A DNA stretch of 64,000 nt. It comes from Leptolinea tardivitalis. GTDB lineage: Bacteria > Chloroflexota > Anaerolineae > Anaerolineales > Anaerolineaceae. The position numbers and the translations under genes are program-made. Shown in pieces: positions 1-64,000 of the stretch. Below the pieces are notes generated by a model that ran no database searches, had not been told where the DNA came from, and was given only the letters and a program-made list of their open reading frames with translations. The stretch lies in contig NZ_BBYA01000008.1 in assembly GCF_001050275.1 (NCBI RefSeq), positions 372,001-436,000 of the forward strand, written 5' to 3'. Positions within the stretch are counted from its first letter, which is position 1, and the number at the start of each line of letters is the position of its first letter.

Positions 1-1
1 C

Positions 2-10003
<10,002 letters not shown>

Positions 10004-10029
10004 TCTGAAGTAGTATTATCTATCTTTAC

Positions 10030-10067
10030 AACGTCCAGGATGCACATTAATGTGGATCCTGGACGTT
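10030..10067 (+). terminator. Rho-independent terminator after the giant repeat gene
   Basis: A long hairpin starts 27 bases after the stop codon. Arms AACGTCCAGGAT and ATCCTGGACGTT continue inward through CACATT/AATGTG with one mismatch, and a T-rich run (10068-10079) follows. Confidence 0.8.
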
Positions 10068-10154
10068 TCATTGTTTTTTACTTATGTCAGGTTGGTGACT
10101 AAACCTGAGAAAAAACTCATTTTCAACCATACTTCTTAATGTCCAGTTTTTCTC

Positions 10155-10163
10155 TGGTATAAT
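10155..10163 (+). promoter_or_regulatory. Putative extended -10 promoter for the mreB cluster
   Basis: TGGTATAAT at 10155-10163 matches the TGnTATAAT extended -10 consensus and lies 54 bases upstream of the chosen mreB start. No good -35 box is seen at 16-18 bases, which is acceptable for an extended -10 promoter. The stretch 10,068-10,154 shows nothing else. Confidence 0.5.
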
Positions 10164-10217
10164 TTTTTACTTGTTATAGACCATACCATTTCTTAAATGT
10201 TTTATTTAGGAGTTTTT

Positions 10218-11282
10218 TTGGCATTCAACCCACTCAACTGGCTGATGGGGATGTTTTCCCTGGATATTGGGATTGATCTAGGGACGGCCAATACCTTGGT
10301 TAATGTTCGCGGGAAAGGCATTGTCATCAATGAACCTTCATGGGTGGCAATTGATAAGCGGACTCGTCGTCCTTTGGCGATTGGCGCACAAGCCAAGGAA
10401 ATGGTCGGACGGACTCCGACGAATGTTGTCGCCATTCGCCCGCTGCGCGATGGTGTGATCTCTGAATTTGAAATTACACAAGCAATGCTCGGGTATTTCA
10501 TAGGCAAAGCCCACCAGCAGACGATCGTACCGATGCCGCGCCCTCGTGTGGTGATCGGCATTCCATCTGGGGCTACTGAAGTGGAGAAACGGGCCGTATT
10601 TGATGCTGCCATGGCAGCTGGTGCTCGTGAAGCCTATTTGATCGAAGAACCCAGGGCAGCTGCTCTGGGTGCCGGTTTGCCTGTATCAGAGATTCATGGA
10701 AGCATGGTAGTTGATATTGGTGGTGGAACAACGGAAGTAGCCGTTATTTCGATGGGTGGTATTGTCGTTTCCCGTTCACTACGGGTTGCTGGTGATGAGC
10801 TTGACCAGGATATTGCCCTGTATGTAAGGAACAAGTACAACCTGTTTATCGGTGAGCGAATGTCAGAATTGATCAAAATTCAGATCGGTTCAGCTTATCC
10901 CCTGCCGGTGGAAAAAACTATGACCATTCGCGGACGCAACCTGGTGACCGGGTTGCCGGAAGCCATTGAAATTTCTTCTGTAGAAATTCGAGAAGCAATC
11001 TCAGGTTCCATTCAAGTGATTGTCGACACCATTAAGGATGCTCTGGATGAAGTTCCACCGGAAATCATCTCTGACTTGATTGAAGGTGGTATTTGTATGG
11101 CGGGCGGCACATCTCAGGTGCAGGGTTTGCCAGACCGGCTGTCTGATGAATTGAAATTGCGTGTCTGGGTGGCCGAAGATCCGATGACCTGTGTAGCCCG
11201 CGGAGCAGGTCTCATTCTCGAAGATCTTGATCTCTACCAGCAATTCCTGGTAAGTCTTGATCGGTCTGGTTCAAACAGGTAG
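10218..11282 (+). CDS. mreB: Rod shape-determining protein MreB
   Basis: MreB is the bacterial actin homologue that forms membrane-bound filaments and positions the cell-wall elongation machinery. The protein shows the phosphate-1 loop (DIGIDLGTANTLV), the connecting segment IGIPSGATEVEKRAV, EEPRAAALGAGLPV, the phosphate-2 loop VVDIGGGTTEVAV and the adenosine motif MAGGTSQVQGLP. I chose TTG at 10218 because TTAGGAG sits 5 bases upstream and the product then begins close to the usual MreB N terminus. An in-frame ATG at 10197 would add seven residues but has no ribosome binding site, and ATG 10239 is also possible. It heads a mreBCD-mrdA run, which supports MreB over the DnaK/FtsA relatives. 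Confidence 0.95.
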   Translation: MAFNPLNWLMGMFSLDIGIDLGTANTLVNVRGKGIVINEPSWVAIDKRTRRPLAIGAQAKEMVGRTPTNVVAIRPLRDGVISEFEITQAMLGYFIGKAHQQTIVPMPRPRVVIGIPSGATEVEKRAVFDAAMAAGAREAYLIEEPRAAALGAGLPVSEIHGSMVVDIGGGTTEVAVISMGGIVVSRSLRVAGDELDQDIALYVRNKYNLFIGERMSELIKIQIGSAYPLPVEKTMTIRGRNLVTGLPEAIEISSVEIREAISGSIQVIVDTIKDALDEVPPEIISDLIEGGICMAGGTSQVQGLPDRLSDELKLRVWVAEDPMTCVARGAGLILEDLDLYQQFLVSLDRSGSNR

Positions 11283-11284
11283 GT

Positions 11285-11317
11285 TATAATCCGCGTGTTC
11301 ATGTTTCAGATGAACAC
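11285..11317 (+). promoter_or_regulatory. TATAAT box and 8-bp hairpin in the mreB-mreC gap
   Basis: TATAAT is at 11285-11290. A perfect inverted repeat, GTGTTCAT (11295-11302) and ATGAACAC (11310-11317), ends 9 bases before the mreC ATG. No U-run follows, so it is not a standard terminator. mreC lacks a clear Shine-Dalgarno sequence, so the hairpin may influence mreC translation or be a processing site. Function not established. Confidence 0.35.
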
Positions 11318-11326
11318 AATTTACGA

Positions 11327-12172
11327 ATGAAAATATTATCCCCTGGAAAAGTTCGGCCGCTGATTGTGGCGCTTGTCCTTGCCGGAATTGTAATAATGGC
11401 GTTAGCCGGTTATCTGGCTCCTTTACTACGGATGGCCATAAATCCTGTAGTGGATGTTCAGAGTTGGATTTCAACTCGATATATGGCCCTCTATGATTTT
11501 ATAACTGTTCCGCGTGATATTGCCAGTTTACGGCAACAAAATGCTGTATTAACCAATGCAAATTCTCAATTACAGACTCAAATCATACAATTACAGCAAC
11601 AATTGAAAGAAGCGGAAGTTCTATACGCCTTACTTGATTTTGCCCGATCAAGACCGGAAAATGAATATGTAGCCAGTGCTGTCATCGGAAGAGACCCCAG
11701 CCCGTTCATGAGCTATGTAATTATTGATCATGGTTCCGATGACGGTCTGCGGCATGGAATGCCGGTTGTCACTCAACAGGGATTAGTAGGACGTGTGGAT
11801 GCCGTCACCTCCAGTGCAGCTCGCCTGCAACTGATCACCGATCCAGGTTCTTCCATTAATGTCCGGCTTCAGTCTACTCAGACGGAAGCATTACTTCAAG
11901 GATCCATTACGGGAGACTTAACCCTGGAGATGATCCCACAGGAAACGAAATTAAAAGCAGGTGATCTGGTGCTAACATCAGGTCTCGGCGGCGGATACCC
12001 TTCTGATGTTCTTGTCGGGCAGGTGGTTTCCATTCAACATCGTGAAGGTGAACTGTTCCAATCGGCATCAATCCAACCCGCTGTTGATTTTTCCAGCCTG
12101 AGGGCGGTTCTGGTGATTACAAATTTCAAGCCGGTTGATATTGAACCACTAACACCTACCCTATCTCCATGA
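11327..12172 (+). CDS. mreC: Rod shape-determining protein MreC
   Basis: MreC is the elongasome scaffold that links MreB and MreD to the penicillin-binding proteins. The 281-residue product has a short cytoplasmic start, one transmembrane helix at about residues 11-32, a Gln/Leu-rich coiled coil at about 60-95, and a C-terminal double beta-barrel domain with the typical GRDPSPFMSYVIIDHGSDDG and GLVGRVD segments. The length is normal for the family. Its TGA overlaps the mreD ATG (ATGA), indicating translational coupling. Confidence 0.95.
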   Translation: MKILSPGKVRPLIVALVLAGIVIMALAGYLAPLLRMAINPVVDVQSWISTRYMALYDFITVPRDIASLRQQNAVLTNANSQLQTQIIQLQQQLKEAEVLYALLDFARSRPENEYVASAVIGRDPSPFMSYVIIDHGSDDGLRHGMPVVTQQGLVGRVDAVTSSAARLQLITDPGSSINVRLQSTQTEALLQGSITGDLTLEMIPQETKLKAGDLVLTSGLGGGYPSDVLVGQVVSIQHREGELFQSASIQPAVDFSSLRAVLVITNFKPVDIEPLTPTLSP

Positions 12173-12675
12173 TTATGCCAGTATTAATTGGTATTCCCGT
12201 ATTACTTCTTTCTTTGGTAATACAAACCACAGCTTTTTCGCGCCTTCCATTGCTTTACGGTACGGCTGATATTGTGATGCTCGTTATTTTGGCCTGGATG
12301 CTGAATGAACGGGTAAAACATGGATGGGAATGGGTTCTCATGGCAGGCATTATGGTGTCATTTGTATCGGCGTTGCCATTCTTTACACCATTATGGGGTT
12401 ACCTGGCGGCAGCTGGTTTATCTTTTTGGTTGAAGAAACGTATCTGGCAATCACCTGTTTTGGCTATGCTGGTAAGTACATTTATCGGCACTATGATCAT
12501 GTTACTGCTGTCGATGGTCGTTCTTCAGATTAACGGATCTGCCATTTCAACTAAAGAAGCATTCAACCTTGTAATTCTTCCAAGCCTTTTATGGAACTTG
12601 ATCTTGTCTATTCCAGTCTATTCCATCATAAACGAACTGGTAGATTGGGTCTATCCGGATGAGGTAAATGTATGA
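12169..12675 (+). CDS. mreD: Rod shape-determining membrane protein MreD
   Basis: A very hydrophobic 168-residue protein with about five predicted transmembrane helices, matching the size of MreD, the integral membrane partner of MreC in the elongasome. Sequence conservation in MreD is low, so the call rests on hydropathy, length and position between mreC and mrdA. It overlaps both neighbours by four bases (ATGA). A second in-frame ATG at 12175 is an alternative start. Confidence 0.9.
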   Translation: MIMPVLIGIPVLLLSLVIQTTAFSRLPLLYGTADIVMLVILAWMLNERVKHGWEWVLMAGIMVSFVSALPFFTPLWGYLAAAGLSFWLKKRIWQSPVLAMLVSTFIGTMIMLLLSMVVLQINGSAISTKEAFNLVILPSLLWNLILSIPVYSIINELVDWVYPDEVNV

Positions 12676-14741
12676 ATAACACAAGCCCTCTTGAACATTT
12701 TGAAAATTGGCGCTTTTTTGCTGTACTGGGGGCAGTGGGATTGGTGTTTATTTTCTTTATGATACGGTTGTTCAGCCTGCAAATAATCAATGGACAATCC
12801 TTTGTTGATCAGGCTGATGAAAATCGGATCAAGAATGTCAGTGAACCAACCCAACGAGGGATTATTACGGACCGTAATGGTTTTGTTTTGGCCCGAAATG
12901 AACCTTCGTATAATGTGGTAATCACTCCTGCCTATCTACCGACGGACGACGGAGCCGTTCAAGAGATTTATCGTGGCCTCAGCAAACTGATCGATATTCC
13001 GGTCAGCAAGGGGGAGATCAATGATGAGTCAGTAAAATCATTTAAATACTGTGACAATGACTTTGGCATCACACAGATCGTCTACATTGGTGATACGAAT
13101 GCTCCATACACGCCTGTTCAGGTGAAATGTAATATTGATGAAAAAACTGCCAAGATCATCGAAGCTAAAAAATCCGATTGGCCTGGCGTTGACATCGAAA
13201 TTCAACCGGTGCGTGAATATCCAACCGGTTCATTGACATCCGAAATCATAGGATTTCTCGGACCCATACCAGCCGCATTAGAGGAAACTCTTAAAACGCA
13301 GGGTTTTGTTCCCGGTCGAGACAAGTATGGTTATGCTGGTGTTGAAAATTACATGAATGATCTGTTAACGGGGAAAAATGGCCAGCGAACCGTTGAAGTG
13401 GATGTCGCCGGAAAGGAAATTCGCAACATTACTAAACCCATTGATCCTGTTCCAGGCAAGAATCTTAAATTAACCATTGATGTCCGTTTGCAGAATGCCG
13501 CTAAAACAGCCATGGTCAGTGAGATCAATTTCTGGAACACCTATTTAAATAAAATACGGTCATCCAATGGTGTGACTATTGCCATGAACCCGAAAACAGG
13601 TGAGATACTGGCACTTGTTTCCTATCCAACATACGAAAACAATCGAATGGCCCGGTTTATTCCGGCATATTATTACAACCAGCTAAGCAACGATCCTAAC
13701 CGGCCTCTGTTCAACCACGCCATATCAGCAGAGCATCCACCAGGATCTGTATTTAAGATGGCAACGGCTATCGGTGCCCTCAATGAGGGTGTAATTGATC
13801 CTAACAAAGAGCTGGAAGACAAGGGAAAGATCACCATCGTTCAAAAATTTACAGAAAATGAAACCGGCACGCCGCGTGACTTTGTCTGCTATGACCGTAA
13901 TGGACATGGCATGGTCAATTTCTTGCGTGGTGTGGCGCTATCCTGTGATGTGTATTTCTACAAGATTGGTGGCGGTTATCAGAATGAAGTCCCCCAGGGT
14001 CTGGGAATCTGGCGCATTGGTGAATATGCCCGTGCTTTGGGTTATGGCTCAATCAGCGGGATTGAATTGCCCGGTGAAGCAGAAGGTTTGATTCCTGATC
14101 CAACCTGGAAACGCATTAATATTGGTGAGAACTGGTCAACCGGTGATACATATATCGGCACAATTGGCCAGGGATATGTGTTAGCCACACCATTGCAGGT
14201 GTTAGAATCAGCCGCCACAATTGCCAATGATGGTAAGTTAATGCAGCCAACCATCATTCGTGAAGTGACAGATTCGGCTGGAAATGTTGTCACCCCCTTT
14301 ACACCGAAAATGCGTTGGGATATCACGGTAGATCCAAAAATCCGTGTATTTGATGAGAACAATATTCCCACCGGCGAGATGAAAACTGTTGCGCCATGGA
14401 CGATCAAGCTGGCCAAAGAAGGAATGGAACAGGCTGTAATCAATGGAACGGCAACAAAAGAGTTTGCTGGAGATGAAGCATTAAAAGTTGCCGGGAAAAC
14501 TGGAACAGCGGAGTATTGTGACAATATTGCCCAGGCAGCCAACCTGTGCCAACCAGAAAACTGGCCATCCCATGCGTGGTTCATGTCTTATGCGCCATAT
14601 GATGATCCAGAAATTGCTGTAATGGCTTTCGTGTATAATGGTGGAGAAGGCGCCAGCGTGGCAGCTCCTATTGCCAGAAGGATTATTGATGCATATTTTG
14701 AGCTGAAAGCCATTGATACGGCCGCCAATGTGGAACGGTGA
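12672..14741 (+). CDS. mrdA: Penicillin-binding protein 2 (elongation transpeptidase)
   Basis: This is the class B transpeptidase that cross-links peptidoglycan during rod elongation. It has one N-terminal transmembrane helix (about residues 18-38), a PBP dimerisation domain starting around RGIITDRNG, and a transpeptidase domain with SVFK near residue 358 (SxxK nucleophile), SCD near 423 (SxN-type motif) and KTGT near 606. The 689-residue length fits PBP2. The dipeptide-rich segment near residue 400-410 has a YDRNGHG insertion as in many PBP2 proteins. Translationally coupled to mreD. Its glycosyltransferase partner RodA is encoded four genes downstream. Confidence 0.95.
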   Translation: MNNTSPLEHFENWRFFAVLGAVGLVFIFFMIRLFSLQIINGQSFVDQADENRIKNVSEPTQRGIITDRNGFVLARNEPSYNVVITPAYLPTDDGAVQEIYRGLSKLIDIPVSKGEINDESVKSFKYCDNDFGITQIVYIGDTNAPYTPVQVKCNIDEKTAKIIEAKKSDWPGVDIEIQPVREYPTGSLTSEIIGFLGPIPAALEETLKTQGFVPGRDKYGYAGVENYMNDLLTGKNGQRTVEVDVAGKEIRNITKPIDPVPGKNLKLTIDVRLQNAAKTAMVSEINFWNTYLNKIRSSNGVTIAMNPKTGEILALVSYPTYENNRMARFIPAYYYNQLSNDPNRPLFNHAISAEHPPGSVFKMATAIGALNEGVIDPNKELEDKGKITIVQKFTENETGTPRDFVCYDRNGHGMVNFLRGVALSCDVYFYKIGGGYQNEVPQGLGIWRIGEYARALGYGSISGIELPGEAEGLIPDPTWKRINIGENWSTGDTYIGTIGQGYVLATPLQVLESAATIANDGKLMQPTIIREVTDSAGNVVTPFTPKMRWDITVDPKIRVFDENNIPTGEMKTVAPWTIKLAKEGMEQAVINGTATKEFAGDEALKVAGKTGTAEYCDNIAQAANLCQPENWPSHAWFMSYAPYDDPEIAVMAFVYNGGEGASVAAPIARRIIDAYFELKAIDTAANVER

Positions 14742-14754
14742 TTCGTAAATCCTT

Positions 14755-15471
14755 ATGTTTAAATCTGCCCCACTGACTGCTGAACGATCAACAGAATTTC
14801 AGATCAAAGGGATCAATGATGGCCTTCTTGTGACACTGGGTGAAGGTGAATGGTCTGTTCTTCGTGAATATCTCTTACATAATATCGAAGAACGATCTGC
14901 TTTCTTTCAAGGAGCCAGACTTGCCCTCGATGTGGGAGATCACGTATTAAAAGCTGCTGAATTAGGTGCTTTGAGAGATAAACTGGGAGATTTTGGAATA
15001 TCACTAACAGCGGTCATCTCCAGCAGCGTCGTAACCGAAAAGACAGCATTAATGCTGGGTATCGCCACGCAAATCCAGCCTGTAAAACGTTTGGCATCTG
15101 CGCCCAAACCGGTGGAAGAGCCTGTCCATGTCAATGGTGAAACGGCAGTCTTTCTTCAGAAAACCATGCGATCTGGAACCCGAATTCAAAACTCAGGAAC
15201 GGTGGTTGTTCTGGGTGATGTCAATCCGGGAGCTGAGATTATCGCTGGTGGAAATGTCATCATCTGGGGAAGGTTGAAAGGGACTGTGGTGGCCGGTTGT
15301 GATGGCGATGAACATGCCCAGGTTTGTGCACTCGAAATGACGCCCATGAGTCTGCGCATAGCGAACATCAGTCTGGATGAAAAACCGCGCAAGAGTAAAC
15401 CAGGACCTGAATTTGCGTCTATCGAATCGGGAACGGTCATTATCCAACCCTGGAAACATCCTACTTATTGA
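14755..15471 (+). CDS. minC: Septum site-determining protein MinC
   Basis: MinC inhibits FtsZ ring assembly away from midcell. The 238-residue product has a short N-terminal domain and the right-handed beta-helix C-terminal domain, recognised by RSGTRIQNSGTVVVLGDVNP, GAEIIAGGNVIIWGRLKG and MTPMSLRIAN. It starts 13 bases after mrdA and is followed by minD 9 bases downstream, so all are probably on one transcript. The N-terminal half is divergent but of normal length. Confidence 0.93.
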   Translation: MFKSAPLTAERSTEFQIKGINDGLLVTLGEGEWSVLREYLLHNIEERSAFFQGARLALDVGDHVLKAAELGALRDKLGDFGISLTAVISSSVVTEKTALMLGIATQIQPVKRLASAPKPVEEPVHVNGETAVFLQKTMRSGTRIQNSGTVVVLGDVNPGAEIIAGGNVIIWGRLKGTVVAGCDGDEHAQVCALEMTPMSLRIANISLDEKPRKSKPGPEFASIESGTVIIQPWKHPTY

Positions 15472-15480
15472 GGTACATGT

Positions 15481-16269
15481 ATGGCTGCAAAGGTAATTAC
15501 AGTTACATCCGGAAAGGGCGGCGTTGGCAAAACAACCACCACTGCTAATATCGCTGTTGCTCTGAGTATGGATGGGGCAAAAGTCGTTTGCCTTGATGGT
15601 GATATTGGATTGAGGAATCTGGATGTGGTCATGGGGCTAGAAAACCGGATTGTGTACGATCTCGTAGATGTTGTGGAAGGCCGCTGCCGTCTACGACAGG
15701 CTATGATTCGCGATAAGCAAAATTCGGAGCTTTATCTTATTCCGGCTGCTCAAACAAGAGATAAAAATGCCATTTCTCCGAGCGACATGGTTCGGCTTTG
15801 TGATGAATTGCGGCCTGATTTTGATTGGATCCTTATTGATTCTCCGGCTGGCATTGAACGTGGCTTTCGAAATGTCATTGCACCAGCCGATATTGTTCTG
15901 GTGGTGACCAATCCAGAAGTCTCAGCTGTACGTGATGCAGACCGCATCATCGGTCTTGTGGAATCAGAAGAAAAAGGACCGGCCCGGCTGGTGATCAACC
16001 GTTTGAATTCCTCCATGGTTAAACGCGGCGACATGCTCAGTGTTGACGATGTAACGGAATTGCTGGCCATTTCATTAATCGGAATTGTTCCAGAAGACGA
16101 ATCTGTCATCTCAAGCGCCAATAGAGGTCAGCCGGTGGTGAATGATACAAAATCGCGTGCTGGAATGGCTTTTCGCGATATCGCCCGGCGCCTGCGCGGA
16201 GAGGATGTACCTTTCCCTCCGATGGAAGTCAAAGATGATTTCTTCAAAAAATTGTTCCGAGTAAACTGA
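15481..16269 (+). CDS. minD: Septum site-determining ATPase MinD
   Basis: MinD is the membrane-cycling ATPase that recruits MinC and is stimulated by MinE. The deviant Walker A motif GKGGVGKTT is at residues 11-19, LDGDIGLRNLD is switch-I-like, and DSPAG is the Walker B/switch II region. The C terminus FFKKLFRVN is the amphipathic membrane-targeting helix. The length (262) is typical. It lies between minC and minE. Confidence 0.97.
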   Translation: MAAKVITVTSGKGGVGKTTTTANIAVALSMDGAKVVCLDGDIGLRNLDVVMGLENRIVYDLVDVVEGRCRLRQAMIRDKQNSELYLIPAAQTRDKNAISPSDMVRLCDELRPDFDWILIDSPAGIERGFRNVIAPADIVLVVTNPEVSAVRDADRIIGLVESEEKGPARLVINRLNSSMVKRGDMLSVDDVTELLAISLIGIVPEDESVISSANRGQPVVNDTKSRAGMAFRDIARRLRGEDVPFPPMEVKDDFFKKLFRVN

Positions 16270-16285
16270 GCAGGGAGGGGAATAT

Positions 16286-16555
16286 ATGCCCGGCTGGATG
16301 GACCGAATAGCAGGAACACATACCTCTAGTGCCAATTTAGCCAAGGAAAGGCTTAAACTGGTTTTGATTCACGATAGAACAGATCTGACAAGTGAAGATG
16401 TAGATCACCTGAAAGATGAATTGATGCAGGTGATTCGCAAATACATTGATATTGACCCTGGCGAGGTGAGCATATTGGTGAACCATGATGGCCGTGAGCA
16501 ACGTCTTGTAGCGGATGTACCTCTACGAGCCGGGCAACGACGAAGGGTCGGTTGA
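16286..16555 (+). CDS. minE: Cell division topological specificity factor MinE
   Basis: MinE stimulates MinD ATP hydrolysis to produce pole-to-pole oscillation or a gradient. The 89-residue protein has the contact helix ANLAKERLKLVLIHDR followed by the beta-rich topological-specificity domain with VIRKYIDIDPGEV. A strong GGGAGGGG-type ribosome binding site (16271-16278) precedes the ATG. A complete MinCDE set here implies an oscillating or graded Min system rather than a DivIVA-only one. Confidence 0.95.
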   Translation: MPGWMDRIAGTHTSSANLAKERLKLVLIHDRTDLTSEDVDHLKDELMQVIRKYIDIDPGEVSILVNHDGREQRLVADVPLRAGQRRRVG

Positions 16556-16568
16556 ATTTTTAAAAATT

Positions 16569-17669
16569 ATGTTTCGTCTAGAAAATTGGCGCCACTTTGA
16601 TTACTGGTTGTTTGGCACCGCAACCATCCTGAGCATATTTGGAATCATCATGATCCGATCTGCTGTTGCCGGATCGATTGAACTGGCTGGTTATGCCAAT
16701 CGGCAGACCATGTTTGTGGTTGCCGGTCTGGTAGTAGTACTGGCTACGGCTGTTTTAGATTACCATTTCCTGGGAAATATGGCACGGGCCATGTATATCT
16801 TCGCGGTCGTATCTTTGATCGTGATTTATATCTACGGACAGGCCAGCTTTGGCTCTGCCCGATGGCTTGATACGGGTGTGTTTTTCATTCAGCCATCTGA
16901 GCTTGTAAAAATCATCATGGTTATTGTTCTTTCAGATTATTTTTCCCGCAGCCAGCTGGAAAAACACGATCTTATGTGGATCGGAAAGAGCGCTGCATTA
17001 ACGTTTGGTGTAGTCATCTGGATTCTTCTACAGCCAAACCTGAGTACATCCATTGTGATTACTGTTCTCTGGATATCTATGTTGTGGATCAGCGGGCTTC
17101 CGCCAAAATATATCGCCCTTTTTATTGTATTGGGGATTGTATTGGGATTAATCCTTTTCCCTTTTTTGGAAAGCTATCAACAACTACGTATCATCAATTT
17201 CCTTTTTCCTGACCCAAATTCGCGACATGGCAATAGCTACAACGTTGAACAGGCTTTGATCTCCATCGGCTCAGGCGGTTGGTTTGGAATGGGATATGGG
17301 CACGGAACCCAGGTACAATTACGATTCCTAAAAGTCAGGCACACTGACTTTATTTTTTCTGCTATGGCAGAAGAATTTGGTTTTGTTGGAACAGTTCTGG
17401 TGATCAGTCTGCTGGTTTTTGTGATATACCGCTGTTTCCGTGTAGCGCGTGAAGCTCAGGATCAATTTGGTGCCTTGATTGCCTATGGAGTGGGAGTATT
17501 ATTGGCTTTCCAGACTTCTGTAAATATCGGGGTTAATCTTAACGTAATTCCGGTGACAGGTCTGGTGCTTCCATTTATCAGTTATGGCGGCAGTTCGCTG
17601 CTTTCGACTGTTCTGGCGATTGGTTTGGTAGAGAGTGTAGCCTTGCGGCGAAAACCGCTTGATTTTTAG
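16569..17669 (+). CDS. rodA: Rod-shape SEDS glycosyltransferase RodA
   Basis: RodA polymerises glycan strands from lipid II in partnership with PBP2. The 366-residue protein has about ten transmembrane helices and SEDS motifs: SARWLDTGVFFIQPSELVK, the loop with NSRHGNSYNVEQALISIGSGG, and near the end NLNVIPVTGLVLPFISYGGSS. I start at ATG 16569; an upstream in-frame ATG at 16515 lies inside minE and would add 18 non-membrane residues. RodA is preferred over FtsW because of the mreBCD-mrdA context. Confidence 0.93.
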   Translation: MFRLENWRHFDYWLFGTATILSIFGIIMIRSAVAGSIELAGYANRQTMFVVAGLVVVLATAVLDYHFLGNMARAMYIFAVVSLIVIYIYGQASFGSARWLDTGVFFIQPSELVKIIMVIVLSDYFSRSQLEKHDLMWIGKSAALTFGVVIWILLQPNLSTSIVITVLWISMLWISGLPPKYIALFIVLGIVLGLILFPFLESYQQLRIINFLFPDPNSRHGNSYNVEQALISIGSGGWFGMGYGHGTQVQLRFLKVRHTDFIFSAMAEEFGFVGTVLVISLLVFVIYRCFRVAREAQDQFGALIAYGVGVLLAFQTSVNIGVNLNVIPVTGLVLPFISYGGSSLLSTVLAIGLVESVALRRKPLDF

Positions 17670-17686
17670 AAAACTTCTGGAGATAT

Positions 17687-19177
17687 ATGTCATCATCTAT
17701 TCCTGCCCGTGTCCGTTTTGCACCTTCTCCCACAGGTCACCTTCATCTTGGAGGAGCCCGAACTGCCCTGTATGATTATCTGTTGGCCAGGCAGACTGGC
17801 GGGCAATTTATTTTACGTATTGAAGATACAGACCGTAAGAGGCTGGTTCCCGGTGCCGAAGAAGAAATCATGGCCGGTCTGCGGTGGCTTGGATTGCAAT
17901 GGGACGAAGGTCCGGATATCGGCGGTCCCTATGGTCCATACCGCCAATCGGAACGAAAAGAACTATACCAGGAATATGCACGTCAATTAATTGAAAGCGG
18001 AAATGCCTTTTATTGCTTTTGCACACCCGAACGCCTGGAAAGGGTACGCACCGAGCAACAAAAGAACAAGATAATTCCACATTATGACGGTACCTGTCGG
18101 AATATTGACCCTGATGAGGCGCTCCGCCGTGTGAAAGCAGGTGAACCTCACGTAATCCGTTTCAAATCTCCTCAAGAAGGTTCCATTACCGTAAAAGACG
18201 TTTTACGCGGTGAAATCACCGTGGAAAACCGCACCATTGACGATTACATCCTGGTCAAGTCAGACGGATTGGCACTGTACCATCTGGCAGCCATGGTTGA
18301 TGATCATCTGATGAAAATTACACATGTGATTCGCGGTTCAGAGTGGCTGCCTACTCTTCCACTCCACAGTCATATCCACAGGGCACTGGGTTGGGATGAG
18401 CCTCAATGGGTACATCTTTCCGTATTCCTCAAACCGACCGGAAAGGGTAAGATGAGCAAGCGCGAAGCGGCTGATCTTATCAAAGACGGGCATTCCATCT
18501 TTGTAAAAGATTTTAATGATCTGGGGTATTTACCCGAATCGGTAGTCAATTGGATCACATTGATGGGATGGAGTTATGATGACCATACGGAATTTTTCTC
18601 ACTCCCAGATCTGGTGGAAAAATTCAGTCTGGATCGGTTGAATCCATCACCTGCGGCTATCAATTTCACCAAGCTGGATCATTTCAACGGATTGCATATT
18701 CGCGACCTGCAAGTAACTGATTTCAGCCGCCGAATAAAACCATTCTTTGTGTCTGCCGGATTGAACCCCGATGATGCTACTCTATTGAAAATTGCACCCA
18801 TCATTCAGGAACGGGTGGCTACACTGGATGAAGCACCAGAAATTGCCGGTTTCTTCTTCAAGCCAACAGTAAACCCCACTGCCGAAGAGTTGACTGCTAA
18901 AGGCCTTACTGCTGCTCAGTCTGCTGATGTGGCCCGGAAGTGCCTATCGATACTGGAATCTGTCACTGAGATGACCCCAGAGGCTGCAGAACCGCCTATG
19001 CGGGCTCTGGTGGAAGAATTGGGATTATCAGCAGGGCAGGTGTTTGGAATAGTCCGCACAGCGGTTACAGGGCAGCGTGTAAGCCCGCCTTTGTTTGAAA
19101 GCATGGAAATCATCGGGAAAACCGAAGTACTCAAACGGATGCGGCTGGCGATTTCTCTGCTTGATGCAGCCGGGTAA
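17687..19177 (+). CDS. gltX: Glutamate--tRNA ligase
   Basis: Charges tRNA with glutamate in the cytoplasm. The class I HIGH-type motif is in APSPTGHLHLGGARTAL (about residues 12-28), IEDTDRKR follows, and the KMSKR motif is at about residue 255 (GKMSKREA). The length of 496 is usual. The ATG has GGAG 6 bases upstream and lies 17 bases after rodA, so it probably belongs to the same transcript. A tRNA-Gln gene follows directly, raising the possibility that this GluRS is non-discriminating and feeds a GatCAB transamidation route; the sequence here does not decide that. Confidence 0.97.
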   Translation: MSSSIPARVRFAPSPTGHLHLGGARTALYDYLLARQTGGQFILRIEDTDRKRLVPGAEEEIMAGLRWLGLQWDEGPDIGGPYGPYRQSERKELYQEYARQLIESGNAFYCFCTPERLERVRTEQQKNKIIPHYDGTCRNIDPDEALRRVKAGEPHVIRFKSPQEGSITVKDVLRGEITVENRTIDDYILVKSDGLALYHLAAMVDDHLMKITHVIRGSEWLPTLPLHSHIHRALGWDEPQWVHLSVFLKPTGKGKMSKREAADLIKDGHSIFVKDFNDLGYLPESVVNWITLMGWSYDDHTEFFSLPDLVEKFSLDRLNPSPAAINFTKLDHFNGLHIRDLQVTDFSRRIKPFFVSAGLNPDDATLLKIAPIIQERVATLDEAPEIAGFFFKPTVNPTAEELTAKGLTAAQSADVARKCLSILESVTEMTPEAAEPPMRALVEELGLSAGQVFGIVRTAVTGQRVSPPLFESMEIIGKTEVLKRMRLAISLLDAAG

Positions 19178-19178
19178 G

Positions 19179-19207
19179 TTGACACATCTACGCCCTGGTG
19201 GTATAAA
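19179..19207 (+). promoter_or_regulatory. Near-consensus sigma-70 promoter for tRNA-Gln
   Basis: TTGACA (19179-19184), a 17-base spacer, and TATAAA (19202-19207). The expected transcription start near 19214 is about 13 bases before the tRNA 5' end. It begins one base after the gltX stop codon, so the tRNA can be expressed independently of the long upstream run. Confidence 0.85.
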
Positions 19208-19226
19208 TGGGGGCGCGAGCAAGCTT

Positions 19227-19300
19227 TGGGGGCTCGTCTAATGGCAGGACAGCAGACTCTGGATCTGTATGTAGAGGTTCGACTCCTTTGCCCCCAGCCA
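19227..19300 (+). tRNA. tRNA-Gln (anticodon CUG)
   Basis: Cloverleaf folded by eye. Acceptor TGGGGGC pairs with GCCCCCA, the anticodon stem CAGA/TCTG encloses the loop CTCTGGA with anticodon CTG, and the T-arm AGAGG-TTCGACT-CCTTT is normal. Discriminator G and an encoded CCA end the gene at 19300. The first pair is U1-A72, a known identity feature of glutamine tRNA. Confidence 0.95.
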
Positions 19301-19302
19301 CG

Positions 19303-19335
19303 AAAAAAGTCATCACACAGGTGATGGCTTTTTTT
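19303..19335 (+). terminator. Rho-independent terminator after tRNA-Gln
   Basis: A-run, stem GTCATCAC (19309-19316) with GTGATGGC (19321-19328), loop ACAG, then seven T. It starts two bases after the tRNA CCA end. Confidence 0.85.
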
Positions 19336-19523
19336 AATTCTTTGTGTTGGCTGTTTAGTCAACTGGCACCTCAAATTACTCTTATCTGCATTTATTGTAA
19401 TTTTAGATATTTCTAAATAGACGAAAAAATATAAAGGTAGATAAACCACAATATCCACCGGATAAATTTTGATTTAATCGTACTATACTGAAATCAGACG
19501 AACCAATAGAACCGGGGTGGAAT

Positions 19524-20171
19524 ATGGTTAGATTACGGGTTTCAGTTATTGCCGGCTTTCTATTACTAATCCTGGGCTGCCGAGGATTTGCAGAAAAAAC
19601 ACCATCGGCCGTTCCTGATATGTTTAATGCCACAGCTACTTTTTTCCCGCAGAATACTCCATCTATGGATATTTCACACTGGCGGAAATTTGAAGCTGAA
19701 GGAATTACCCTGAAGTACCCGGATTCATGGAAAACGGTGGATCAAGTTTCTGGACGACCATTGCAGACTGTGGAGAATAAAGAATTCCATGCCAGGTTGT
19801 TGATCAAAATGACAAATGCCATTCCAAGTTCTTTTGGTGAGAAATATACTGCCTGGTGTGACTTGATGGAAAAAGGATTCTCTCCTAATACCACCACACA
19901 GGAAGCTATGAAGGATGCGTATACGATTCTGGATAATTATCCAGATTCGGTATTATCTGAACAGCCGATCAGTATAGCAGGAAGAAATGCCATTGAGAAA
20001 ATCTATCGGCGTCCCCGGGGTGAGCCCTGGTATCAAGTACGTGATGTTTGGATAGAGGATACAAACAGGTGGATAATTCTTTCCTGCTATTCGTCGCCGG
20101 GAAAATTCGAAAGCAACAATGTATTATTCGAAACAATTTTAAATAATCTGGAAATAAAGACAGGCCGGTAA
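19524..20171 (+). CDS. Predicted lipoprotein, PsbP-like fold
   Basis: A 215-residue protein with a hydrophobic signal and lipobox LILGC (Cys at residue 19), so probably anchored to the outer face of the membrane. A low-complexity Thr/Pro linker leads into a domain beginning FEAEGITLKYPDSWK, which resembles the PsbP/DUF1795-like pattern of small secreted proteins. The ATG is preceded by GGGGTGG at 5 bases. It is monocistronic, with its stop codon inside a terminator stem. No specific function can be given. Confidence 0.7.
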   Translation: MVRLRVSVIAGFLLLILGCRGFAEKTPSAVPDMFNATATFFPQNTPSMDISHWRKFEAEGITLKYPDSWKTVDQVSGRPLQTVENKEFHARLLIKMTNAIPSSFGEKYTAWCDLMEKGFSPNTTTQEAMKDAYTILDNYPDSVLSEQPISIAGRNAIEKIYRRPRGEPWYQVRDVWIEDTNRWIILSCYSSPGKFESNNVLFETILNNLEIKTGR

Positions 20172-20189
20172 ATCTTACCGGCCTGTCTT
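20157..20189. terminator. Bidirectional hairpin terminator between convergent lipoprotein genes
   Basis: A perfect 15-bp stem, AAGACAGGCCGGTAA and its complement TTACCGGCCTGTCTT, with a 3-base loop. It includes the stop codon of the plus-strand gene and lies 28 bases from the stop of the minus-strand gene, so it may serve both. Confidence 0.75.
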
Positions 20190-20216
20190 GCATTCATAAT
20201 TAATTCTAACAACCAG

Positions 20217-20951
20217 CTATGGATGAATTGTCACCACGAAGCGGGGCGCAAAATGAAATACCAATGTCGGTGTAAAACTCGGGAGGATGTGTAAAGGCAC
20301 TGGAACCAGTTGACGAAATTCCACAGAATCAATTTGCACCCAGAAAGCCTCCATCCCGGAGGCTCCGATGCCAAAAACTATGTTATCGGGAGATTTTAAC
20401 CGGAAATACCCTTTATACGTTCCTCCGGTTGTCGGGGCTTTCAATTTGACAGCTATATCAACTGTGGCACCCGGTGGAACCGAACCGCTGGTAAGTACAG
20501 TCTCATCGGGAGCACTCATCCGATCGCCCGAATCAAAAATTACATGGTAACCTGAAGTCCATGTGCAGGAACCCGTATTCGTGATGCGCCATTTCTTCGT
20601 AAATTCAAAACCTGCGGTAACGTCTGTTCCATCCGGATGACTGACATCGCTGACGAACGCGGCCCGGTTGCATGGTATGGGTACTGGTGTGTTGGTGAAT
20701 GTAGGTAGAATGACTGTATTTGTTGATGTCATTGTTGAGGTTGGTGTATTTGGAGCAAGCGTTGCAGTTTCGGTGATCACCGGAGGGACTGATGTAAATG
20801 TGATTGCCGGTGGATTTGTGATGGTATTTACCGGTGAGGTTTTGGTTGTCTCTGTTCCGGTGTTGGGAATGAGCGGCATATTGCAGGAAAGCGCAATGAG
20901 AAGAAAAACAACCAGAATGTAGAGCCGTAGAGAATATTTTTGATTTCCCAT
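20217..20951 (-). CDS. Lipoprotein with NBR1-type Ig-like domain
   Basis: A 244-residue protein with signal peptide and lipobox ALSC (Cys at residue 23), then a Thr/Pro/Ser-rich linker of about 65 residues, then an Ig-like domain. The signatures are FTKKWRITNTGSCTWTSGYH, SVPPGATVDIAVKLKAPT and GTYKGYFRLKSPD, the NBR1 Ig-like pattern common in secreted proteins of Anaerolineae. It probably acts as an extracellular binding or adhesion module. The ATG has AGGAGG upstream (20958-20963). No catalytic domain is visible. Confidence 0.8.
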   Translation of the reverse strand: MGNQKYSLRLYILVVFLLIALSCNMPLIPNTGTETTKTSPVNTITNPPAITFTSVPPVITETATLAPNTPTSTMTSTNTVILPTFTNTPVPIPCNRAAFVSDVSHPDGTDVTAGFEFTKKWRITNTGSCTWTSGYHVIFDSGDRMSAPDETVLTSGSVPPGATVDIAVKLKAPTTGGTYKGYFRLKSPDNIVFGIGASGMEAFWVQIDSVEFRQLVPVPLHILPSFTPTLVFHFAPRFVVTIHP

Positions 20952-21013
20952 CTGACCTCCTCATTTCTGGTAGGCGATATTAACATTATACAGACGGGAA
21001 AGATTAAAACAAG

Positions 21014-22276
21014 CTAAATTGTCATGTGACGTTTTCCACGATCTTTTACAAATATTTGCATGATTATCACGCATATGATGGAAAACACGGCTGCTGTAAG
21101 AAATGTTACTGAAAAGCTGCTGATATCGGCCAACCAACCACCGATCAGTGGCGAAAGAATGGTGCTGGGAGCAATTAACGTATTGGAAAGTCCAACATAG
21201 GTGGGCTTTTCTTCTTCTGTACCAAATTCCAACGACATAGCGATGCCGATTGTCCAAAAAGCCGTTGTCGCTGTGCCTGATAGAATAATGACCAGATAGA
21301 ACCAATCAGCAGAAGGAGCCAGCCAGGCAATCAAAGATGCCAGACCAATACAAACGGCCCCTCCTTTGAGCACATTCGAGCTGTTCCATTTATCAGATAT
21401 TCGTCCGAGAATTGGATTGGCAGCCACCTGGGTGATAAAAAGAAGACCAGTCATAATGCCAGATGCTTCAAGACTTAGATTAAGTTCTTTTATGGCATAA
21501 ATGATAAAAAACGCCTGAGCCATCATGCCAAACTGGAAGGCATTGCGGGAAATGATAAACCACCGGAATGACGAGTCGTTTTTCATAATGGTGATGACTT
21601 TGCGCCAAAAATCAGCTTTTGAATGGTCTTCCGGAATTTCTTCCCTGGCAGGTTCACGGGTCATGGCCAGCAGCGAATATGAAATTGCCATCAAAAGGAA
21701 GGTTATGACAAAGCAAATGGCAAAACCATTTGTATTGCCATTTGCCGAACCGAATTTCTCGAGGATATATCCGGCAATAACGGCACCACCACTTGCCAGG
21801 AGGTTTGAGCCGGCTGATTGTAATCCTATGAAAGTTGCCAGTCCGTCAGATGGGATAATGCGATTCACCATATTTTGCCAGGCATTGGCAGTCATACCGG
21901 CGCCCATGCCCTGCCAAATCAATAACAAGAAGGTGAGAAGTAATCCTACTGTTGTGCCAAGTTTGGGAGCCAGTAAAGCGATGATAGCCAACCCGAGAAA
22001 GGGTACCCTTTCTTGAATGGTCATCAAAAGAACATAGGGTTTAAATCTTGGCAATCGGGTAATTCTATGGGCAGTAAAGAGCTGGGGGAATTCCCATCCG
22101 ACATTGTGAATAGCAGGGATCAAGCCAATTAAAATAGCAGAATTGGTCATTGTTGAAACAAATAATGGGATGATGGTATTAAACGAAGAAAATCCCAACC
22201 CGAAGCCGAAAAACGAACCGTCTCCCATATTGACGATGAAATTATGTTTTAAATCTTTCCTGATGATATCTGCCAT
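21014..22276 (-). CDS. MFS transporter
   Basis: A 420-residue hydrophobic protein with 12 predicted transmembrane helices in two halves, and a central cytoplasmic loop around EPAREEIPEDHSKADF between helices 6 and 7. RISDKWNSSNVLKGG resembles the conserved MFS loop between helices 8 and 9. Substrate cannot be inferred: no adjacent pathway genes are present, only a lipoprotein gene downstream. The start ATG has AGGG 5-6 bases upstream. Confidence 0.85.
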   Translation of the reverse strand: MADIIRKDLKHNFIVNMGDGSFFGFGLGFSSFNTIIPLFVSTMTNSAILIGLIPAIHNVGWEFPQLFTAHRITRLPRFKPYVLLMTIQERVPFLGLAIIALLAPKLGTTVGLLLTFLLLIWQGMGAGMTANAWQNMVNRIIPSDGLATFIGLQSAGSNLLASGGAVIAGYILEKFGSANGNTNGFAICFVITFLLMAISYSLLAMTREPAREEIPEDHSKADFWRKVITIMKNDSSFRWFIISRNAFQFGMMAQAFFIIYAIKELNLSLEASGIMTGLLFITQVAANPILGRISDKWNSSNVLKGGAVCIGLASLIAWLAPSADWFYLVIILSGTATTAFWTIGIAMSLEFGTEEEKPTYVGLSNTLIAPSTILSPLIGGWLADISSFSVTFLTAAVFSIICVIIMQIFVKDRGKRHMTI

Positions 22277-22293
22277 TTTTCCCTGAGAATAAA

Positions 22294-22330
22294 AAATCCC
22301 CTTCCGTCGTTAGATATCGGAGGGGGATTT
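22294..22330 (-). terminator. Terminator of the VKOR/acidic protein transcript
   Basis: On the minus strand the stem AAATCCCCCTCCG pairs with CGGAAGGGGATTT with one mismatch, and the 3' arm runs into TTTTTTATT. It lies between the stop of the acidic protein gene and the MFS start. Confidence 0.75.
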
Positions 22331-22401
22331 ACTGTTGACTAAGTGTTTCTGGTTTTACCTTTCAGAATCACCTGAATTGTACTGTTTAACAAGGTTTCCG
22401 A

Positions 22402-22641
22402 CTAGTAGGCTTCTTCATCTTCTTCCGACCAAAGATCTTCGTCTTCGTCTTCTTCCCCTTCAATCTCTTCCCATTCTTCCAATTCTTCTTCTTCCTCTTC
22501 CCAATCTTCATTGGTTGAGGATTCTGCATTGGGGTTATAGGTCATACAACCTGAATCAGGGTCAAATTCCACTGCAGCTGCGCTGCACATACCTTCGTCG
22601 ATGAAAACGCAATCCAGATAATGACATCGAATTCTAGCCAT
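22402..22641 (-). CDS. Small Cys-cluster protein with extremely acidic tail
   Basis: A 79-residue protein. Residues 1-35 carry four Cys in C-X4-C-X7-C-X12-C spacing (Cys 6, 11, 19, 32) with a His after the first, resembling the short DUF1540-like metal-binding pattern. Residues ~43-79 are almost entirely Glu and Asp with a few Trp/Leu. The start is ATG 22641, preceded by GGAGG; a longer frame reading from 22707 lies inside the VKOR gene. It overlaps the VKOR stop by 8 bases, indicating translational coupling. The pairing suggests a thiol- or metal-related role, but this is inference only. Confidence 0.65.
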   Translation of the reverse strand: MARIRCHYLDCVFIDEGMCSAAAVEFDPDSGCMTYNPNAESSTNEDWEEEEEELEEWEEIEGEEDEDEDLWSEEDEEAY

Positions 22642-23101
22642 TCTTTTCCTCCAAAGACAGGATGTAATCGCCACGGTTTTGAACCAGGCGTAACAAAGTG
22701 CAAACAAATAATGTAGTCATTAATAAAGCGGAAACTACACAGAACGGACAGACCGCTTTTATAACCGCAATTTCCAGATAGGTCAAGTAAAAAGAGTATA
22801 TAAAACCGGCAAAAGTAGCCCCAAATATAAGCTGGTCTAAGATAATTTCAGGAAAAGGAAGGTATTTCTTGCCAACCAGTAAGACAAAGATAATCAAATA
22901 TGCTGCAATACCCAGGGCAGAAACCGGAATACCCAGTATTTCTGAATATTGGCTGTTATTAACCGTCCAACAATCACCCAGACCAGGCAGACACATAGCC
23001 TGATTGTGGGTAAGTTTAATAAATAATAGATAAGCAGAATCGATTAATCCAAGTATGGAGGCCGTTATGGCAACCTTTTGATTAATCGTAAAATTCTTCA
23101 T
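22634..23101 (-). CDS. Vitamin K epoxide reductase family thiol oxidoreductase
   Basis: A 155-residue protein with four to five transmembrane helices. Loop cysteines Cys37 and Cys44 lie in a CLPGLGDCWTV context, followed by NSQYSEILGIPVSALG, and the active-site pair is CPFC near residue 124. Bacterial VKOR homologues replace DsbB and reoxidise a periplasmic DsbA-like partner using quinone, introducing disulfides into exported proteins. No thioredoxin domain is fused here, so a separate partner is needed. I prefer ATG 23101 (AGGTG upstream) over GTG 23110. Coupled to the acidic protein gene. Confidence 0.88.
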   Translation of the reverse strand: MKNFTINQKVAITASILGLIDSAYLLFIKLTHNQAMCLPGLGDCWTVNNSQYSEILGIPVSALGIAAYLIIFVLLVGKKYLPFPEIILDQLIFGATFAGFIYSFYLTYLEIAVIKAVCPFCVVSALLMTTLFVCTLLRLVQNRGDYILSLEEKNG

Positions 23102-23193
23102 AATGGACACCTGGTTGTACTCAATAAAAGCGGAGCGATTTTACCGCATTGGTGGCAATGCGTAAAGTATAAAAATCTAAAATATTTGTTAGA

Positions 23194-25401
23194 TTATCCA
23201 GGTTTTTGCCTTCTGGCTTCCAAAACATTCGGAAGATTCTCGATTTTTGTTAAAACACGGCTCAATTGGGCAATATCCCCGATTTCCAAAATCAGGTTGA
23301 AGGCTGCAAGATTCTGATTTACTTTCAGATTAATATCCAGCACATTGATTCCTTCATTGGTCAAAATAGAAGATATATCACCCATTAATCCTTGCCGGTC
23401 ATAAGCCTTGATTTGTATGGCTACCGGGAATGTCTTTTGTGCTTCACCCCAATTAACCTTAACCAGCCGCTCTCTGTCTGTCAATCGGAGAATATTCGGG
23501 CAATCCTGCCGGTGGATTGTAGCTCCGCGTCCGCGAGTGATATAACCGATAATTTCGTCACCTGGAGCTGGATTGCAGCAACGAGCCAGACTGGTGAGAA
23601 TTCCTTTCAACCCGAGGACTATTACGGCATTGCCTACTTTTTTTGTTTCGGTGGGAAGCTTTGTCTCCAACGCTTCCACCTGTCGATCTTTTTCTACTTC
23701 TGACAGTCGGTTGATGATGCGGCCCATCGAAAAATCACCGCAACCGATATCTTCATAGAGGTCTTCAATTTCGTGGTATTCAAAATCGCGGGCGACTTTT
23801 TCAAGATCGAAATCAGTGATCCCCAGACGGCGGAGCTCTCGATCGAGCAAGGTTTTTCCCTGGGTGATATTTTGATCGCGGTCCTGTTTCTTGAACCACT
23901 GGCGGACCTTCGACCGGGCCCTCTGAGTACGGATCAGGCCGAGGTTGGTGTTCAACCAGTCTCGGCTGGGACCGCCTTGTTTGGCTGTGAGGATTTCAAC
24001 CTGATCGCCGGTTTTAAGTGCATAATCAAGGGTAACCAGCTTGCCGTTTATTTTGGCTCCGCGGCAGCGATGACCAATCTGAGTATGTACATGGTAGGCA
24101 AAATCAATGGGGGTTGAACCAGCTGGCAGGTCTATGATGTCTCCACGGGGTGTGAATACATACACCCTGTCTTGAAAGACATCTGTTTTCATGCTGTCGA
24201 CAAATTCCTGGGCATCACTCACATCCTGACGCCAGTCCATCAATTGTCTGAGCCAGTTGATGCGCTGTTCGTACGTTTCGTCGCGGCGTCCGCGTTCCTT
24301 GTATCGCCAGTGTGCAGCAATACCATATTCCGCGTTCTGGTGCATTTCGGGCGTACGGATTTGCACTTCAAGAGGTTTGCCATCATCATAAATGATAGCC
24401 GTGTGCAGCGATTGATAAAAATTGTCTTTGGGTGCTGCAATGTAATCGTCAAATTCGTGAGGAATAGGGCGCCAGCGGGTGTGAATGACACCAAGTGCAG
24501 CGTAGCATGAAGGAATATCAGGCACGATCAGACGAAAGGCACGCAGATCGCGAACCATTTCGAAAGGTTTGCCTTTTTCGATCATTTTTTTATAGATGGA
24601 ATAGATGTGCTTGGGTCGGCCGGAAATCTCAGCCTTAATCCCTGCCTGTGCCATGATATTTTGGAGTCTGGTTTGAATACTCTGAACCTGACGGTTGCGG
24701 TCTTCCTGCCGTTCTGCCAGATTTTCAGCAATTTCTTTATACTTTTCCGGCATGGCATAGCGGAATCCGAGGTCTTCTAATTCCCATTTCATTTGCCAGA
24801 TACCGAGACGATTAGCCAGGGGAGCAAAAATATCCAAAGTCTCTTGAGCAATCCGGCGCCGCTTGGCCTCAGGCATAAAGCCCAGGGTGCGCATATTGTG
24901 CAGACGGTCGGCCAGTTTGATCAATACAACGCGAATATCTTCCCCCATGGCCATGAATGTTTTTCGCAGGGTTTCAGAAGCCAGGTCTCGGCGGCGGCTT
25001 CGGGCTGCCTGTGATTCGTCTGCTTCCTGGGCAGGCGTCATGGCATTGACTTCATTCATATGTTGATCACCCCGCGAGACACGGGGCAGATTGGTCAATT
25101 TGGTTACACCGTCGACCAGTTTAGCCACTTCATCGCCAAAATCACGTTTTAGATCTTCGTTTGTAACTTTGGTATCTTCGACTGTATCATGGAGTAAACC
25201 GGCAATTACTACAACCGGGGGAATTTTTAATTCGGCCAAGATACCTGCCACAGCCACACAGTGTGTTATGTAAGGTTCCCCCGACGCCCTTTTTTGATCT
25301 CTATGAGCTTCTTCGGCGTAGTTATATGCTCGCATGACCAGTTCGCGGTCTACGGCACTGTAATTATCAGGAAGAATGGCCATTAAATCTTCTATTTTCA
25401 T
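23194..25401 (-). CDS. relA: Bifunctional (p)ppGpp synthetase/hydrolase RelA/SpoT
   Basis: Makes and degrades the stringent-response alarmone. Domain order over 735 residues is as follows. The HD hydrolase domain has HCVAVAGIL and LLHDTVEDT, so its metal-binding His-Asp is intact. The synthetase has RPKHIYSIYKKM and YQSLHTAII. The TGS domain starts near VFTPRGDIIDLPAGSTPIDF, a CC-containing zinc-finger-like segment has ARCCNPAPGDEI, and a C-terminal ACT domain ends the protein. Retention of both catalytic domains predicts a bifunctional Rel-type enzyme. No strong Shine-Dalgarno is seen at the ATG. It stands 92 bases upstream of the VKOR gene on the same strand. Confidence 0.96.
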   Translation of the reverse strand: MKIEDLMAILPDNYSAVDRELVMRAYNYAEEAHRDQKRASGEPYITHCVAVAGILAELKIPPVVVIAGLLHDTVEDTKVTNEDLKRDFGDEVAKLVDGVTKLTNLPRVSRGDQHMNEVNAMTPAQEADESQAARSRRRDLASETLRKTFMAMGEDIRVVLIKLADRLHNMRTLGFMPEAKRRRIAQETLDIFAPLANRLGIWQMKWELEDLGFRYAMPEKYKEIAENLAERQEDRNRQVQSIQTRLQNIMAQAGIKAEISGRPKHIYSIYKKMIEKGKPFEMVRDLRAFRLIVPDIPSCYAALGVIHTRWRPIPHEFDDYIAAPKDNFYQSLHTAIIYDDGKPLEVQIRTPEMHQNAEYGIAAHWRYKERGRRDETYEQRINWLRQLMDWRQDVSDAQEFVDSMKTDVFQDRVYVFTPRGDIIDLPAGSTPIDFAYHVHTQIGHRCRGAKINGKLVTLDYALKTGDQVEILTAKQGGPSRDWLNTNLGLIRTQRARSKVRQWFKKQDRDQNITQGKTLLDRELRRLGITDFDLEKVARDFEYHEIEDLYEDIGCGDFSMGRIINRLSEVEKDRQVEALETKLPTETKKVGNAVIVLGLKGILTSLARCCNPAPGDEIIGYITRGRGATIHRQDCPNILRLTDRERLVKVNWGEAQKTFPVAIQIKAYDRQGLMGDISSILTNEGINVLDINLKVNQNLAAFNLILEIGDIAQLSRVLTKIENLPNVLEARRQKPG

Positions 25402-25487
25402 TGGCAGAATTTTAGAAGATCATTTCTCCATCAAGATTAATGTGTCAGATAGTATACCTTCCGGTGTGCGCGAAAACAACTGTTTCC

Positions 25488-26855
25488 TTAAAAAGGTTCG
25501 GCATAATAGGTCTTCAGTTTAAATCCATTCTGGCGAATCACCTGACTGTACCATCGTGCACTGTCTTTGATAATCCGCTTGCAGTTATTTTCATAATCTA
25601 CAAAAATAATGCCAAAACGTCGGCTGTATCCCTGTGCCCATTCGAAATTATCCAACAGTGACCACACAAAATACCCTTTTACCGGAACCCCATTTTGTAT
25701 TGCCTGATGCACAGAGGAAATATAATCTTGCAGGTATTGAATACGTCGAGAATCCCTTACCCGGCCATCGGCATCCACCCCATCTGTTATGGCTGTGCCA
25801 TTCTCAGTGATATAAATCGCTTTTATGGGGTAATCTCGCTTTAAACGGATAAGCAGATCGTACATGCCGTTTGGATTGAATTCCCACATTTCTGAATATG
25901 TGCTGCCTTCTGGTTGGATCGTTTCATAGTGGAAAGGTTCGATGGATGCATTGAATCGTACAACATTGCGGAAATAATTATTAATTCCAAGGAATTCAGT
26001 CTGAGTTGATATTGTAGGATAGTCTTTTTCATATCCTTCAGGAAAAATGAAGCCCATTGTTGTAGTAATTTCATCTGGATATTTCCCAAGGAAAAGTGGA
26101 TCAAGGAAAATCCTGTTCAAGTGAAGATCGTTAGTGTGAGCTGCCTTTTGGTCTTCGGGAGATTTTGTGGCACTTTCAACACTACTAAGGTTGAGTGTGA
26201 TACCGATTTGAAGCGGCTGCCGTGCTACAGCTCGCATGGTTTGGACTGCCAGTCCGTGACCTAAAAGCAGGTGATGTATGGCGGATGCCGCCATACCCTG
26301 GTCTTGCACCCCGGGAGGGAAAACCCCTTCCAAATGCCCCATTATGGCTACAACCCAGGGTTCATTAATGGTGATCCAATTGTTGATTCGATCGCTGAAA
26401 TGCTCCACTACGATTCCGGCATAATCAGCAAAGTGTTTTGCTGTCTCACGATTTGTCCATCCACCTTTGTCTTCCAATACCTGTGGAAGGTCCCAGTGGA
26501 ACAGGGTGGGGAATGGTTTGATATCGTTCTTTAGCAATTCATCTACCAGGCGATCATAAAAATCCAATCCTTTTGGATTAATAGTACCGGTTCCTGCAGG
26601 GAGAATGCGGGGCCAGGAAAAAGAAAACCGATAGGCGGGCAATCCCAACTGTTTCATCAGGGATACGTCTTCACGCCAGCGATGGTAATGGTCAGCCGCC
26701 ACATCGCCGGTATGTCCGTGATAGACTTTGCCCGGCAACTTGGAAAATGTATCCCAGGTGGACGGGCTGCGGCCATCTTCGTTCCATCCCCCCTCAATTT
26801 GATAGGCAGCTGTTGATGCACCCCACAGGAATCCATCAGGAAAACTGATCTCCAT
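25488..26855 (-). CDS. Beta-glucosidase, glycoside hydrolase family 1
   Basis: Hydrolyses terminal non-reducing beta-glycosides, typically cellobiose or related disaccharides. The GH1 hallmarks are the N-terminal FPDGFLWGASTAAYQIEGG, the acid/base Glu in TINEPW and the nucleophile Glu in ITENG. The 455-residue length is typical and there is no signal peptide, so it is cytoplasmic. It starts 2 bases after the HAD phosphatase stop, so the two are co-transcribed and may handle an imported disaccharide or its phosphorylated product. Specificity (gluco, galacto, 6-phospho) cannot be fixed. Confidence 0.95.
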   Translation of the reverse strand: MEISFPDGFLWGASTAAYQIEGGWNEDGRSPSTWDTFSKLPGKVYHGHTGDVAADHYHRWREDVSLMKQLGLPAYRFSFSWPRILPAGTGTINPKGLDFYDRLVDELLKNDIKPFPTLFHWDLPQVLEDKGGWTNRETAKHFADYAGIVVEHFSDRINNWITINEPWVVAIMGHLEGVFPPGVQDQGMAASAIHHLLLGHGLAVQTMRAVARQPLQIGITLNLSSVESATKSPEDQKAAHTNDLHLNRIFLDPLFLGKYPDEITTTMGFIFPEGYEKDYPTISTQTEFLGINNYFRNVVRFNASIEPFHYETIQPEGSTYSEMWEFNPNGMYDLLIRLKRDYPIKAIYITENGTAITDGVDADGRVRDSRRIQYLQDYISSVHQAIQNGVPVKGYFVWSLLDNFEWAQGYSRRFGIIFVDYENNCKRIIKDSARWYSQVIRQNGFKLKTYYAEPF

Positions 26856-26857
26856 AA

Positions 26858-27538
26858 TTAATAGACCCTTTCAACGATGTCAGTATTAATTGCCAATAGA
26901 TCTCTCAGCGATATATCTGCCAGGGAAGACAATATCAGATCAGCATGATCTATACATAATTGGCCTGAAATGGCATTGGGGACGGCTACACAAAAAATTC
27001 CCGCATTATGAGCCCCCGTTATGCCATTGGGGGAATCTTCAAATACAATGGCTTCTTCTGGTCTGGCATCCAGTTCCCTGAGTGCCATCTGAAATAGTGC
27101 CGGATTGGGTTTCACAGCAGGCACTTCGTTGCCTCCGCAAATTGTGTCAAAGTATCTGGCAAGGCCAAGACGCGATAGATGACACCATACCCAGTCTGCT
27201 GAACTGCTTGAGGCAACCCCTAACCGAATGCCATTTTCATGTGCGGTTTTTATCAGCGTTTCAACTCCAGGAAGAGCAGGCAGTCGTGTAATTTTGGATA
27301 ATGCGATAACTTTATGGGCATGTTCCACCTTCTTTTTATTAATTGGGCGGCCCAGCAATTCTTCCAGATACGTGGGGGGATCAAATTCCAACCGGGATGT
27401 TCCCAATGCTTTTTGCCATTCAGAAAGGGGAAGAGAAAGACCATATTGTCCAAAAACCTGTTGCCAGGCTTCAAATTCTGGAGTTTCCGTATCCAGTATC
27501 AGTCCATCAAAATCAAAAATAAAAGCTTTAATCGTCAT
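26858..27538 (-). CDS. HAD-superfamily phosphatase, beta-phosphoglucomutase-like
   Basis: A 226-residue HAD subfamily IA protein. Motif I is DFDGLILDTE, motif II includes VASSSS, and motifs III/IV are KPNPALF and FEDSPNG. The helical cap lies between motifs I and II. Such proteins act as sugar-phosphate phosphatases or beta-phosphoglucomutase; the LILDTE context is shared by both, so the exact reaction is open. It is translated immediately upstream of the GH1 gene, which suggests carbohydrate catabolism. Confidence 0.85.
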   Translation of the reverse strand: MTIKAFIFDFDGLILDTETPEFEAWQQVFGQYGLSLPLSEWQKALGTSRLEFDPPTYLEELLGRPINKKKVEHAHKVIALSKITRLPALPGVETLIKTAHENGIRLGVASSSSADWVWCHLSRLGLARYFDTICGGNEVPAVKPNPALFQMALRELDARPEEAIVFEDSPNGITGAHNAGIFCVAVPNAISGQLCIDHADLILSSLADISLRDLLAINTDIVERVY

Positions 27539-27570
27539 TCAAACACCTGCAACAGTAATTTATTGCTATT

Positions 27571-27603
27571 AAAAAACCGCCCACCAGAAGCCGGTCGGCG
27601 GCG
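27571..27603 (-). terminator. Terminator after the Ldh-family gene
   Basis: On the minus strand CCGCC-g-ACC pairs with GGT-g-GGCGG and is followed directly by six T. It lies 60 bases past the Ldh-family stop and upstream of the HAD start. Confidence 0.7.
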
Positions 27604-27663
27604 GAATGTCTTTTATTTTACTCCCATTTACCGAATAAAAACCTGCCAGGCTGTCAGGATCTA

Positions 27664-28770
27664 CTAGAAAGGAAACTTGTACTGATCTAAATGGAGAGCT
27701 TGCTGCATTTCAAGAATGTCTTTTTGAAGGTTGGGTACGATAGCGATACCTGTCTTGGCTGTTTCGATTTCAGAATAGTATTCTTTCTCTCCAGCGGTGA
27801 AGATGCGATTCTGGCCAGGAGCTTTGCGGGATGCCCGGAGCTGACGAATGATTTCGCCGGTTGAGTGTTTGAAATCGGCCAATGGGCAGAAGGCTTCAAT
27901 CTGGATGGCCATGAAGAAATGCCCCAGGTAATTTGGCTGGGTTTTCCCATCAGGAGCAATTCCTGAAAGATCCCAGAGAAATTTCCCCTGTTGAAGAGAA
28001 GCGCTTAATATTTCTACGATCGTCGCAAGGTCATATCCTTTGTATCCAGCCAGATCTTCTCCGGCACCACCAAGCGGAAGTAGAGCCGCGGCATCCCGGG
28101 CAAATCCCTGCAGCACCTGTTCAGCGTCTGTGATGGTCTCTCCCCTGTCATTAATTGCCCATCCAGGCCTGGCCGGTTGGCCTTTGCGCGCCAGGACTTC
28201 AAATTTACCGCGTTGGGTAATGCTGGTGGCACCGTCAAATAGGAAGGGGCAATCTTCATCTGTTGGTGCGCCAAAAGCGATAGGATTTGTCCCCAACATG
28301 GGTTGAACCCCAAATGTGGGAGCAATACTTGGCCTTGCATTGGTAAATGCCATACCGATCATTCCGGCTTTGATGGCCATTAAGGGATAATAACCAGCTA
28401 TCCCAAAATGTGTCGAATTTCGGACGGCAACCGAACCCATGCCGAATTTTTGCGCTTTCGCAATGGCCAATTCCATGGAACGAACACCGATGACCTGACC
28501 CATACCATGATGACCGTCAACCACGGCTGTGGTCGGGGTTTCCCGAATAATCTCAAAGTTAGTCGTGGGTTGTTGAATTCCCTTACGAATCCGATCGAAA
28601 TACAGCTTGAGCCGGCCGATACCATGAGATTCTATTCCTCTGCGATCGGAGGTAATTAATACATCGGCACATGTTGCCGCATCGTCAACTGGTACTCCAC
28701 AACCGATGAATACATCGCGCATGAAAGAATACAGAGTTTCAACGGGGACGCGTGGATATTCTGAGGGCAT
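27664..28770 (-). CDS. Ldh-family (malate/L-lactate/ureidoglycolate-type) NAD(P)-dependent oxidoreductase
   Basis: A 368-residue member of the malate/L-lactate dehydrogenase family, which is structurally distinct from Rossmann LDHs. Signatures are SDRRGIESHGIGRL, VRNSTHFGIAGYY, GTNPIAFGAP and GAGEDLAGYKGYDLA. Members reduce 2-oxoacids such as pyruvate, oxaloacetate, 2,3-diketogulonate or 2-oxo-sulfonates, and the substrate is not readable here. An AGGAG site lies 8 bases before the ATG. It appears monocistronic, with a terminator downstream. Confidence 0.9.
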   Translation of the reverse strand: MPSEYPRVPVETLYSFMRDVFIGCGVPVDDAATCADVLITSDRRGIESHGIGRLKLYFDRIRKGIQQPTTNFEIIRETPTTAVVDGHHGMGQVIGVRSMELAIAKAQKFGMGSVAVRNSTHFGIAGYYPLMAIKAGMIGMAFTNARPSIAPTFGVQPMLGTNPIAFGAPTDEDCPFLFDGATSITQRGKFEVLARKGQPARPGWAINDRGETITDAEQVLQGFARDAAALLPLGGAGEDLAGYKGYDLATIVEILSASLQQGKFLWDLSGIAPDGKTQPNYLGHFFMAIQIEAFCPLADFKHSTGEIIRQLRASRKAPGQNRIFTAGEKEYYSEIETAKTGIAIVPNLQKDILEMQQALHLDQYKFPF

Positions 28771-28954
28771 AACAGGCTCCTGATATTCAAAAGAATTATT
28801 GGCATAATTATAGAACCAGATGCAGGAGATTATCGGAAGATTTCCATCTGGATATAAGAAACGAATGAAAAGACATGCAGATAAGATTTTAGATCAGATG
28901 AGTGGCAAAAACCTTTTTCTGGAAAAAATCAGATAATCTATTTGAATAACAGGT

Positions 28955-29566
28955 TCAATAATGTAATTTACTGATAAAGAAATGCCAGAACCAGAGAAAA
29001 CCAATTTCCAGAGCAAGTAGACTGATTTCAACCAGAGTCCTTATCCAACCGGTTACCTGAAGATCGAAACCTGCCTCAAGCAAGAAGGCGCCAATAATTA
29101 TGACGATGATTCCCACCCACTCCAGAATTTGCCGGGTAAGATATTCCATTCTTTCTTTGGTGGATGATGTGATCATTCCGTAAACAGGACAGGCTCTGGA
29201 ACCATATTGTGATTGCAGCGATTCATTTCGCGGATCGTCTGATATCAATGGTTCAATTTCAGCCGGATACATGACATAATCGCCCGTATTGAATTCTTTT
29301 GAGGCAATCTCAATCCAGGTGGGAAAATGAGAAGTGGCAAAACTGGCTTTTATCGGGTTAATGTTGGCAATGCCTGCAAGTGTGATCAACCTGCGACGTA
29401 TAGATGCCTCTCGCTCGTCTGACCGAACCATACTCAAAAAAAGGACATCCATATGCATGGATGTTGCCAGAGCCCGGACTTTTCGGGCATATCTGGCCTC
29501 ATCCAGGTCACAATCGGGTACAAGAGCGATTATTTTTGAACGAACTGGATTATCTTGAATATTCAT
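28955..29566 (-). CDS. Membrane protein with N-terminal USP-like region next to the Kdp-like system
   Basis: A 203-residue protein (ATG 29566, GAGG 8 bases upstream; a GTG at 29578 is less likely). Residues ~8-140 look like an alpha/beta nucleotide-binding or universal-stress-like domain (SKIIALVPDCDLDEARYARK, then MHMDVLFLSMV). Two closely spaced transmembrane helices occupy about 142-200. It follows the response regulator by 96 bases. Canonical KdpD carries USP-like and membrane regions N-terminal to its kinase, while the kinase here lacks the USP part, so this could be a separated sensory partner. That is inference; the protein itself is not recognised. Confidence 0.6.
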   Translation of the reverse strand: MNIQDNPVRSKIIALVPDCDLDEARYARKVRALATSMHMDVLFLSMVRSDEREASIRRRLITLAGIANINPIKASFATSHFPTWIEIASKEFNTGDYVMYPAEIEPLISDDPRNESLQSQYGSRACPVYGMITSSTKERMEYLTRQILEWVGIIVIIIGAFLLEAGFDLQVTGWIRTLVEISLLALEIGFLWFWHFFISKLHY

Positions 29567-29662
29567 AAAATGCCTCACAATAATTGGATCAGTCTTATCT
29601 TAAACCTGAGGCATAAAGGCGCTGATAGGAATTTTGGGGAAATGATAAAGAAAAGATAAAGA

Positions 29663-30358
29663 TTATTTATCCGTAATAAAACGGTATCCCACGCCTGATT
29701 CGGTCACAATAAATTCCGGCTCTTCGGGGTTGACTTCCAATTTTTTACGAATCTGCCCGATGTATACCCTGAGGTATTCAACACGATCTGAATCGGCGAA
29801 ATCCCAAACATGGCTCAGAATAGCCTGGTGGGTAAGCACCCTGTCGGCATGTGCAGCCAGATACGCCAGCACTTTGAATTCGGTGGCGGTCAGCTTGACT
29901 TCTGTTCCGTCGCGGGTGACGATATGTTTGACCAGATCAATTTCTATTGGACCTGCTGTGATGATGGATTGTTGTTTGCCGTTTGTTTGAGTACTGTGAC
30001 GCAGCGCCACTCGAATACGTGCCAGCAATTCTTCTATGCCAAAAGGTTTGGTCAGGTAGTCATCGGCACCTTTATCCAAGGCCTGCACCTTGTCACTCTC
30101 ACGGTCTCGAACAGAAAGAATGATGATGGGAACCTGGCTCCATTCACGTATACGGGAACACACTTCCATCCCAGAAATATCCGGAAGACTGAGGTCTAAA
30201 ATGATCAGATCCGGCTTCTGGGTGGCCGCCATTGTCAGTCCGTCTTCGCCCCGGCTGGCGGTGATAACCCGAAATTGTTTAGATGTAAGAATTGTTTTCA
30301 GTGCGCGCAGGATTTGCGGCTCATCATCAATCACCAGAATGGAAGGTTGGAGATTCAT
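29663..30358 (-). CDS. KdpE-like OmpR-family response regulator
   Basis: A 231-residue regulator. The receiver domain has the acidic pair DDE at 11-13, phospho-acceptor Asp55 in LIILDLSLPD and Lys in LTKPFG. The C-terminal winged helix (LTATEFKVLAYLAAH to GVGYRF) binds DNA. The sequence is closest to KdpE, the potassium-responsive regulator. Its ATG overlaps the kinase stop by four bases. No kdpFABC pump genes are in the window, so the regulon is uncertain. Confidence 0.88.
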   Translation of the reverse strand: MNLQPSILVIDDEPQILRALKTILTSKQFRVITASRGEDGLTMAATQKPDLIILDLSLPDISGMEVCSRIREWSQVPIIILSVRDRESDKVQALDKGADDYLTKPFGIEELLARIRVALRHSTQTNGKQQSIITAGPIEIDLVKHIVTRDGTEVKLTATEFKVLAYLAAHADRVLTHQAILSHVWDFADSDRVEYLRVYIGQIRKKLEVNPEEPEFIVTESGVGYRFITDK

Positions 30359-31818
30359 TCAGCCTCTTTTGAATCAGATTCGGGTAGGATATCCAGATTG
30401 GATGCGATTGGAACAGTGAAATTGAATGTAAATCCATCTGGACCATTTTCTGCCCAAATCTGCCCATGATGCGCATCAATGATGCCCTTGCAGATGGATA
30501 ATCCCAGACCTGTGCCGGTGATCATAGCGGCATCCGTCACCCGATAAAACTTGTCAAAAATCCGGGTAAGGTGTTGTTCTGCGACTGGAGGCCCCTGATT
30601 GATCACTTGCACCTGAATCATTTTATTTTCTTTCGGCCAGGCATTTATGGTAATAATCGTTCCTTCAGGGGCATACTTTGCGCTGTTACTTAACAGATTG
30701 GAGAAGACCTGATCCATCTGGCTATAATCTACATAGATCAATGGCAGACCATCGGGAATGTTAATCTTTAAAACATGGGTGGAAAGAGACTGGCGCATTC
30801 GTCGGATTGTTCCGGAGAGAATTTCACGCAGTGAGTTATTCTTCTGGTTGGGCTGCAATGCCCCCATTTCGATACGAGACATATCGAGAAGATTCCCAAC
30901 CAGAAGATTCAGATGATCTGCCTCTTCTTCAACAGCAGTCAATAGTTCTCTGCGGGCTTCCGAATCCCATTCAATTTCTCCACTCCGTAAACTGGATACA
31001 GATGCTTTAATAGTGGAGAGGGGAGTACGTAATTCATGCGAAACGGAGGATAAAAGAGTCGATTTCAAACGGTCGCTTTCTTCCAATAAGCGTGCCCGGC
31101 CTTCTGCTTCCATTAAATAAACCTTTTCCAACACAAGTGTCACCTGACTGGCAAAAGCCCTAAGCAGCCTTTGCCTGGGTGGATCCAGAATCTGCTCCGT
31201 CCAGATCAGAATCTCGCCCTGTGTATTGCCTCCACCAGAGATTCCAAGATTGATATCAGGTGCTCTTTTAGGTCTTTGGATACCCTCAGGAAAAACCATT
31301 TGATTTTGTGGTCGGGCTGGCGATTTGAGATAAATTGAAACAGCTTCTACCGGGAAATGTTCAACTATCTTCATCCCAACAATCCGAAGGATTTCATCTT
31401 CATGGGTCGAACCGGCCAGGGCGACATTCAATTCATACAGAATGGTGGTCTCTCGTTCTCGGGCTACAGCTGTTGCCATTCCAAGTTTTGCCTGACTTAG
31501 GGATTGACTGATGATCACAGCCACCAGCAGGAAAACGATCAGAGCCAGGATATCCTGGGTTTGATGGACTGCCAGAGTATGGATGGGAGGAATGAAAAAA
31601 TAGTTGAAACTAAAAAACGCAGCGAAGCTTGCCGCGATTCCACCAGAGACATTAAAATAGCCAGCTGAGATAACCACCGGTAAAAGAAATAGAAGGGCAA
31701 TAACCGGTGTACTTAACCTGGATTGGAAGAATAATAAAATCCACGAGAGAATAAAAACAAGAACCAAAGAGGCCAGAAATTGCCATAAATATGTAAGGGT
31801 TACTTTTTGGTCTTTCAT
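30355..31818 (-). CDS. KdpD-like sensor histidine kinase lacking the N-terminal KdpD/USP domains
   Basis: A 487-residue membrane kinase. Residues ~10-105 form four transmembrane helices with the DUF4118 pattern (FFSFNYFFIPPIHTLAV). A GAF-like region of about 130-235 follows, then HisKA with His261 in SSVSHELRTPLS, then an HATPase domain with SNLLSNSAKYAPEG and GTGLGLSICKG. Full KdpD has about 350 additional N-terminal residues (Walker motifs and USP), and these are absent. It is translationally coupled to the KdpE-like regulator. The signal sensed may be K+, osmolarity or something else. Confidence 0.88.
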   Translation of the reverse strand: MKDQKVTLTYLWQFLASLVLVFILSWILLFFQSRLSTPVIALLFLLPVVISAGYFNVSGGIAASFAAFFSFNYFFIPPIHTLAVHQTQDILALIVFLLVAVIISQSLSQAKLGMATAVARERETTILYELNVALAGSTHEDEILRIVGMKIVEHFPVEAVSIYLKSPARPQNQMVFPEGIQRPKRAPDINLGISGGGNTQGEILIWTEQILDPPRQRLLRAFASQVTLVLEKVYLMEAEGRARLLEESDRLKSTLLSSVSHELRTPLSTIKASVSSLRSGEIEWDSEARRELLTAVEEEADHLNLLVGNLLDMSRIEMGALQPNQKNNSLREILSGTIRRMRQSLSTHVLKINIPDGLPLIYVDYSQMDQVFSNLLSNSAKYAPEGTIITINAWPKENKMIQVQVINQGPPVAEQHLTRIFDKFYRVTDAAMITGTGLGLSICKGIIDAHHGQIWAENGPDGFTFNFTVPIASNLDILPESDSKEAE

Positions 31819-31973
31819 ACTCTGGATATCTTACCTTTTTGAACAAAGTAATGCAAGAAAAATGTTTTTTTTACCGCTTGAACAACTGGATGGATATGAT
31901 AAAATTACAAATTGCAAATAAAACGCTCATAAAATGATCATATTCTTACTGAGAAAACAGTAATGGAGGAGCA

Positions 31974-32942
31974 ATGAAACGGATTGGTGTTTTGACCAGT
32001 GGTGGCGATGCGCCAGGAATGAATGCAGCCATTCGGGCTGTTGTTCGAACCGGAATCGCAAAAGGCTGGGAAGTGTGGGGAGTTAAAGGTGGGTATCAAG
32101 GTCTCATTACCGGAAAAATCCTGCCATTGGGTGCCCGTGACGTAGGTGGTATTATGCAGCGCGGTGGAACGATCCTCGGGTCTGCCCGCGCCCCTGAATT
32201 TAAGACTGAAGAAGGGCAACTGAAAGCCCTGCGTACATTGAACGAACAGGGTATTGAAGCCCTTGTAGTGATCGGTGGAAATGGTTCACAGACCGGATCC
32301 GGAGCCCTGCATAAATTGGGTTTCCCGGTGGTGGGCGTAGCCTCAACAATCGACAATGATCTATATGGTTCTGAAACCACAATTGGTGTGGATACCGCTC
32401 TGAACATTTCTCTGGAAGCCATTGATCGCTTGAAGACTACCGCTTCCTCTCTCCAACGTGCTTTCATGTTGGAAGTCATGGGACGCGATTGCGGTTACCT
32501 GGCTTTGATGTCTGCCATTGCCGGAGGTGCCGAAGCTTGCGTTATCCCCGAAGTTGAAACTGACCCGGAAGATCTGGCCCAGCGTCTGCGCGCTGCATAT
32601 CAGAAGGGTAAGGAACATGCCATTGTTGTTGTAGCCGAAGGCGCCAAATACAATGCTGAAACACTGGGACAGTACTTCTCATCGCATCGCGAGCGTCTTG
32701 GATTTGATTTGCGGGTCACCATTCTTGGCCATGTACAGAGAGGTGGCGCCCCCACAGCCTACGATCGTATTTTAGCCTCACGCCTGGCAGCCGGTGCCAC
32801 GGAAGCTCTTGCCCGCGGTGAATTTGGCGTTCTGGTAGGTTTGAATCAATCAAAGATCACTACGACCCCGATTGAGGTTGTCAATTCTAGCAAGAAAGAA
32901 ATTGACATGGAACTGTTCGAGCTGGCTAAAATTTTAGACTAA
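31974..32942 (+). CDS. pfkA: 6-phosphofructokinase
   Basis: Phosphorylates fructose-6-phosphate in glycolysis. The 322-residue bacterial-type PFK shows LTSGGDAPGMNA, catalytic Asp127 in STIDND, EVMGRDCGYLAL and HVQRGGAPTAYDR. Gly104 and Ser124 point to ATP rather than pyrophosphate as donor (PPi enzymes usually carry Asp and Lys there). Odd point: the Mg-associated Asp103 of the usual GGDGS loop is Asn (GGNGS). The start has GGAGGAGC just upstream. A possible promoter, TTGAAC-N16-TAAAAT, is at 31878-31905. Confidence 0.95.
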   Translation: MKRIGVLTSGGDAPGMNAAIRAVVRTGIAKGWEVWGVKGGYQGLITGKILPLGARDVGGIMQRGGTILGSARAPEFKTEEGQLKALRTLNEQGIEALVVIGGNGSQTGSGALHKLGFPVVGVASTIDNDLYGSETTIGVDTALNISLEAIDRLKTTASSLQRAFMLEVMGRDCGYLALMSAIAGGAEACVIPEVETDPEDLAQRLRAAYQKGKEHAIVVVAEGAKYNAETLGQYFSSHRERLGFDLRVTILGHVQRGGAPTAYDRILASRLAAGATEALARGEFGVLVGLNQSKITTTPIEVVNSSKKEIDMELFELAKILD

Positions 32943-32960
32943 GCATGCAAATGGAAATGA

Positions 32961-32995
32961 AAACGGCGGAAATTCATTTTTCCGCCGTTTTTTTT
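32961..32995 (+). terminator. Terminator after pfkA
   Basis: Perfect 12-bp stem AAACGGCGGAAA/TTTCCGCCGTTT with a 6-base loop, followed by T8 on the plus strand. On the minus strand it lies just past the prfB stop with a shorter T-run, so it may act in both directions. Confidence 0.88.
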
Positions 32996-32997
32996 AT

Positions 32998-34090
32998 TTA
33001 ATCCGATTTGCCATTCCACCGAAGAAACGCTTCAATGAAACCATCCAGGTCCCCATCCAGCACACCCTGGGTGTTTCCGGCTTCATATTCTGTGCGGTGG
33101 TCTTTGACCATCTGGTATGGATGCAGCACATACGACCTGATCTGGCTGCCCCATTCTGTTTTGGTATATTCTCCACGTAATTCCGCTAACTGTTTGTCCT
33201 GTGCTTCGCGCTTCAACTCTAGAAGTCGGGACCGAAGAACCCGCATGGCATTTTCGCGGTTTTGCATCTGAGAACGTTCATTCTGGCAAGACACCACAAG
33301 TCCTGAGGGGATGTGTGTGATACGGACGGCTGTGGCATTTTTCTGTACATTTTGTCCACCAGCGCCAGAGGATTTGTATATATCAATTTTCAGATCGTCA
33401 GGGTTGATCTGTACTTCCGGGTCTTCTGCGGCTGCTTCAGGCAGCACCTCCACCTGGGCAAAAGATGTATGCCGGCGGTGGGCGGAATCAAAAGGAGACA
33501 ACCGGACGAGCCGATGTACCCCTTTTTCAGGGCGAAGATACCCGTAGGCATACAGCCCGTTGACGGCTATAGTACAACTTTTAATGCCGGCTTCTTCACC
33601 TTCAGAAAAATCGAGAATTTCCGTCTGGTACCCACGGCGTTCACACCAACGCAGGTACATACGTTGCAGCATGGAAGCCCAATCCTGTGAATCGGTACCG
33701 CCGGCACCGGAATTGATGGCCAGCAGAGCATTACCGCGGTCATACCTTCCAGAGAGGAAAACACTCAATTCGCGCCGGGCGAGTTCGTGCTCAATATCAG
33801 ATAATTCTGATTCAAGTTCCGGCCGCATGGATTCATCCCCCATCTCACAAAGCTCCAGCGTATCGGAAATCCGGTTATTTAATTTTTTCCAGCCTTCCAC
33901 ATCGTCCCTGATATCAGAAAGGCTTTTCATGACTGCCTGAGCCTGCTCGGGATTATTCCACAAATCGGGAGATTCGGACTGGGATTGTAATGCAGCTAAT
34001 TCGGCTTCCCGTTTAGGGAAGTCAAAGATGCACCATGAACTGCTGAATTTTTTCGGCACAAACGCGTGCCCGTGAAGAAAGGTCTTGCAT
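32998..34090 (-). CDS. prfB: Peptide chain release factor 2, expressed by +1 programmed frameshift
   Basis: RF2 releases polypeptides at UAA and UGA codons. Translation starts at ATG 34090 (CGGAG 9 bases upstream), reads 22 codons to an in-frame TGA at 34024-34022, and must shift +1 on CTT-TGA-C to continue in the frame ending at 32998, giving about 363 residues. The downstream frame carries the RF2 tripeptide SPF (RLSPFDSAHRRHTSF) and the catalytic GGQ in SSGAGGQNVQK. Length and N terminus look normal only when both frames are joined. The gene lies 20 bases downstream of ftsY. Confidence 0.95.
34021..34027 (-). other. prfB programmed +1 ribosomal frameshift site
   Basis: On the minus strand CTT TGA C (34027-34021) follows ATGGTGCAT. 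This is the classic RF2 slippery leucine codon plus UGA-C weak stop. The upstream GGTG three bases before CTT may pair weakly with the anti-Shine-Dalgarno. When RF2 is scarce the stop is read slowly and shifting increases, so RF2 autoregulates. Confidence 0.93.
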
Positions 34091-34110
34091 GAAAAACAAC
34101 TCCGATAAGA

Positions 34111-35025
34111 CTAATGTTCGGCAAGAATTCCATTGACGAATTCGTTACGATCAAATGGCTGCAGGTCCTCCGGTTTTTCTCCGAGGCCGGCGAATAAAAT
34201 GGGCACATGCAATTCGCGTTGTATGGCAAAAGCCATCCCACCCCGTGCGGATGAATCGAGTTTGGTTAAAATTACTCCTGTCACTCTGGTTGTCTGATTG
34301 AAAGACCTGGCCTGTTGAAGGGCGTTCTGCCCGGTGGTGGCATCGAGGACCAGCCAGACACCGTGGGGAGCTCCAGTAAGGGCTTTGCCTACCACTCGAT
34401 GTACTTTTTTCAGTTCTTCCATAAGATTAAAGCGAGTATGGAGACGGCCGGCTGTATCAATCAACAAGAGATCTGTTCCGCGCGCTTTGGCTGCTTCCAC
34501 GGCATCGAAAGCTACTGCACCAGGATCCCCACCTGTTTGACCGGAAATGATGGGAATATTTAAACGGTCTGCCCAGACCTGCAACTGGTCAACGGCTGCT
34601 GCGCGGTAGGTATCTGCCGCGGCCAACAAGACCTTCAATCCTTCGTTAGAGTATCGTTTACCCAATTTGGCGGCTGTGGTGGTTTTTCCAGAACCGTTAA
34701 CCCCTACCAGCAAAATTACAGCCGGACGATCTGCCGGAATCAGCGACTCAGGGGCAGGATCAAGACGATTGATCAATTCTTCGCGTAACTTTTCCTGCAA
34801 TTCAGGTGCATGCGTCAGGCCTTCTTTATCCACTGTTGCTTTCAAGGATTCGATCACGGATTGTGTGGTTTCCAATCCCATATCTGCCTGAATCAGCGCA
34901 GCTTCCAGGTCATCCCAGGTATCATTAGTGATTTCACTGGTGCCAAGCAATGAACTGATACGCCCGAAAGTTTGCTTTCGGGTGCGTTCAAGTCCATTAA
35001 ACCATTTTGAAAAGATATCAGCCAC
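34111..35025 (-). CDS. ftsY: Signal recognition particle receptor FtsY
   Basis: FtsY receives SRP-ribosome complexes at the membrane for co-translational insertion. The 304-residue protein is essentially the NG core: helical N domain at residues 1-90, then GTPase motifs GVNGSGKTTTAAKLGKRY (G1), DTYRAAAVDQL (G2 region), DTAGR (G3) and TKLD (G4), with a closing GLGEKPEDLQPFD. There is no long acidic A domain, as is common in Gram-positive-type lineages. It lies between rlmN (56 bases upstream) and prfB. Confidence 0.96.
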   Translation of the reverse strand: MADIFSKWFNGLERTRKQTFGRISSLLGTSEITNDTWDDLEAALIQADMGLETTQSVIESLKATVDKEGLTHAPELQEKLREELINRLDPAPESLIPADRPAVILLVGVNGSGKTTTAAKLGKRYSNEGLKVLLAAADTYRAAAVDQLQVWADRLNIPIISGQTGGDPGAVAFDAVEAAKARGTDLLLIDTAGRLHTRFNLMEELKKVHRVVGKALTGAPHGVWLVLDATTGQNALQQARSFNQTTRVTGVILTKLDSSARGGMAFAIQRELHVPILFAGLGEKPEDLQPFDRNEFVNGILAEH

Positions 35026-35081
35026 GGGTGCGTATTATACCTTACTGGAAACCCTCAATTCAAATTACCAGCGGCGGAAAT

Positions 35082-36134
35082 CTAAAATTTTTGTTTATGT
35101 TTTCCAGCCAGCTGACCGCAGCCAGCTTGAATATCGATGCCCCGGCGTAGACGGATTGTGCAGGGTATACCTGTGTTATTTAATTCTGCCGCAAATTCCT
35201 GCGCACGTTCAAGGGTAGTGGCTCGTCCTGAATAATCATGGGTGGGATTCAACGGAATTACATTAACATGGCAGATCATCCCGCGGATTAACTCTGCCAG
35301 TTCTTTTGCATCCTGCAGACGATCATTAACATCCTGAATTAACGCCCATTCAAATGTAATCCTCCGACCAGTTTCTTCTACATAATCCCGGCAGGCTGGT
35401 ATCAATTCGGAAAGGGGGTATTTTGTATTGATTGGCAGTAATTTTGAGCGCAGTTCATCATTAGCGGCATGCAAGCTGACAGCCAGGTTGATCTGTCGTT
35501 TTTCTGATGCAAATTGTCGGATGCGGGGAACCAATCCAACGGTGGAGATGGTGAACCGGCGGGCTCCAAGGTTAAAACCGCGTGGATCATTCAACCGGTC
35601 CACAGCTTCCAGAGTGTTGTCGTAATTCTGAAACGGCTCGCCCATGCCCATTACCACGATATTGGTAACATGATCATTTTCTTCGGCCAGCAAGCGGGCG
35701 TAGAACAACACCTGTTCGACGATTTCACCTGACGTCAAATTGCGAGAGAAACCCATCTGCCCTGTGGCGCAAAATACACAACCCATGGCACAACCAGCCT
35801 GCGTAGAAATACACAGAGTGCGACGCTCATCGTATTTCATTAATACTGCTTCCACTGATTTGCCATCACGAGTGGAAAACAAGGTTTTAACCGTTTGACC
35901 ATCGGACGATTGGAGCCTGTCAATGGGTATAAGTCCGGTGAATTCCACCTTTTCTGCCAATATGGATTTCAGACTGGATGGAAGGTTGCTCCATTCGGAA
36001 GGGGCTTTTTTAAGGTTGCGATACAGTCCTTCCCAAATTTGATTAACCCGGAAAGCTGGCTGTTTCCAGGCGGCAAGAAGCGCTTTGATCGCTTCACGGT
36101 CACAATCGTAGATTAAAGGTTTAAGTTCAGACAT
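35082..36134 (-). CDS. rlmN: Dual-specificity 23S rRNA A2503/tRNA A37 C2-methyltransferase RlmN
   Basis: Radical SAM enzyme that methylates C2 of A2503 in 23S rRNA. The iron-sulfur CxxxCxxC motif is in AGCAMGCVFCATGQMGF, MGMGEPFQNY is the SAM-binding GE motif, and the C-terminal RRGIDIQAGCGQL supplies the second catalytic Cys. The 350-residue length is typical. Cfr is an alternative member of the family, but the GFSRNLTSGEIVEQV context and housekeeping neighbours favour RlmN. It starts 3 bases after the upstream HAD stop. Confidence 0.95.
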   Translation of the reverse strand: MSELKPLIYDCDREAIKALLAAWKQPAFRVNQIWEGLYRNLKKAPSEWSNLPSSLKSILAEKVEFTGLIPIDRLQSSDGQTVKTLFSTRDGKSVEAVLMKYDERRTLCISTQAGCAMGCVFCATGQMGFSRNLTSGEIVEQVLFYARLLAEENDHVTNIVVMGMGEPFQNYDNTLEAVDRLNDPRGFNLGARRFTISTVGLVPRIRQFASEKRQINLAVSLHAANDELRSKLLPINTKYPLSELIPACRDYVEETGRRITFEWALIQDVNDRLQDAKELAELIRGMICHVNVIPLNPTHDYSGRATTLERAQEFAAELNNTGIPCTIRLRRGIDIQAGCGQLAGKHKQKF

Positions 36135-36137
36135 TCC

Positions 36138-36926
36138 TCAACGAATATCCAACATTTTCCAGAGATCGTCAGCCACAAGATCGGGCTTTGGTTCCCATTG
36201 TTCCAATTCGGCCGGTGTGGTCACACCGCTCATTACCAGACCGGTGCGGCAGCCGGCACGATACCCGCCGAGAATATCTGTGTCCAGCCGGTCTCCGATA
36301 GCCAATGTTGTCTCTGGAGTGGAACCCAGTCGTTCCATGCTTATTTCATACATAGCTGGTTCTGGTTTTCCGGCAAACAGAGGCTGAACCCCCGAAGCTG
36401 TGGTCACGGACGCAATAATGGCTCCGGCACCCGGAAGCTGCCCTCTGGGAGTTGGAAAGGACGCGTCAGGGTTTGTACCAATATATGGAAGACCTGAGCG
36501 AACCAGGATGGTGGCGGTTTCCAGTTTCTCGTAGGTAACATTGCGATCCAGCCCTACAACCACTGCCTGTGCGTTCTTTTCATCGTTGTAATACCCTGCC
36601 TCTTCGATGGCTGCCATTGTTGATGTACTGACAACACAATAAACCGGACCTCCCTTGGGGAATTTCCGTTTTAAGAGTTCTACTACAACCTGAATTGAAT
36701 TGATGACCTGCCACGGTTCGAGATCAACACCAAATGATTTCATTTTTTCAAGATGTTCTGTTGAGTTTCGGACGGCGTTATTGGTGGCCATGATAACGCG
36801 CAATCCTTTTTCCTGAATTCCCCGAAATAATGCCGGAAGATCACCAACAGGTTCATTCCCCCGATATAAAACGCCATCCATATCCAATATCAATCCACGA
36901 ATTGAAGGTGAGAGTGACTTAATCAT
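36138..36926 (-). CDS. HAD-IIA family phosphatase (NagD-like)
   Basis: A 262-residue HAD class IIA hydrolase. Motif I is ILDMDGVLYRGNEPV, motif II ATNNAVRN, motif III/IV AGKPEPAMYE and IGDRLDTDILGG. The C2 cap lies between motifs II and III. These enzymes dephosphorylate small phosphorylated metabolites such as UMP, phosphoglycolate or p-nitrophenyl phosphate; the natural substrate is not predictable. It is the first gene of the HAD-rlmN-ftsY-prfB run. Confidence 0.88.
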   Translation of the reverse strand: MIKSLSPSIRGLILDMDGVLYRGNEPVGDLPALFRGIQEKGLRVIMATNNAVRNSTEHLEKMKSFGVDLEPWQVINSIQVVVELLKRKFPKGGPVYCVVSTSTMAAIEEAGYYNDEKNAQAVVVGLDRNVTYEKLETATILVRSGLPYIGTNPDASFPTPRGQLPGAGAIIASVTTASGVQPLFAGKPEPAMYEISMERLGSTPETTLAIGDRLDTDILGGYRAGCRTGLVMSGVTTPAELEQWEPKPDLVADDLWKMLDIR

Positions 36927-36946
36927 GGTTTCTCCGCTATTAATAA

Positions 36947-36977
36947 AATAAGGCCGGTAAATTTCACCGGCCTTATT
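36947..36977 (-). terminator. Terminator after clpP
   Basis: On the minus strand the stem AATAAGGCCGGT pairs with ACCGGCCTTATT, followed by TTATTAAT. It begins 18 bases past the clpP stop and shares the GGCCGGTAAAT core with the hairpin at 20157-20189. Confidence 0.75.
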
Positions 36978-36994
36978 GTAATGCGATTATCCTG

Positions 36995-37600
36995 TTATTT
37001 CTGGGGCGATTTCAAAATTTGATCCACCAGACCGTAGTCTACGGCAGCCTGGGCATCCAGGTAGAAATCGCGCTCAGTATCACGCTCAATGGTTTCGAGC
37101 GTTTGTCCGGTAGCCTCTGACATGATTTCGTTCAGACGTGCCCGCAGGCGCAGGATTTCTTTTGCCTGAATTTCAACATCTGAGGCCTGACCCTGGGCGC
37201 CACCCAGAGGCTGGTGCATGTGAATGGTGGCATGAGGAAGGGCAAAACGTTGGCCTTTTGTCCCTGCAGCCAGAAGTACTGTACCAAAGGACGCTGTAAC
37301 ACCGACTGCCACTGTGCTGATTTTGTTGGGAACCATTTTCATTGTGTCCAGGATGGCGAGACCGGCATAGATCTGCCCGCCAGGGGAGTTAATGTACATC
37401 TGAATGCTTTTATCAGGGTCTTCATGGCTCAGATAGAGCAATTGAGCTACGATGACATTGGCAACCTGTTCGTCAATGGGGGTTCCCAGGAAAATGATGC
37501 GTTCCTTGAGCAGCAGGGAATAGATATCGTAGGCGCGTTCCCCGCGGCCGGATGATTCAACTACCATTGGGATCACTGAACGGAACGTGGATTCACTCAT
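36995..37600 (-). CDS. clpP: ATP-dependent Clp protease proteolytic subunit
   Basis: ClpP forms the tetradecameric serine protease chamber fed by ClpX/ClpA/ClpC. The catalytic Ser104 is in [14 protein letters not shown], His129 in [11 protein letters not shown], and the Asp in the [13 protein letters not shown] region; NSPGG marks the substrate strand. The 201-residue length is typical. AAAAGGAG precedes the ATG at 5 bases. It lies 33 bases after tig, the standard tig-clpP arrangement; clpX does not follow. Confidence 0.95.
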
Positions 37601-37633
37601 TCGATCTCCTTTTCGAGAACAAACAAACGTGAC

Positions 37634-39070
37634 TTACTCAGCTGACTTGGGCTCTTCTGAAGTGGTTTTCTTTGCCCGGGATGTCTTTTTGGGCTTGGCT
37701 TCGCCTTCAGCTGGCTTTTCAGCCGATTTTTCAGAGCTGGTTGAGCCTGAAGCAATACCTCGCAAGTATTCCAGTACTTTGCGGTTCATGGCGCGGTTGG
37801 CGGCTTCAAAAGCCACAGCCTGGCTGAAATTCTTGTTGTTGAAATTCTTGCGAATATGTTTCATGTCATACGACATGCTAATTTCATTCACCGTCTGGTT
37901 GAAGGAACTCTCGAGCTCTTCGTCGCTGAGTTCCAGTTTTTCCTTCTTACTGATCTCAGTGACCAGCAGGGAGCGTTCCAACCGTTTGACGGCAATGGGT
38001 TTCAATTCCTTCTCCACCAGTTCTTCCATCGTCAATTTGCGAACCTTGAGGTATGTATCCAGGTCCATTTGCTGCTGGGCCAGGGTATCCTGCAGGGAAT
38101 GCTGAACACTGTGGAGTTCTTCATCGAGCATGTGTGGTGCATATTTAAACGAGCAGAGGGCAACCATCTTATCGAGCAGGTCGTCAAAGTAGGCGTTGTC
38201 ATACTCGGCTTTGGCATCGGCTTCCAAACGGCGGCGCAGATAGGCTTTGAAATCATCCACAGTCTGAAACTGGCCAATTTTCATGACGAATTCATCGTTC
38301 AATTCGGGGAGTACAAGTTCTTTTATAGACCGAAGTTCTACCGTGAATTCCAGTTTCTGACCCTGTAATTTTTCTACCGGGTCGTCTTTGGCGTAGGTAT
38401 GGGTAAAGGTCTTGGTCTCACCGACCTTCATTCCAATGACATTTTTAGAGAAATCTTCAAACGGCCAGGTTTCTTTGCGCATATCATTTTCGCCAATGAT
38501 TGCCTGGTGAGGAGTTTTGGCGATGAAGGATTTATCTTCACCTTCGGGTGCTTTGACATAGTCGGCTGATAAATCCATATTGACCAGATCGCCTTCTTGG
38601 GCGGCACGATCAACATCATTGGGAGTTGCATAGCTGGAAAGGACGCGTTTAACAGCATCTTCCACCTGGGAGTCAGTGATAACCGGTTCAACGTAATCCA
38701 GTTTGACAGAAGCCAGATCGCCTACTGTTACAACCGGGGCAAGTGGAATGGTGAACGAAAACTTTGGCGGATTGGTGCTGATAATATCATCCAGTTTACC
38801 AGAACCAGAAGCTTCGATTTTGGCTTCATCGAGTATTTCGGGGTATTTGTCATCCACAAGGATTTCAATGGCCTGTTCACGAACAGCTTCATCGCCGTAT
38901 GTACGCAAAACTACGGCGTAGGGAGCTTTTCCGGGGCGAAAACCGGGAATCTTGGCCCGTTCGGCGATCCGCCGGGCGGCCTTGTGCATGTAAGCTTCAA
39001 GATCGGAAGTTTCGAATTCCGCTACAACATTGACCTGATGGTCATCACGGGGGGTAGTTTCTAGTTTCAA
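37634..39070 (-). CDS. tig: Trigger factor chaperone
   Basis: Ribosome-associated folding chaperone with peptidyl-prolyl isomerase activity. The ribosome-binding signature is GFRPGKAP (residues ~43-50), the PPIase-like FKBP domain begins near GDLVNMDLSADY, and a long helical C-terminal domain follows. The last ~45 residues are a Lys/Ala/Glu/Ser-rich low-complexity tail (KPKKTSRAKKTTSEEPK), longer than in E. coli; its role is unknown. It starts 34 bases downstream of tRNA-Leu, so tRNA and mRNA are probably on one primary transcript. Confidence 0.95.
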   Translation of the reverse strand: MKLETTPRDDHQVNVVAEFETSDLEAYMHKAARRIAERAKIPGFRPGKAPYAVVLRTYGDEAVREQAIEILVDDKYPEILDEAKIEASGSGKLDDIISTNPPKFSFTIPLAPVVTVGDLASVKLDYVEPVITDSQVEDAVKRVLSSYATPNDVDRAAQEGDLVNMDLSADYVKAPEGEDKSFIAKTPHQAIIGENDMRKETWPFEDFSKNVIGMKVGETKTFTHTYAKDDPVEKLQGQKLEFTVELRSIKELVLPELNDEFVMKIGQFQTVDDFKAYLRRRLEADAKAEYDNAYFDDLLDKMVALCSFKYAPHMLDEELHSVQHSLQDTLAQQQMDLDTYLKVRKLTMEELVEKELKPIAVKRLERSLLVTEISKKEKLELSDEELESSFNQTVNEISMSYDMKHIRKNFNNKNFSQAVAFEAANRAMNRKVLEYLRGIASGSTSSEKSAEKPAEGEAKPKKTSRAKKTTSEEPKSAE

Positions 39071-39104
39071 TGGTACTTTCCTTCTATTAATATTGAGGTT
39101 TCAG

Positions 39105-39186
39105 TGGGGATGGAGGGACTTGAACCCTCACGCCTTGCGGCACATGATCCTAAGTCATGCCTGTCTGCCAGTTCCAGCACATCCCC
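39105..39186 (-). tRNA. tRNA-Leu (anticodon UAG)
   Basis: Minus-strand cloverleaf. Acceptor GGGGATG pairs with CATCCCC, discriminator A. The anticodon stem CATGA/TCATG encloses CTTAGGA with anticodon TAG. A long variable arm (TGCCGCAAGGCGT) is as expected for class II leucine tRNA, and the T-loop is GTTCAAG-like. CCA is not encoded. Confidence 0.94.
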
Positions 39187-39204
39187 ACACCAAAATGCCG
39201 AGAA

Positions 39205-39234
39205 ATTTTATCACTTTTTAGATGAATAAATCAA
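39205..39234 (-). promoter_or_regulatory. Promoter for tRNA-Leu-tig-clpP
   Basis: On the minus strand TTGATT (39234-39229), an 18-base spacer, and TAAAAT (39210-39205). The predicted start near 39198 is about 12 bases before the tRNA. Confidence 0.6.
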
Positions 39235-39340
39235 TTCTTACAAAGAATTTAGATAAAAGCAATGCTGCGTATAGACGCTGATCGGGATTTCTTTGATTTA
39301 AGTCTTTTGTAAACATAGAACGTTATTGTTATTTTTCTCG

Positions 39341-40462
39341 TCAATTAAAACCTGCAATGATTTTCTCAACTATGGGGATAATACTCTCTGGTATACCTGG
39401 AATACTCTGGAGTCCTTTTATTCCCATGGTTGCATAAACCAGCCGGATATCGGTCTGCAGGTCTTCCACTGCCCAGGCGGCTTTACGGTATTCCCAGATA
39501 ATCCTCGTCGGTTTATGGTTGATCTCCATCACATAGGCGGTATTCGCCAGCTGCTCCACAATTCTCTTATTCACCGTAAATTTGTCACCGGGGATGATAG
39601 GACGCGGCATTCTATCAGAAATACCATAACGGTGGCAGAGGTCTCTGACTCGCAGGGCAATGGCTTCCCAGTCGTAGTTCCAGGGTGCATAACTGCCTGG
39701 CGGATACCAATGCCGATAAGAATCCAAAAGCTCAGGGCAACTCTCCTGTAGAAAATCAAAGAAAAAATCCTTCTGTTTATCGGCCAGCGTCAGACTGCTG
39801 GCCAGAACGAATTTTCCGCCTGATTCTGCCGTCCAACGGACTACATTCTCCAGGTTGGCCTCATCATCACAGATTCCGGGAAGAATCGGCATGAAGCACG
39901 TGCCGGTAAGGATGCCGGCTTTAGCTATCTCTTGCATGGCTGCAAAGCGTTTTTCTACACGAGGCGCAAGGTGTTCCATCTTGACAACCTTTGGATGATT
40001 GGACGAATCGGGTGTACTGATGATGCTGAAGGCCACGGCAGAGGTTGCCTGATGGTTGATTTGCTGCAGAACATCCAGATCGCGGAGGATGAGAGGGGAA
40101 CGTGAAAGCATAAAAACCGGAAATCCCAGGTCGCGGCAGACTTCCAGCATCTGCCGGGTAATCCTGAATTTCCGTTCAGCGGGTTGGTAATCACCCAGAC
40201 AGACGATATCGACAGGTTTGCGGCTTAATGCCCGCCGGAGCAGATTGGCTGCGTTTTCTTTGACTTTGATTGTGGTGGCGAACTCATCCGCATTGTCATA
40301 CGGGGAATATTTTTCCTCCCTGGCATAGCAGAACTTACAGCCATGCTGGCAGCCCTGATATGGATAGGCTGAATAGCGGGACCAGAACCAATGATCGACG
40401 CGTTTATGACTGTTAAGAATGGTCTTTGGTTGATATGGTATGAACCGGGTCTTTTCGGTCAT
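39341..40462 (-). CDS. SPL/Rv2578c-type radical SAM protein
   Basis: A radical SAM protein with the cluster motif in YQGCQHGCKFCYARE (CxxxCxxC), a family pattern shared with spore photoproduct lyase-like and Rv2578c-like proteins. FMLSRSPLILRDLDVL and FSIISTPDS are typical barrel strands of this group. The C-terminal segment MGIKGLQSIPGIPESII looks like a helix-hairpin-helix, which would suit a DNA-related substrate. Start at ATG 40462 (CAGGT just upstream); a TTG at 40495 is in frame but without a binding site. Substrate unknown. Confidence 0.85.
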   Translation of the reverse strand: MTEKTRFIPYQPKTILNSHKRVDHWFWSRYSAYPYQGCQHGCKFCYAREEKYSPYDNADEFATTIKVKENAANLLRRALSRKPVDIVCLGDYQPAERKFRITRQMLEVCRDLGFPVFMLSRSPLILRDLDVLQQINHQATSAVAFSIISTPDSSNHPKVVKMEHLAPRVEKRFAAMQEIAKAGILTGTCFMPILPGICDDEANLENVVRWTAESGGKFVLASSLTLADKQKDFFFDFLQESCPELLDSYRHWYPPGSYAPWNYDWEAIALRVRDLCHRYGISDRMPRPIIPGDKFTVNKRIVEQLANTAYVMEINHKPTRIIWEYRKAAWAVEDLQTDIRLVYATMGIKGLQSIPGIPESIIPIVEKIIAGFN

Positions 40463-40838
40463 TGTTACCTGATAATTGATTGAGTCTGTTTTCAATCAGG
40501 AATTTTCTGGCTTTGGGGTTTATTGCTTCCCGATGGGGACGTCCGGGTTTATGCAGAAGCCAGTAAGATAACAGGGCAGGATAGTACTTACCCGGTGCCT
40601 TCAAACTCCAACCAACCCCTTGGGCAGTGTTCAATTGCCACTCGGAAAACATGGGTTCAAGCAACCGGAGCAGAGTCTCCACCTTCGACCCGCAGATAAA
40701 TTCACCATGCGTCTGTTTGGCCCCGTAATGCACATCGACATTCACCATACGGCGGAACCAGGGAGTAAGATGTACGAACAACAGCGGTTTAGTGCAACAA
40801 CAGGTCTGTTTTGCCTTGTTCGTGGAGTACACCGACAA
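40413..40838 (-). CDS. Uncertain ORF, possibly a decayed gene
   Basis: An open frame of 141 codons whose 3' end overlaps the radical SAM start by 50 bases. The middle (HGEFICGSKVETLLRLLEPMF, GWSLKAPGKYYPALL, PHREAINPKARKFLIENRL) looks protein-like, while the first ~20 codons (Cys-rich, TCCCTK) do not. Directly upstream, another minus-strand frame reads GFIYFFIDSRRPDDGRLDCD before stopping, so the two may be parts of one frame-disrupted gene. I do not recognise a family. It could also be non-coding. Confidence 0.3.
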   Translation of the reverse strand: MSVYSTNKAKQTCCCTKPLLFVHLTPWFRRMVNVDVHYGAKQTHGEFICGSKVETLLRLLEPMFSEWQLNTAQGVGWSLKAPGKYYPALLSYWLLHKPGRPHREAINPKARKFLIENRLNQLSGNNDRKDPVHTISTKDHS

Positions 40839-41219
40839 TCACAATCCAACCGCCCATCGTCTGGTCTGCGGCTATCAATGAAGAAATAGATGAAGCCGGT
40901 CATCCTGATCTTGCCTAATTCTGTTCCCGATGATATCGAGCATACGCAACGGAGTGTATTCCTTCAAAACAGAAGATTTGACATGCCTCTGATATACCAG
41001 CTTCAGACAAACATAAGGCGATCTGATTTCCCATCTTACGAGCTTTAATCGTTCTCTGGGTCTATCCCGGCATGTACCCTTTCATATGATTATAGAACAA
41101 ATATACGAAAATGCAAGCAATATAGAATAATTGTTGTTTAGTTTCTCTTTGAAATATATGGAAAAAATCCTACCCACAGCGTTATAATCATCCCTCAGAT
41201 TTTCCAAAGGAGCTATTCA
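40839..41219 (-). other. Gap with possible gene remnant, otherwise empty
   Basis: No intact gene is seen. On the minus strand, short protein-like stretches occur in different frames: around 41045-40920 one reads TIKARKMGNQIALCLSEAG and another SPYVCLKLVYQRHVKSSVL, then GFIYFF at about 40905-40840. A TAG interrupts the first. The AT-rich part from 41090 on presumably holds the promoter of the plus-strand gene that starts at 41220. Confidence 0.35.
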
Positions 41220-41639
41220 ATGACACGCGTTATTGCCACTGAAGGGGGAACCCGTGAACGAACCCGATTAAGCAAAGCTGTAGTCAAGGCGATTCGCCTG
41301 CTAGCCCAACAGGAAAAACCGGATGATGAGAGCCGTGATCTGGCCGCGTTTATTTCCATTGCCCTTGACCAGATGTATAAATCGGTGGAAACCAGCGTGG
41401 TTGCCTGGGAGAAAAAAGATTACTGGGTTAAAGCAGACCGATTCCGGATGGAATGGGAATGGTGCAGCCGTGCTTCTGCCGCTATGGAGAAAGCCGTATT
41501 ATCAGATGATTGGGGAACGGTGGCTTCGACAGCTGGCTTGATTGCTCAAAAATTAATGAAAGTCCAACTGGCGCCGGGTGCACGGGTGGGAACACCGTGG
41601 GTGGGCGCCTATAAACAGTTGAAAACCAGTTCAAAATAG
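41220..41639 (+). CDS. Hypothetical protein, helical, about 139 residues
   Basis: Not recognised. AAAGGAGC lies 8 bases before the ATG and codon use is ordinary, so it is probably a real gene. The protein is soluble with no signal peptide. It has a basic N terminus (TRERTRLSKAVVKAIRLLAQ), a central helical region with many Trp (VVAWEKKDYWVKADRFRMEWEW), and a C terminus with GARVGTPWVGAYKQLK. It stands alone, and convergent with the acetate-CoA ligase gene. Confidence 0.7.
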   Translation: MTRVIATEGGTRERTRLSKAVVKAIRLLAQQEKPDDESRDLAAFISIALDQMYKSVETSVVAWEKKDYWVKADRFRMEWEWCSRASAAMEKAVLSDDWGTVASTAGLIAQKLMKVQLAPGARVGTPWVGAYKQLKTSSK

Positions 41640-41702
41640 CCAGTAATAAATTTTACGGATTAATTTGATTGATCCGGGTCAATGGATGTCAATGGGGAAA
41701 TA

Positions 41703-41733
41703 AAAGTGGGAGGCGATCAACACCTCCCACTTT
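41703..41733 (-). terminator. Terminator of the acetate-CoA ligase gene
   Basis: Perfect 11-bp stem AAAGTGGGAGG/CCTCCCACTTT with a 9-base loop. On the minus strand TTTTATTT follows. It could also limit plus-strand transcription of the hypothetical gene. Confidence 0.8.
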
Positions 41734-41757
41734 ACTAATACATAAGATGTTGAAGAG

Positions 41758-43869
41758 TTATTTCTTCTTCAAGATAATACGAGCATCGACGACCTTCAGA
41801 CCTTTACCTTCTTCGTAAACCAGTACGGGGTTGGCATCAGATTCGCTGATCTCATCTTCCAGGTCGATGATCATGCTGGAGTATTTCTCCACAGTATCGC
41901 TCAGGGCTTTGCGATCGCGCGGAGCTTCACCGCGGGCACCCTTGAGGATGGCAGCAGCGCGGATTTCTTCGAACATTTCGGCAGCCTGAACTTTATCAAT
42001 AGGAGCTACCCGGAAGGTTACATCCTTCAAGACCTCGACAAAGATGCCGCCCAGACCGAACATGATGGTCGGTCCAAATGTGGCGTCGTTGGTGGAACCC
42101 AGAATCGTCTCAGTGCCCCAGGGAGCCATTTCCTGAACAGCTACACCATGAATATTCGCATCGGCTTTGTAGGCTTTGGCATTTTTGATGATTGTGTTGA
42201 ATGCTTCGCGGGCAGCAGCTTCGTCTTTGATATTAACTTTAACACCACCGGCATCGGATTTGTGCAGAATTTCCGGGGAGACGATCTTCATCACCACCGG
42301 GAAACCGATTTTCTTGGCCAGGGCAACAGCTTCGTCTTCGGTTTTTGCCAGTTCGGTGGAAGTGACAGGTAAACCGTAAGCATTGAAGACCTGTTTGGCT
42401 TCGATCTCGGTCAAGGCGTCGCGGCCGTCAGCGCGGGCGGCAGAAATGATCTGCATAGCGGCTTTGCGGGCAGCGTCATTAGATTTGTAATCGGGTTCCT
42501 TGGCGGTTTCGCGGAGCAGGGCGTATTCACGCAGAGCAGCCATGGCGTTGACAGCCAGATCAGGGGCGGCGTAGGCAGGAATACCATTTTCCACCAGCCA
42601 GGACATGGCTGCTGCGGATTTTTCACCACCAACATACGAAACAGTGACCGGTTTGTCTTTGATACCGGCTTCATTCAAAGCCTGTTTGATACCCTTGGCG
42701 ATTTCCAACGGGTTGGTCATGGCGGTTTCGCAATACAGAACGATAAGACCATCTACCCATGGGTGGCTGATGGCGAAGCGCACAGATTCGGCATACCATT
42801 CCGTGCCGGCCATACCGGTCAGATCAACCGGGTTCTTGGCGGAACCGAATTCTGGCATGTGTTTCTTGAGCTCTTCCTGGACATCCTTGGGAGCAAATTT
42901 CATGGGGATGCCGTAGCGTTCAGCGGCATCAGTGGCTAACACGCCGACACCACCACCATTGGTGATGACCAGCAAATTTTCACCCTTCAGCGGGGGCATC
43001 AGAGAGAGGGCCAGAGTGCGGTCGAACAGGTTGTCAAGATCAGAAGCCTGAATCACACCGGCCTGTTTGAAGGCAGAGCCGTAAACCTTGGCAGCACCAG
43101 CCAGTGAACCGGTATGAGAAGCCGCTGCGGCAGCACCGTGGGCAGAAACACCGGATTTAAGGGCGATGATCGGTTTTTTGGATGCGCGGCCGGCTTTAAT
43201 GAATTTACGGCCATCTTTCAGACCTTCAATATACAGGGATGTGCAGGTAGTGCTTTCATCGCCATTGAGCCATTCGATGATATCGGCAATATCTACATCG
43301 CACATATTGCCAATGGAGACCATCTTGTCAAAACCGACCCGGCGGGTATAGGTGGCTGCATCCATGGCGATCAGTAAAGCGCCAGACTGAGTGATGAGTG
43401 TGGCTTTCCCATCCAGAGGGAGGAAAGGAGCAAAGGAGGCATTCATTTTGTCCGAGTTGGACAGGGTACCCACAATGTTCGGTCCCAAAATGCGCATTTT
43501 GTACTTGCGGGCTGTGGCAACCAGTTCTTCTTCCAAATCTTTGCGGCCGACTTCGCTGAAACCGGAGGTGATCACGATCAAACCTTTGACGCCTTTTTTA
43601 CCGCAATCTTCGGCGCAGGTATTGACCAGTTTCACAGGTACGCACATAACCGCAGCGTCCACGGAACCGGGGACATCCGTAATAGAGGCATAGCATTTGA
43701 ATCCCAAAATATCAGATGCAGAGGGATTGATCGGGTAAACTGCACCTTTGTATCCGGATTTTTTCAGGTTTTCCACTACGGTATAACCGATTTTTCCGGG
43801 TGTGGCTGAAGCCCCAACAACAGCAATGGTTTTTGGCTTCAACAGTGTGTTAATTTCATCATGGTTCAC
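41758..43869 (-). CDS. Acetate--CoA ligase (ADP-forming), fused alpha-beta subunits
   Basis: Converts acyl-CoA plus ADP and Pi to the acid plus ATP, an energy-conserving last step of fermentation. Domain order is CoA-binding Rossmann domain (TIAVVGASATPGKIGYTV), succinyl-CoA-ligase-like domain with the conserved His in ASHTGSLAGAAKVYGSAF, then an ATP-grasp domain from about residue 480 (ALTEIEAKQVFNAYG) with MAPWGTETILGS. I start at GTG 43869, with AGGAGG 7 bases upstream, giving 703 residues; a longer frame from 43950 adds a non-conserved hydrophobic stretch. Acetyl-CoA is the likeliest substrate, but other acyl-CoAs are possible. Confidence 0.9.
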   Translation of the reverse strand: MNHDEINTLLKPKTIAVVGASATPGKIGYTVVENLKKSGYKGAVYPINPSASDILGFKCYASITDVPGSVDAAVMCVPVKLVNTCAEDCGKKGVKGLIVITSGFSEVGRKDLEEELVATARKYKMRILGPNIVGTLSNSDKMNASFAPFLPLDGKATLITQSGALLIAMDAATYTRRVGFDKMVSIGNMCDVDIADIIEWLNGDESTTCTSLYIEGLKDGRKFIKAGRASKKPIIALKSGVSAHGAAAAASHTGSLAGAAKVYGSAFKQAGVIQASDLDNLFDRTLALSLMPPLKGENLLVITNGGGVGVLATDAAERYGIPMKFAPKDVQEELKKHMPEFGSAKNPVDLTGMAGTEWYAESVRFAISHPWVDGLIVLYCETAMTNPLEIAKGIKQALNEAGIKDKPVTVSYVGGEKSAAAMSWLVENGIPAYAAPDLAVNAMAALREYALLRETAKEPDYKSNDAARKAAMQIISAARADGRDALTEIEAKQVFNAYGLPVTSTELAKTEDEAVALAKKIGFPVVMKIVSPEILHKSDAGGVKVNIKDEAAAREAFNTIIKNAKAYKADANIHGVAVQEMAPWGTETILGSTNDATFGPTIMFGLGGIFVEVLKDVTFRVAPIDKVQAAEMFEEIRAAAILKGARGEAPRDRKALSDTVEKYSSMIIDLEDEISESDANPVLVYEEGKGLKVVDARIILKKK

Positions 43870-43935
43870 GAGAGTTCCTCCTGAAGGAAAATAATAGCTA
43901 TTAACTACTAATGCAACACTAATGACACACAAAAC

Positions 43936-43963
43936 CAACCGGTGAAACAAATTTTACCGGTTG
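43936..43963. promoter_or_regulatory. 12-bp hairpin/palindrome in a divergent promoter region
   Basis: CAACCGGTGAAA and TTTTACCGGTTG form a 12-bp stem (one G-T pair) around the loop CAAA. It lies between the divergent acetate-CoA ligase and glycerate kinase genes, where a terminator has no obvious client. It may be an operator or a leader hairpin. The remaining bases of 43,870-44,045 are AT-rich. Confidence 0.4.
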
Positions 43964-44045
43964 ATACGTTTTTCGTATCTATTTTACGACAAAAACCATG
44001 ATTTAACTTGTAGAATTAATGATGAATTTGAAAGGAGTGGATAGG

Positions 44046-45386
44046 ATGAATGTCACTTCGTCGAACTTTATATCTCTGGGAGAAAAAGCTGTATCTGCTG
44101 CAGAGATAATTTCTGCGGCTCTTGAGTCTGCCAATCCGTTTGTAGCGGTCAAGAAAGCCGTGCAATCACTGAACAGTGAGGTTGACTTCTATTCCTTTGA
44201 CAAAGTTGGATTGGTTTCCATCGGAAAAGCGGCCGTACCCATGGCCGGAGCTGCCCTTTCTGCGCTTCCTGGCCGTATTAGTCACAGTCTTATTGTGACC
44301 AAATCCCTTCTCGGGAAAGATGACTATGATTTCTCCCGGTCTAAAATACTTCAGGGAAGCCACCCTGTGCCGGATGAAAAGAGCATTCAGGCTGGCAGAG
44401 AAGTACTCGAATTTGCAAAATCTTTCAACAAGGAAGATGCCATCCTTTTTTTGATCTCTGGCGGTGCCAGTGCACTGGTAACAAATCCGGTTAATGGCAT
44501 AACATTGGATGATCTGCAAAAAATCACCGCACTTTTACTGAGCAGCGGGGCTTCCATTAATGAGATTAATGCCGTGCGAAAACATCTTGATACGGTTAAG
44601 GGGGGAGGTCTGGCACTGGCGGCTGCACCGGCTGCTTTCTATTCTTTGATCCTTTCGGATGTACCTGGTAATGTGCTGGATGTGGTGGCTTCTGGGCCAA
44701 CGGTTGCAGATACTTCAACATACGGTGATGCGCTGGCGACATTGTCAAAATATGACTTAAAGACCAGAGTGCCAGAGTCAATCCTTGCCATCCTGACGGA
44801 TGGTGCTTCCGGAATTCTGCCAGAAACACCCAAACCGGGAAATCCAATTTTTTTCAAAAATCGATCTTTGGTTATTGGCAGTGTAGAACAGGCAATGCAG
44901 GCGGCGGGGGATACTGCCCGGAAGATTGGGTATAAAGTGGAATTACTCACTCCACTTTTGACCGGAGAAGCCAGCATGCAGGGGAAACGACTGGCGGGTT
45001 TCTTGAAACAACAGGTTCAAAATCACAAATCCGGTGATCCCGCTTGTTGCTGGGTCACCGGCGGCGAAACCACAGTTACATTGACCGGAACTGGCATTGG
45101 AGGGCGAAATCAGGAGCTTGCTCTCGCTGCCGCCATCGAATTGGAAGGGGTGGAAGGTGTCTCATTAATTACCTTTGCCACCGATGGTGAAGATGGCCAG
45201 TCGCCGGCTGCCGGGGCGGTGGTGACAGGTGCCACCTGCCGGCTGGCCAGATCAAAAGGATTGGATCCCGTCGATTTTCTTTCCCGTCATGATTCATATT
45301 CCTTTTTTAACGCTATTGATGCCAGTATCACTACAGGATCAACAGGAACGAACGTTAACGATCTGGCTGTTCTGTTTTTAGATTAA
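44046..45386 (+). CDS. Glycerate 2-kinase (GckA/TtuD, MOFRL type)
   Basis: Phosphorylates D-glycerate to 2-phosphoglycerate, feeding glycolysis. The 446-residue protein has an N-terminal Rossmann-like domain with VSIGKAAVPMAGAAL, HPVPDEKSIQAGREVLEFA and FLISGGASALV, then VRKHLDTVKGGGLA, and a C-terminal MOFRL domain with WVTGGETTVTLTG and GRNQELALAAA. Start at ATG 44046, because AAAGGAG lies 8 bases upstream; ATG 44019 lacks a site. It is convergent with htpG, with an 8-base gap. Confidence 0.92.
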   Translation: MNVTSSNFISLGEKAVSAAEIISAALESANPFVAVKKAVQSLNSEVDFYSFDKVGLVSIGKAAVPMAGAALSALPGRISHSLIVTKSLLGKDDYDFSRSKILQGSHPVPDEKSIQAGREVLEFAKSFNKEDAILFLISGGASALVTNPVNGITLDDLQKITALLLSSGASINEINAVRKHLDTVKGGGLALAAAPAAFYSLILSDVPGNVLDVVASGPTVADTSTYGDALATLSKYDLKTRVPESILAILTDGASGILPETPKPGNPIFFKNRSLVIGSVEQAMQAAGDTARKIGYKVELLTPLLTGEASMQGKRLAGFLKQQVQNHKSGDPACCWVTGGETTVTLTGTGIGGRNQELALAAAIELEGVEGVSLITFATDGEDGQSPAAGAVVTGATCRLARSKGLDPVDFLSRHDSYSFFNAIDASITTGSTGTNVNDLAVLFLD

Positions 45387-45394
45387 TTCGACTG

Positions 45395-47257
45395 CTATTT
45401 CAAGGCGGCAGCCATGATCTGTTGAATCCGTCCGATCATATCAGCCGGATCAGGATGCAACCCTTCGATCAGCAGAGCATCTTCGTAGATTTGTTCAATG
45501 AGTAGTGGTGCTAAATCTGAATCCGCTGGCAAGGATGCCAGTTTGACCAAAAGCGAATGGCGGGGATTGATCTCAAGTACCTTTCGCGGGACTTCCAGAG
45601 GCTGATTCATTAACTGGTATACTCGCTGGATTTCCTGGGCAGGACTATTTTCTGTATCAACCAAACGAGCCGGTGATTCGATAAGCCGGTCAGATGTACG
45701 AACTTCTGCCACTTTGCTGCCAAGCTGTGCAGAAAATCGGCTGATAAGGTTTGTTTTGACCTCTTCAGATACCGGCTGTGTTTGTTGATCAGATGGTTGG
45801 GCTGCTTCGCCCAGATCGGCATCACGATCAGATACATTGACCAGTGGAATGTCTTTATATTGTTTTAGTGCAAGAAGCATGAACGAATCCAGAGGATCGG
45901 TAAGAAGTAAAACATCCAGATTGCGCTGACGCACGACGTCAAGGTGAGGACTGTGAACCACAGAATGTTCATCCTCTCCGAGGAGGTAATAAATTTGCTG
46001 TTGGCCGGGACGGCGCTCTGAAAGATACGTTTCCAATGAGATCAGATCAGTCGGGTGGTGGAGAGAATGGAAGCGCAGAAGGGGAACCAGGTTGTCATAG
46101 TCGGCAAAATCAGAAGCAACACCTTCTTTCAAGTAACGACCAAAAAGGTTCCAGAACTCAATATATGTATCCGGTTTTTCTTCTGACAGCTTGCGGATCA
46201 TATCGATGGTTTTACTGGTAACCAGTTTTTTTAATTGCATCAAAAGGCGGTTGGATTGGATTGTTTCGCGAGAAATATTGAGCGGCAGATCTTCTGAATC
46301 CACAACACCCTGGATAAATCGCAAATATTCCGGAAGGAGGTCACGGAAGTAATCTTGAATCAGCACTTTACGGGCATAAAGACGAAGCCCGTCTTGTTTT
46401 CTTGGGGTATAGAGGTAATGCTCAGCAACAGCCGGGATATATAACAGAGCATACGCTTGAACTGGAGCATCTACAGCCAGGTGTGTATATGTAAGCGGTT
46501 CCTTCTGGTCCATGGTGAACTGTTTGTAAAACTCATTGGCATCCTGAACACTGATCTGCTGGGAGTTTTGCCGCCACAGGGCAGTCTGCCTGTTGACCTG
46601 CTCTGTAGAAGTACCCACATAGATTGGGAAAGCCACATAGTCACTGTGGCGTTTGATCAATTGCCGGATACGGTTTTCATCTGTAAATTCGGCGGCATCT
46701 TCTTTCAAATAGACAGTGATCTTAGTACCGCGATCGGGCTTATCGTATTCATGGATGGAATATGTTTCCTGTCCATCTGAAACCCATTCCGCAGAAGGTT
46801 CTGATTTATTGAAAGAATGTGATGCGACCTCAACTTTATCTGCCACCATGAAGACAGAATAAAAACCCACACCAAACTGTCCGATGATGTTGGATAGGTC
46901 TGCTGATTCCTGGTTTTTTGCAGCCTGCATAAATGCTTTGGCGCCAGAGTGAGCAATGGTACCGAGGTTTTCTTCCATCTCAGAGCGGGTGAGACCGATT
47001 CCGGTATCTCGAATGGTAAGAGTACGGGCAGCAGGATCTGTAGTTATCCAGATACCCAATTCAGCTTCCGGGTCAAGGATTTCACGATTCGTGAGCATTT
47101 CAAAATTCATGCGTGTAAGAGCATCAGACGCATTGGAGATCAACTCACGAAGGAAAATTTCGTGGTCGGTATATAACGAATGGATAAGGATATTTAATAA
47201 CTGACGGGTTTCAGCTCGAAATGGCAATGATTCTGAGTTTGTATTCTGTTCTGACAT
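45395..47257 (-). CDS. htpG: Chaperone protein HtpG (Hsp90)
   Basis: Bacterial Hsp90 ATPase chaperone of the cytoplasm. The N-terminal GHKL ATPase domain shows FLRELISNASDALTRM, TIRDTGIGLTRSEMEENLGT and GQFGVGFYSVFMVADKV. The middle domain has the catalytic-loop region VVDSEDLPLNISRETIQSN, and the C-terminal dimerisation domain ends near residue 620. No insertions or losses are visible. It is a single gene between convergent and divergent neighbours. Confidence 0.96.
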   Translation of the reverse strand: MSEQNTNSESLPFRAETRQLLNILIHSLYTDHEIFLRELISNASDALTRMNFEMLTNREILDPEAELGIWITTDPAARTLTIRDTGIGLTRSEMEENLGTIAHSGAKAFMQAAKNQESADLSNIIGQFGVGFYSVFMVADKVEVASHSFNKSEPSAEWVSDGQETYSIHEYDKPDRGTKITVYLKEDAAEFTDENRIRQLIKRHSDYVAFPIYVGTSTEQVNRQTALWRQNSQQISVQDANEFYKQFTMDQKEPLTYTHLAVDAPVQAYALLYIPAVAEHYLYTPRKQDGLRLYARKVLIQDYFRDLLPEYLRFIQGVVDSEDLPLNISRETIQSNRLLMQLKKLVTSKTIDMIRKLSEEKPDTYIEFWNLFGRYLKEGVASDFADYDNLVPLLRFHSLHHPTDLISLETYLSERRPGQQQIYYLLGEDEHSVVHSPHLDVVRQRNLDVLLLTDPLDSFMLLALKQYKDIPLVNVSDRDADLGEAAQPSDQQTQPVSEEVKTNLISRFSAQLGSKVAEVRTSDRLIESPARLVDTENSPAQEIQRVYQLMNQPLEVPRKVLEINPRHSLLVKLASLPADSDLAPLLIEQIYEDALLIEGLHPDPADMIGRIQQIMAAALK

Positions 47258-47475
47258 ATTTAAACCCCTGAATTGAAATAATAACCGAAGTAATTTTACG
47301 CGAATTGTGTATGAAGAATATTAACATCGTCTGTGTCACACAAACCAGTAACCTGGTAAAGTCCAATATCTCAATTGACAACTTAAATTCTATGTGGCGA
47401 TTAAATCAGATCATTCGTTCTCAGTATTGTGAAGGTAGAATTGAACAGAGAATTTTCTACCTGGAGTTTAGTGAT

Positions 47476-48642
47476 ATGACAATTATTAATATGACTGAGT
47501 TCAATAATGACCTGGTTGAGTTCGCCAGCCGACTGGTACGTATCCCTTCATTTTCCGGTAAAGAAGGTGACGCAGCAAAATTCATTGCTTCAAAAATGGA
47601 ATTGCTGGGGTTCGACGAAGTGAAAATTGACCGCTACGGAAGTGTTATCGGCAGGATTGGACATGGTGAAAAAATCATTTTGTTCGATTCACATATTGAT
47701 ACTGTTCAGGTGCATGACGCAGACCAATGGGAAGTGCCTCCGTTCAGCGGAGAAATCAAAAATGGATATCTCTGGGGGCGAGGCTCCGTTGATATGAAGT
47801 CAGGCGCAGCGGCATCCGTCTACGCGGCCGTTTACGCAAAAAAGATGGGGTGGCTGGAAGGAAAGACTGTCATTATCTCATGTTCCACATTTGAAGAAGA
47901 TTGTGACGGTGAGACTCTTAAACATGTTCTGGAAGAATTGGATAGAAAACCCAATTTTGCTGTTATCTGTGAGCCTTCATCCAATATCATTGTTACAGGA
48001 CACAAAGGAAAAGCCCAGGTCATTATTAAGACGCGGGGAATTTCAGCTCACGGATCGGCACCTGAAAAAGGTAAAAATGCCGTCTACGAGATGGCCGAAA
48101 TCATCCAGAGGGTAAATCAAACCAACCTTGACCTGATGAAGAACCCCGGACGGAAGGGGACATTGGTATTATCACAAATCTCCTCCACCAGCGTTTCATT
48201 GAATGCCGTCCCATCGGAATGCCAAATATACCTAGACCGGAGAATGGTTGTTGGAGAAACTAAGAAAACCATTGAAGATGAGATGAACAAGATCATTGCC
48301 GGAAAGGATGCCGCCTGGGAACTTGGTACACTCCACCGGACTACCTGGACTGGGGAAGAATTAACCTATGAGCCACTGCATCCCGCCTGGGAGATCAACC
48401 TTGATTACCCTCTCGCGAAAGCATTTATCAAAGCTTATTCAGATGTGCTTGGTCATGAGCCGGAGAAATTTGATTATTGGGATTTCAGTACCAATGCCGT
48501 GGCGGTAGTGGCGCAGGGCATTCCTACCATTGGATTTGGACCGGGAGAACATAAATTAGCCCATATGCGCGACGAGAAATGCGCTATTGAAGAAATAACT
48601 GAAGCCTGTGCTGTGTATGCAGGTGCTATAAAACACCTGTAG
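47476..48642 (+). CDS. M20 family metallohydrolase, YgeY-like
   Basis: A zinc peptidase/deacylase-fold amidohydrolase of 388 residues. Metal ligands are visible in LFDSHIDTVQ, GRGSVDMKSG and TFEEDCDG, with a dimerisation domain between HKGKAQVIIKTRGISAHGS and the C-terminal catalytic half (GFGPGEHKLAHMRDE). The overall pattern matches YgeY, a conserved hydrolase often placed in purine or selenium-linked loci, though no such genes are nearby. I start at ATG 47476 (GGAG 9 bases upstream); the frame extends to 47305 but that part looks non-coding. Confidence 0.88.
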   Translation: MTIINMTEFNNDLVEFASRLVRIPSFSGKEGDAAKFIASKMELLGFDEVKIDRYGSVIGRIGHGEKIILFDSHIDTVQVHDADQWEVPPFSGEIKNGYLWGRGSVDMKSGAAASVYAAVYAKKMGWLEGKTVIISCSTFEEDCDGETLKHVLEELDRKPNFAVICEPSSNIIVTGHKGKAQVIIKTRGISAHGSAPEKGKNAVYEMAEIIQRVNQTNLDLMKNPGRKGTLVLSQISSTSVSLNAVPSECQIYLDRRMVVGETKKTIEDEMNKIIAGKDAAWELGTLHRTTWTGEELTYEPLHPAWEINLDYPLAKAFIKAYSDVLGHEPEKFDYWDFSTNAVAVVAQGIPTIGFGPGEHKLAHMRDEKCAIEEITEACAVYAGAIKHL

Positions 48643-48773
48643 CTGAAATTCGAAATATTAAACTTTCACCTAAAATCATTGTTGCTTGTAGAATGAAAGT
48701 AAGAGATTTCTTGCTTTGAACCATTTTGCCACTTGAACCGTACTCATCTTCTTTGGTTAAACATGGAGTTGGC

Positions 48774-49694
48774 ATGGGAACATCTTCAATCATTAAAGCG
48801 GCTGTCATTCAGGCATCACCGGTATTGTTCAACAGAGATTCCACTGTTGAAAAAGCCTGTACTTTGATTCACGAAGCTTCCTCTCAGGGTGCCCAATTGA
48901 TATTGTTGCCGGAATCATTCATACCGGCATATCCTCGGGGACTATCCTTTGGAGCAGTGGTGGGCAGACGGTCTGAACAGGGGCGGGATCTCTATAAACG
49001 ATACTGGGAAAATTCGGTGGATGTACCCGGCCCGGTTACAGATATTTTGGGAGAAGCCGTCCGAACAGCCAATGTTTATCTTGGCATTGGCATTACAGAA
49101 CGAGATAAAGGTTCTTTATATTGCACCCTGTTGTATTTTGGGCCAGATGGGCGTCTCTTGGGAAAACACCGTAAAGTTAAACCCACTGCATCTGAAAGGT
49201 TGATATGGGGGGAAGATGACGGAAGTACATTAACAGCAGTGCCGACAGAAATCGGCTGTATCGGTGGACTGATTTGTTGGGAAAACTATATGCCATTGGC
49301 ACGCATGGCAATGTATTCAAAAGGCGTTCAGATTTATCTGGCCCCTACGGCAGATTCACGGGATACCTGGCAGGCGACCATGCGGCATATCGCCCTGGAA
49401 GGGCGTTGTTTTGTATTGGGATGCAATCAATATGTCACTCGATCAATGTATCCGGCCGATCTCCCCGGTTACGAAGAACTGGCGAACCAGCCAGATGTCA
49501 TGTGCCGAGGGGGAAGTGTCATCATCTCGCCCATGGGTGAAATTCTGGCTGGACCATTATTTGATAAAGAGGGTATTTTGACTGCTGACCTGAATATGGG
49601 TGAGATCATACGTGGCAAATTTGATTTTGATGTAGCCGGGCACTATAATCGGCCAGATATTTTCCGATTCTCTGTTAACGAAAACAATCACTGA
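48774..49694 (+). CDS. Nitrilase (carbon-nitrogen hydrolase superfamily)
   Basis: A 306-residue branch-1 nitrilase. The Glu-Lys-Cys triad is visible as LPESFIPAYPRG, HRKVKPT and GGLICWENYMPLARMAMY, and the Cys-Trp-Glu context is the one found in true nitrilases that hydrolyse R-CN to acid and ammonia rather than in amidases. Start at ATG 48774 with GGAG just upstream; the frame extends further but into non-conserved sequence. Substrate unknown. The next gene is a regulator with its own promoter. Confidence 0.9.
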   Translation: MGTSSIIKAAVIQASPVLFNRDSTVEKACTLIHEASSQGAQLILLPESFIPAYPRGLSFGAVVGRRSEQGRDLYKRYWENSVDVPGPVTDILGEAVRTANVYLGIGITERDKGSLYCTLLYFGPDGRLLGKHRKVKPTASERLIWGEDDGSTLTAVPTEIGCIGGLICWENYMPLARMAMYSKGVQIYLAPTADSRDTWQATMRHIALEGRCFVLGCNQYVTRSMYPADLPGYEELANQPDVMCRGGSVIISPMGEILAGPLFDKEGILTADLNMGEIIRGKFDFDVAGHYNRPDIFRFSVNENNH

Positions 49695-49724
49695 TCCGGG
49701 TTTGCCGCGGTTTGCATTCAAATC

Positions 49725-49753
49725 TTGACTATCTATGTCGGTTGATGTATATT
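49725..49753 (+). promoter_or_regulatory. Promoter of the TetR-exporter operon
   Basis: TTGACT (49725-49730), a 17-base spacer, and TATATT (49748-49753). The predicted start is near 49760, inside the palindrome that begins at 49749. Confidence 0.75.
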
Positions 49754-49789
49754 GAATAATAAACCGACCGACGGTTTATTATTCAATAT
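49749..49789 (+). promoter_or_regulatory. Operator: perfect 18-bp inverted repeat at the TetR start
   Basis: ATATTGAATAATAAACCG (49749-49766), spacer ACCGA, and the exact complement CGGTTTATTATTCAATAT (49772-49789). It overlaps the -10 box, the transcription start and the TetR ATG. This is the expected site for autorepression by the adjacent TetR protein. Confidence 0.8.
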
Positions 49790-50540
49790 GGCCAGACAAA
49801 TAAACGAAGAAGCCCGGTTATCTAAACTAAATGAAATCCTGGATTGTGCCCAGGGGTTGATTTATTCTACCGGGTATGAGCAGATGTCTATTCAGGATAT
49901 CTGTCAGAAATTGGGAATTTCAAAGGGGGCTTTTTACCATTATTTTGATTCAAAGCCTGCCTTGTTGGAAGCATTGCTGGATCGGATGAGTCAACAGGCT
50001 TTGGAGATCATTTTTCCTGTTCTTGAAGATCCCAACCTCACGGCACCCGAAAAACTGGAACAATTTTATGAAAAAACGAATAACTGGAAGTCAACGCAAA
50101 AGCAATATTTGATGGCTGTTTTACAAGCCTGGTATATGGATGAAAACGCCATTGTCCGTCAGAAATTATTGGCATATTTTGGTGTGACCTTTTCTTCTGC
50201 TTTGGAAAGAGTCTTTTCGCAGGGAATTGAGGAAGATGTTTTTCATCCAGCCTATCCTCAGTTAGTTGGAAATGTTGTTTATTCACTGATGGTTCAATTG
50301 AGTGATTCCATCGGAACTATTCTGTTAAGTGCCATGACGTCTCCTGAAGAATCAGAAGAAAAGATCATGCACCGACTGAAGGATTTAATCCACGCCTACA
50401 CGGATGCCATAGAACGAGTACTTGGAGCCAAGCCGGGTACGATTCACCTGATGGATGAAAAGATGCTGAAAGAATGGCTCCCAGAGAATATCAAACCCGA
50501 GACTTTTATTCCTCAGGTTTTATCTGTGGAAAAGGAGTAA
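49788..50540 (+). CDS. TetR/AcrR family transcriptional regulator
   Basis: A 250-residue ligand-responsive repressor. The N-terminal helix-turn-helix is YEQMSIQDICQKLGISKG followed by AFYHYFDSKPALLEALL; the rest is a helical ligand-binding domain. The start at ATG 49788 gives the usual TetR N terminus; it directly abuts the operator palindrome and no Shine-Dalgarno precedes it. An in-frame TTG at 49752 would lie within the -10 box, so it cannot be transcribed from the predicted promoter. It heads the exporter operon, with the permease gene starting 4 bases after its stop, and probably represses the whole operon until a substrate binds. Confidence 0.9.
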   Translation: MARQINEEARLSKLNEILDCAQGLIYSTGYEQMSIQDICQKLGISKGAFYHYFDSKPALLEALLDRMSQQALEIIFPVLEDPNLTAPEKLEQFYEKTNNWKSTQKQYLMAVLQAWYMDENAIVRQKLLAYFGVTFSSALERVFSQGIEEDVFHPAYPQLVGNVVYSLMVQLSDSIGTILLSAMTSPEESEEKIMHRLKDLIHAYTDAIERVLGAKPGTIHLMDEKMLKEWLPENIKPETFIPQVLSVEKE

Positions 50541-50544
50541 TACG

Positions 50545-51774
50545 ATGAGATTATATTTGCGCCTGGCCTGGCGCAATATCTGGAGGCATAAACGCCGTAC
50601 ATTGATTGTCGTCCTTTCCATTGCCTTGAGTCTGTCAATGATGATGATGTATGACGGGCTGGTAGTCGGATTCCAGGATGCGATCTATGCCAATGCTGTA
50701 AAGATCCTGGGCGGGAATATTCAGGTTCATGCAGAAGGTTACAAATTAAAGACCGGGAGTAAATCGTTATTACCTTTGCCAGATGATCAGAAAATTGTAG
50801 AAGCCTCCCGGAATATCCCCGAAGTGTTGGCGGCATCACGGCGGATCAACACCGGTGGAATGGTTACGAATCGTAAAGGTGCATTTTCGGTTACGGTAAC
50901 AGGAATTGAACCGGAACAGGAACAAAAAGTCAGCCTCATAGCCGCCAACATCAAAACCGGACGATTTTTAACCTCAACAGATCAAGATGTGGTTTTAATA
51001 GGTCAGGGATTGGCGGATGCCATGGATGTGAAACTTGGCGATCGTATTACCATTGCCGGATCTGGTTTGCATAACCAGACGACAAAACGCACAATGTCCA
51101 TAATTGGCATCTATGACGTTGGTTTGCCCGAGATCGAGAAAAAGACGATCTATGTTTCCATTGACGAAGCCGGGTATCTATTCGGTCTCGACGGCCAATC
51201 TACTGAGGTATCCATTTCCCTTCAAAAATTAGGTCAGGAACCGGGGGTGATGAAAAAACTGCAAGCCCTGGCTCCTTCTGCTGAAATCGACTCATGGGAA
51301 AACAATTTTCCTGAATTGAGTTACGCTCTTGAAAGAAAAAACGGGGTAATGACAGTTTTTGGAATCATCATTCTGACCATTGCCGGGATCGGTATTCTTA
51401 ATCTGCTTTTGATGGCCGTTTTTGAAAGAACACGAGAAATTGGCATTATGGGAGCGCTCGGTATTAAACCCCGGCAAATTGCTCTGATGTTCATTCTTGA
51501 AGGTACCATGATGGGACTGGTCGGTCTGGCTGCGGGAATTGTTATGGGTTTGATCTTTAACGGAATTCTCGGTCAGGTGGGTCTGGATTACTCCCAGTTT
51601 GCCAATATGACAGACTATACCGCATTAATCACCGGCCGGGTCTATTCCACGCTCGGACTTGAAAATATCTGGATGCGCAGCCTGACTGTCTTAATTATTG
51701 CGATACTTTCATCTCTCTATCCTGCCCGCGAGGCATCGTTGAAAGAACCTGCCATCGCGCTGCATACCGTGTGA
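50545..51774 (+). CDS. ABC transporter permease, MacB/LolC/FtsX type
   Basis: A 409-residue permease. The N-terminal transmembrane helix follows LAWRNIWRHKRRTL, then an extracytoplasmic MacB-like domain of about 220 residues, then three transmembrane helices in the FtsX domain (GVMTVFGIIILTIAGIGILN onward, with ERTREIGIMGALG). The ATG has AAGGAG 7-8 bases upstream, overlapping the TetR stop. It is one half of a heteromeric permease with the next gene. Confidence 0.9.
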   Translation: MRLYLRLAWRNIWRHKRRTLIVVLSIALSLSMMMMYDGLVVGFQDAIYANAVKILGGNIQVHAEGYKLKTGSKSLLPLPDDQKIVEASRNIPEVLAASRRINTGGMVTNRKGAFSVTVTGIEPEQEQKVSLIAANIKTGRFLTSTDQDVVLIGQGLADAMDVKLGDRITIAGSGLHNQTTKRTMSIIGIYDVGLPEIEKKTIYVSIDEAGYLFGLDGQSTEVSISLQKLGQEPGVMKKLQALAPSAEIDSWENNFPELSYALERKNGVMTVFGIIILTIAGIGILNLLLMAVFERTREIGIMGALGIKPRQIALMFILEGTMMGLVGLAAGIVMGLIFNGILGQVGLDYSQFANMTDYTALITGRVYSTLGLENIWMRSLTVLIIAILSSLYPAREASLKEPAIALHTV

Positions 51775-51782
51775 GGCCGAAA

Positions 51783-53003
51783 ATGATGCAATTAATCAAA
51801 ATGGCCTTCCGTGATCTACTGCGCAATAAACGGCGTTCATTCTTTTCCTCTCTGGCTTTAGGGATGGGGCTGGCTTTGCTGCTTTTAATGGCGGCTACCG
51901 TGTCTGGTGAGATCAGAGGCGCGATGGATACCTCCATCCGGCTGGACAGCGGTCATTTGCAGGTTCGGGCAAAAACCTATGATGCGAACAAAAACAGTGT
52001 TGCGTATGAAGATCTTATCGCCAATCCCAACGAGGTAGCGGCAAAGATAGCTTCACTTGAACCGGTTTCAGTAGCCACTCCTCGTCTTTTTGCCAGTGGG
52101 ATTCTTTCTGATAGAGATGAAACAACCGGTATTCGAATTCTGGGTATCGATACCTCTTCTCCTGCGATGGCGCCTTTCAAAGACGGAATGCTTACCGGTA
52201 AATATCTTGAAAATGATGACCGCTCTGGTATTTTGATCGGAGAAACCCTGGCCAATAAACTTTCTTTGAAAGCCGGAGATGCCGTCAATTTGCTGGCGAA
52301 TACGTCAAATGGAGATGTAGACCAACAGTTATTCACCATTCGTGGAATCTTTACCACCCACACACCGGCATTTGATGAATACACCGTATTAATGCCGCTG
52401 GCAAAAGCACAGGCCATCACGAAAACTGAAGATCACGCCAGCGCCATATTCGTATTGCTAAAAAATAGTGATCAGGTGGATAACGTAAAAAACGCTCTAC
52501 AGACAGAACAGTTGCAGGTAGTCACCTACTTGAAAATGAACGAAGTTTTATTGCAGACTGAAGAGTTTTCCCGCGGATATATGGTTTTAATCTATCTGAT
52601 CGTTCTGGCTATCACAGCAGCCGTAATCGTAAATACTTTAATCATGTCTGTATTTGAACGTACCAGAGAAATCGGCATTCTTTCGGCAATTGGCATGAAG
52701 AGCACCCGCATCATGTCGCTTTTCTTTATCGAATCCAGCTTCCTGGCAATTGGCGGGATTTTCGCAGGGTTGATCATCGGCGGTATCATGGTCTATTTTG
52801 CCTCAACAGTGGGTTTCTATATCGGCAATTACGGCGCTACCAGCATGTTGATTGGCGAAAGGATTTATGCCTATCTGACGCTTAAGGATGCCATTGACCT
52901 GACGATCATGGCGTTTATTGTCGCCATTCTGGCAGCTTTGTACCCGGCAATCATGGCTGCACGGTTGGAACCTGTAGAAGCCATGCGTGGTGGAAAGATT
53001 TAA
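51783..53003 (+). CDS. ABC transporter permease, MacB/LolE/FtsX type
   Basis: A 406-residue paralogue of the preceding gene with the same plan: AFRDLLRNKRRSFFSS before the first helix, an external domain, and a C-terminal FtsX domain with ERTREIGILSAIGMKS. I start at ATG 51783 with GAGG 6 bases upstream; a GTG at 51771 overlapping the previous stop (GTGA) is an alternative. A pair of unlike permeases resembles LolCE or two-subunit MacB exporters. Confidence 0.9.
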   Translation: MMQLIKMAFRDLLRNKRRSFFSSLALGMGLALLLLMAATVSGEIRGAMDTSIRLDSGHLQVRAKTYDANKNSVAYEDLIANPNEVAAKIASLEPVSVATPRLFASGILSDRDETTGIRILGIDTSSPAMAPFKDGMLTGKYLENDDRSGILIGETLANKLSLKAGDAVNLLANTSNGDVDQQLFTIRGIFTTHTPAFDEYTVLMPLAKAQAITKTEDHASAIFVLLKNSDQVDNVKNALQTEQLQVVTYLKMNEVLLQTEEFSRGYMVLIYLIVLAITAAVIVNTLIMSVFERTREIGILSAIGMKSTRIMSLFFIESSFLAIGGIFAGLIIGGIMVYFASTVGFYIGNYGATSMLIGERIYAYLTLKDAIDLTIMAFIVAILAALYPAIMAARLEPVEAMRGGKI

Positions 53004-53014
53004 AGGAGCTAAAC

Positions 53015-53719
53015 ATGGAAGTCGTAAAAACTGAAAATGTCACCCGAATTTACCGGGTAGGTGATGTGGAAACCAATGCCTTACGGGGAGTCAATCTTTC
53101 CATTCAATCCGGAGAGTTTACAGCACTAATCGGGCCTTCAGGTTCTGGCAAAACCACTTTACTTCAATTAATTGGCTGCCTGGATATGCCTACATCAGGA
53201 CGTGTCACAGTTAATGGTAAAGATGTTACGAATTTAAACCGGAACCAGAGGGCAGATATCCGCGCAGAATCGATAGGTTTTGTGTTCCAGTTTTTTGCTC
53301 TCATCCCAACACTGACAGCCTACGAAAACATCGAGATGCCCCTGTTACTGGCAGGGAAAAGTTCCAGCGAACGGGCTGAACGAGTAAAGCAATTACTCGA
53401 ATGGATTGATCTGCCAGACCGGGCAAATTACCGCCCAGACCAATTAAGCGGCGGTCAGCAGCAGAGAGTGGCCGTGGCGCGAGCCCTGGCAATTAACCCG
53501 GCGTTGATTCTGGCAGATGAACCCACAGCCAACCTGGATACTCCCAATGGACGGCAGGTGATGGACGTGATGACCCGCTTGAATAAGGAAACAGGAGTTA
53601 CATTCCTGTTCGCCACTCATGATCCTCGGGTCATCCAATATGCCCGGCGTGTTGTTACTCTTCAGGATGGTTTGATCATTAAAGATGAGCTGGTGGAGAA
53701 ATCCGCCGTTGGAGCGTAA
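53015..53719 (+). CDS. ABC transporter ATP-binding protein, MacB/LolD type
   Basis: A 234-residue ATPase. Walker A is GPSGSGKTTLLQLIGCLD, the Q-loop FVFQFFALIP, the signature LSGGQQQRVAVARAL, Walker B LILADEPTANLD, and the switch His is in FATHDPRV. The MacB/LolD subfamily powers mechanotransmission exporters rather than classic transport. AAGGAGC precedes the ATG at 7 bases. Confidence 0.94.
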   Translation: MEVVKTENVTRIYRVGDVETNALRGVNLSIQSGEFTALIGPSGSGKTTLLQLIGCLDMPTSGRVTVNGKDVTNLNRNQRADIRAESIGFVFQFFALIPTLTAYENIEMPLLLAGKSSSERAERVKQLLEWIDLPDRANYRPDQLSGGQQQRVAVARALAINPALILADEPTANLDTPNGRQVMDVMTRLNKETGVTFLFATHDPRVIQYARRVVTLQDGLIIKDELVEKSAVGA

Positions 53720-53720
53720 A

Positions 53721-54944
53721 ATGAAACGCTTTGGATTTATCGGTTTATTGGCTGTATTTGTTTTATCAGGTTGCAATAGCATGGCGGGGACACCAACACC
53801 TCTGCCTACGGTTGTTTTAGATTCAAAAGACCAACCACAGGTAAAACAAACCCGGCTGCAAATAACACCAGATACCAGTCAGTCTGCAATAGGTGGAGTA
53901 ACAGCCTCAGGGATAATCACATCACAACATCAGGCTCAATTTGTCTCCAATGGCAGCGGTTCTGTTGAATCAGTCAATGTCTCAATGGGGGAGGAAGTAA
54001 AGAATGGCGACCTGCTGGTTGTGTTGTCGGGTCGTGAAAAAATGAAAGCCTCTGTTGAAGCTGCCCGGTTGGAACTTATCTCGGCTCAGCAGGCATTGGA
54101 TGCCGTCTATCGCGATGCAGATAAAGCAAGGGCTGCAGCCCTGGTTCGATTGGCTGAAGCAAAAAAGTCTCTGGATGATGCCACAAAACGCCGTGAATAT
54201 CGGAATTTCAGGAATGGGTCTGAAAGTACCATCAATCAAGCCAGGGCTGATTTTATCCTGGCAAAGGACTCCCTTCAGAAAGCAAAAGATGCCTACAGTT
54301 ATTTTGCCGACCTTGGTGATGAAAATATCAATAAAGCCGGCGCATTAACCGCACTGGCTGCCGCCCAGAAAGCCTATGATAAAGCACTGGCCAATTTGAA
54401 CTACCTTACAGGTATGCCCAGTGAGTTGGATGTTGATCAGGCTGAGGCTGAGCTGCAGGCTGCCAAAGCCGAAGTAGCTAATGCGGAAAAGGCATTTGAT
54501 CGTGTAAAGAATGGGGCAGATCCCGAAGCGGTTACCCTTGCCCAATCTCGAATCAGTAATGCCCAGGCGCAACTTGAGGCGAGTCAGGCCGCTCTGGATG
54601 ATATGGAAATTAAAGCTCCGTTTGATGGTACAGTGGGCAAGCTGGAAATTCATACAGGCGATTGGGTAAATCCGGGTCAGTTGATTCTGGCGATGGTTGA
54701 TTTGAAACATCTTCAGGTGGAAACCACAGACCTGAGTGAACGGGATGTGGTCAAGGTCAAGGTGGGTGAACCGGTAACGGTTTTTATCAAAGCTATGGAT
54801 AAGAATGTAACCGGTGCGGTAACCGAAATTGCGCCATTAGCCGATACCCTTGGAGGGGATGTTGTCTATAAGACCATCATTTCACTGGATGAAATACCCG
54901 AAGGTCTTTTGCCAGGAATGAGTGTTGATGTGAAATATGAATAG
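53721..54944 (+). CDS. Lipoprotein efflux adaptor subunit (HlyD/MacA-like)
   Basis: A 407-residue membrane-fusion protein. The N-terminal signal has lipobox VLSGC (Cys at residue 17), so it is membrane-anchored by lipid. It has a lipoyl half-motif SVNVSMGEEVKNGDLLVVLSG, a long Ala/Lys/Glu-rich coiled-coil hairpin (about residues 110-285), the second lipoyl half KAPFDGTVGKLEIHTGDWV, and a beta-barrel with LPGMSVDVKYE at the end. No TolC-like channel is nearby, consistent with a cell lacking a conventional outer membrane. Start ATG 53721 is one base past the ATPase stop; a longer frame would destroy the signal peptide. Confidence 0.9.
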   Translation: MKRFGFIGLLAVFVLSGCNSMAGTPTPLPTVVLDSKDQPQVKQTRLQITPDTSQSAIGGVTASGIITSQHQAQFVSNGSGSVESVNVSMGEEVKNGDLLVVLSGREKMKASVEAARLELISAQQALDAVYRDADKARAAALVRLAEAKKSLDDATKRREYRNFRNGSESTINQARADFILAKDSLQKAKDAYSYFADLGDENINKAGALTALAAAQKAYDKALANLNYLTGMPSELDVDQAEAELQAAKAEVANAEKAFDRVKNGADPEAVTLAQSRISNAQAQLEASQAALDDMEIKAPFDGTVGKLEIHTGDWVNPGQLILAMVDLKHLQVETTDLSERDVVKVKVGEPVTVFIKAMDKNVTGAVTEIAPLADTLGGDVVYKTIISLDEIPEGLLPGMSVDVKYE

Positions 54945-54964
54945 ACAAGAGAAAAGAATCATAG

Positions 54965-55009
54965 AGACAACTTCCTTCAACCAAATAATTGCGTTGAGGG
55001 AAGTTGTCT
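54965..55009. terminator. Terminator of the exporter operon
   Basis: Long hairpin with arms AGACAACTTCCTTCAAC and GTTGAGGGAAGTTGTCT (one mismatch), 11-base loop, then TATTTAT. It sits between convergent genes and may also serve the minus-strand gene ending at 55032. Confidence 0.75.
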
Positions 55010-55031
55010 TATTTATGACTACATCTGAAAT

Positions 55032-58000
55032 TTATCCTTCATCTTTTGAATAGACAACCACTTTATTTCGACCGGATTTTTTTGCAGAATAGAGGGCTTC
55101 ATCCGCCATCGATAATATCTGGTCGTAATCAACTCCATGATCTGGATAAATAGCAATTCCAATAGAAATGGCAATATTGAATTTATGGCCGTCATATTCA
55201 ATTTCAAGGTCATTGATCCCTTGACGGAATACTTCTGCTTTTTGCCTGGCATCGGTAATATCTGTCTCCGGCAAGATGATCATGAATTCTTCTCCACCAT
55301 ACCGGCAGGCAATATCGCTCTGGCGGATATGCGTTGAAATAAAACCTGAGACAAGTTTCAAGGTTTGGTCACCTGCTTGATGGCCGTATGAATCGTTGAT
55401 ATTCTTGAAATGATCAATATCCATCAGTAAGAAAGCAATCGGGTGATGTCCGCGATCTGCCCGGCTGAATTCTGCCTGTAAGCGTTCCGACAGGAACCGC
55501 CGGTTGAATAGACCTGTCAGAGAATCATGGATGGCCAGTTCTCTGACCTCTTTTTCAAGAGCTGTAATGGCAGCCAGTTGAGATTTCAATTCGGAATTCG
55601 CCAGATCCAATTGCTTTTTCGAATCTTCCAATTCAGTGGTCCGTTCCATGACCCTTTTTTCAAGTTCTTGATTGATGGTATTAATATTCTTGATCCGTAA
55701 TTGCACAAGCGTAACGATCAACAAGAATCCGCCAAAGATCACGAATACCCTGAACCACCAGGTTTCCCACCATGGCGGTTGGATGATGATAATCAGGCTT
55801 CTTTCTTCATTATCATTCCAAAGGCCGTCATTATTGGCTGCTTTGACTCTAAAGGTGTATTTACCGGGTGGAAGATTGGTATATGTAACCTCATTCTTGG
55901 TTTTCGGCGGGGACCAATCTGCATCAAATCCGTCCATTTTGTATTGATATAGGTTTTTATCCGGCAATTGGTAACTTAGGGCGGCAAATTTAATGGTGAT
56001 TACAGATTGGTTGTATTGCAAAAGAATTGAGGCGGTTTTCTCGATCGGTTCTAGTAGTATGTCACTACCTGCTGGGACAGACTGATTGAATAATTGAAAA
56101 TCTGTAAATACTACAGGGGGCAGGAATGTATTCTTAGCGATTTGATCCGGACGGAAAAATGTGACTCCGTTAGATCCACCGAAGAATATTTCACCATCCG
56201 GGCCAAGTTGTGAACTTGCTATTTCAAAAAGGTCACCCTGCAATCCATCGCGGGCGCTGTAATTTACAAACTGATTTTGTTTTCGAAGGAAGTGACTGAT
56301 CCCTTTGCCGGTGCTCACCCAAAGGTCATCAGAATTCCCCGGTTGAATGCCAACAATGGTTTCGCTGGGTAACCCATCTTTGACAGTGTAATTTTCCCAT
56401 TCACCTGTTTTGATATGCAATCCGCTCAGCCCGTTAGACGTACCTGCCCAGATAATGTCATTCTGCTCATCGAGATACAGGGCAAATACAGCATCATCAA
56501 GAATGCTGTTTTCATTCGCGGGATCGTTGCGGTGATGGGTGAATTCGTCAGTTTTTGGATCAAGTAATTCCAATCCACCGCGGGCAGTGGCAATCCACAC
56601 CCTGCCAGATTTTTCAACAGCCAGATCGTAGACGGTATCTTCGGTTAAAGAATTGGGATTTTTGGCATCATATTTATATTCTTTTTCCATGAGACCCGTT
56701 TTCGTGTTGAAAAGATCAAGACCAAAGCCAAGTGTCCCCACCCATAAATGATCGTAGTCGGCTGATTTCATTACTGTGAGAAAATTACTGCCCAAAGCAC
56801 CTGTTTTAGTAGTATCAGATTTGAAGGCGGTAAATTTTCCGGTGACAGGATCCATCTTATTCAACCCGCCGCCCGACGTGGTCAACCAGAGGATACCTTT
56901 GCTGTCACGAAGGATATTCTGGATCTTGTCGCTGGAAATTGAGGTTGGATCATTCGGATCATTTTTATACAAGGTCATCCTATTGGTGGAACGCTCAAAT
57001 CGGTTCAAGCCGCCGCCAAAGGTACCAATCCAAATGATCCCATCTTTTTCTGCCAGAATGCTATATACGTTATTGGAACTCAGAGAATTTGGGTTTCCCG
57101 GTATGCTGCGATATAACCCGAATCGTTGAAATGAAGGATATAGTTTGTTCACCCCGCCATACCGGCTGGTGATCCATAGAACACCAGAACGATCTTCGGT
57201 CATCCAATAAAGGTCATTATTACTGACTGTTGTTGGATCGTTGGGGTTGTTTTGAAAGGATCGGAAAATTCCTTTTTCCCGGTTGAATAAATTCAGCCCG
57301 CCGTTTTCTGTCACAATCCAGAGGTTGTCGTGTTTATCTTCGTATATATTCCAGATGCGATCATTACTTAAAGTTTTAGGATCATCTGGTTTATTTCGGT
57401 AGGCGGTAAATTTCCCGGTATTGCGGTCAAAACGATTGAGACCACCGCCTCGCGTTCCGACCCAGAAGTTCCCACGAGAATCTTCGAGCATTGCCCACAC
57501 ATTGTTATGACTGATACTTTCTGGATTCTTTGGATCATTCGTGTAGAGGGTGAAATTATCAGTGTCAGGGTTATAACGTGACAGGCCGGCGCGGGTGCCA
57601 ACCCAGATGACACCGGAGTGATCCTGATATATGCGGTTTATTACTGGTGCCGCCAGCGCATGAGGATCATCTGGATTTACCACATAGTTTTTAAATAATC
57701 CGGTTTTGCGATCAAGAACACTCAGGCCACCACGAGTTCCAACCCAGATCTTCCCATCTTTGGCTTCTAAAAGAGACCAGATACTGTTATCTATCAGACT
57801 GTTGGGATTGTTTCCTTCTTTTTTATAATTCTTAAAATTCCCAGTCTCTGGATTGTAGACATCCAATCCACCGGGATCAGTACCAATCCAGATAAGACCG
57901 TCTGTTGATTCAATCAAAGCGAAGGTATTGTTATTACTGAGACTGTTGGGATTATCAACATCATGCCGAAATATGGTAAAGGAATATCCATCGTACCGAC

Positions 58001-58232
58001 AGACTCCATTGGCTGTGGCAAACCACATGAAACCCTGACGGTCCTGCAATACAGAAAGAACGGTAGCATGAGGAAGACCATCTTCAACCGTGAGGCGTTC
58101 AAACCTCAAATTACCCGAATACAGGTCAGGAGTAGAAGACTCGGCTGCGTAAACATTTTGGATGGAAAAAAACTGGGGGAAAAACATCAAAGCAACAGCA
58201 AACGCCAAAATTCGGGATCGATGTGATTTCAT
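55032..58232 (-). CDS. Diguanylate cyclase with extracellular two-component-regulator-type beta-propeller
   Basis: A 1,066-residue sensor enzyme. It has a signal peptide, then about a dozen Reg_prop repeats (GLIWIGTDPGGLDVYNPETG-like, about residues 45-690) forming extracytoplasmic propellers, a Y_Y_Y domain ending YTNLPPGKYTFRVKAANNDG, one transmembrane helix (about 830-855), a coiled coil, and a GGDEF domain. The active-site loop is GGEEF near residue 980, with an RxxD inhibitory site (RQSD) exactly five residues before it. It should make c-di-GMP in response to an external, probably carbohydrate-type, ligand; the ligand is inferred. Monocistronic. Confidence 0.92.
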   Translation of the reverse strand: MKSHRSRILAFAVALMFFPQFFSIQNVYAAESSTPDLYSGNLRFERLTVEDGLPHATVLSVLQDRQGFMWFATANGVCRYDGYSFTIFRHDVDNPNSLSNNNTFALIESTDGLIWIGTDPGGLDVYNPETGNFKNYKKEGNNPNSLIDNSIWSLLEAKDGKIWVGTRGGLSVLDRKTGLFKNYVVNPDDPHALAAPVINRIYQDHSGVIWVGTRAGLSRYNPDTDNFTLYTNDPKNPESISHNNVWAMLEDSRGNFWVGTRGGGLNRFDRNTGKFTAYRNKPDDPKTLSNDRIWNIYEDKHDNLWIVTENGGLNLFNREKGIFRSFQNNPNDPTTVSNNDLYWMTEDRSGVLWITSRYGGVNKLYPSFQRFGLYRSIPGNPNSLSSNNVYSILAEKDGIIWIGTFGGGLNRFERSTNRMTLYKNDPNDPTSISSDKIQNILRDSKGILWLTTSGGGLNKMDPVTGKFTAFKSDTTKTGALGSNFLTVMKSADYDHLWVGTLGFGLDLFNTKTGLMEKEYKYDAKNPNSLTEDTVYDLAVEKSGRVWIATARGGLELLDPKTDEFTHHRNDPANENSILDDAVFALYLDEQNDIIWAGTSNGLSGLHIKTGEWENYTVKDGLPSETIVGIQPGNSDDLWVSTGKGISHFLRKQNQFVNYSARDGLQGDLFEIASSQLGPDGEIFFGGSNGVTFFRPDQIAKNTFLPPVVFTDFQLFNQSVPAGSDILLEPIEKTASILLQYNQSVITIKFAALSYQLPDKNLYQYKMDGFDADWSPPKTKNEVTYTNLPPGKYTFRVKAANNDGLWNDNEERSLIIIIQPPWWETWWFRVFVIFGGFLLIVTLVQLRIKNINTINQELEKRVMERTTELEDSKKQLDLANSELKSQLAAITALEKEVRELAIHDSLTGLFNRRFLSERLQAEFSRADRGHHPIAFLLMDIDHFKNINDSYGHQAGDQTLKLVSGFISTHIRQSDIACRYGGEEFMIILPETDITDARQKAEVFRQGINDLEIEYDGHKFNIAISIGIAIYPDHGVDYDQILSMADEALYSAKKSGRNKVVVYSKDEG

Positions 58233-58540
58233 TTTTCCAGCCTGTAAGGGTACTGAATGTGAAAGCTGTTGATTATTTTCCAGAGGATTAAATCTGCGGT
58301 CAGCAATGAGATTGCTTTCCCCGTTAGTAATAATCTGGTAGTGATGCTGTTAGCATGAATATCTATTAATTTTACATGAATAGAATATGAAAATTGAATT
58401 TTAAGATAATTTTTATACAGTTTTTATGAAACAGATTACTAATTTTTTATTGGCAAAAAAATGGTGAGATTCGGTTTTTTAAGGAAAGGGTGTCGTTGTC
58501 AATCAACCACACCCTTCTCAACCTACGATAAGTATTTATT
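58233..58540. other. AT-rich intergenic region
   Basis: No gene is seen. It should hold the promoter of the diguanylate cyclase gene (right of 58,232 on the minus strand) and ends with a hairpin past the nucleoside phosphorylase stop. Several TATAAT-like A/T stretches occur but none has a convincing -35 box. Confidence 0.5.
58486..58516 (-). terminator. Possible terminator after the nucleoside phosphorylase
   Basis: On the minus strand GGGTGT-g-GTTG pairs with CAAC-g-ACACCC, extended by AA/TT. The following run (TCCTTAAAAAA) is only weakly T-rich, so efficiency is doubtful. Confidence 0.5.
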
Positions 58541-59383
58541 TCATATAGTGGGGAAATAGTATAACTTTCCAGCTTTTTTCTTCTTTTGATCCCAACCGGT
58601 TAAGATGCGCAAGGCTTCAGCACCTACCCGGCAGGCTCGTTCTTCACCGCCGGCATCGTCCCATTTACCCGTCAGTCGCTGGGCGATAACCGAAGCGACT
58701 ATACCAGCCCTGATTTTAAACAGACGAGCCAGAGTAAGAAGAGCGGCAGCTTCCATTTCAAAATTCAACACACCCAACCGACGGATATCGTCAAAAAAGG
58801 CGTCTGTTGAGGAGAGTTTGAAACCGCCAAAACTGGTGCGTCCCTGGCCTGCAAAGAAGGAAGCAGAAGTACAACCGGTTCCAACATGGTATCGATAACC
58901 GAATGTTTCAGCTGCTTCAATTAATGCCATTGTGACTTCATATGAAGCGGCGGCAGGGAATTCGGGACGAACATAGAGGGGCGTCATTCCATCTAAACGG
59001 ATACAGGCATCATTGATGATTAGATCGCCGTTTTCGATCCCCTCTTGAATGGCACCCGTTGAACCGACCCGGATGATGGTATGGGCACCCAGTTCGGCAG
59101 CTTCTGTCATTTTGTACTCCAGAGATGGCGCGCCAATTCCAGACGTCAGTGCCGATATTTTGGCGCCTTGATATACTCCCAGTGCAGCCCGATATCCGCG
59201 ATTCTGAGGGAATTCTTTTGCATTTTCCCATTGACCAGCCATGACACTGATCCGGTCAGGATCGCCGGGCATTAGCATATATCCACTGTAATCTTTGATT
59301 TCATCTTTGATGGCGATTTCAATATCACCACCTAATTCTGCATCTGACAACCCTTTTCGTCCTTCTTCCACTTTGCGAGACAT
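58541..59383 (-). CDS. Nucleoside phosphorylase (uridine phosphorylase-like)
   Basis: Cleaves nucleosides with phosphate to base and ribose-1-phosphate. The 280-residue protein is of the NP-I family. It has MLMPGDPDRIS (phosphate site), GIGAPSLEYKMTEA, IIRVGSTGAIQEGI, and the ribose-binding FEMEAAALLTLARL motif, most like uridine phosphorylases. Start at ATG 59383, with GGAAGGA about 9 bases upstream; an upstream in-frame ATG at 59425 adds 14 unlike residues. The last ~15 residues are Lys-rich. Pyrimidine versus purine preference is not certain. Confidence 0.88.
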   Translation of the reverse strand: MSRKVEEGRKGLSDAELGGDIEIAIKDEIKDYSGYMLMPGDPDRISVMAGQWENAKEFPQNRGYRAALGVYQGAKISALTSGIGAPSLEYKMTEAAELGAHTIIRVGSTGAIQEGIENGDLIINDACIRLDGMTPLYVRPEFPAAASYEVTMALIEAAETFGYRYHVGTGCTSASFFAGQGRTSFGGFKLSSTDAFFDDIRRLGVLNFEMEAAALLTLARLFKIRAGIVASVIAQRLTGKWDDAGGEERACRVGAEALRILTGWDQKKKKAGKLYYFPTI

Positions 59384-59700
59384 AGTATGTTCCTTCCGAT
59401 AATTTGAATTAATTGTATCTCTCAATAGTCTTATCTCGGGGAAATATCTTTCTGAGATAAAGAATGAAAAATCCTCCTTGAATCGAATTTCTAATCCGAC
59501 ACAAGGTATTGAAATTCAGAGACAACTTTTCCTATCGTCAACATACCCATAAATGATCAGGCTTTTTCAAATTAATATGTATGATTTATGGTTCTCCTCA
59601 AATTTGCCATATTTAATAATATTGAAGAGTCCATTTAATCCGACTTTTTCCCTACTTATACGGCAGGGTTTCTTTCCATCAAAAGAGTATTATCAGAAAA
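59384..59700. other. AT-rich intergenic region with a small inverted repeat
   Basis: No gene is seen. Inverted repeat TTATCTC...GAGATAA at about 59432-59459 lies upstream of the phosphorylase gene, with no T-run, and could be an operator or a leader hairpin. An AAGGAGG sequence on the minus strand near 59475 has no start codon at proper distance. Confidence 0.45.
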
Positions 59701-60720
59701 TCACTCTTTATATTTTTCCTTTATGGCGGGTATCAAGTATTCCTTGAAGGCACGGTTGATGTCATACTCGGGTTTCCAATTCCAATCATAACGGGCGGCA
59801 CTGTCATCTACATCTTGAGGCCATGAATCGACGATCCCTTGCCGTGCCAGGTGGGGTTGGAAACTTACTTTGGCATCTGGAAAATGTTCCAGCACAATTT
59901 TGTGGAATTCTTCTGCCGTCAGGCTGAAACTGGTGATGTTGTAGACAAGTTTGGATAATTTATCTCGGGGAGCAGCTTCCAATTCCAGCAACGATCTGAC
60001 GGCGTCTGGCATCATCATAAAGGGCAGGCGTGTATCTTTTCTCACGAAGCAGTTATAGGCTTCTCCACGGGCGGCATAATGTACCATCTCGGGTCCGTAA
60101 TCACTGGTGCCCCCAGTGGGAGTGGTAACTGCACTAATCAGACCGGGAAAACGGAGACAGCGGAAGTCAATATTGTTTCGTGGTTTATCAGCAGCCAGTT
60201 GGCGATAATGCCGGGTGTAATATCGTCCAAGATGTTCGCAATAGAGTTTGTTGCAGCCATACATCGTAAATGGTTCAAGATATTGTTCTTCTTTGACTTT
60301 TCCCACCTGATTCTTCAATTCAAGGGTGGGAATACCATAGGCGGCAATCGAAGATGGATATAAAAATTTGACGGTTTTTCCCTGCCAGGCTGCCTGTTCA
60401 ACCGCAAGCCGGAGTAAATTCAGTGTTCCCTCTACGTTAACCCGGTGGGCTGTTTCAGGGTTGTATTCTGCTTTGGTTGATAAGATGGAAGCCAGGTGAT
60501 ATATGGTGCGAATCTCATATTCCGCCACCAGACGACCAAGAAGCATGGTATCCAGAATATCTCCCTGGATAAACGGGTGACAGTATCCCCGGATGCTCTC
60601 ATCCAGAGGAGAGACATCCAGTGCCACAATCTGCACATCTCCGCGCTGCCCCAGGTGACTGATCAACCCGTGGCCTATTTCCCCATTTGCGCCTGTGATC
60701 AAGACAACTTCTTTTCGCAT
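59701..60720 (-). CDS. L-threonine 3-dehydrogenase, SDR (GalE-like) type
   Basis: Oxidises L-threonine to 2-amino-3-oxobutyrate with NAD+. The 339-residue extended-SDR protein has GANGEIGHGL (NAD site), the catalytic Ser-Tyr-Lys as YPSSIAAYG and MYGCNKLYCE, and the features that separate this group from sugar epimerases: RCLRFPGLISA, DTRLPFMMMPDAV and DSWPQDVDDSAARYDW. AGGAG lies 7 bases before the ATG. Kbl is not adjacent. A UDP-sugar epimerase is the alternative but fits less well. Confidence 0.85.
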   Translation of the reverse strand: MRKEVVLITGANGEIGHGLISHLGQRGDVQIVALDVSPLDESIRGYCHPFIQGDILDTMLLGRLVAEYEIRTIYHLASILSTKAEYNPETAHRVNVEGTLNLLRLAVEQAAWQGKTVKFLYPSSIAAYGIPTLELKNQVGKVKEEQYLEPFTMYGCNKLYCEHLGRYYTRHYRQLAADKPRNNIDFRCLRFPGLISAVTTPTGGTSDYGPEMVHYAARGEAYNCFVRKDTRLPFMMMPDAVRSLLELEAAPRDKLSKLVYNITSFSLTAEEFHKIVLEHFPDAKVSFQPHLARQGIVDSWPQDVDDSAARYDWNWKPEYDINRAFKEYLIPAIKEKYKE

Positions 60721-60818
60721 AGTACACTCCTGTTTACATTATTTTGAAACGGGACTGCAATGGCAAGTTATCTGAAATCATTGTAGCAGGATTTATTACC
60801 CTGTATTTATCTTTTATT

Positions 60819-61196
60819 CTACTGTTGGATGATTCCTCTCATACTAAGGTAGTTTTTCACGGTTTGGATAACATCCTGAGGGGTGAGGTAATCCGTAAGA
60901 ATATAAAGATCTGCGTTTTCTCTGGCATGAGATAATCGGTTTTTCTGTTCCTGGTATTCGGCTTCTGTCCAATTCAACCTGCGGCGTTTGCAGGTTACTT
61001 CATAGGACGCATCAAGATAGATGAGTACTGCAGGATTTGTCAGCCGGCGCCACATTGTGGGAACATAGGAATGTTCCTGTGCGATATGACGGAATTGGAC
61101 TCCCTCCCAATGCAGGGCAGAAATAAGCGTGGTTTTTCCTGAAGCACAGGGTCCAACAATTCCAATGATCACTATTTTTTGATGAGTTGTCTCCAT
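60819..61196 (-). CDS. Small P-loop NTPase/kinase-like protein
   Basis: A 125-residue protein with Walker A GPCASGKTTL at about residues 15-24, a following HIAQEHSYVP segment, and LIYLDASYEVTCKRRRL, reminiscent of the lid/base region in small nucleoside or shikimate-type kinases. It is shorter than such kinases, which usually have 170-200 residues, because the helix-rich middle is missing. No Shine-Dalgarno precedes the ATG. It lies beyond a terminator from the PP2C gene. Substrate unknown. Confidence 0.65.
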   Translation of the reverse strand: METTHQKIVIIGIVGPCASGKTTLISALHWEGVQFRHIAQEHSYVPTMWRRLTNPAVLIYLDASYEVTCKRRRLNWTEAEYQEQKNRLSHARENADLYILTDYLTPQDVIQTVKNYLSMRGIIQQ

Positions 61197-61202
61197 AGGA
61201 AG

Positions 61203-61230
61203 AAAAAAAACCGCCGTTTTAGACCGGCGG
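61203..61230 (-). terminator. Terminator of the PP2C-methyltransferase transcript
   Basis: On the minus strand CCGCCG, an 8-base loop, CGGCGG, then eight T. It lies 12 bases past the phosphatase stop and 7 bases before the P-loop start. Confidence 0.88.
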
Positions 61231-61241
61231 GCACAATAAAA

Positions 61242-62006
61242 TCAGTTCAAACTTTGCTCATCTTCACTGGGGAAACTTTCACGCATAATCATGGCATTGG
61301 TCGCTCTGAAGGGCAGCCGGACAGTCATACGCCTGATCTGGTCAGATTCCTGGGCAACAACTTTCAAAACAACAATACTCATATCGTCATTGGGTCTGCC
61401 CTGATCCATCCGAATTGCATGATTCAACAGGGTATCTGCAATTATCTGGGCAGGCGGATCCTGGTCTTCGATCAGGCTGTCAAGCAGTGTGCAAATATCC
61501 AATTGCTGACCGTACCGATCGCCAGCGTTATATACACCATCGGTATACATCACGATGGTGATGCCAGATTCAAGAGGTATTTCGGAGATAGCCGGTTTTA
61601 TATTTCGAGAAGTACCTATTGGTCTGCTTTCCGAATTCAAGCAGTCGATTTTATTATGGGTGGCTACAAATACCGGGGTGGGATTGTTGCGGGCAATTAC
61701 CACTGTGCCAGTCTGTAAATCTGCTGAAAGGATATTCAAACAGGCAGTAACCTTGCCATTTCGTTCAGTGAACAGGTGATCTGAGGCTGCCCGTGCCGCA
61801 GCACCGTCGCGAACACCTTCAGCCAACAGACCTATGACCTTGCGAACTACCATGGATGATATAGCTTTTGCCCCTCGGCCAGAAGATTGTCCATCGGCCA
61901 GAACTACGGATACTCCACCGTTCGGGCGTTCTACCACTTCTAATGTATCGCCTGATTCTGAAATGGCGTATTTATTGGTTTTGGCGGCTGCAACACTAAT
62001 TTCCAT
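61242..62006 (-). CDS. PP2C/SpoIIE-type serine phosphatase
   Basis: A 254-residue protein with the PPM-fold metal ligands: VVLADGQSSGRGAKA, MYTDGVYNAGD and NDDMSIVVLKV. It has no attached sensor or membrane domain. Such small stand-alone SpoIIE-like phosphatases usually act on anti-sigma antagonists or other phosphoserine proteins; no partner is in the window. Start at ATG 62006; upstream codons in frame to 62108 do not look coding. The ~25 C-terminal residues (RLPFRATNAMIMRESFPSED) extend beyond the core. Confidence 0.85.
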   Translation of the reverse strand: MEISVAAAKTNKYAISESGDTLEVVERPNGGVSVVLADGQSSGRGAKAISSMVVRKVIGLLAEGVRDGAAARAASDHLFTERNGKVTACLNILSADLQTGTVVIARNNPTPVFVATHNKIDCLNSESRPIGTSRNIKPAISEIPLESGITIVMYTDGVYNAGDRYGQQLDICTLLDSLIEDQDPPAQIIADTLLNHAIRMDQGRPNDDMSIVVLKVVAQESDQIRRMTVRLPFRATNAMIMRESFPSEDEQSLN

Positions 62007-62053
62007 TATGATGATTCTAATACAAAGTAACTCTGTTTGTAAGGACAGAAATA

Positions 62054-62704
62054 TTATACAGGATGTCCAATGATCACAAACAATTTTGCGTTGTTGGCTT
62101 GTATCCAATTCGTATTGACCAGGAATCCACTTTCTGAAAATCTCTTTTGAAGATACTCCTGAAAGGACTTTGATAGCGAATTGAATCCAAGTAAGGTTGT
62201 AAAGAAATGGATGATTTTTTCATGCAAACTGGTTCCTGTGATTTCTGCCGTTAATAGGATGATGAGTTTCCCATCAGGCTGAAGTACTCTGTGGATTTCA
62301 TTCATGGTTTCGATGAAAAAAATATAAGGTGCCGGAAAGGTGGCTGTAACTGTCTTAATTGAGGCTGTTCGAAAGGGTAAAGTTTGCCCCAATCCTCTGA
62401 CCAATGGTGGAGACGTGGATTCCCAGAATTGCCGACTGTAACAGAGCATCTGCGGACTCTCATCCAATCCAATTGAGAAAAATCCTTTCTCTTCCATTTG
62501 ATGGACAAGGATACCCTTGCCGCAACCCAGATCGATTACCGGTCCGATTTCCACTTCATTGCCTGCGGTCCGGATCCAATCATTCCATTTGCCTGCTGAA
62601 ACCAGCCAGGCGGCAAAATCATACAACCACGAAAAGCTGTGATAAAGGAGGTCATATCCCCAGAGAATCAACCGGCTCAACCAGTGGATATAGAAGGCTG
62701 ACAT
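62054..62704 (-). CDS. Class I SAM-dependent methyltransferase
   Basis: A 216-residue methyltransferase with motif I in VIDLGCGKGILVHQM, acidic residue in SIGLDESPQML, and a motif following IHRVLQPDGKLIIL. An N-terminal ~45-residue aromatic region (LILWGYDLLYHSFSWLYDFA) is amphipathic and may touch the membrane. A TATAAT on the minus strand (62716-62711) ends 6 bases before ATG 62704, suggesting a leaderless message; a longer TTG start at 62737 would include the -10 box in the coding region. Substrate unknown. It precedes the phosphatase by 47 bases on the same strand. Confidence 0.82.
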   Translation of the reverse strand: MSAFYIHWLSRLILWGYDLLYHSFSWLYDFAAWLVSAGKWNDWIRTAGNEVEIGPVIDLGCGKGILVHQMEEKGFFSIGLDESPQMLCYSRQFWESTSPPLVRGLGQTLPFRTASIKTVTATFPAPYIFFIETMNEIHRVLQPDGKLIILLTAEITGTSLHEKIIHFFTTLLGFNSLSKSFQEYLQKRFSESGFLVNTNWIQANNAKLFVIIGHPV

Positions 62705-62840
62705 AATTCGATTATAGTCATTCTCTGCCGTTGACAAAAAACCGGGAATCTTAGGGCAAAAAGATTTTTCCAGGATGGTTCTTCATGGAATATAATTCGG
62801 CAATTCTTAATTGCATCCTGGTGCTGGAAAGAGGTATGTT

Positions 62841-64000
62841 ATGCCTGGTTTTACCCCCGGCCGCCGCTGGCAGCCTGCTTATTATGCCTTTCACAACGAT
62901 ACTCTCCCCAAAAAAGCTCTGGCGACCATTGAACGGCTGGCGAAAAGCCCTTTTTTCGGCTGCCGCATGTGCGGCAATTGTCTGCTCCAGGAAACGGCGT
63001 TTATCTGCCCGATGGAATGTCCAAAAGGTTTGCGAAACGGTCCCTGTGGCGGGTCTACACCGGAACACTGCTATGTTGACAATACTCGTCCCTGTATCTG
63101 GTACAAAATCTATGACCGGTCTGAAAAATTACACCGGACTGATAAGCTGTTGGAAGTCTTACCGCCTCTTGATTGGGAAAAAGTTGGTACCGAACAATGG
63201 TGGGACTTATTTGAACTCTGGAAGAAGAAGGGTGGAATAAAAACAACCTTTAAGGCTCTTGCCTCACATGACCGGATGGCGATTTTTGAACATTTCATGA
63301 AAGAATATCGTCAACCAGACTGGTGGCAGGGCGATGATCAACCACATCCGGCCAAAGCACATGAACCGGTTTCTGGCCTGGAAGAGAAGTTTATCAACGG
63401 GAAATTTGTGGTCACGGCTGAAGTGGCTCCTCCCATTTCTGCTTCTGCGGCAGATTTGGTGAAAAAAGTGACCATGTTGAAAGACTATGTGGATGCCGTC
63501 AACTTTACGGATAATCCATCGGCGACACCAAGAATGTCATCACTGGCATCGGCAGCTCTATGTCTGCAATCAGGTGTTGAACCTGTGATGCAGATTACCG
63601 CCCGTGATTACAACCGGATGGGAGTCCAATCTGCTGTACTGGGAGCCAATGCTCTGGGAATACGCAATATCCTCTGTCTGACAGGTGACCATTCACGCCT
63701 GGGGCCTGAACCCCACAGTCGAATGGATATCTGGGACCTCGATTCAGTTCAAATGATCTGGTTGCTTAGGCGTATGCGTGATGAAGGACATTTCCTTGAT
63801 CAGCGTGAGATTAAAGAACCTCCAAAACTTTTTATTGGAGCCGCCAGTTCACCAAATGCTTCACAGCCACGTTTCCAGATTATTCGTGAGACCAAAAAGG
63901 CCAACGCTGGAGCTCAGTTTTTCCAGACCAACTTGATCTATGATGTGGATGCATTCAAATCTTATCTTGACCTGCTCGATAAAGCTGGACTTCTGAACCG
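62841..64000 (+). CDS. MetV-MetF fusion: methylenetetrahydrofolate reductase with N-terminal Cys-rich domain, 3' partial
   Basis: The frame from ATG 62841 (AAAGAGG 6 bases upstream) is open to the window end, so the 3' part is missing. Residues ~38-82 hold a cysteine cluster (GCRMCGNC, FICPMECPKG, GPCGGST, EHCYV, RPCIWY), the domain called MTHFR C-terminal/MetV. From about residue 187 (KFVVTAEVAPP) a MetF-type barrel follows, with VNFTDNPSATPRMS and NILCLTGDH. MetF reduces 5,10-methylene-THF to 5-methyl-THF; in acetogens MetV is a separate partner subunit, while here the two are fused. The Cys set may bind zinc or an iron-sulfur cluster. Translation of the other frames here is not credible. 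Confidence 0.88.
   Translation, partial: MPGFTPGRRWQPAYYAFHNDTLPKKALATIERLAKSPFFGCRMCGNCLLQETAFICPMECPKGLRNGPCGGSTPEHCYVDNTRPCIWYKIYDRSEKLHRTDKLLEVLPPLDWEKVGTEQWWDLFELWKKKGGIKTTFKALASHDRMAIFEHFMKEYRQPDWWQGDDQPHPAKAHEPVSGLEEKFINGKFVVTAEVAPPISASAADLVKKVTMLKDYVDAVNFTDNPSATPRMSSLASAALCLQSGVEPVMQITARDYNRMGVQSAVLGANALGIRNILCLTGDHSRLGPEPHSRMDIWDLDSVQMIWLLRRMRDEGHFLDQREIKEPPKLFIGAASSPNASQPRFQIIRETKKANAGAQFFQTNLIYDVDAFKSYLDLLDKAGLLN

Follow-up and report, generated by a model that had tools for sequence, protein, structure and literature searches.

A Cys4 mini-protein with an acidic tryptophan-bearing tail, distantly related to DUF1540, in an RSH-led gene block of Anaerolineae

Introduction

Proteins of the DUF1540 family carry four conserved cysteines as their signature, and in the part of PMC7677010 that describes them, where CdeA of Clostridioides difficile is given as an example, no function is assigned. 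The DUF1540 of Firmicutes is treated, in the corresponding part of PMC5322542, as a cydX-like protein with a single membrane segment. A lineage of the Anaerolineae offers a form that is single-copy and has a distinctive tail and a conserved neighbourhood. What is new is this DUF1540-related form, with its acidic Trp tail and its gene neighbourhood; the DUF1540 family itself is already known. Two further described systems resemble the locus in part: the VKOR-DsbA oxidative folding pairs, VKOR having an active site that faces outside the cytoplasm, and SSB, the C-terminus of which is an acidic tail with a hydrophobic tip.

The form was encountered in a 64,000-nucleotide stretch of DNA from Leptolinea tardivitalis (the window), where its gene overlaps that of a VKOR family protein. 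The natural presence and absence of VKOR provide clear controls for testing the function of the mini-protein.

Experimental Section

The set of mini-protein copies read in sequence comprised 170 copies, one per genome: 48 from a search of 61 genomes and 122 further ones from a sample of the order, of whose 154 mini-protein genomes four were left out of the sequence reading. Loci L080 and L085 were left out as duplicates. Alignment A1 contained 26 of 30 mini-proteins (L002, L004, L017 and L029 were left out by hand), alignment A2 contained 65 of 79 diverse copies, chosen by hand, together with one copy from family f23 and no f3 copy, and alignment A4 contained 48 of 65 heads.

MoeA and DsbA-like genes were named by a Pfam scan of one representative each and by profiles made from their clusters; the DsbA-like representative matched Thioredoxin_4 and DSBA. 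Identities were averaged over 700 random pairs drawn from the 95 VKOR-adjacent loci, the remnant in genome G054 being left out. The VKOR region was read in 20 of the 31 genomes that have VKOR only. Positions 20900-25700 of the window were scanned for promoters and terminators with a loop limit of 8.

Results and Discussion

On the minus strand of the window the order is RSH, VKOR, mini-protein, terminator-like hairpin, MFS transporter. The mini-protein gene (22402..22641, minus strand; alignments A1 and A2) starts with ATG and encodes 79 residues, MARIRCHYLDCVFIDEGMCSAAAVEFDPDSGCMTYNPNAESSTNEDWEEEEEELEEWEEIEGEEDEDEDLWSEEDEEAY, which form a Cys4 head and an acidic Trp tail. The head is drawn as residues 1-40 (22522..22641, minus strand; the DUF1540-like part is residues 1 to about 36) and reads C6-x4-C11-x7-C19-x12-C32; the tail, residues 41-79 (22405..22521, minus strand; drawn also as 37-79), contains Trp47, Trp57 and Trp71 and ends in Tyr. 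The sequence-only reading had described a four-Cys, one-His head, rightly so (Cys6, Cys11, Cys19 and Cys32 with His7), and a tail of about 36 residues that was almost all Glu/Asp with Trp. Acidity and tryptophans (three) are borne out; "almost all" was slightly generous, 25 of the last 36 residues being Asp or Glu.

The gene upstream (22634..23101, minus strand) encodes a VKOR family membrane thiol oxidase of 155 residues from ATG, or 158 from a GTG upstream of it. Both the family score (PF07884, E 8e-26; 91.2 bits against a Pfam cut-off of 27.5) and the four cysteines expected of the family place it there: cysteines stand at 37, 44, 118, 121 and 134, the first four of which we take to be the catalytic ones (CxxC and loop pair). 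The overlap of 8 bases between the two genes had been read correctly, positions 22634-22641 being common to both. It is a local feature, confined among 95 VKOR-mini-protein pairs to the window and its two congeners; gaps in these pairs range from -32 to +85 bp, with a median of 14.

RSH, a RelA/SpoT (p)ppGpp synthetase/hydrolase with HD_4, RelA_SpoT, TGS and ACT domains (23194..25401, minus strand), stands upstream in the conserved block. Some 72 nt beyond the mini-protein stop lies a terminator-like hairpin with a U run (22294..22330, minus strand; fold -17.7 kcal/mol, z -1.93, 7 of 200 shuffles as stable), which is likely to be the end of the unit before the gene of an MFS transporter (21014..22276, minus strand, PF07690); the latter, downstream of the hairpin, is probably outside the unit. 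In the scan of 20900-25700 numbers were near chance (7 promoter-like motifs, 9.0 expected; 7 terminator-like motifs, 5.2 expected), and the hairpin at 22294-22330, with its loop of 11, is not listed there.

The acidic coding of the mini-protein is of low complexity and the window protein gives no credible Pfam or NCBIfam match, as might be expected of a chance reading frame. This explanation has next to no probability and is ruled out by conservation and by dN/dS. With the window protein as query, a match was found in 48 of 61 genomes (the window's own and 60 relatives); with a 26-row profile, the order sample of 201 genomes gave 154 with a match, and those listed have one each. Comparison with two congeners gave dN 0.042/dS 1.38 and dN 0.050/dS 1.08, a dN/dS of about 0.03-0.05 and hence purifying selection, and 158 of 170 copies have a ribosome-binding-site-like motif no more than 20 nt upstream. 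The mini-protein is a genuine, strongly conserved and previously unstudied gene of Anaerolineae. A profile search of 400 genomes drawn from the phylum matched 36, comprising, among the genomes listed, 34 of 36 members of the order and, elsewhere in the class, 2 of 19 genomes (family f23); among the matches listed none lay outside the class. In a short-pattern scan of named genomes the titles of the best 80 of 273 relatives all named Chloroflexi, Anaerolineae or genera and families belonging to it. Recoding was considered for the two f23 copies, which had been flagged as containing one TGA, and was rejected: this TGA serves as the ordinary stop codon after ...DEEW.

The window protein gave no match to DUF1540 (PF07561) at E≤1 and did not reach the gathering cut-off of 22.1, nor was there a PF07561 match to the mini-protein in the search of its own genome (G000). 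Among the 61 genomes the cut-off was passed by the G022 copy only (24.0 versus 22.1 bits); a larger search, in which a smaller number of candidates was scored, gave no PF07561 match for G022. Scanned singly, 15 of 26 members matched PF07561 at E≤10; among 66 diverse members 40 matched at E≤1 (best E 0.00031) and 26 gave none, no other Pfam family was found in more than 1 of the 66, and an NCBIfam scan of the 66 gave at most two per family. Alignment A2 was compared by hhalign with eight DUF1540 proteins of Chloroflexota, with 92.7% probability, E 4e-7 and the four cysteines in register, so that the four-Cys order of the DUF1540 family is present in the mini-protein family. These eight (L206-L213) are ordinary DUF1540 proteins. 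They come from six genomes of Chloroflexota that do not belong to the class, and two of the six hold two copies. On sequence grounds the head is classed as a divergent DUF1540 relative and not as a certified member, because single members and the profile-profile comparison match DUF1540 and the window protein stays below the cut-off. Both have C-x4-C followed by an aromatic residue, C-x-A-x-x-[VI] and C-x-T-[YF]; the mini-protein differs in a DPDxG turn before the fourth cysteine and in its long acidic Trp tail, the like of which the eight Chloroflexota proteins do not have. It had been remarked that no partner of this form was described for VKOR. No paper was found in which DUF1540 occurs together with VKOR or Anaerolineae (descriptions without these words would be missed), and to that extent the remark stands; the head itself, however, relates to the known DUF1540 (PF07561) family.

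Four cysteines are kept in 168 of 170 copies, with the spacing C-x4-C-x7,8-C-x10..13-C. The exceptions are L059, in which the second is replaced by Phe, and L075 (G047, a single-contig genome), in which the reading frame is lost between Cys3 and Cys4, leaving 46 residues; just upstream of this broken gene a PF07884 match is present. His7, found in 113 of 170 copies only, is not a universal ligand for that reason, and was rejected as an invariant metal ligand.

Tails were measured in the 165 complete copies. They are 30-64 residues long (mean 43.5), consist of 60% Asp/Glu (lowest 36%) and 1.8% basic residues, and are free of Cys in all 165; judged by this composition, the tail is probably disordered. 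No tail lacks Trp: 110 have three, 43 have two and 12 have one, and 9, 10 and 13 are the most frequent Trp-Trp spacings. Of the 165 tails, 91 end in Phe or Tyr, residues that account for 2.0% of the tail elsewhere. The likeness to the C-terminus of SSB is that the acidic run ends in a hydrophobic or aromatic residue (in 112 of 165 tails a hydrophobic last residue comes directly after Asp/Glu); the mini-protein differs from SSB in having up to three tryptophans, most often 9-10 or 13 apart, and a Cys4 head instead of an OB fold. Repeat-like tails, in which Asp runs are broken by LL, FL or LW every 6-7 residues or so, were observed in family f13 (L161, L176, L182 and L183).

AlphaFold2 gave weak models for the whole protein (pLDDT 67.6, pTM 0.29) and for the head alone (pLDDT 54.2, pTM 0.23), the former with a low-confidence helix at 46-64 instead of disorder. 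A sequence search of the PDB returned nothing credible (best E 1.4), and a Foldseek search of the PDB with the weak whole-protein model returned one match that was not credible either (E 9). In a simple hydropathy scan the 19-residue Kyte-Doolittle mean reached 1.27 at most among the 170 mini-proteins, so that none shows a hydrophobic segment for export or membrane insertion. In this they are unlike the cydX-like DUF1540 as presented in the relevant part of PMC5322542.

The mini-protein gene tends to end an RSH-[MoeA]-[DsbA]-[VKOR]-mini-protein block. Directly upstream on the same strand, the 170 loci have VKOR in 96 and a DsbA-like gene in one; in three the contig is too short and in G028 and G007 the gene lies elsewhere. 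RSH or MoeA lies within 2.6 kb upstream on the same strand in 160 of 170 loci, and the other ten consist of four short contigs, G028, G007 and four f13 loci with VKOR adjacent. In the 41 relatives' loci with enough sequence, RSH was found within 4.5 kb upstream in 35, VKOR in 23 and MoeA in 21. The flanks of the block are less constant: of 40 loci with enough sequence, 14 have the most frequent downstream family (MFS likewise is downstream in 14), and on the 5' side of RSH the most frequent family is present in 18 of 34.

A terminator-like hairpin follows within 200 nt of the mini-protein gene in 93 of 163 loci, against 1.2 expected from mononucleotide shuffles, and precedes it within 200 nt in 6. 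A scan over 250 nt with wider loops and without shuffles found a hairpin after the gene in 97 of 162 loci and before it in 9; these 9 comprise 7 of the 94 loci with VKOR adjacent, 1 of the 42 with RSH and 1 of the 22 with MoeA. Hairpins are thus far more frequent after the gene than before it, and the mini-protein therefore often closes the unit, the genes of which may well be co-transcribed.

Its place in this block might mean that the mini-protein directly regulates RSH, or the ribosomal setting of RSH, by means of an acidic tail that imitates nucleic acid and competes for an RNA-binding surface. RSH is the most constant neighbour, and at the 74 loci without adjacent VKOR the next gene upstream is RSH in 44 and MoeA in 24. 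We nevertheless consider such a role rather unlikely, for a conserved neighbourhood is no proof of contact, the gap between RSH and the mini-protein is 76-240 bp in 37 of those 44 loci, so that no tight coupling is seen, and there is no RSH near the mini-protein in f23. A metal store or chaperone, the Cys4 and tail of which would hold Zn, Fe or a Mo-related metal, for example for MoeA products, would suit a Cys4 joined to a polyanionic tail and the fact that 90 of 170 loci have MoeA at most 2.6 kb upstream. MoeA does not, however, adjoin the mini-protein in many loci (in 22 of 45 loci of family f1 the neighbouring gene is RSH), the sequence names no metal, and the tryptophans and hydrophobic tip, which storage would presumably not need, are kept; a store is unlikely, if a little easier to entertain than direct control of RSH.

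The sequence-only reading had coupled the mini-protein to VKOR. A real and old association is upheld. Intact VKOR lies directly upstream of the mini-protein in 95 of 170 loci and in 10 of 14 families, and there is one further locus, that of G054, with a remnant. In f23 (two loci), which belongs to another order of the class, MoeA, DsbA-like gene, VKOR and mini-protein stand in a row, RSH not being found in the stretch read at either locus, and the association with VKOR is therefore old. Profiling of the pair, which had been proposed as a check, found co-occurrence: in the order sample of 201 genomes 126 have both, 28 the mini-protein only, 31 VKOR only and 16 neither (odds ratio 2.3, p 0.027, statistics that ignore kinship). 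Wide occurrence without VKOR, which had been named as counting against the coupling, is seen in part, 28 of the 154 mini-protein genomes having no PF07884 match.

A partner or substrate of VKOR, with four cysteines forming or relaying disulfides with VKOR or DsbA and a tail serving solubility or metal binding, would be in keeping with this association, with the short gaps and with the f23 order. The mini-protein resembles members of VKOR-DsbA oxidative folding pairs in that VKOR, and in 6 of 170 loci a DsbA-like gene, precedes it, and differs in showing no export segment and in persisting without VKOR. A VKOR-dependent redox partner would be expected only with VKOR, which is not the case in the 28 genomes above. 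In both samples together 35 mini-protein genomes from six families (the G054 stub included; 26 of the 35 are of the window's own family) have no PF07884 match; all 35 keep the four cysteines, and G019 (1 contig) and G576 (3 contigs) are near-complete. Where VKOR is missing the mini-protein stays mostly beside RSH or MoeA. In the random pairs the mean identity was 0.70 for the head, 0.46 for the tail and 0.44 for VKOR (0.53 for MoeA, 322 pairs), and head identity exceeded that of VKOR in 695 of 700. A dedicated VKOR redox partner is unlikely, because the hydropathy scan showed no segment for export in the mini-protein and VKOR evolves faster than the head; given its apparent location, it could hardly be a VKOR substrate, since it shows no export segment and the active site of VKOR points away from the cytoplasm. 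A role as partner or substrate is accordingly improbable in our estimate, and the reduction of VKOR to a stub in G054, beside a DsbA-like gene and a mini-protein, also speaks against it. VKOR and the mini-protein are old operon mates, and VKOR is not needed by the mini-protein. That two genes of an operon overlap tightly in a single genome says little about partnership, because VKOR drops out in several families and the mini-protein stays. The remnant itself (L055) is a C-terminal stub with a CPFC motif, about 197 to 44 nt before the intact mini-protein gene and after the DsbA-like gene.

The reading that we favour, tentatively and with somewhat less than even confidence, is that the mini-protein is a cytosolic, DUF1540-type, metal-binding (probably zinc-binding) Cys4 adaptor with a polyanionic docking tail. 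It would be made from the end of an RSH-led unit, often with MoeA, sometimes with DsbA, and with VKOR, and would be co-expressed with VKOR where VKOR exists without requiring it. The Cys4 micro-domain would most likely bind one zinc ion; joined to it would be a disordered polyanion, and the tryptophans and the aromatic or hydrophobic C-terminal tip might dock on a basic surface of a partner. The observed basis of this adaptor consists of the gene, its family, its conservation, the gene order, its persistence without VKOR and its relation to DUF1540; from these we infer the cytosolic location, the metal binding and the docking by the tail; a link with RSH or with the translation machinery, if there is one, belongs with these. 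C-x4-C is not a classical zinc knuckle, which counts against zinc, and disulfides or an Fe-S centre at the Cys4 may be alternatives. We think it improbable that the mini-protein is an Anaerolineae Cys4 metal or redox sensor with an acidic, nucleic-acid-imitating Trp tail through which RSH or factors bound to the ribosome are controlled, VKOR being a loose companion in the operon; if true, this would link thiol or metal status to the stringent response.

In five of the 20 VKOR-only genomes read (L216, L218, L221, L223 and L227) VKOR lies inside the RSH-MoeA block, and in L217 a DsbA-like gene adjoins VKOR. In G555 (L231) the order is RSH, DsbA-like gene, VKOR and then an assembly gap, in which a mini-protein may be hidden; an apparent fusion of VKOR with a prolyl-tRNA synthetase-like protein in this genome was rejected, the frame passing through a stretch of N. 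At L216, L223 and L227 (genus g48, family f15) the reading frame that comes after RSH-MoeA-VKOR, at +11 bp, is an acidic one of 139-143 residues without Cys; two of the three were scanned and gave no Pfam match. It consists of a short Lys-rich stretch and then mostly Asp/Glu, and it holds the slot of the mini-protein, which weakly suggests that an acidic polypeptide in the post-VKOR slot is useful apart from the Cys4 head.
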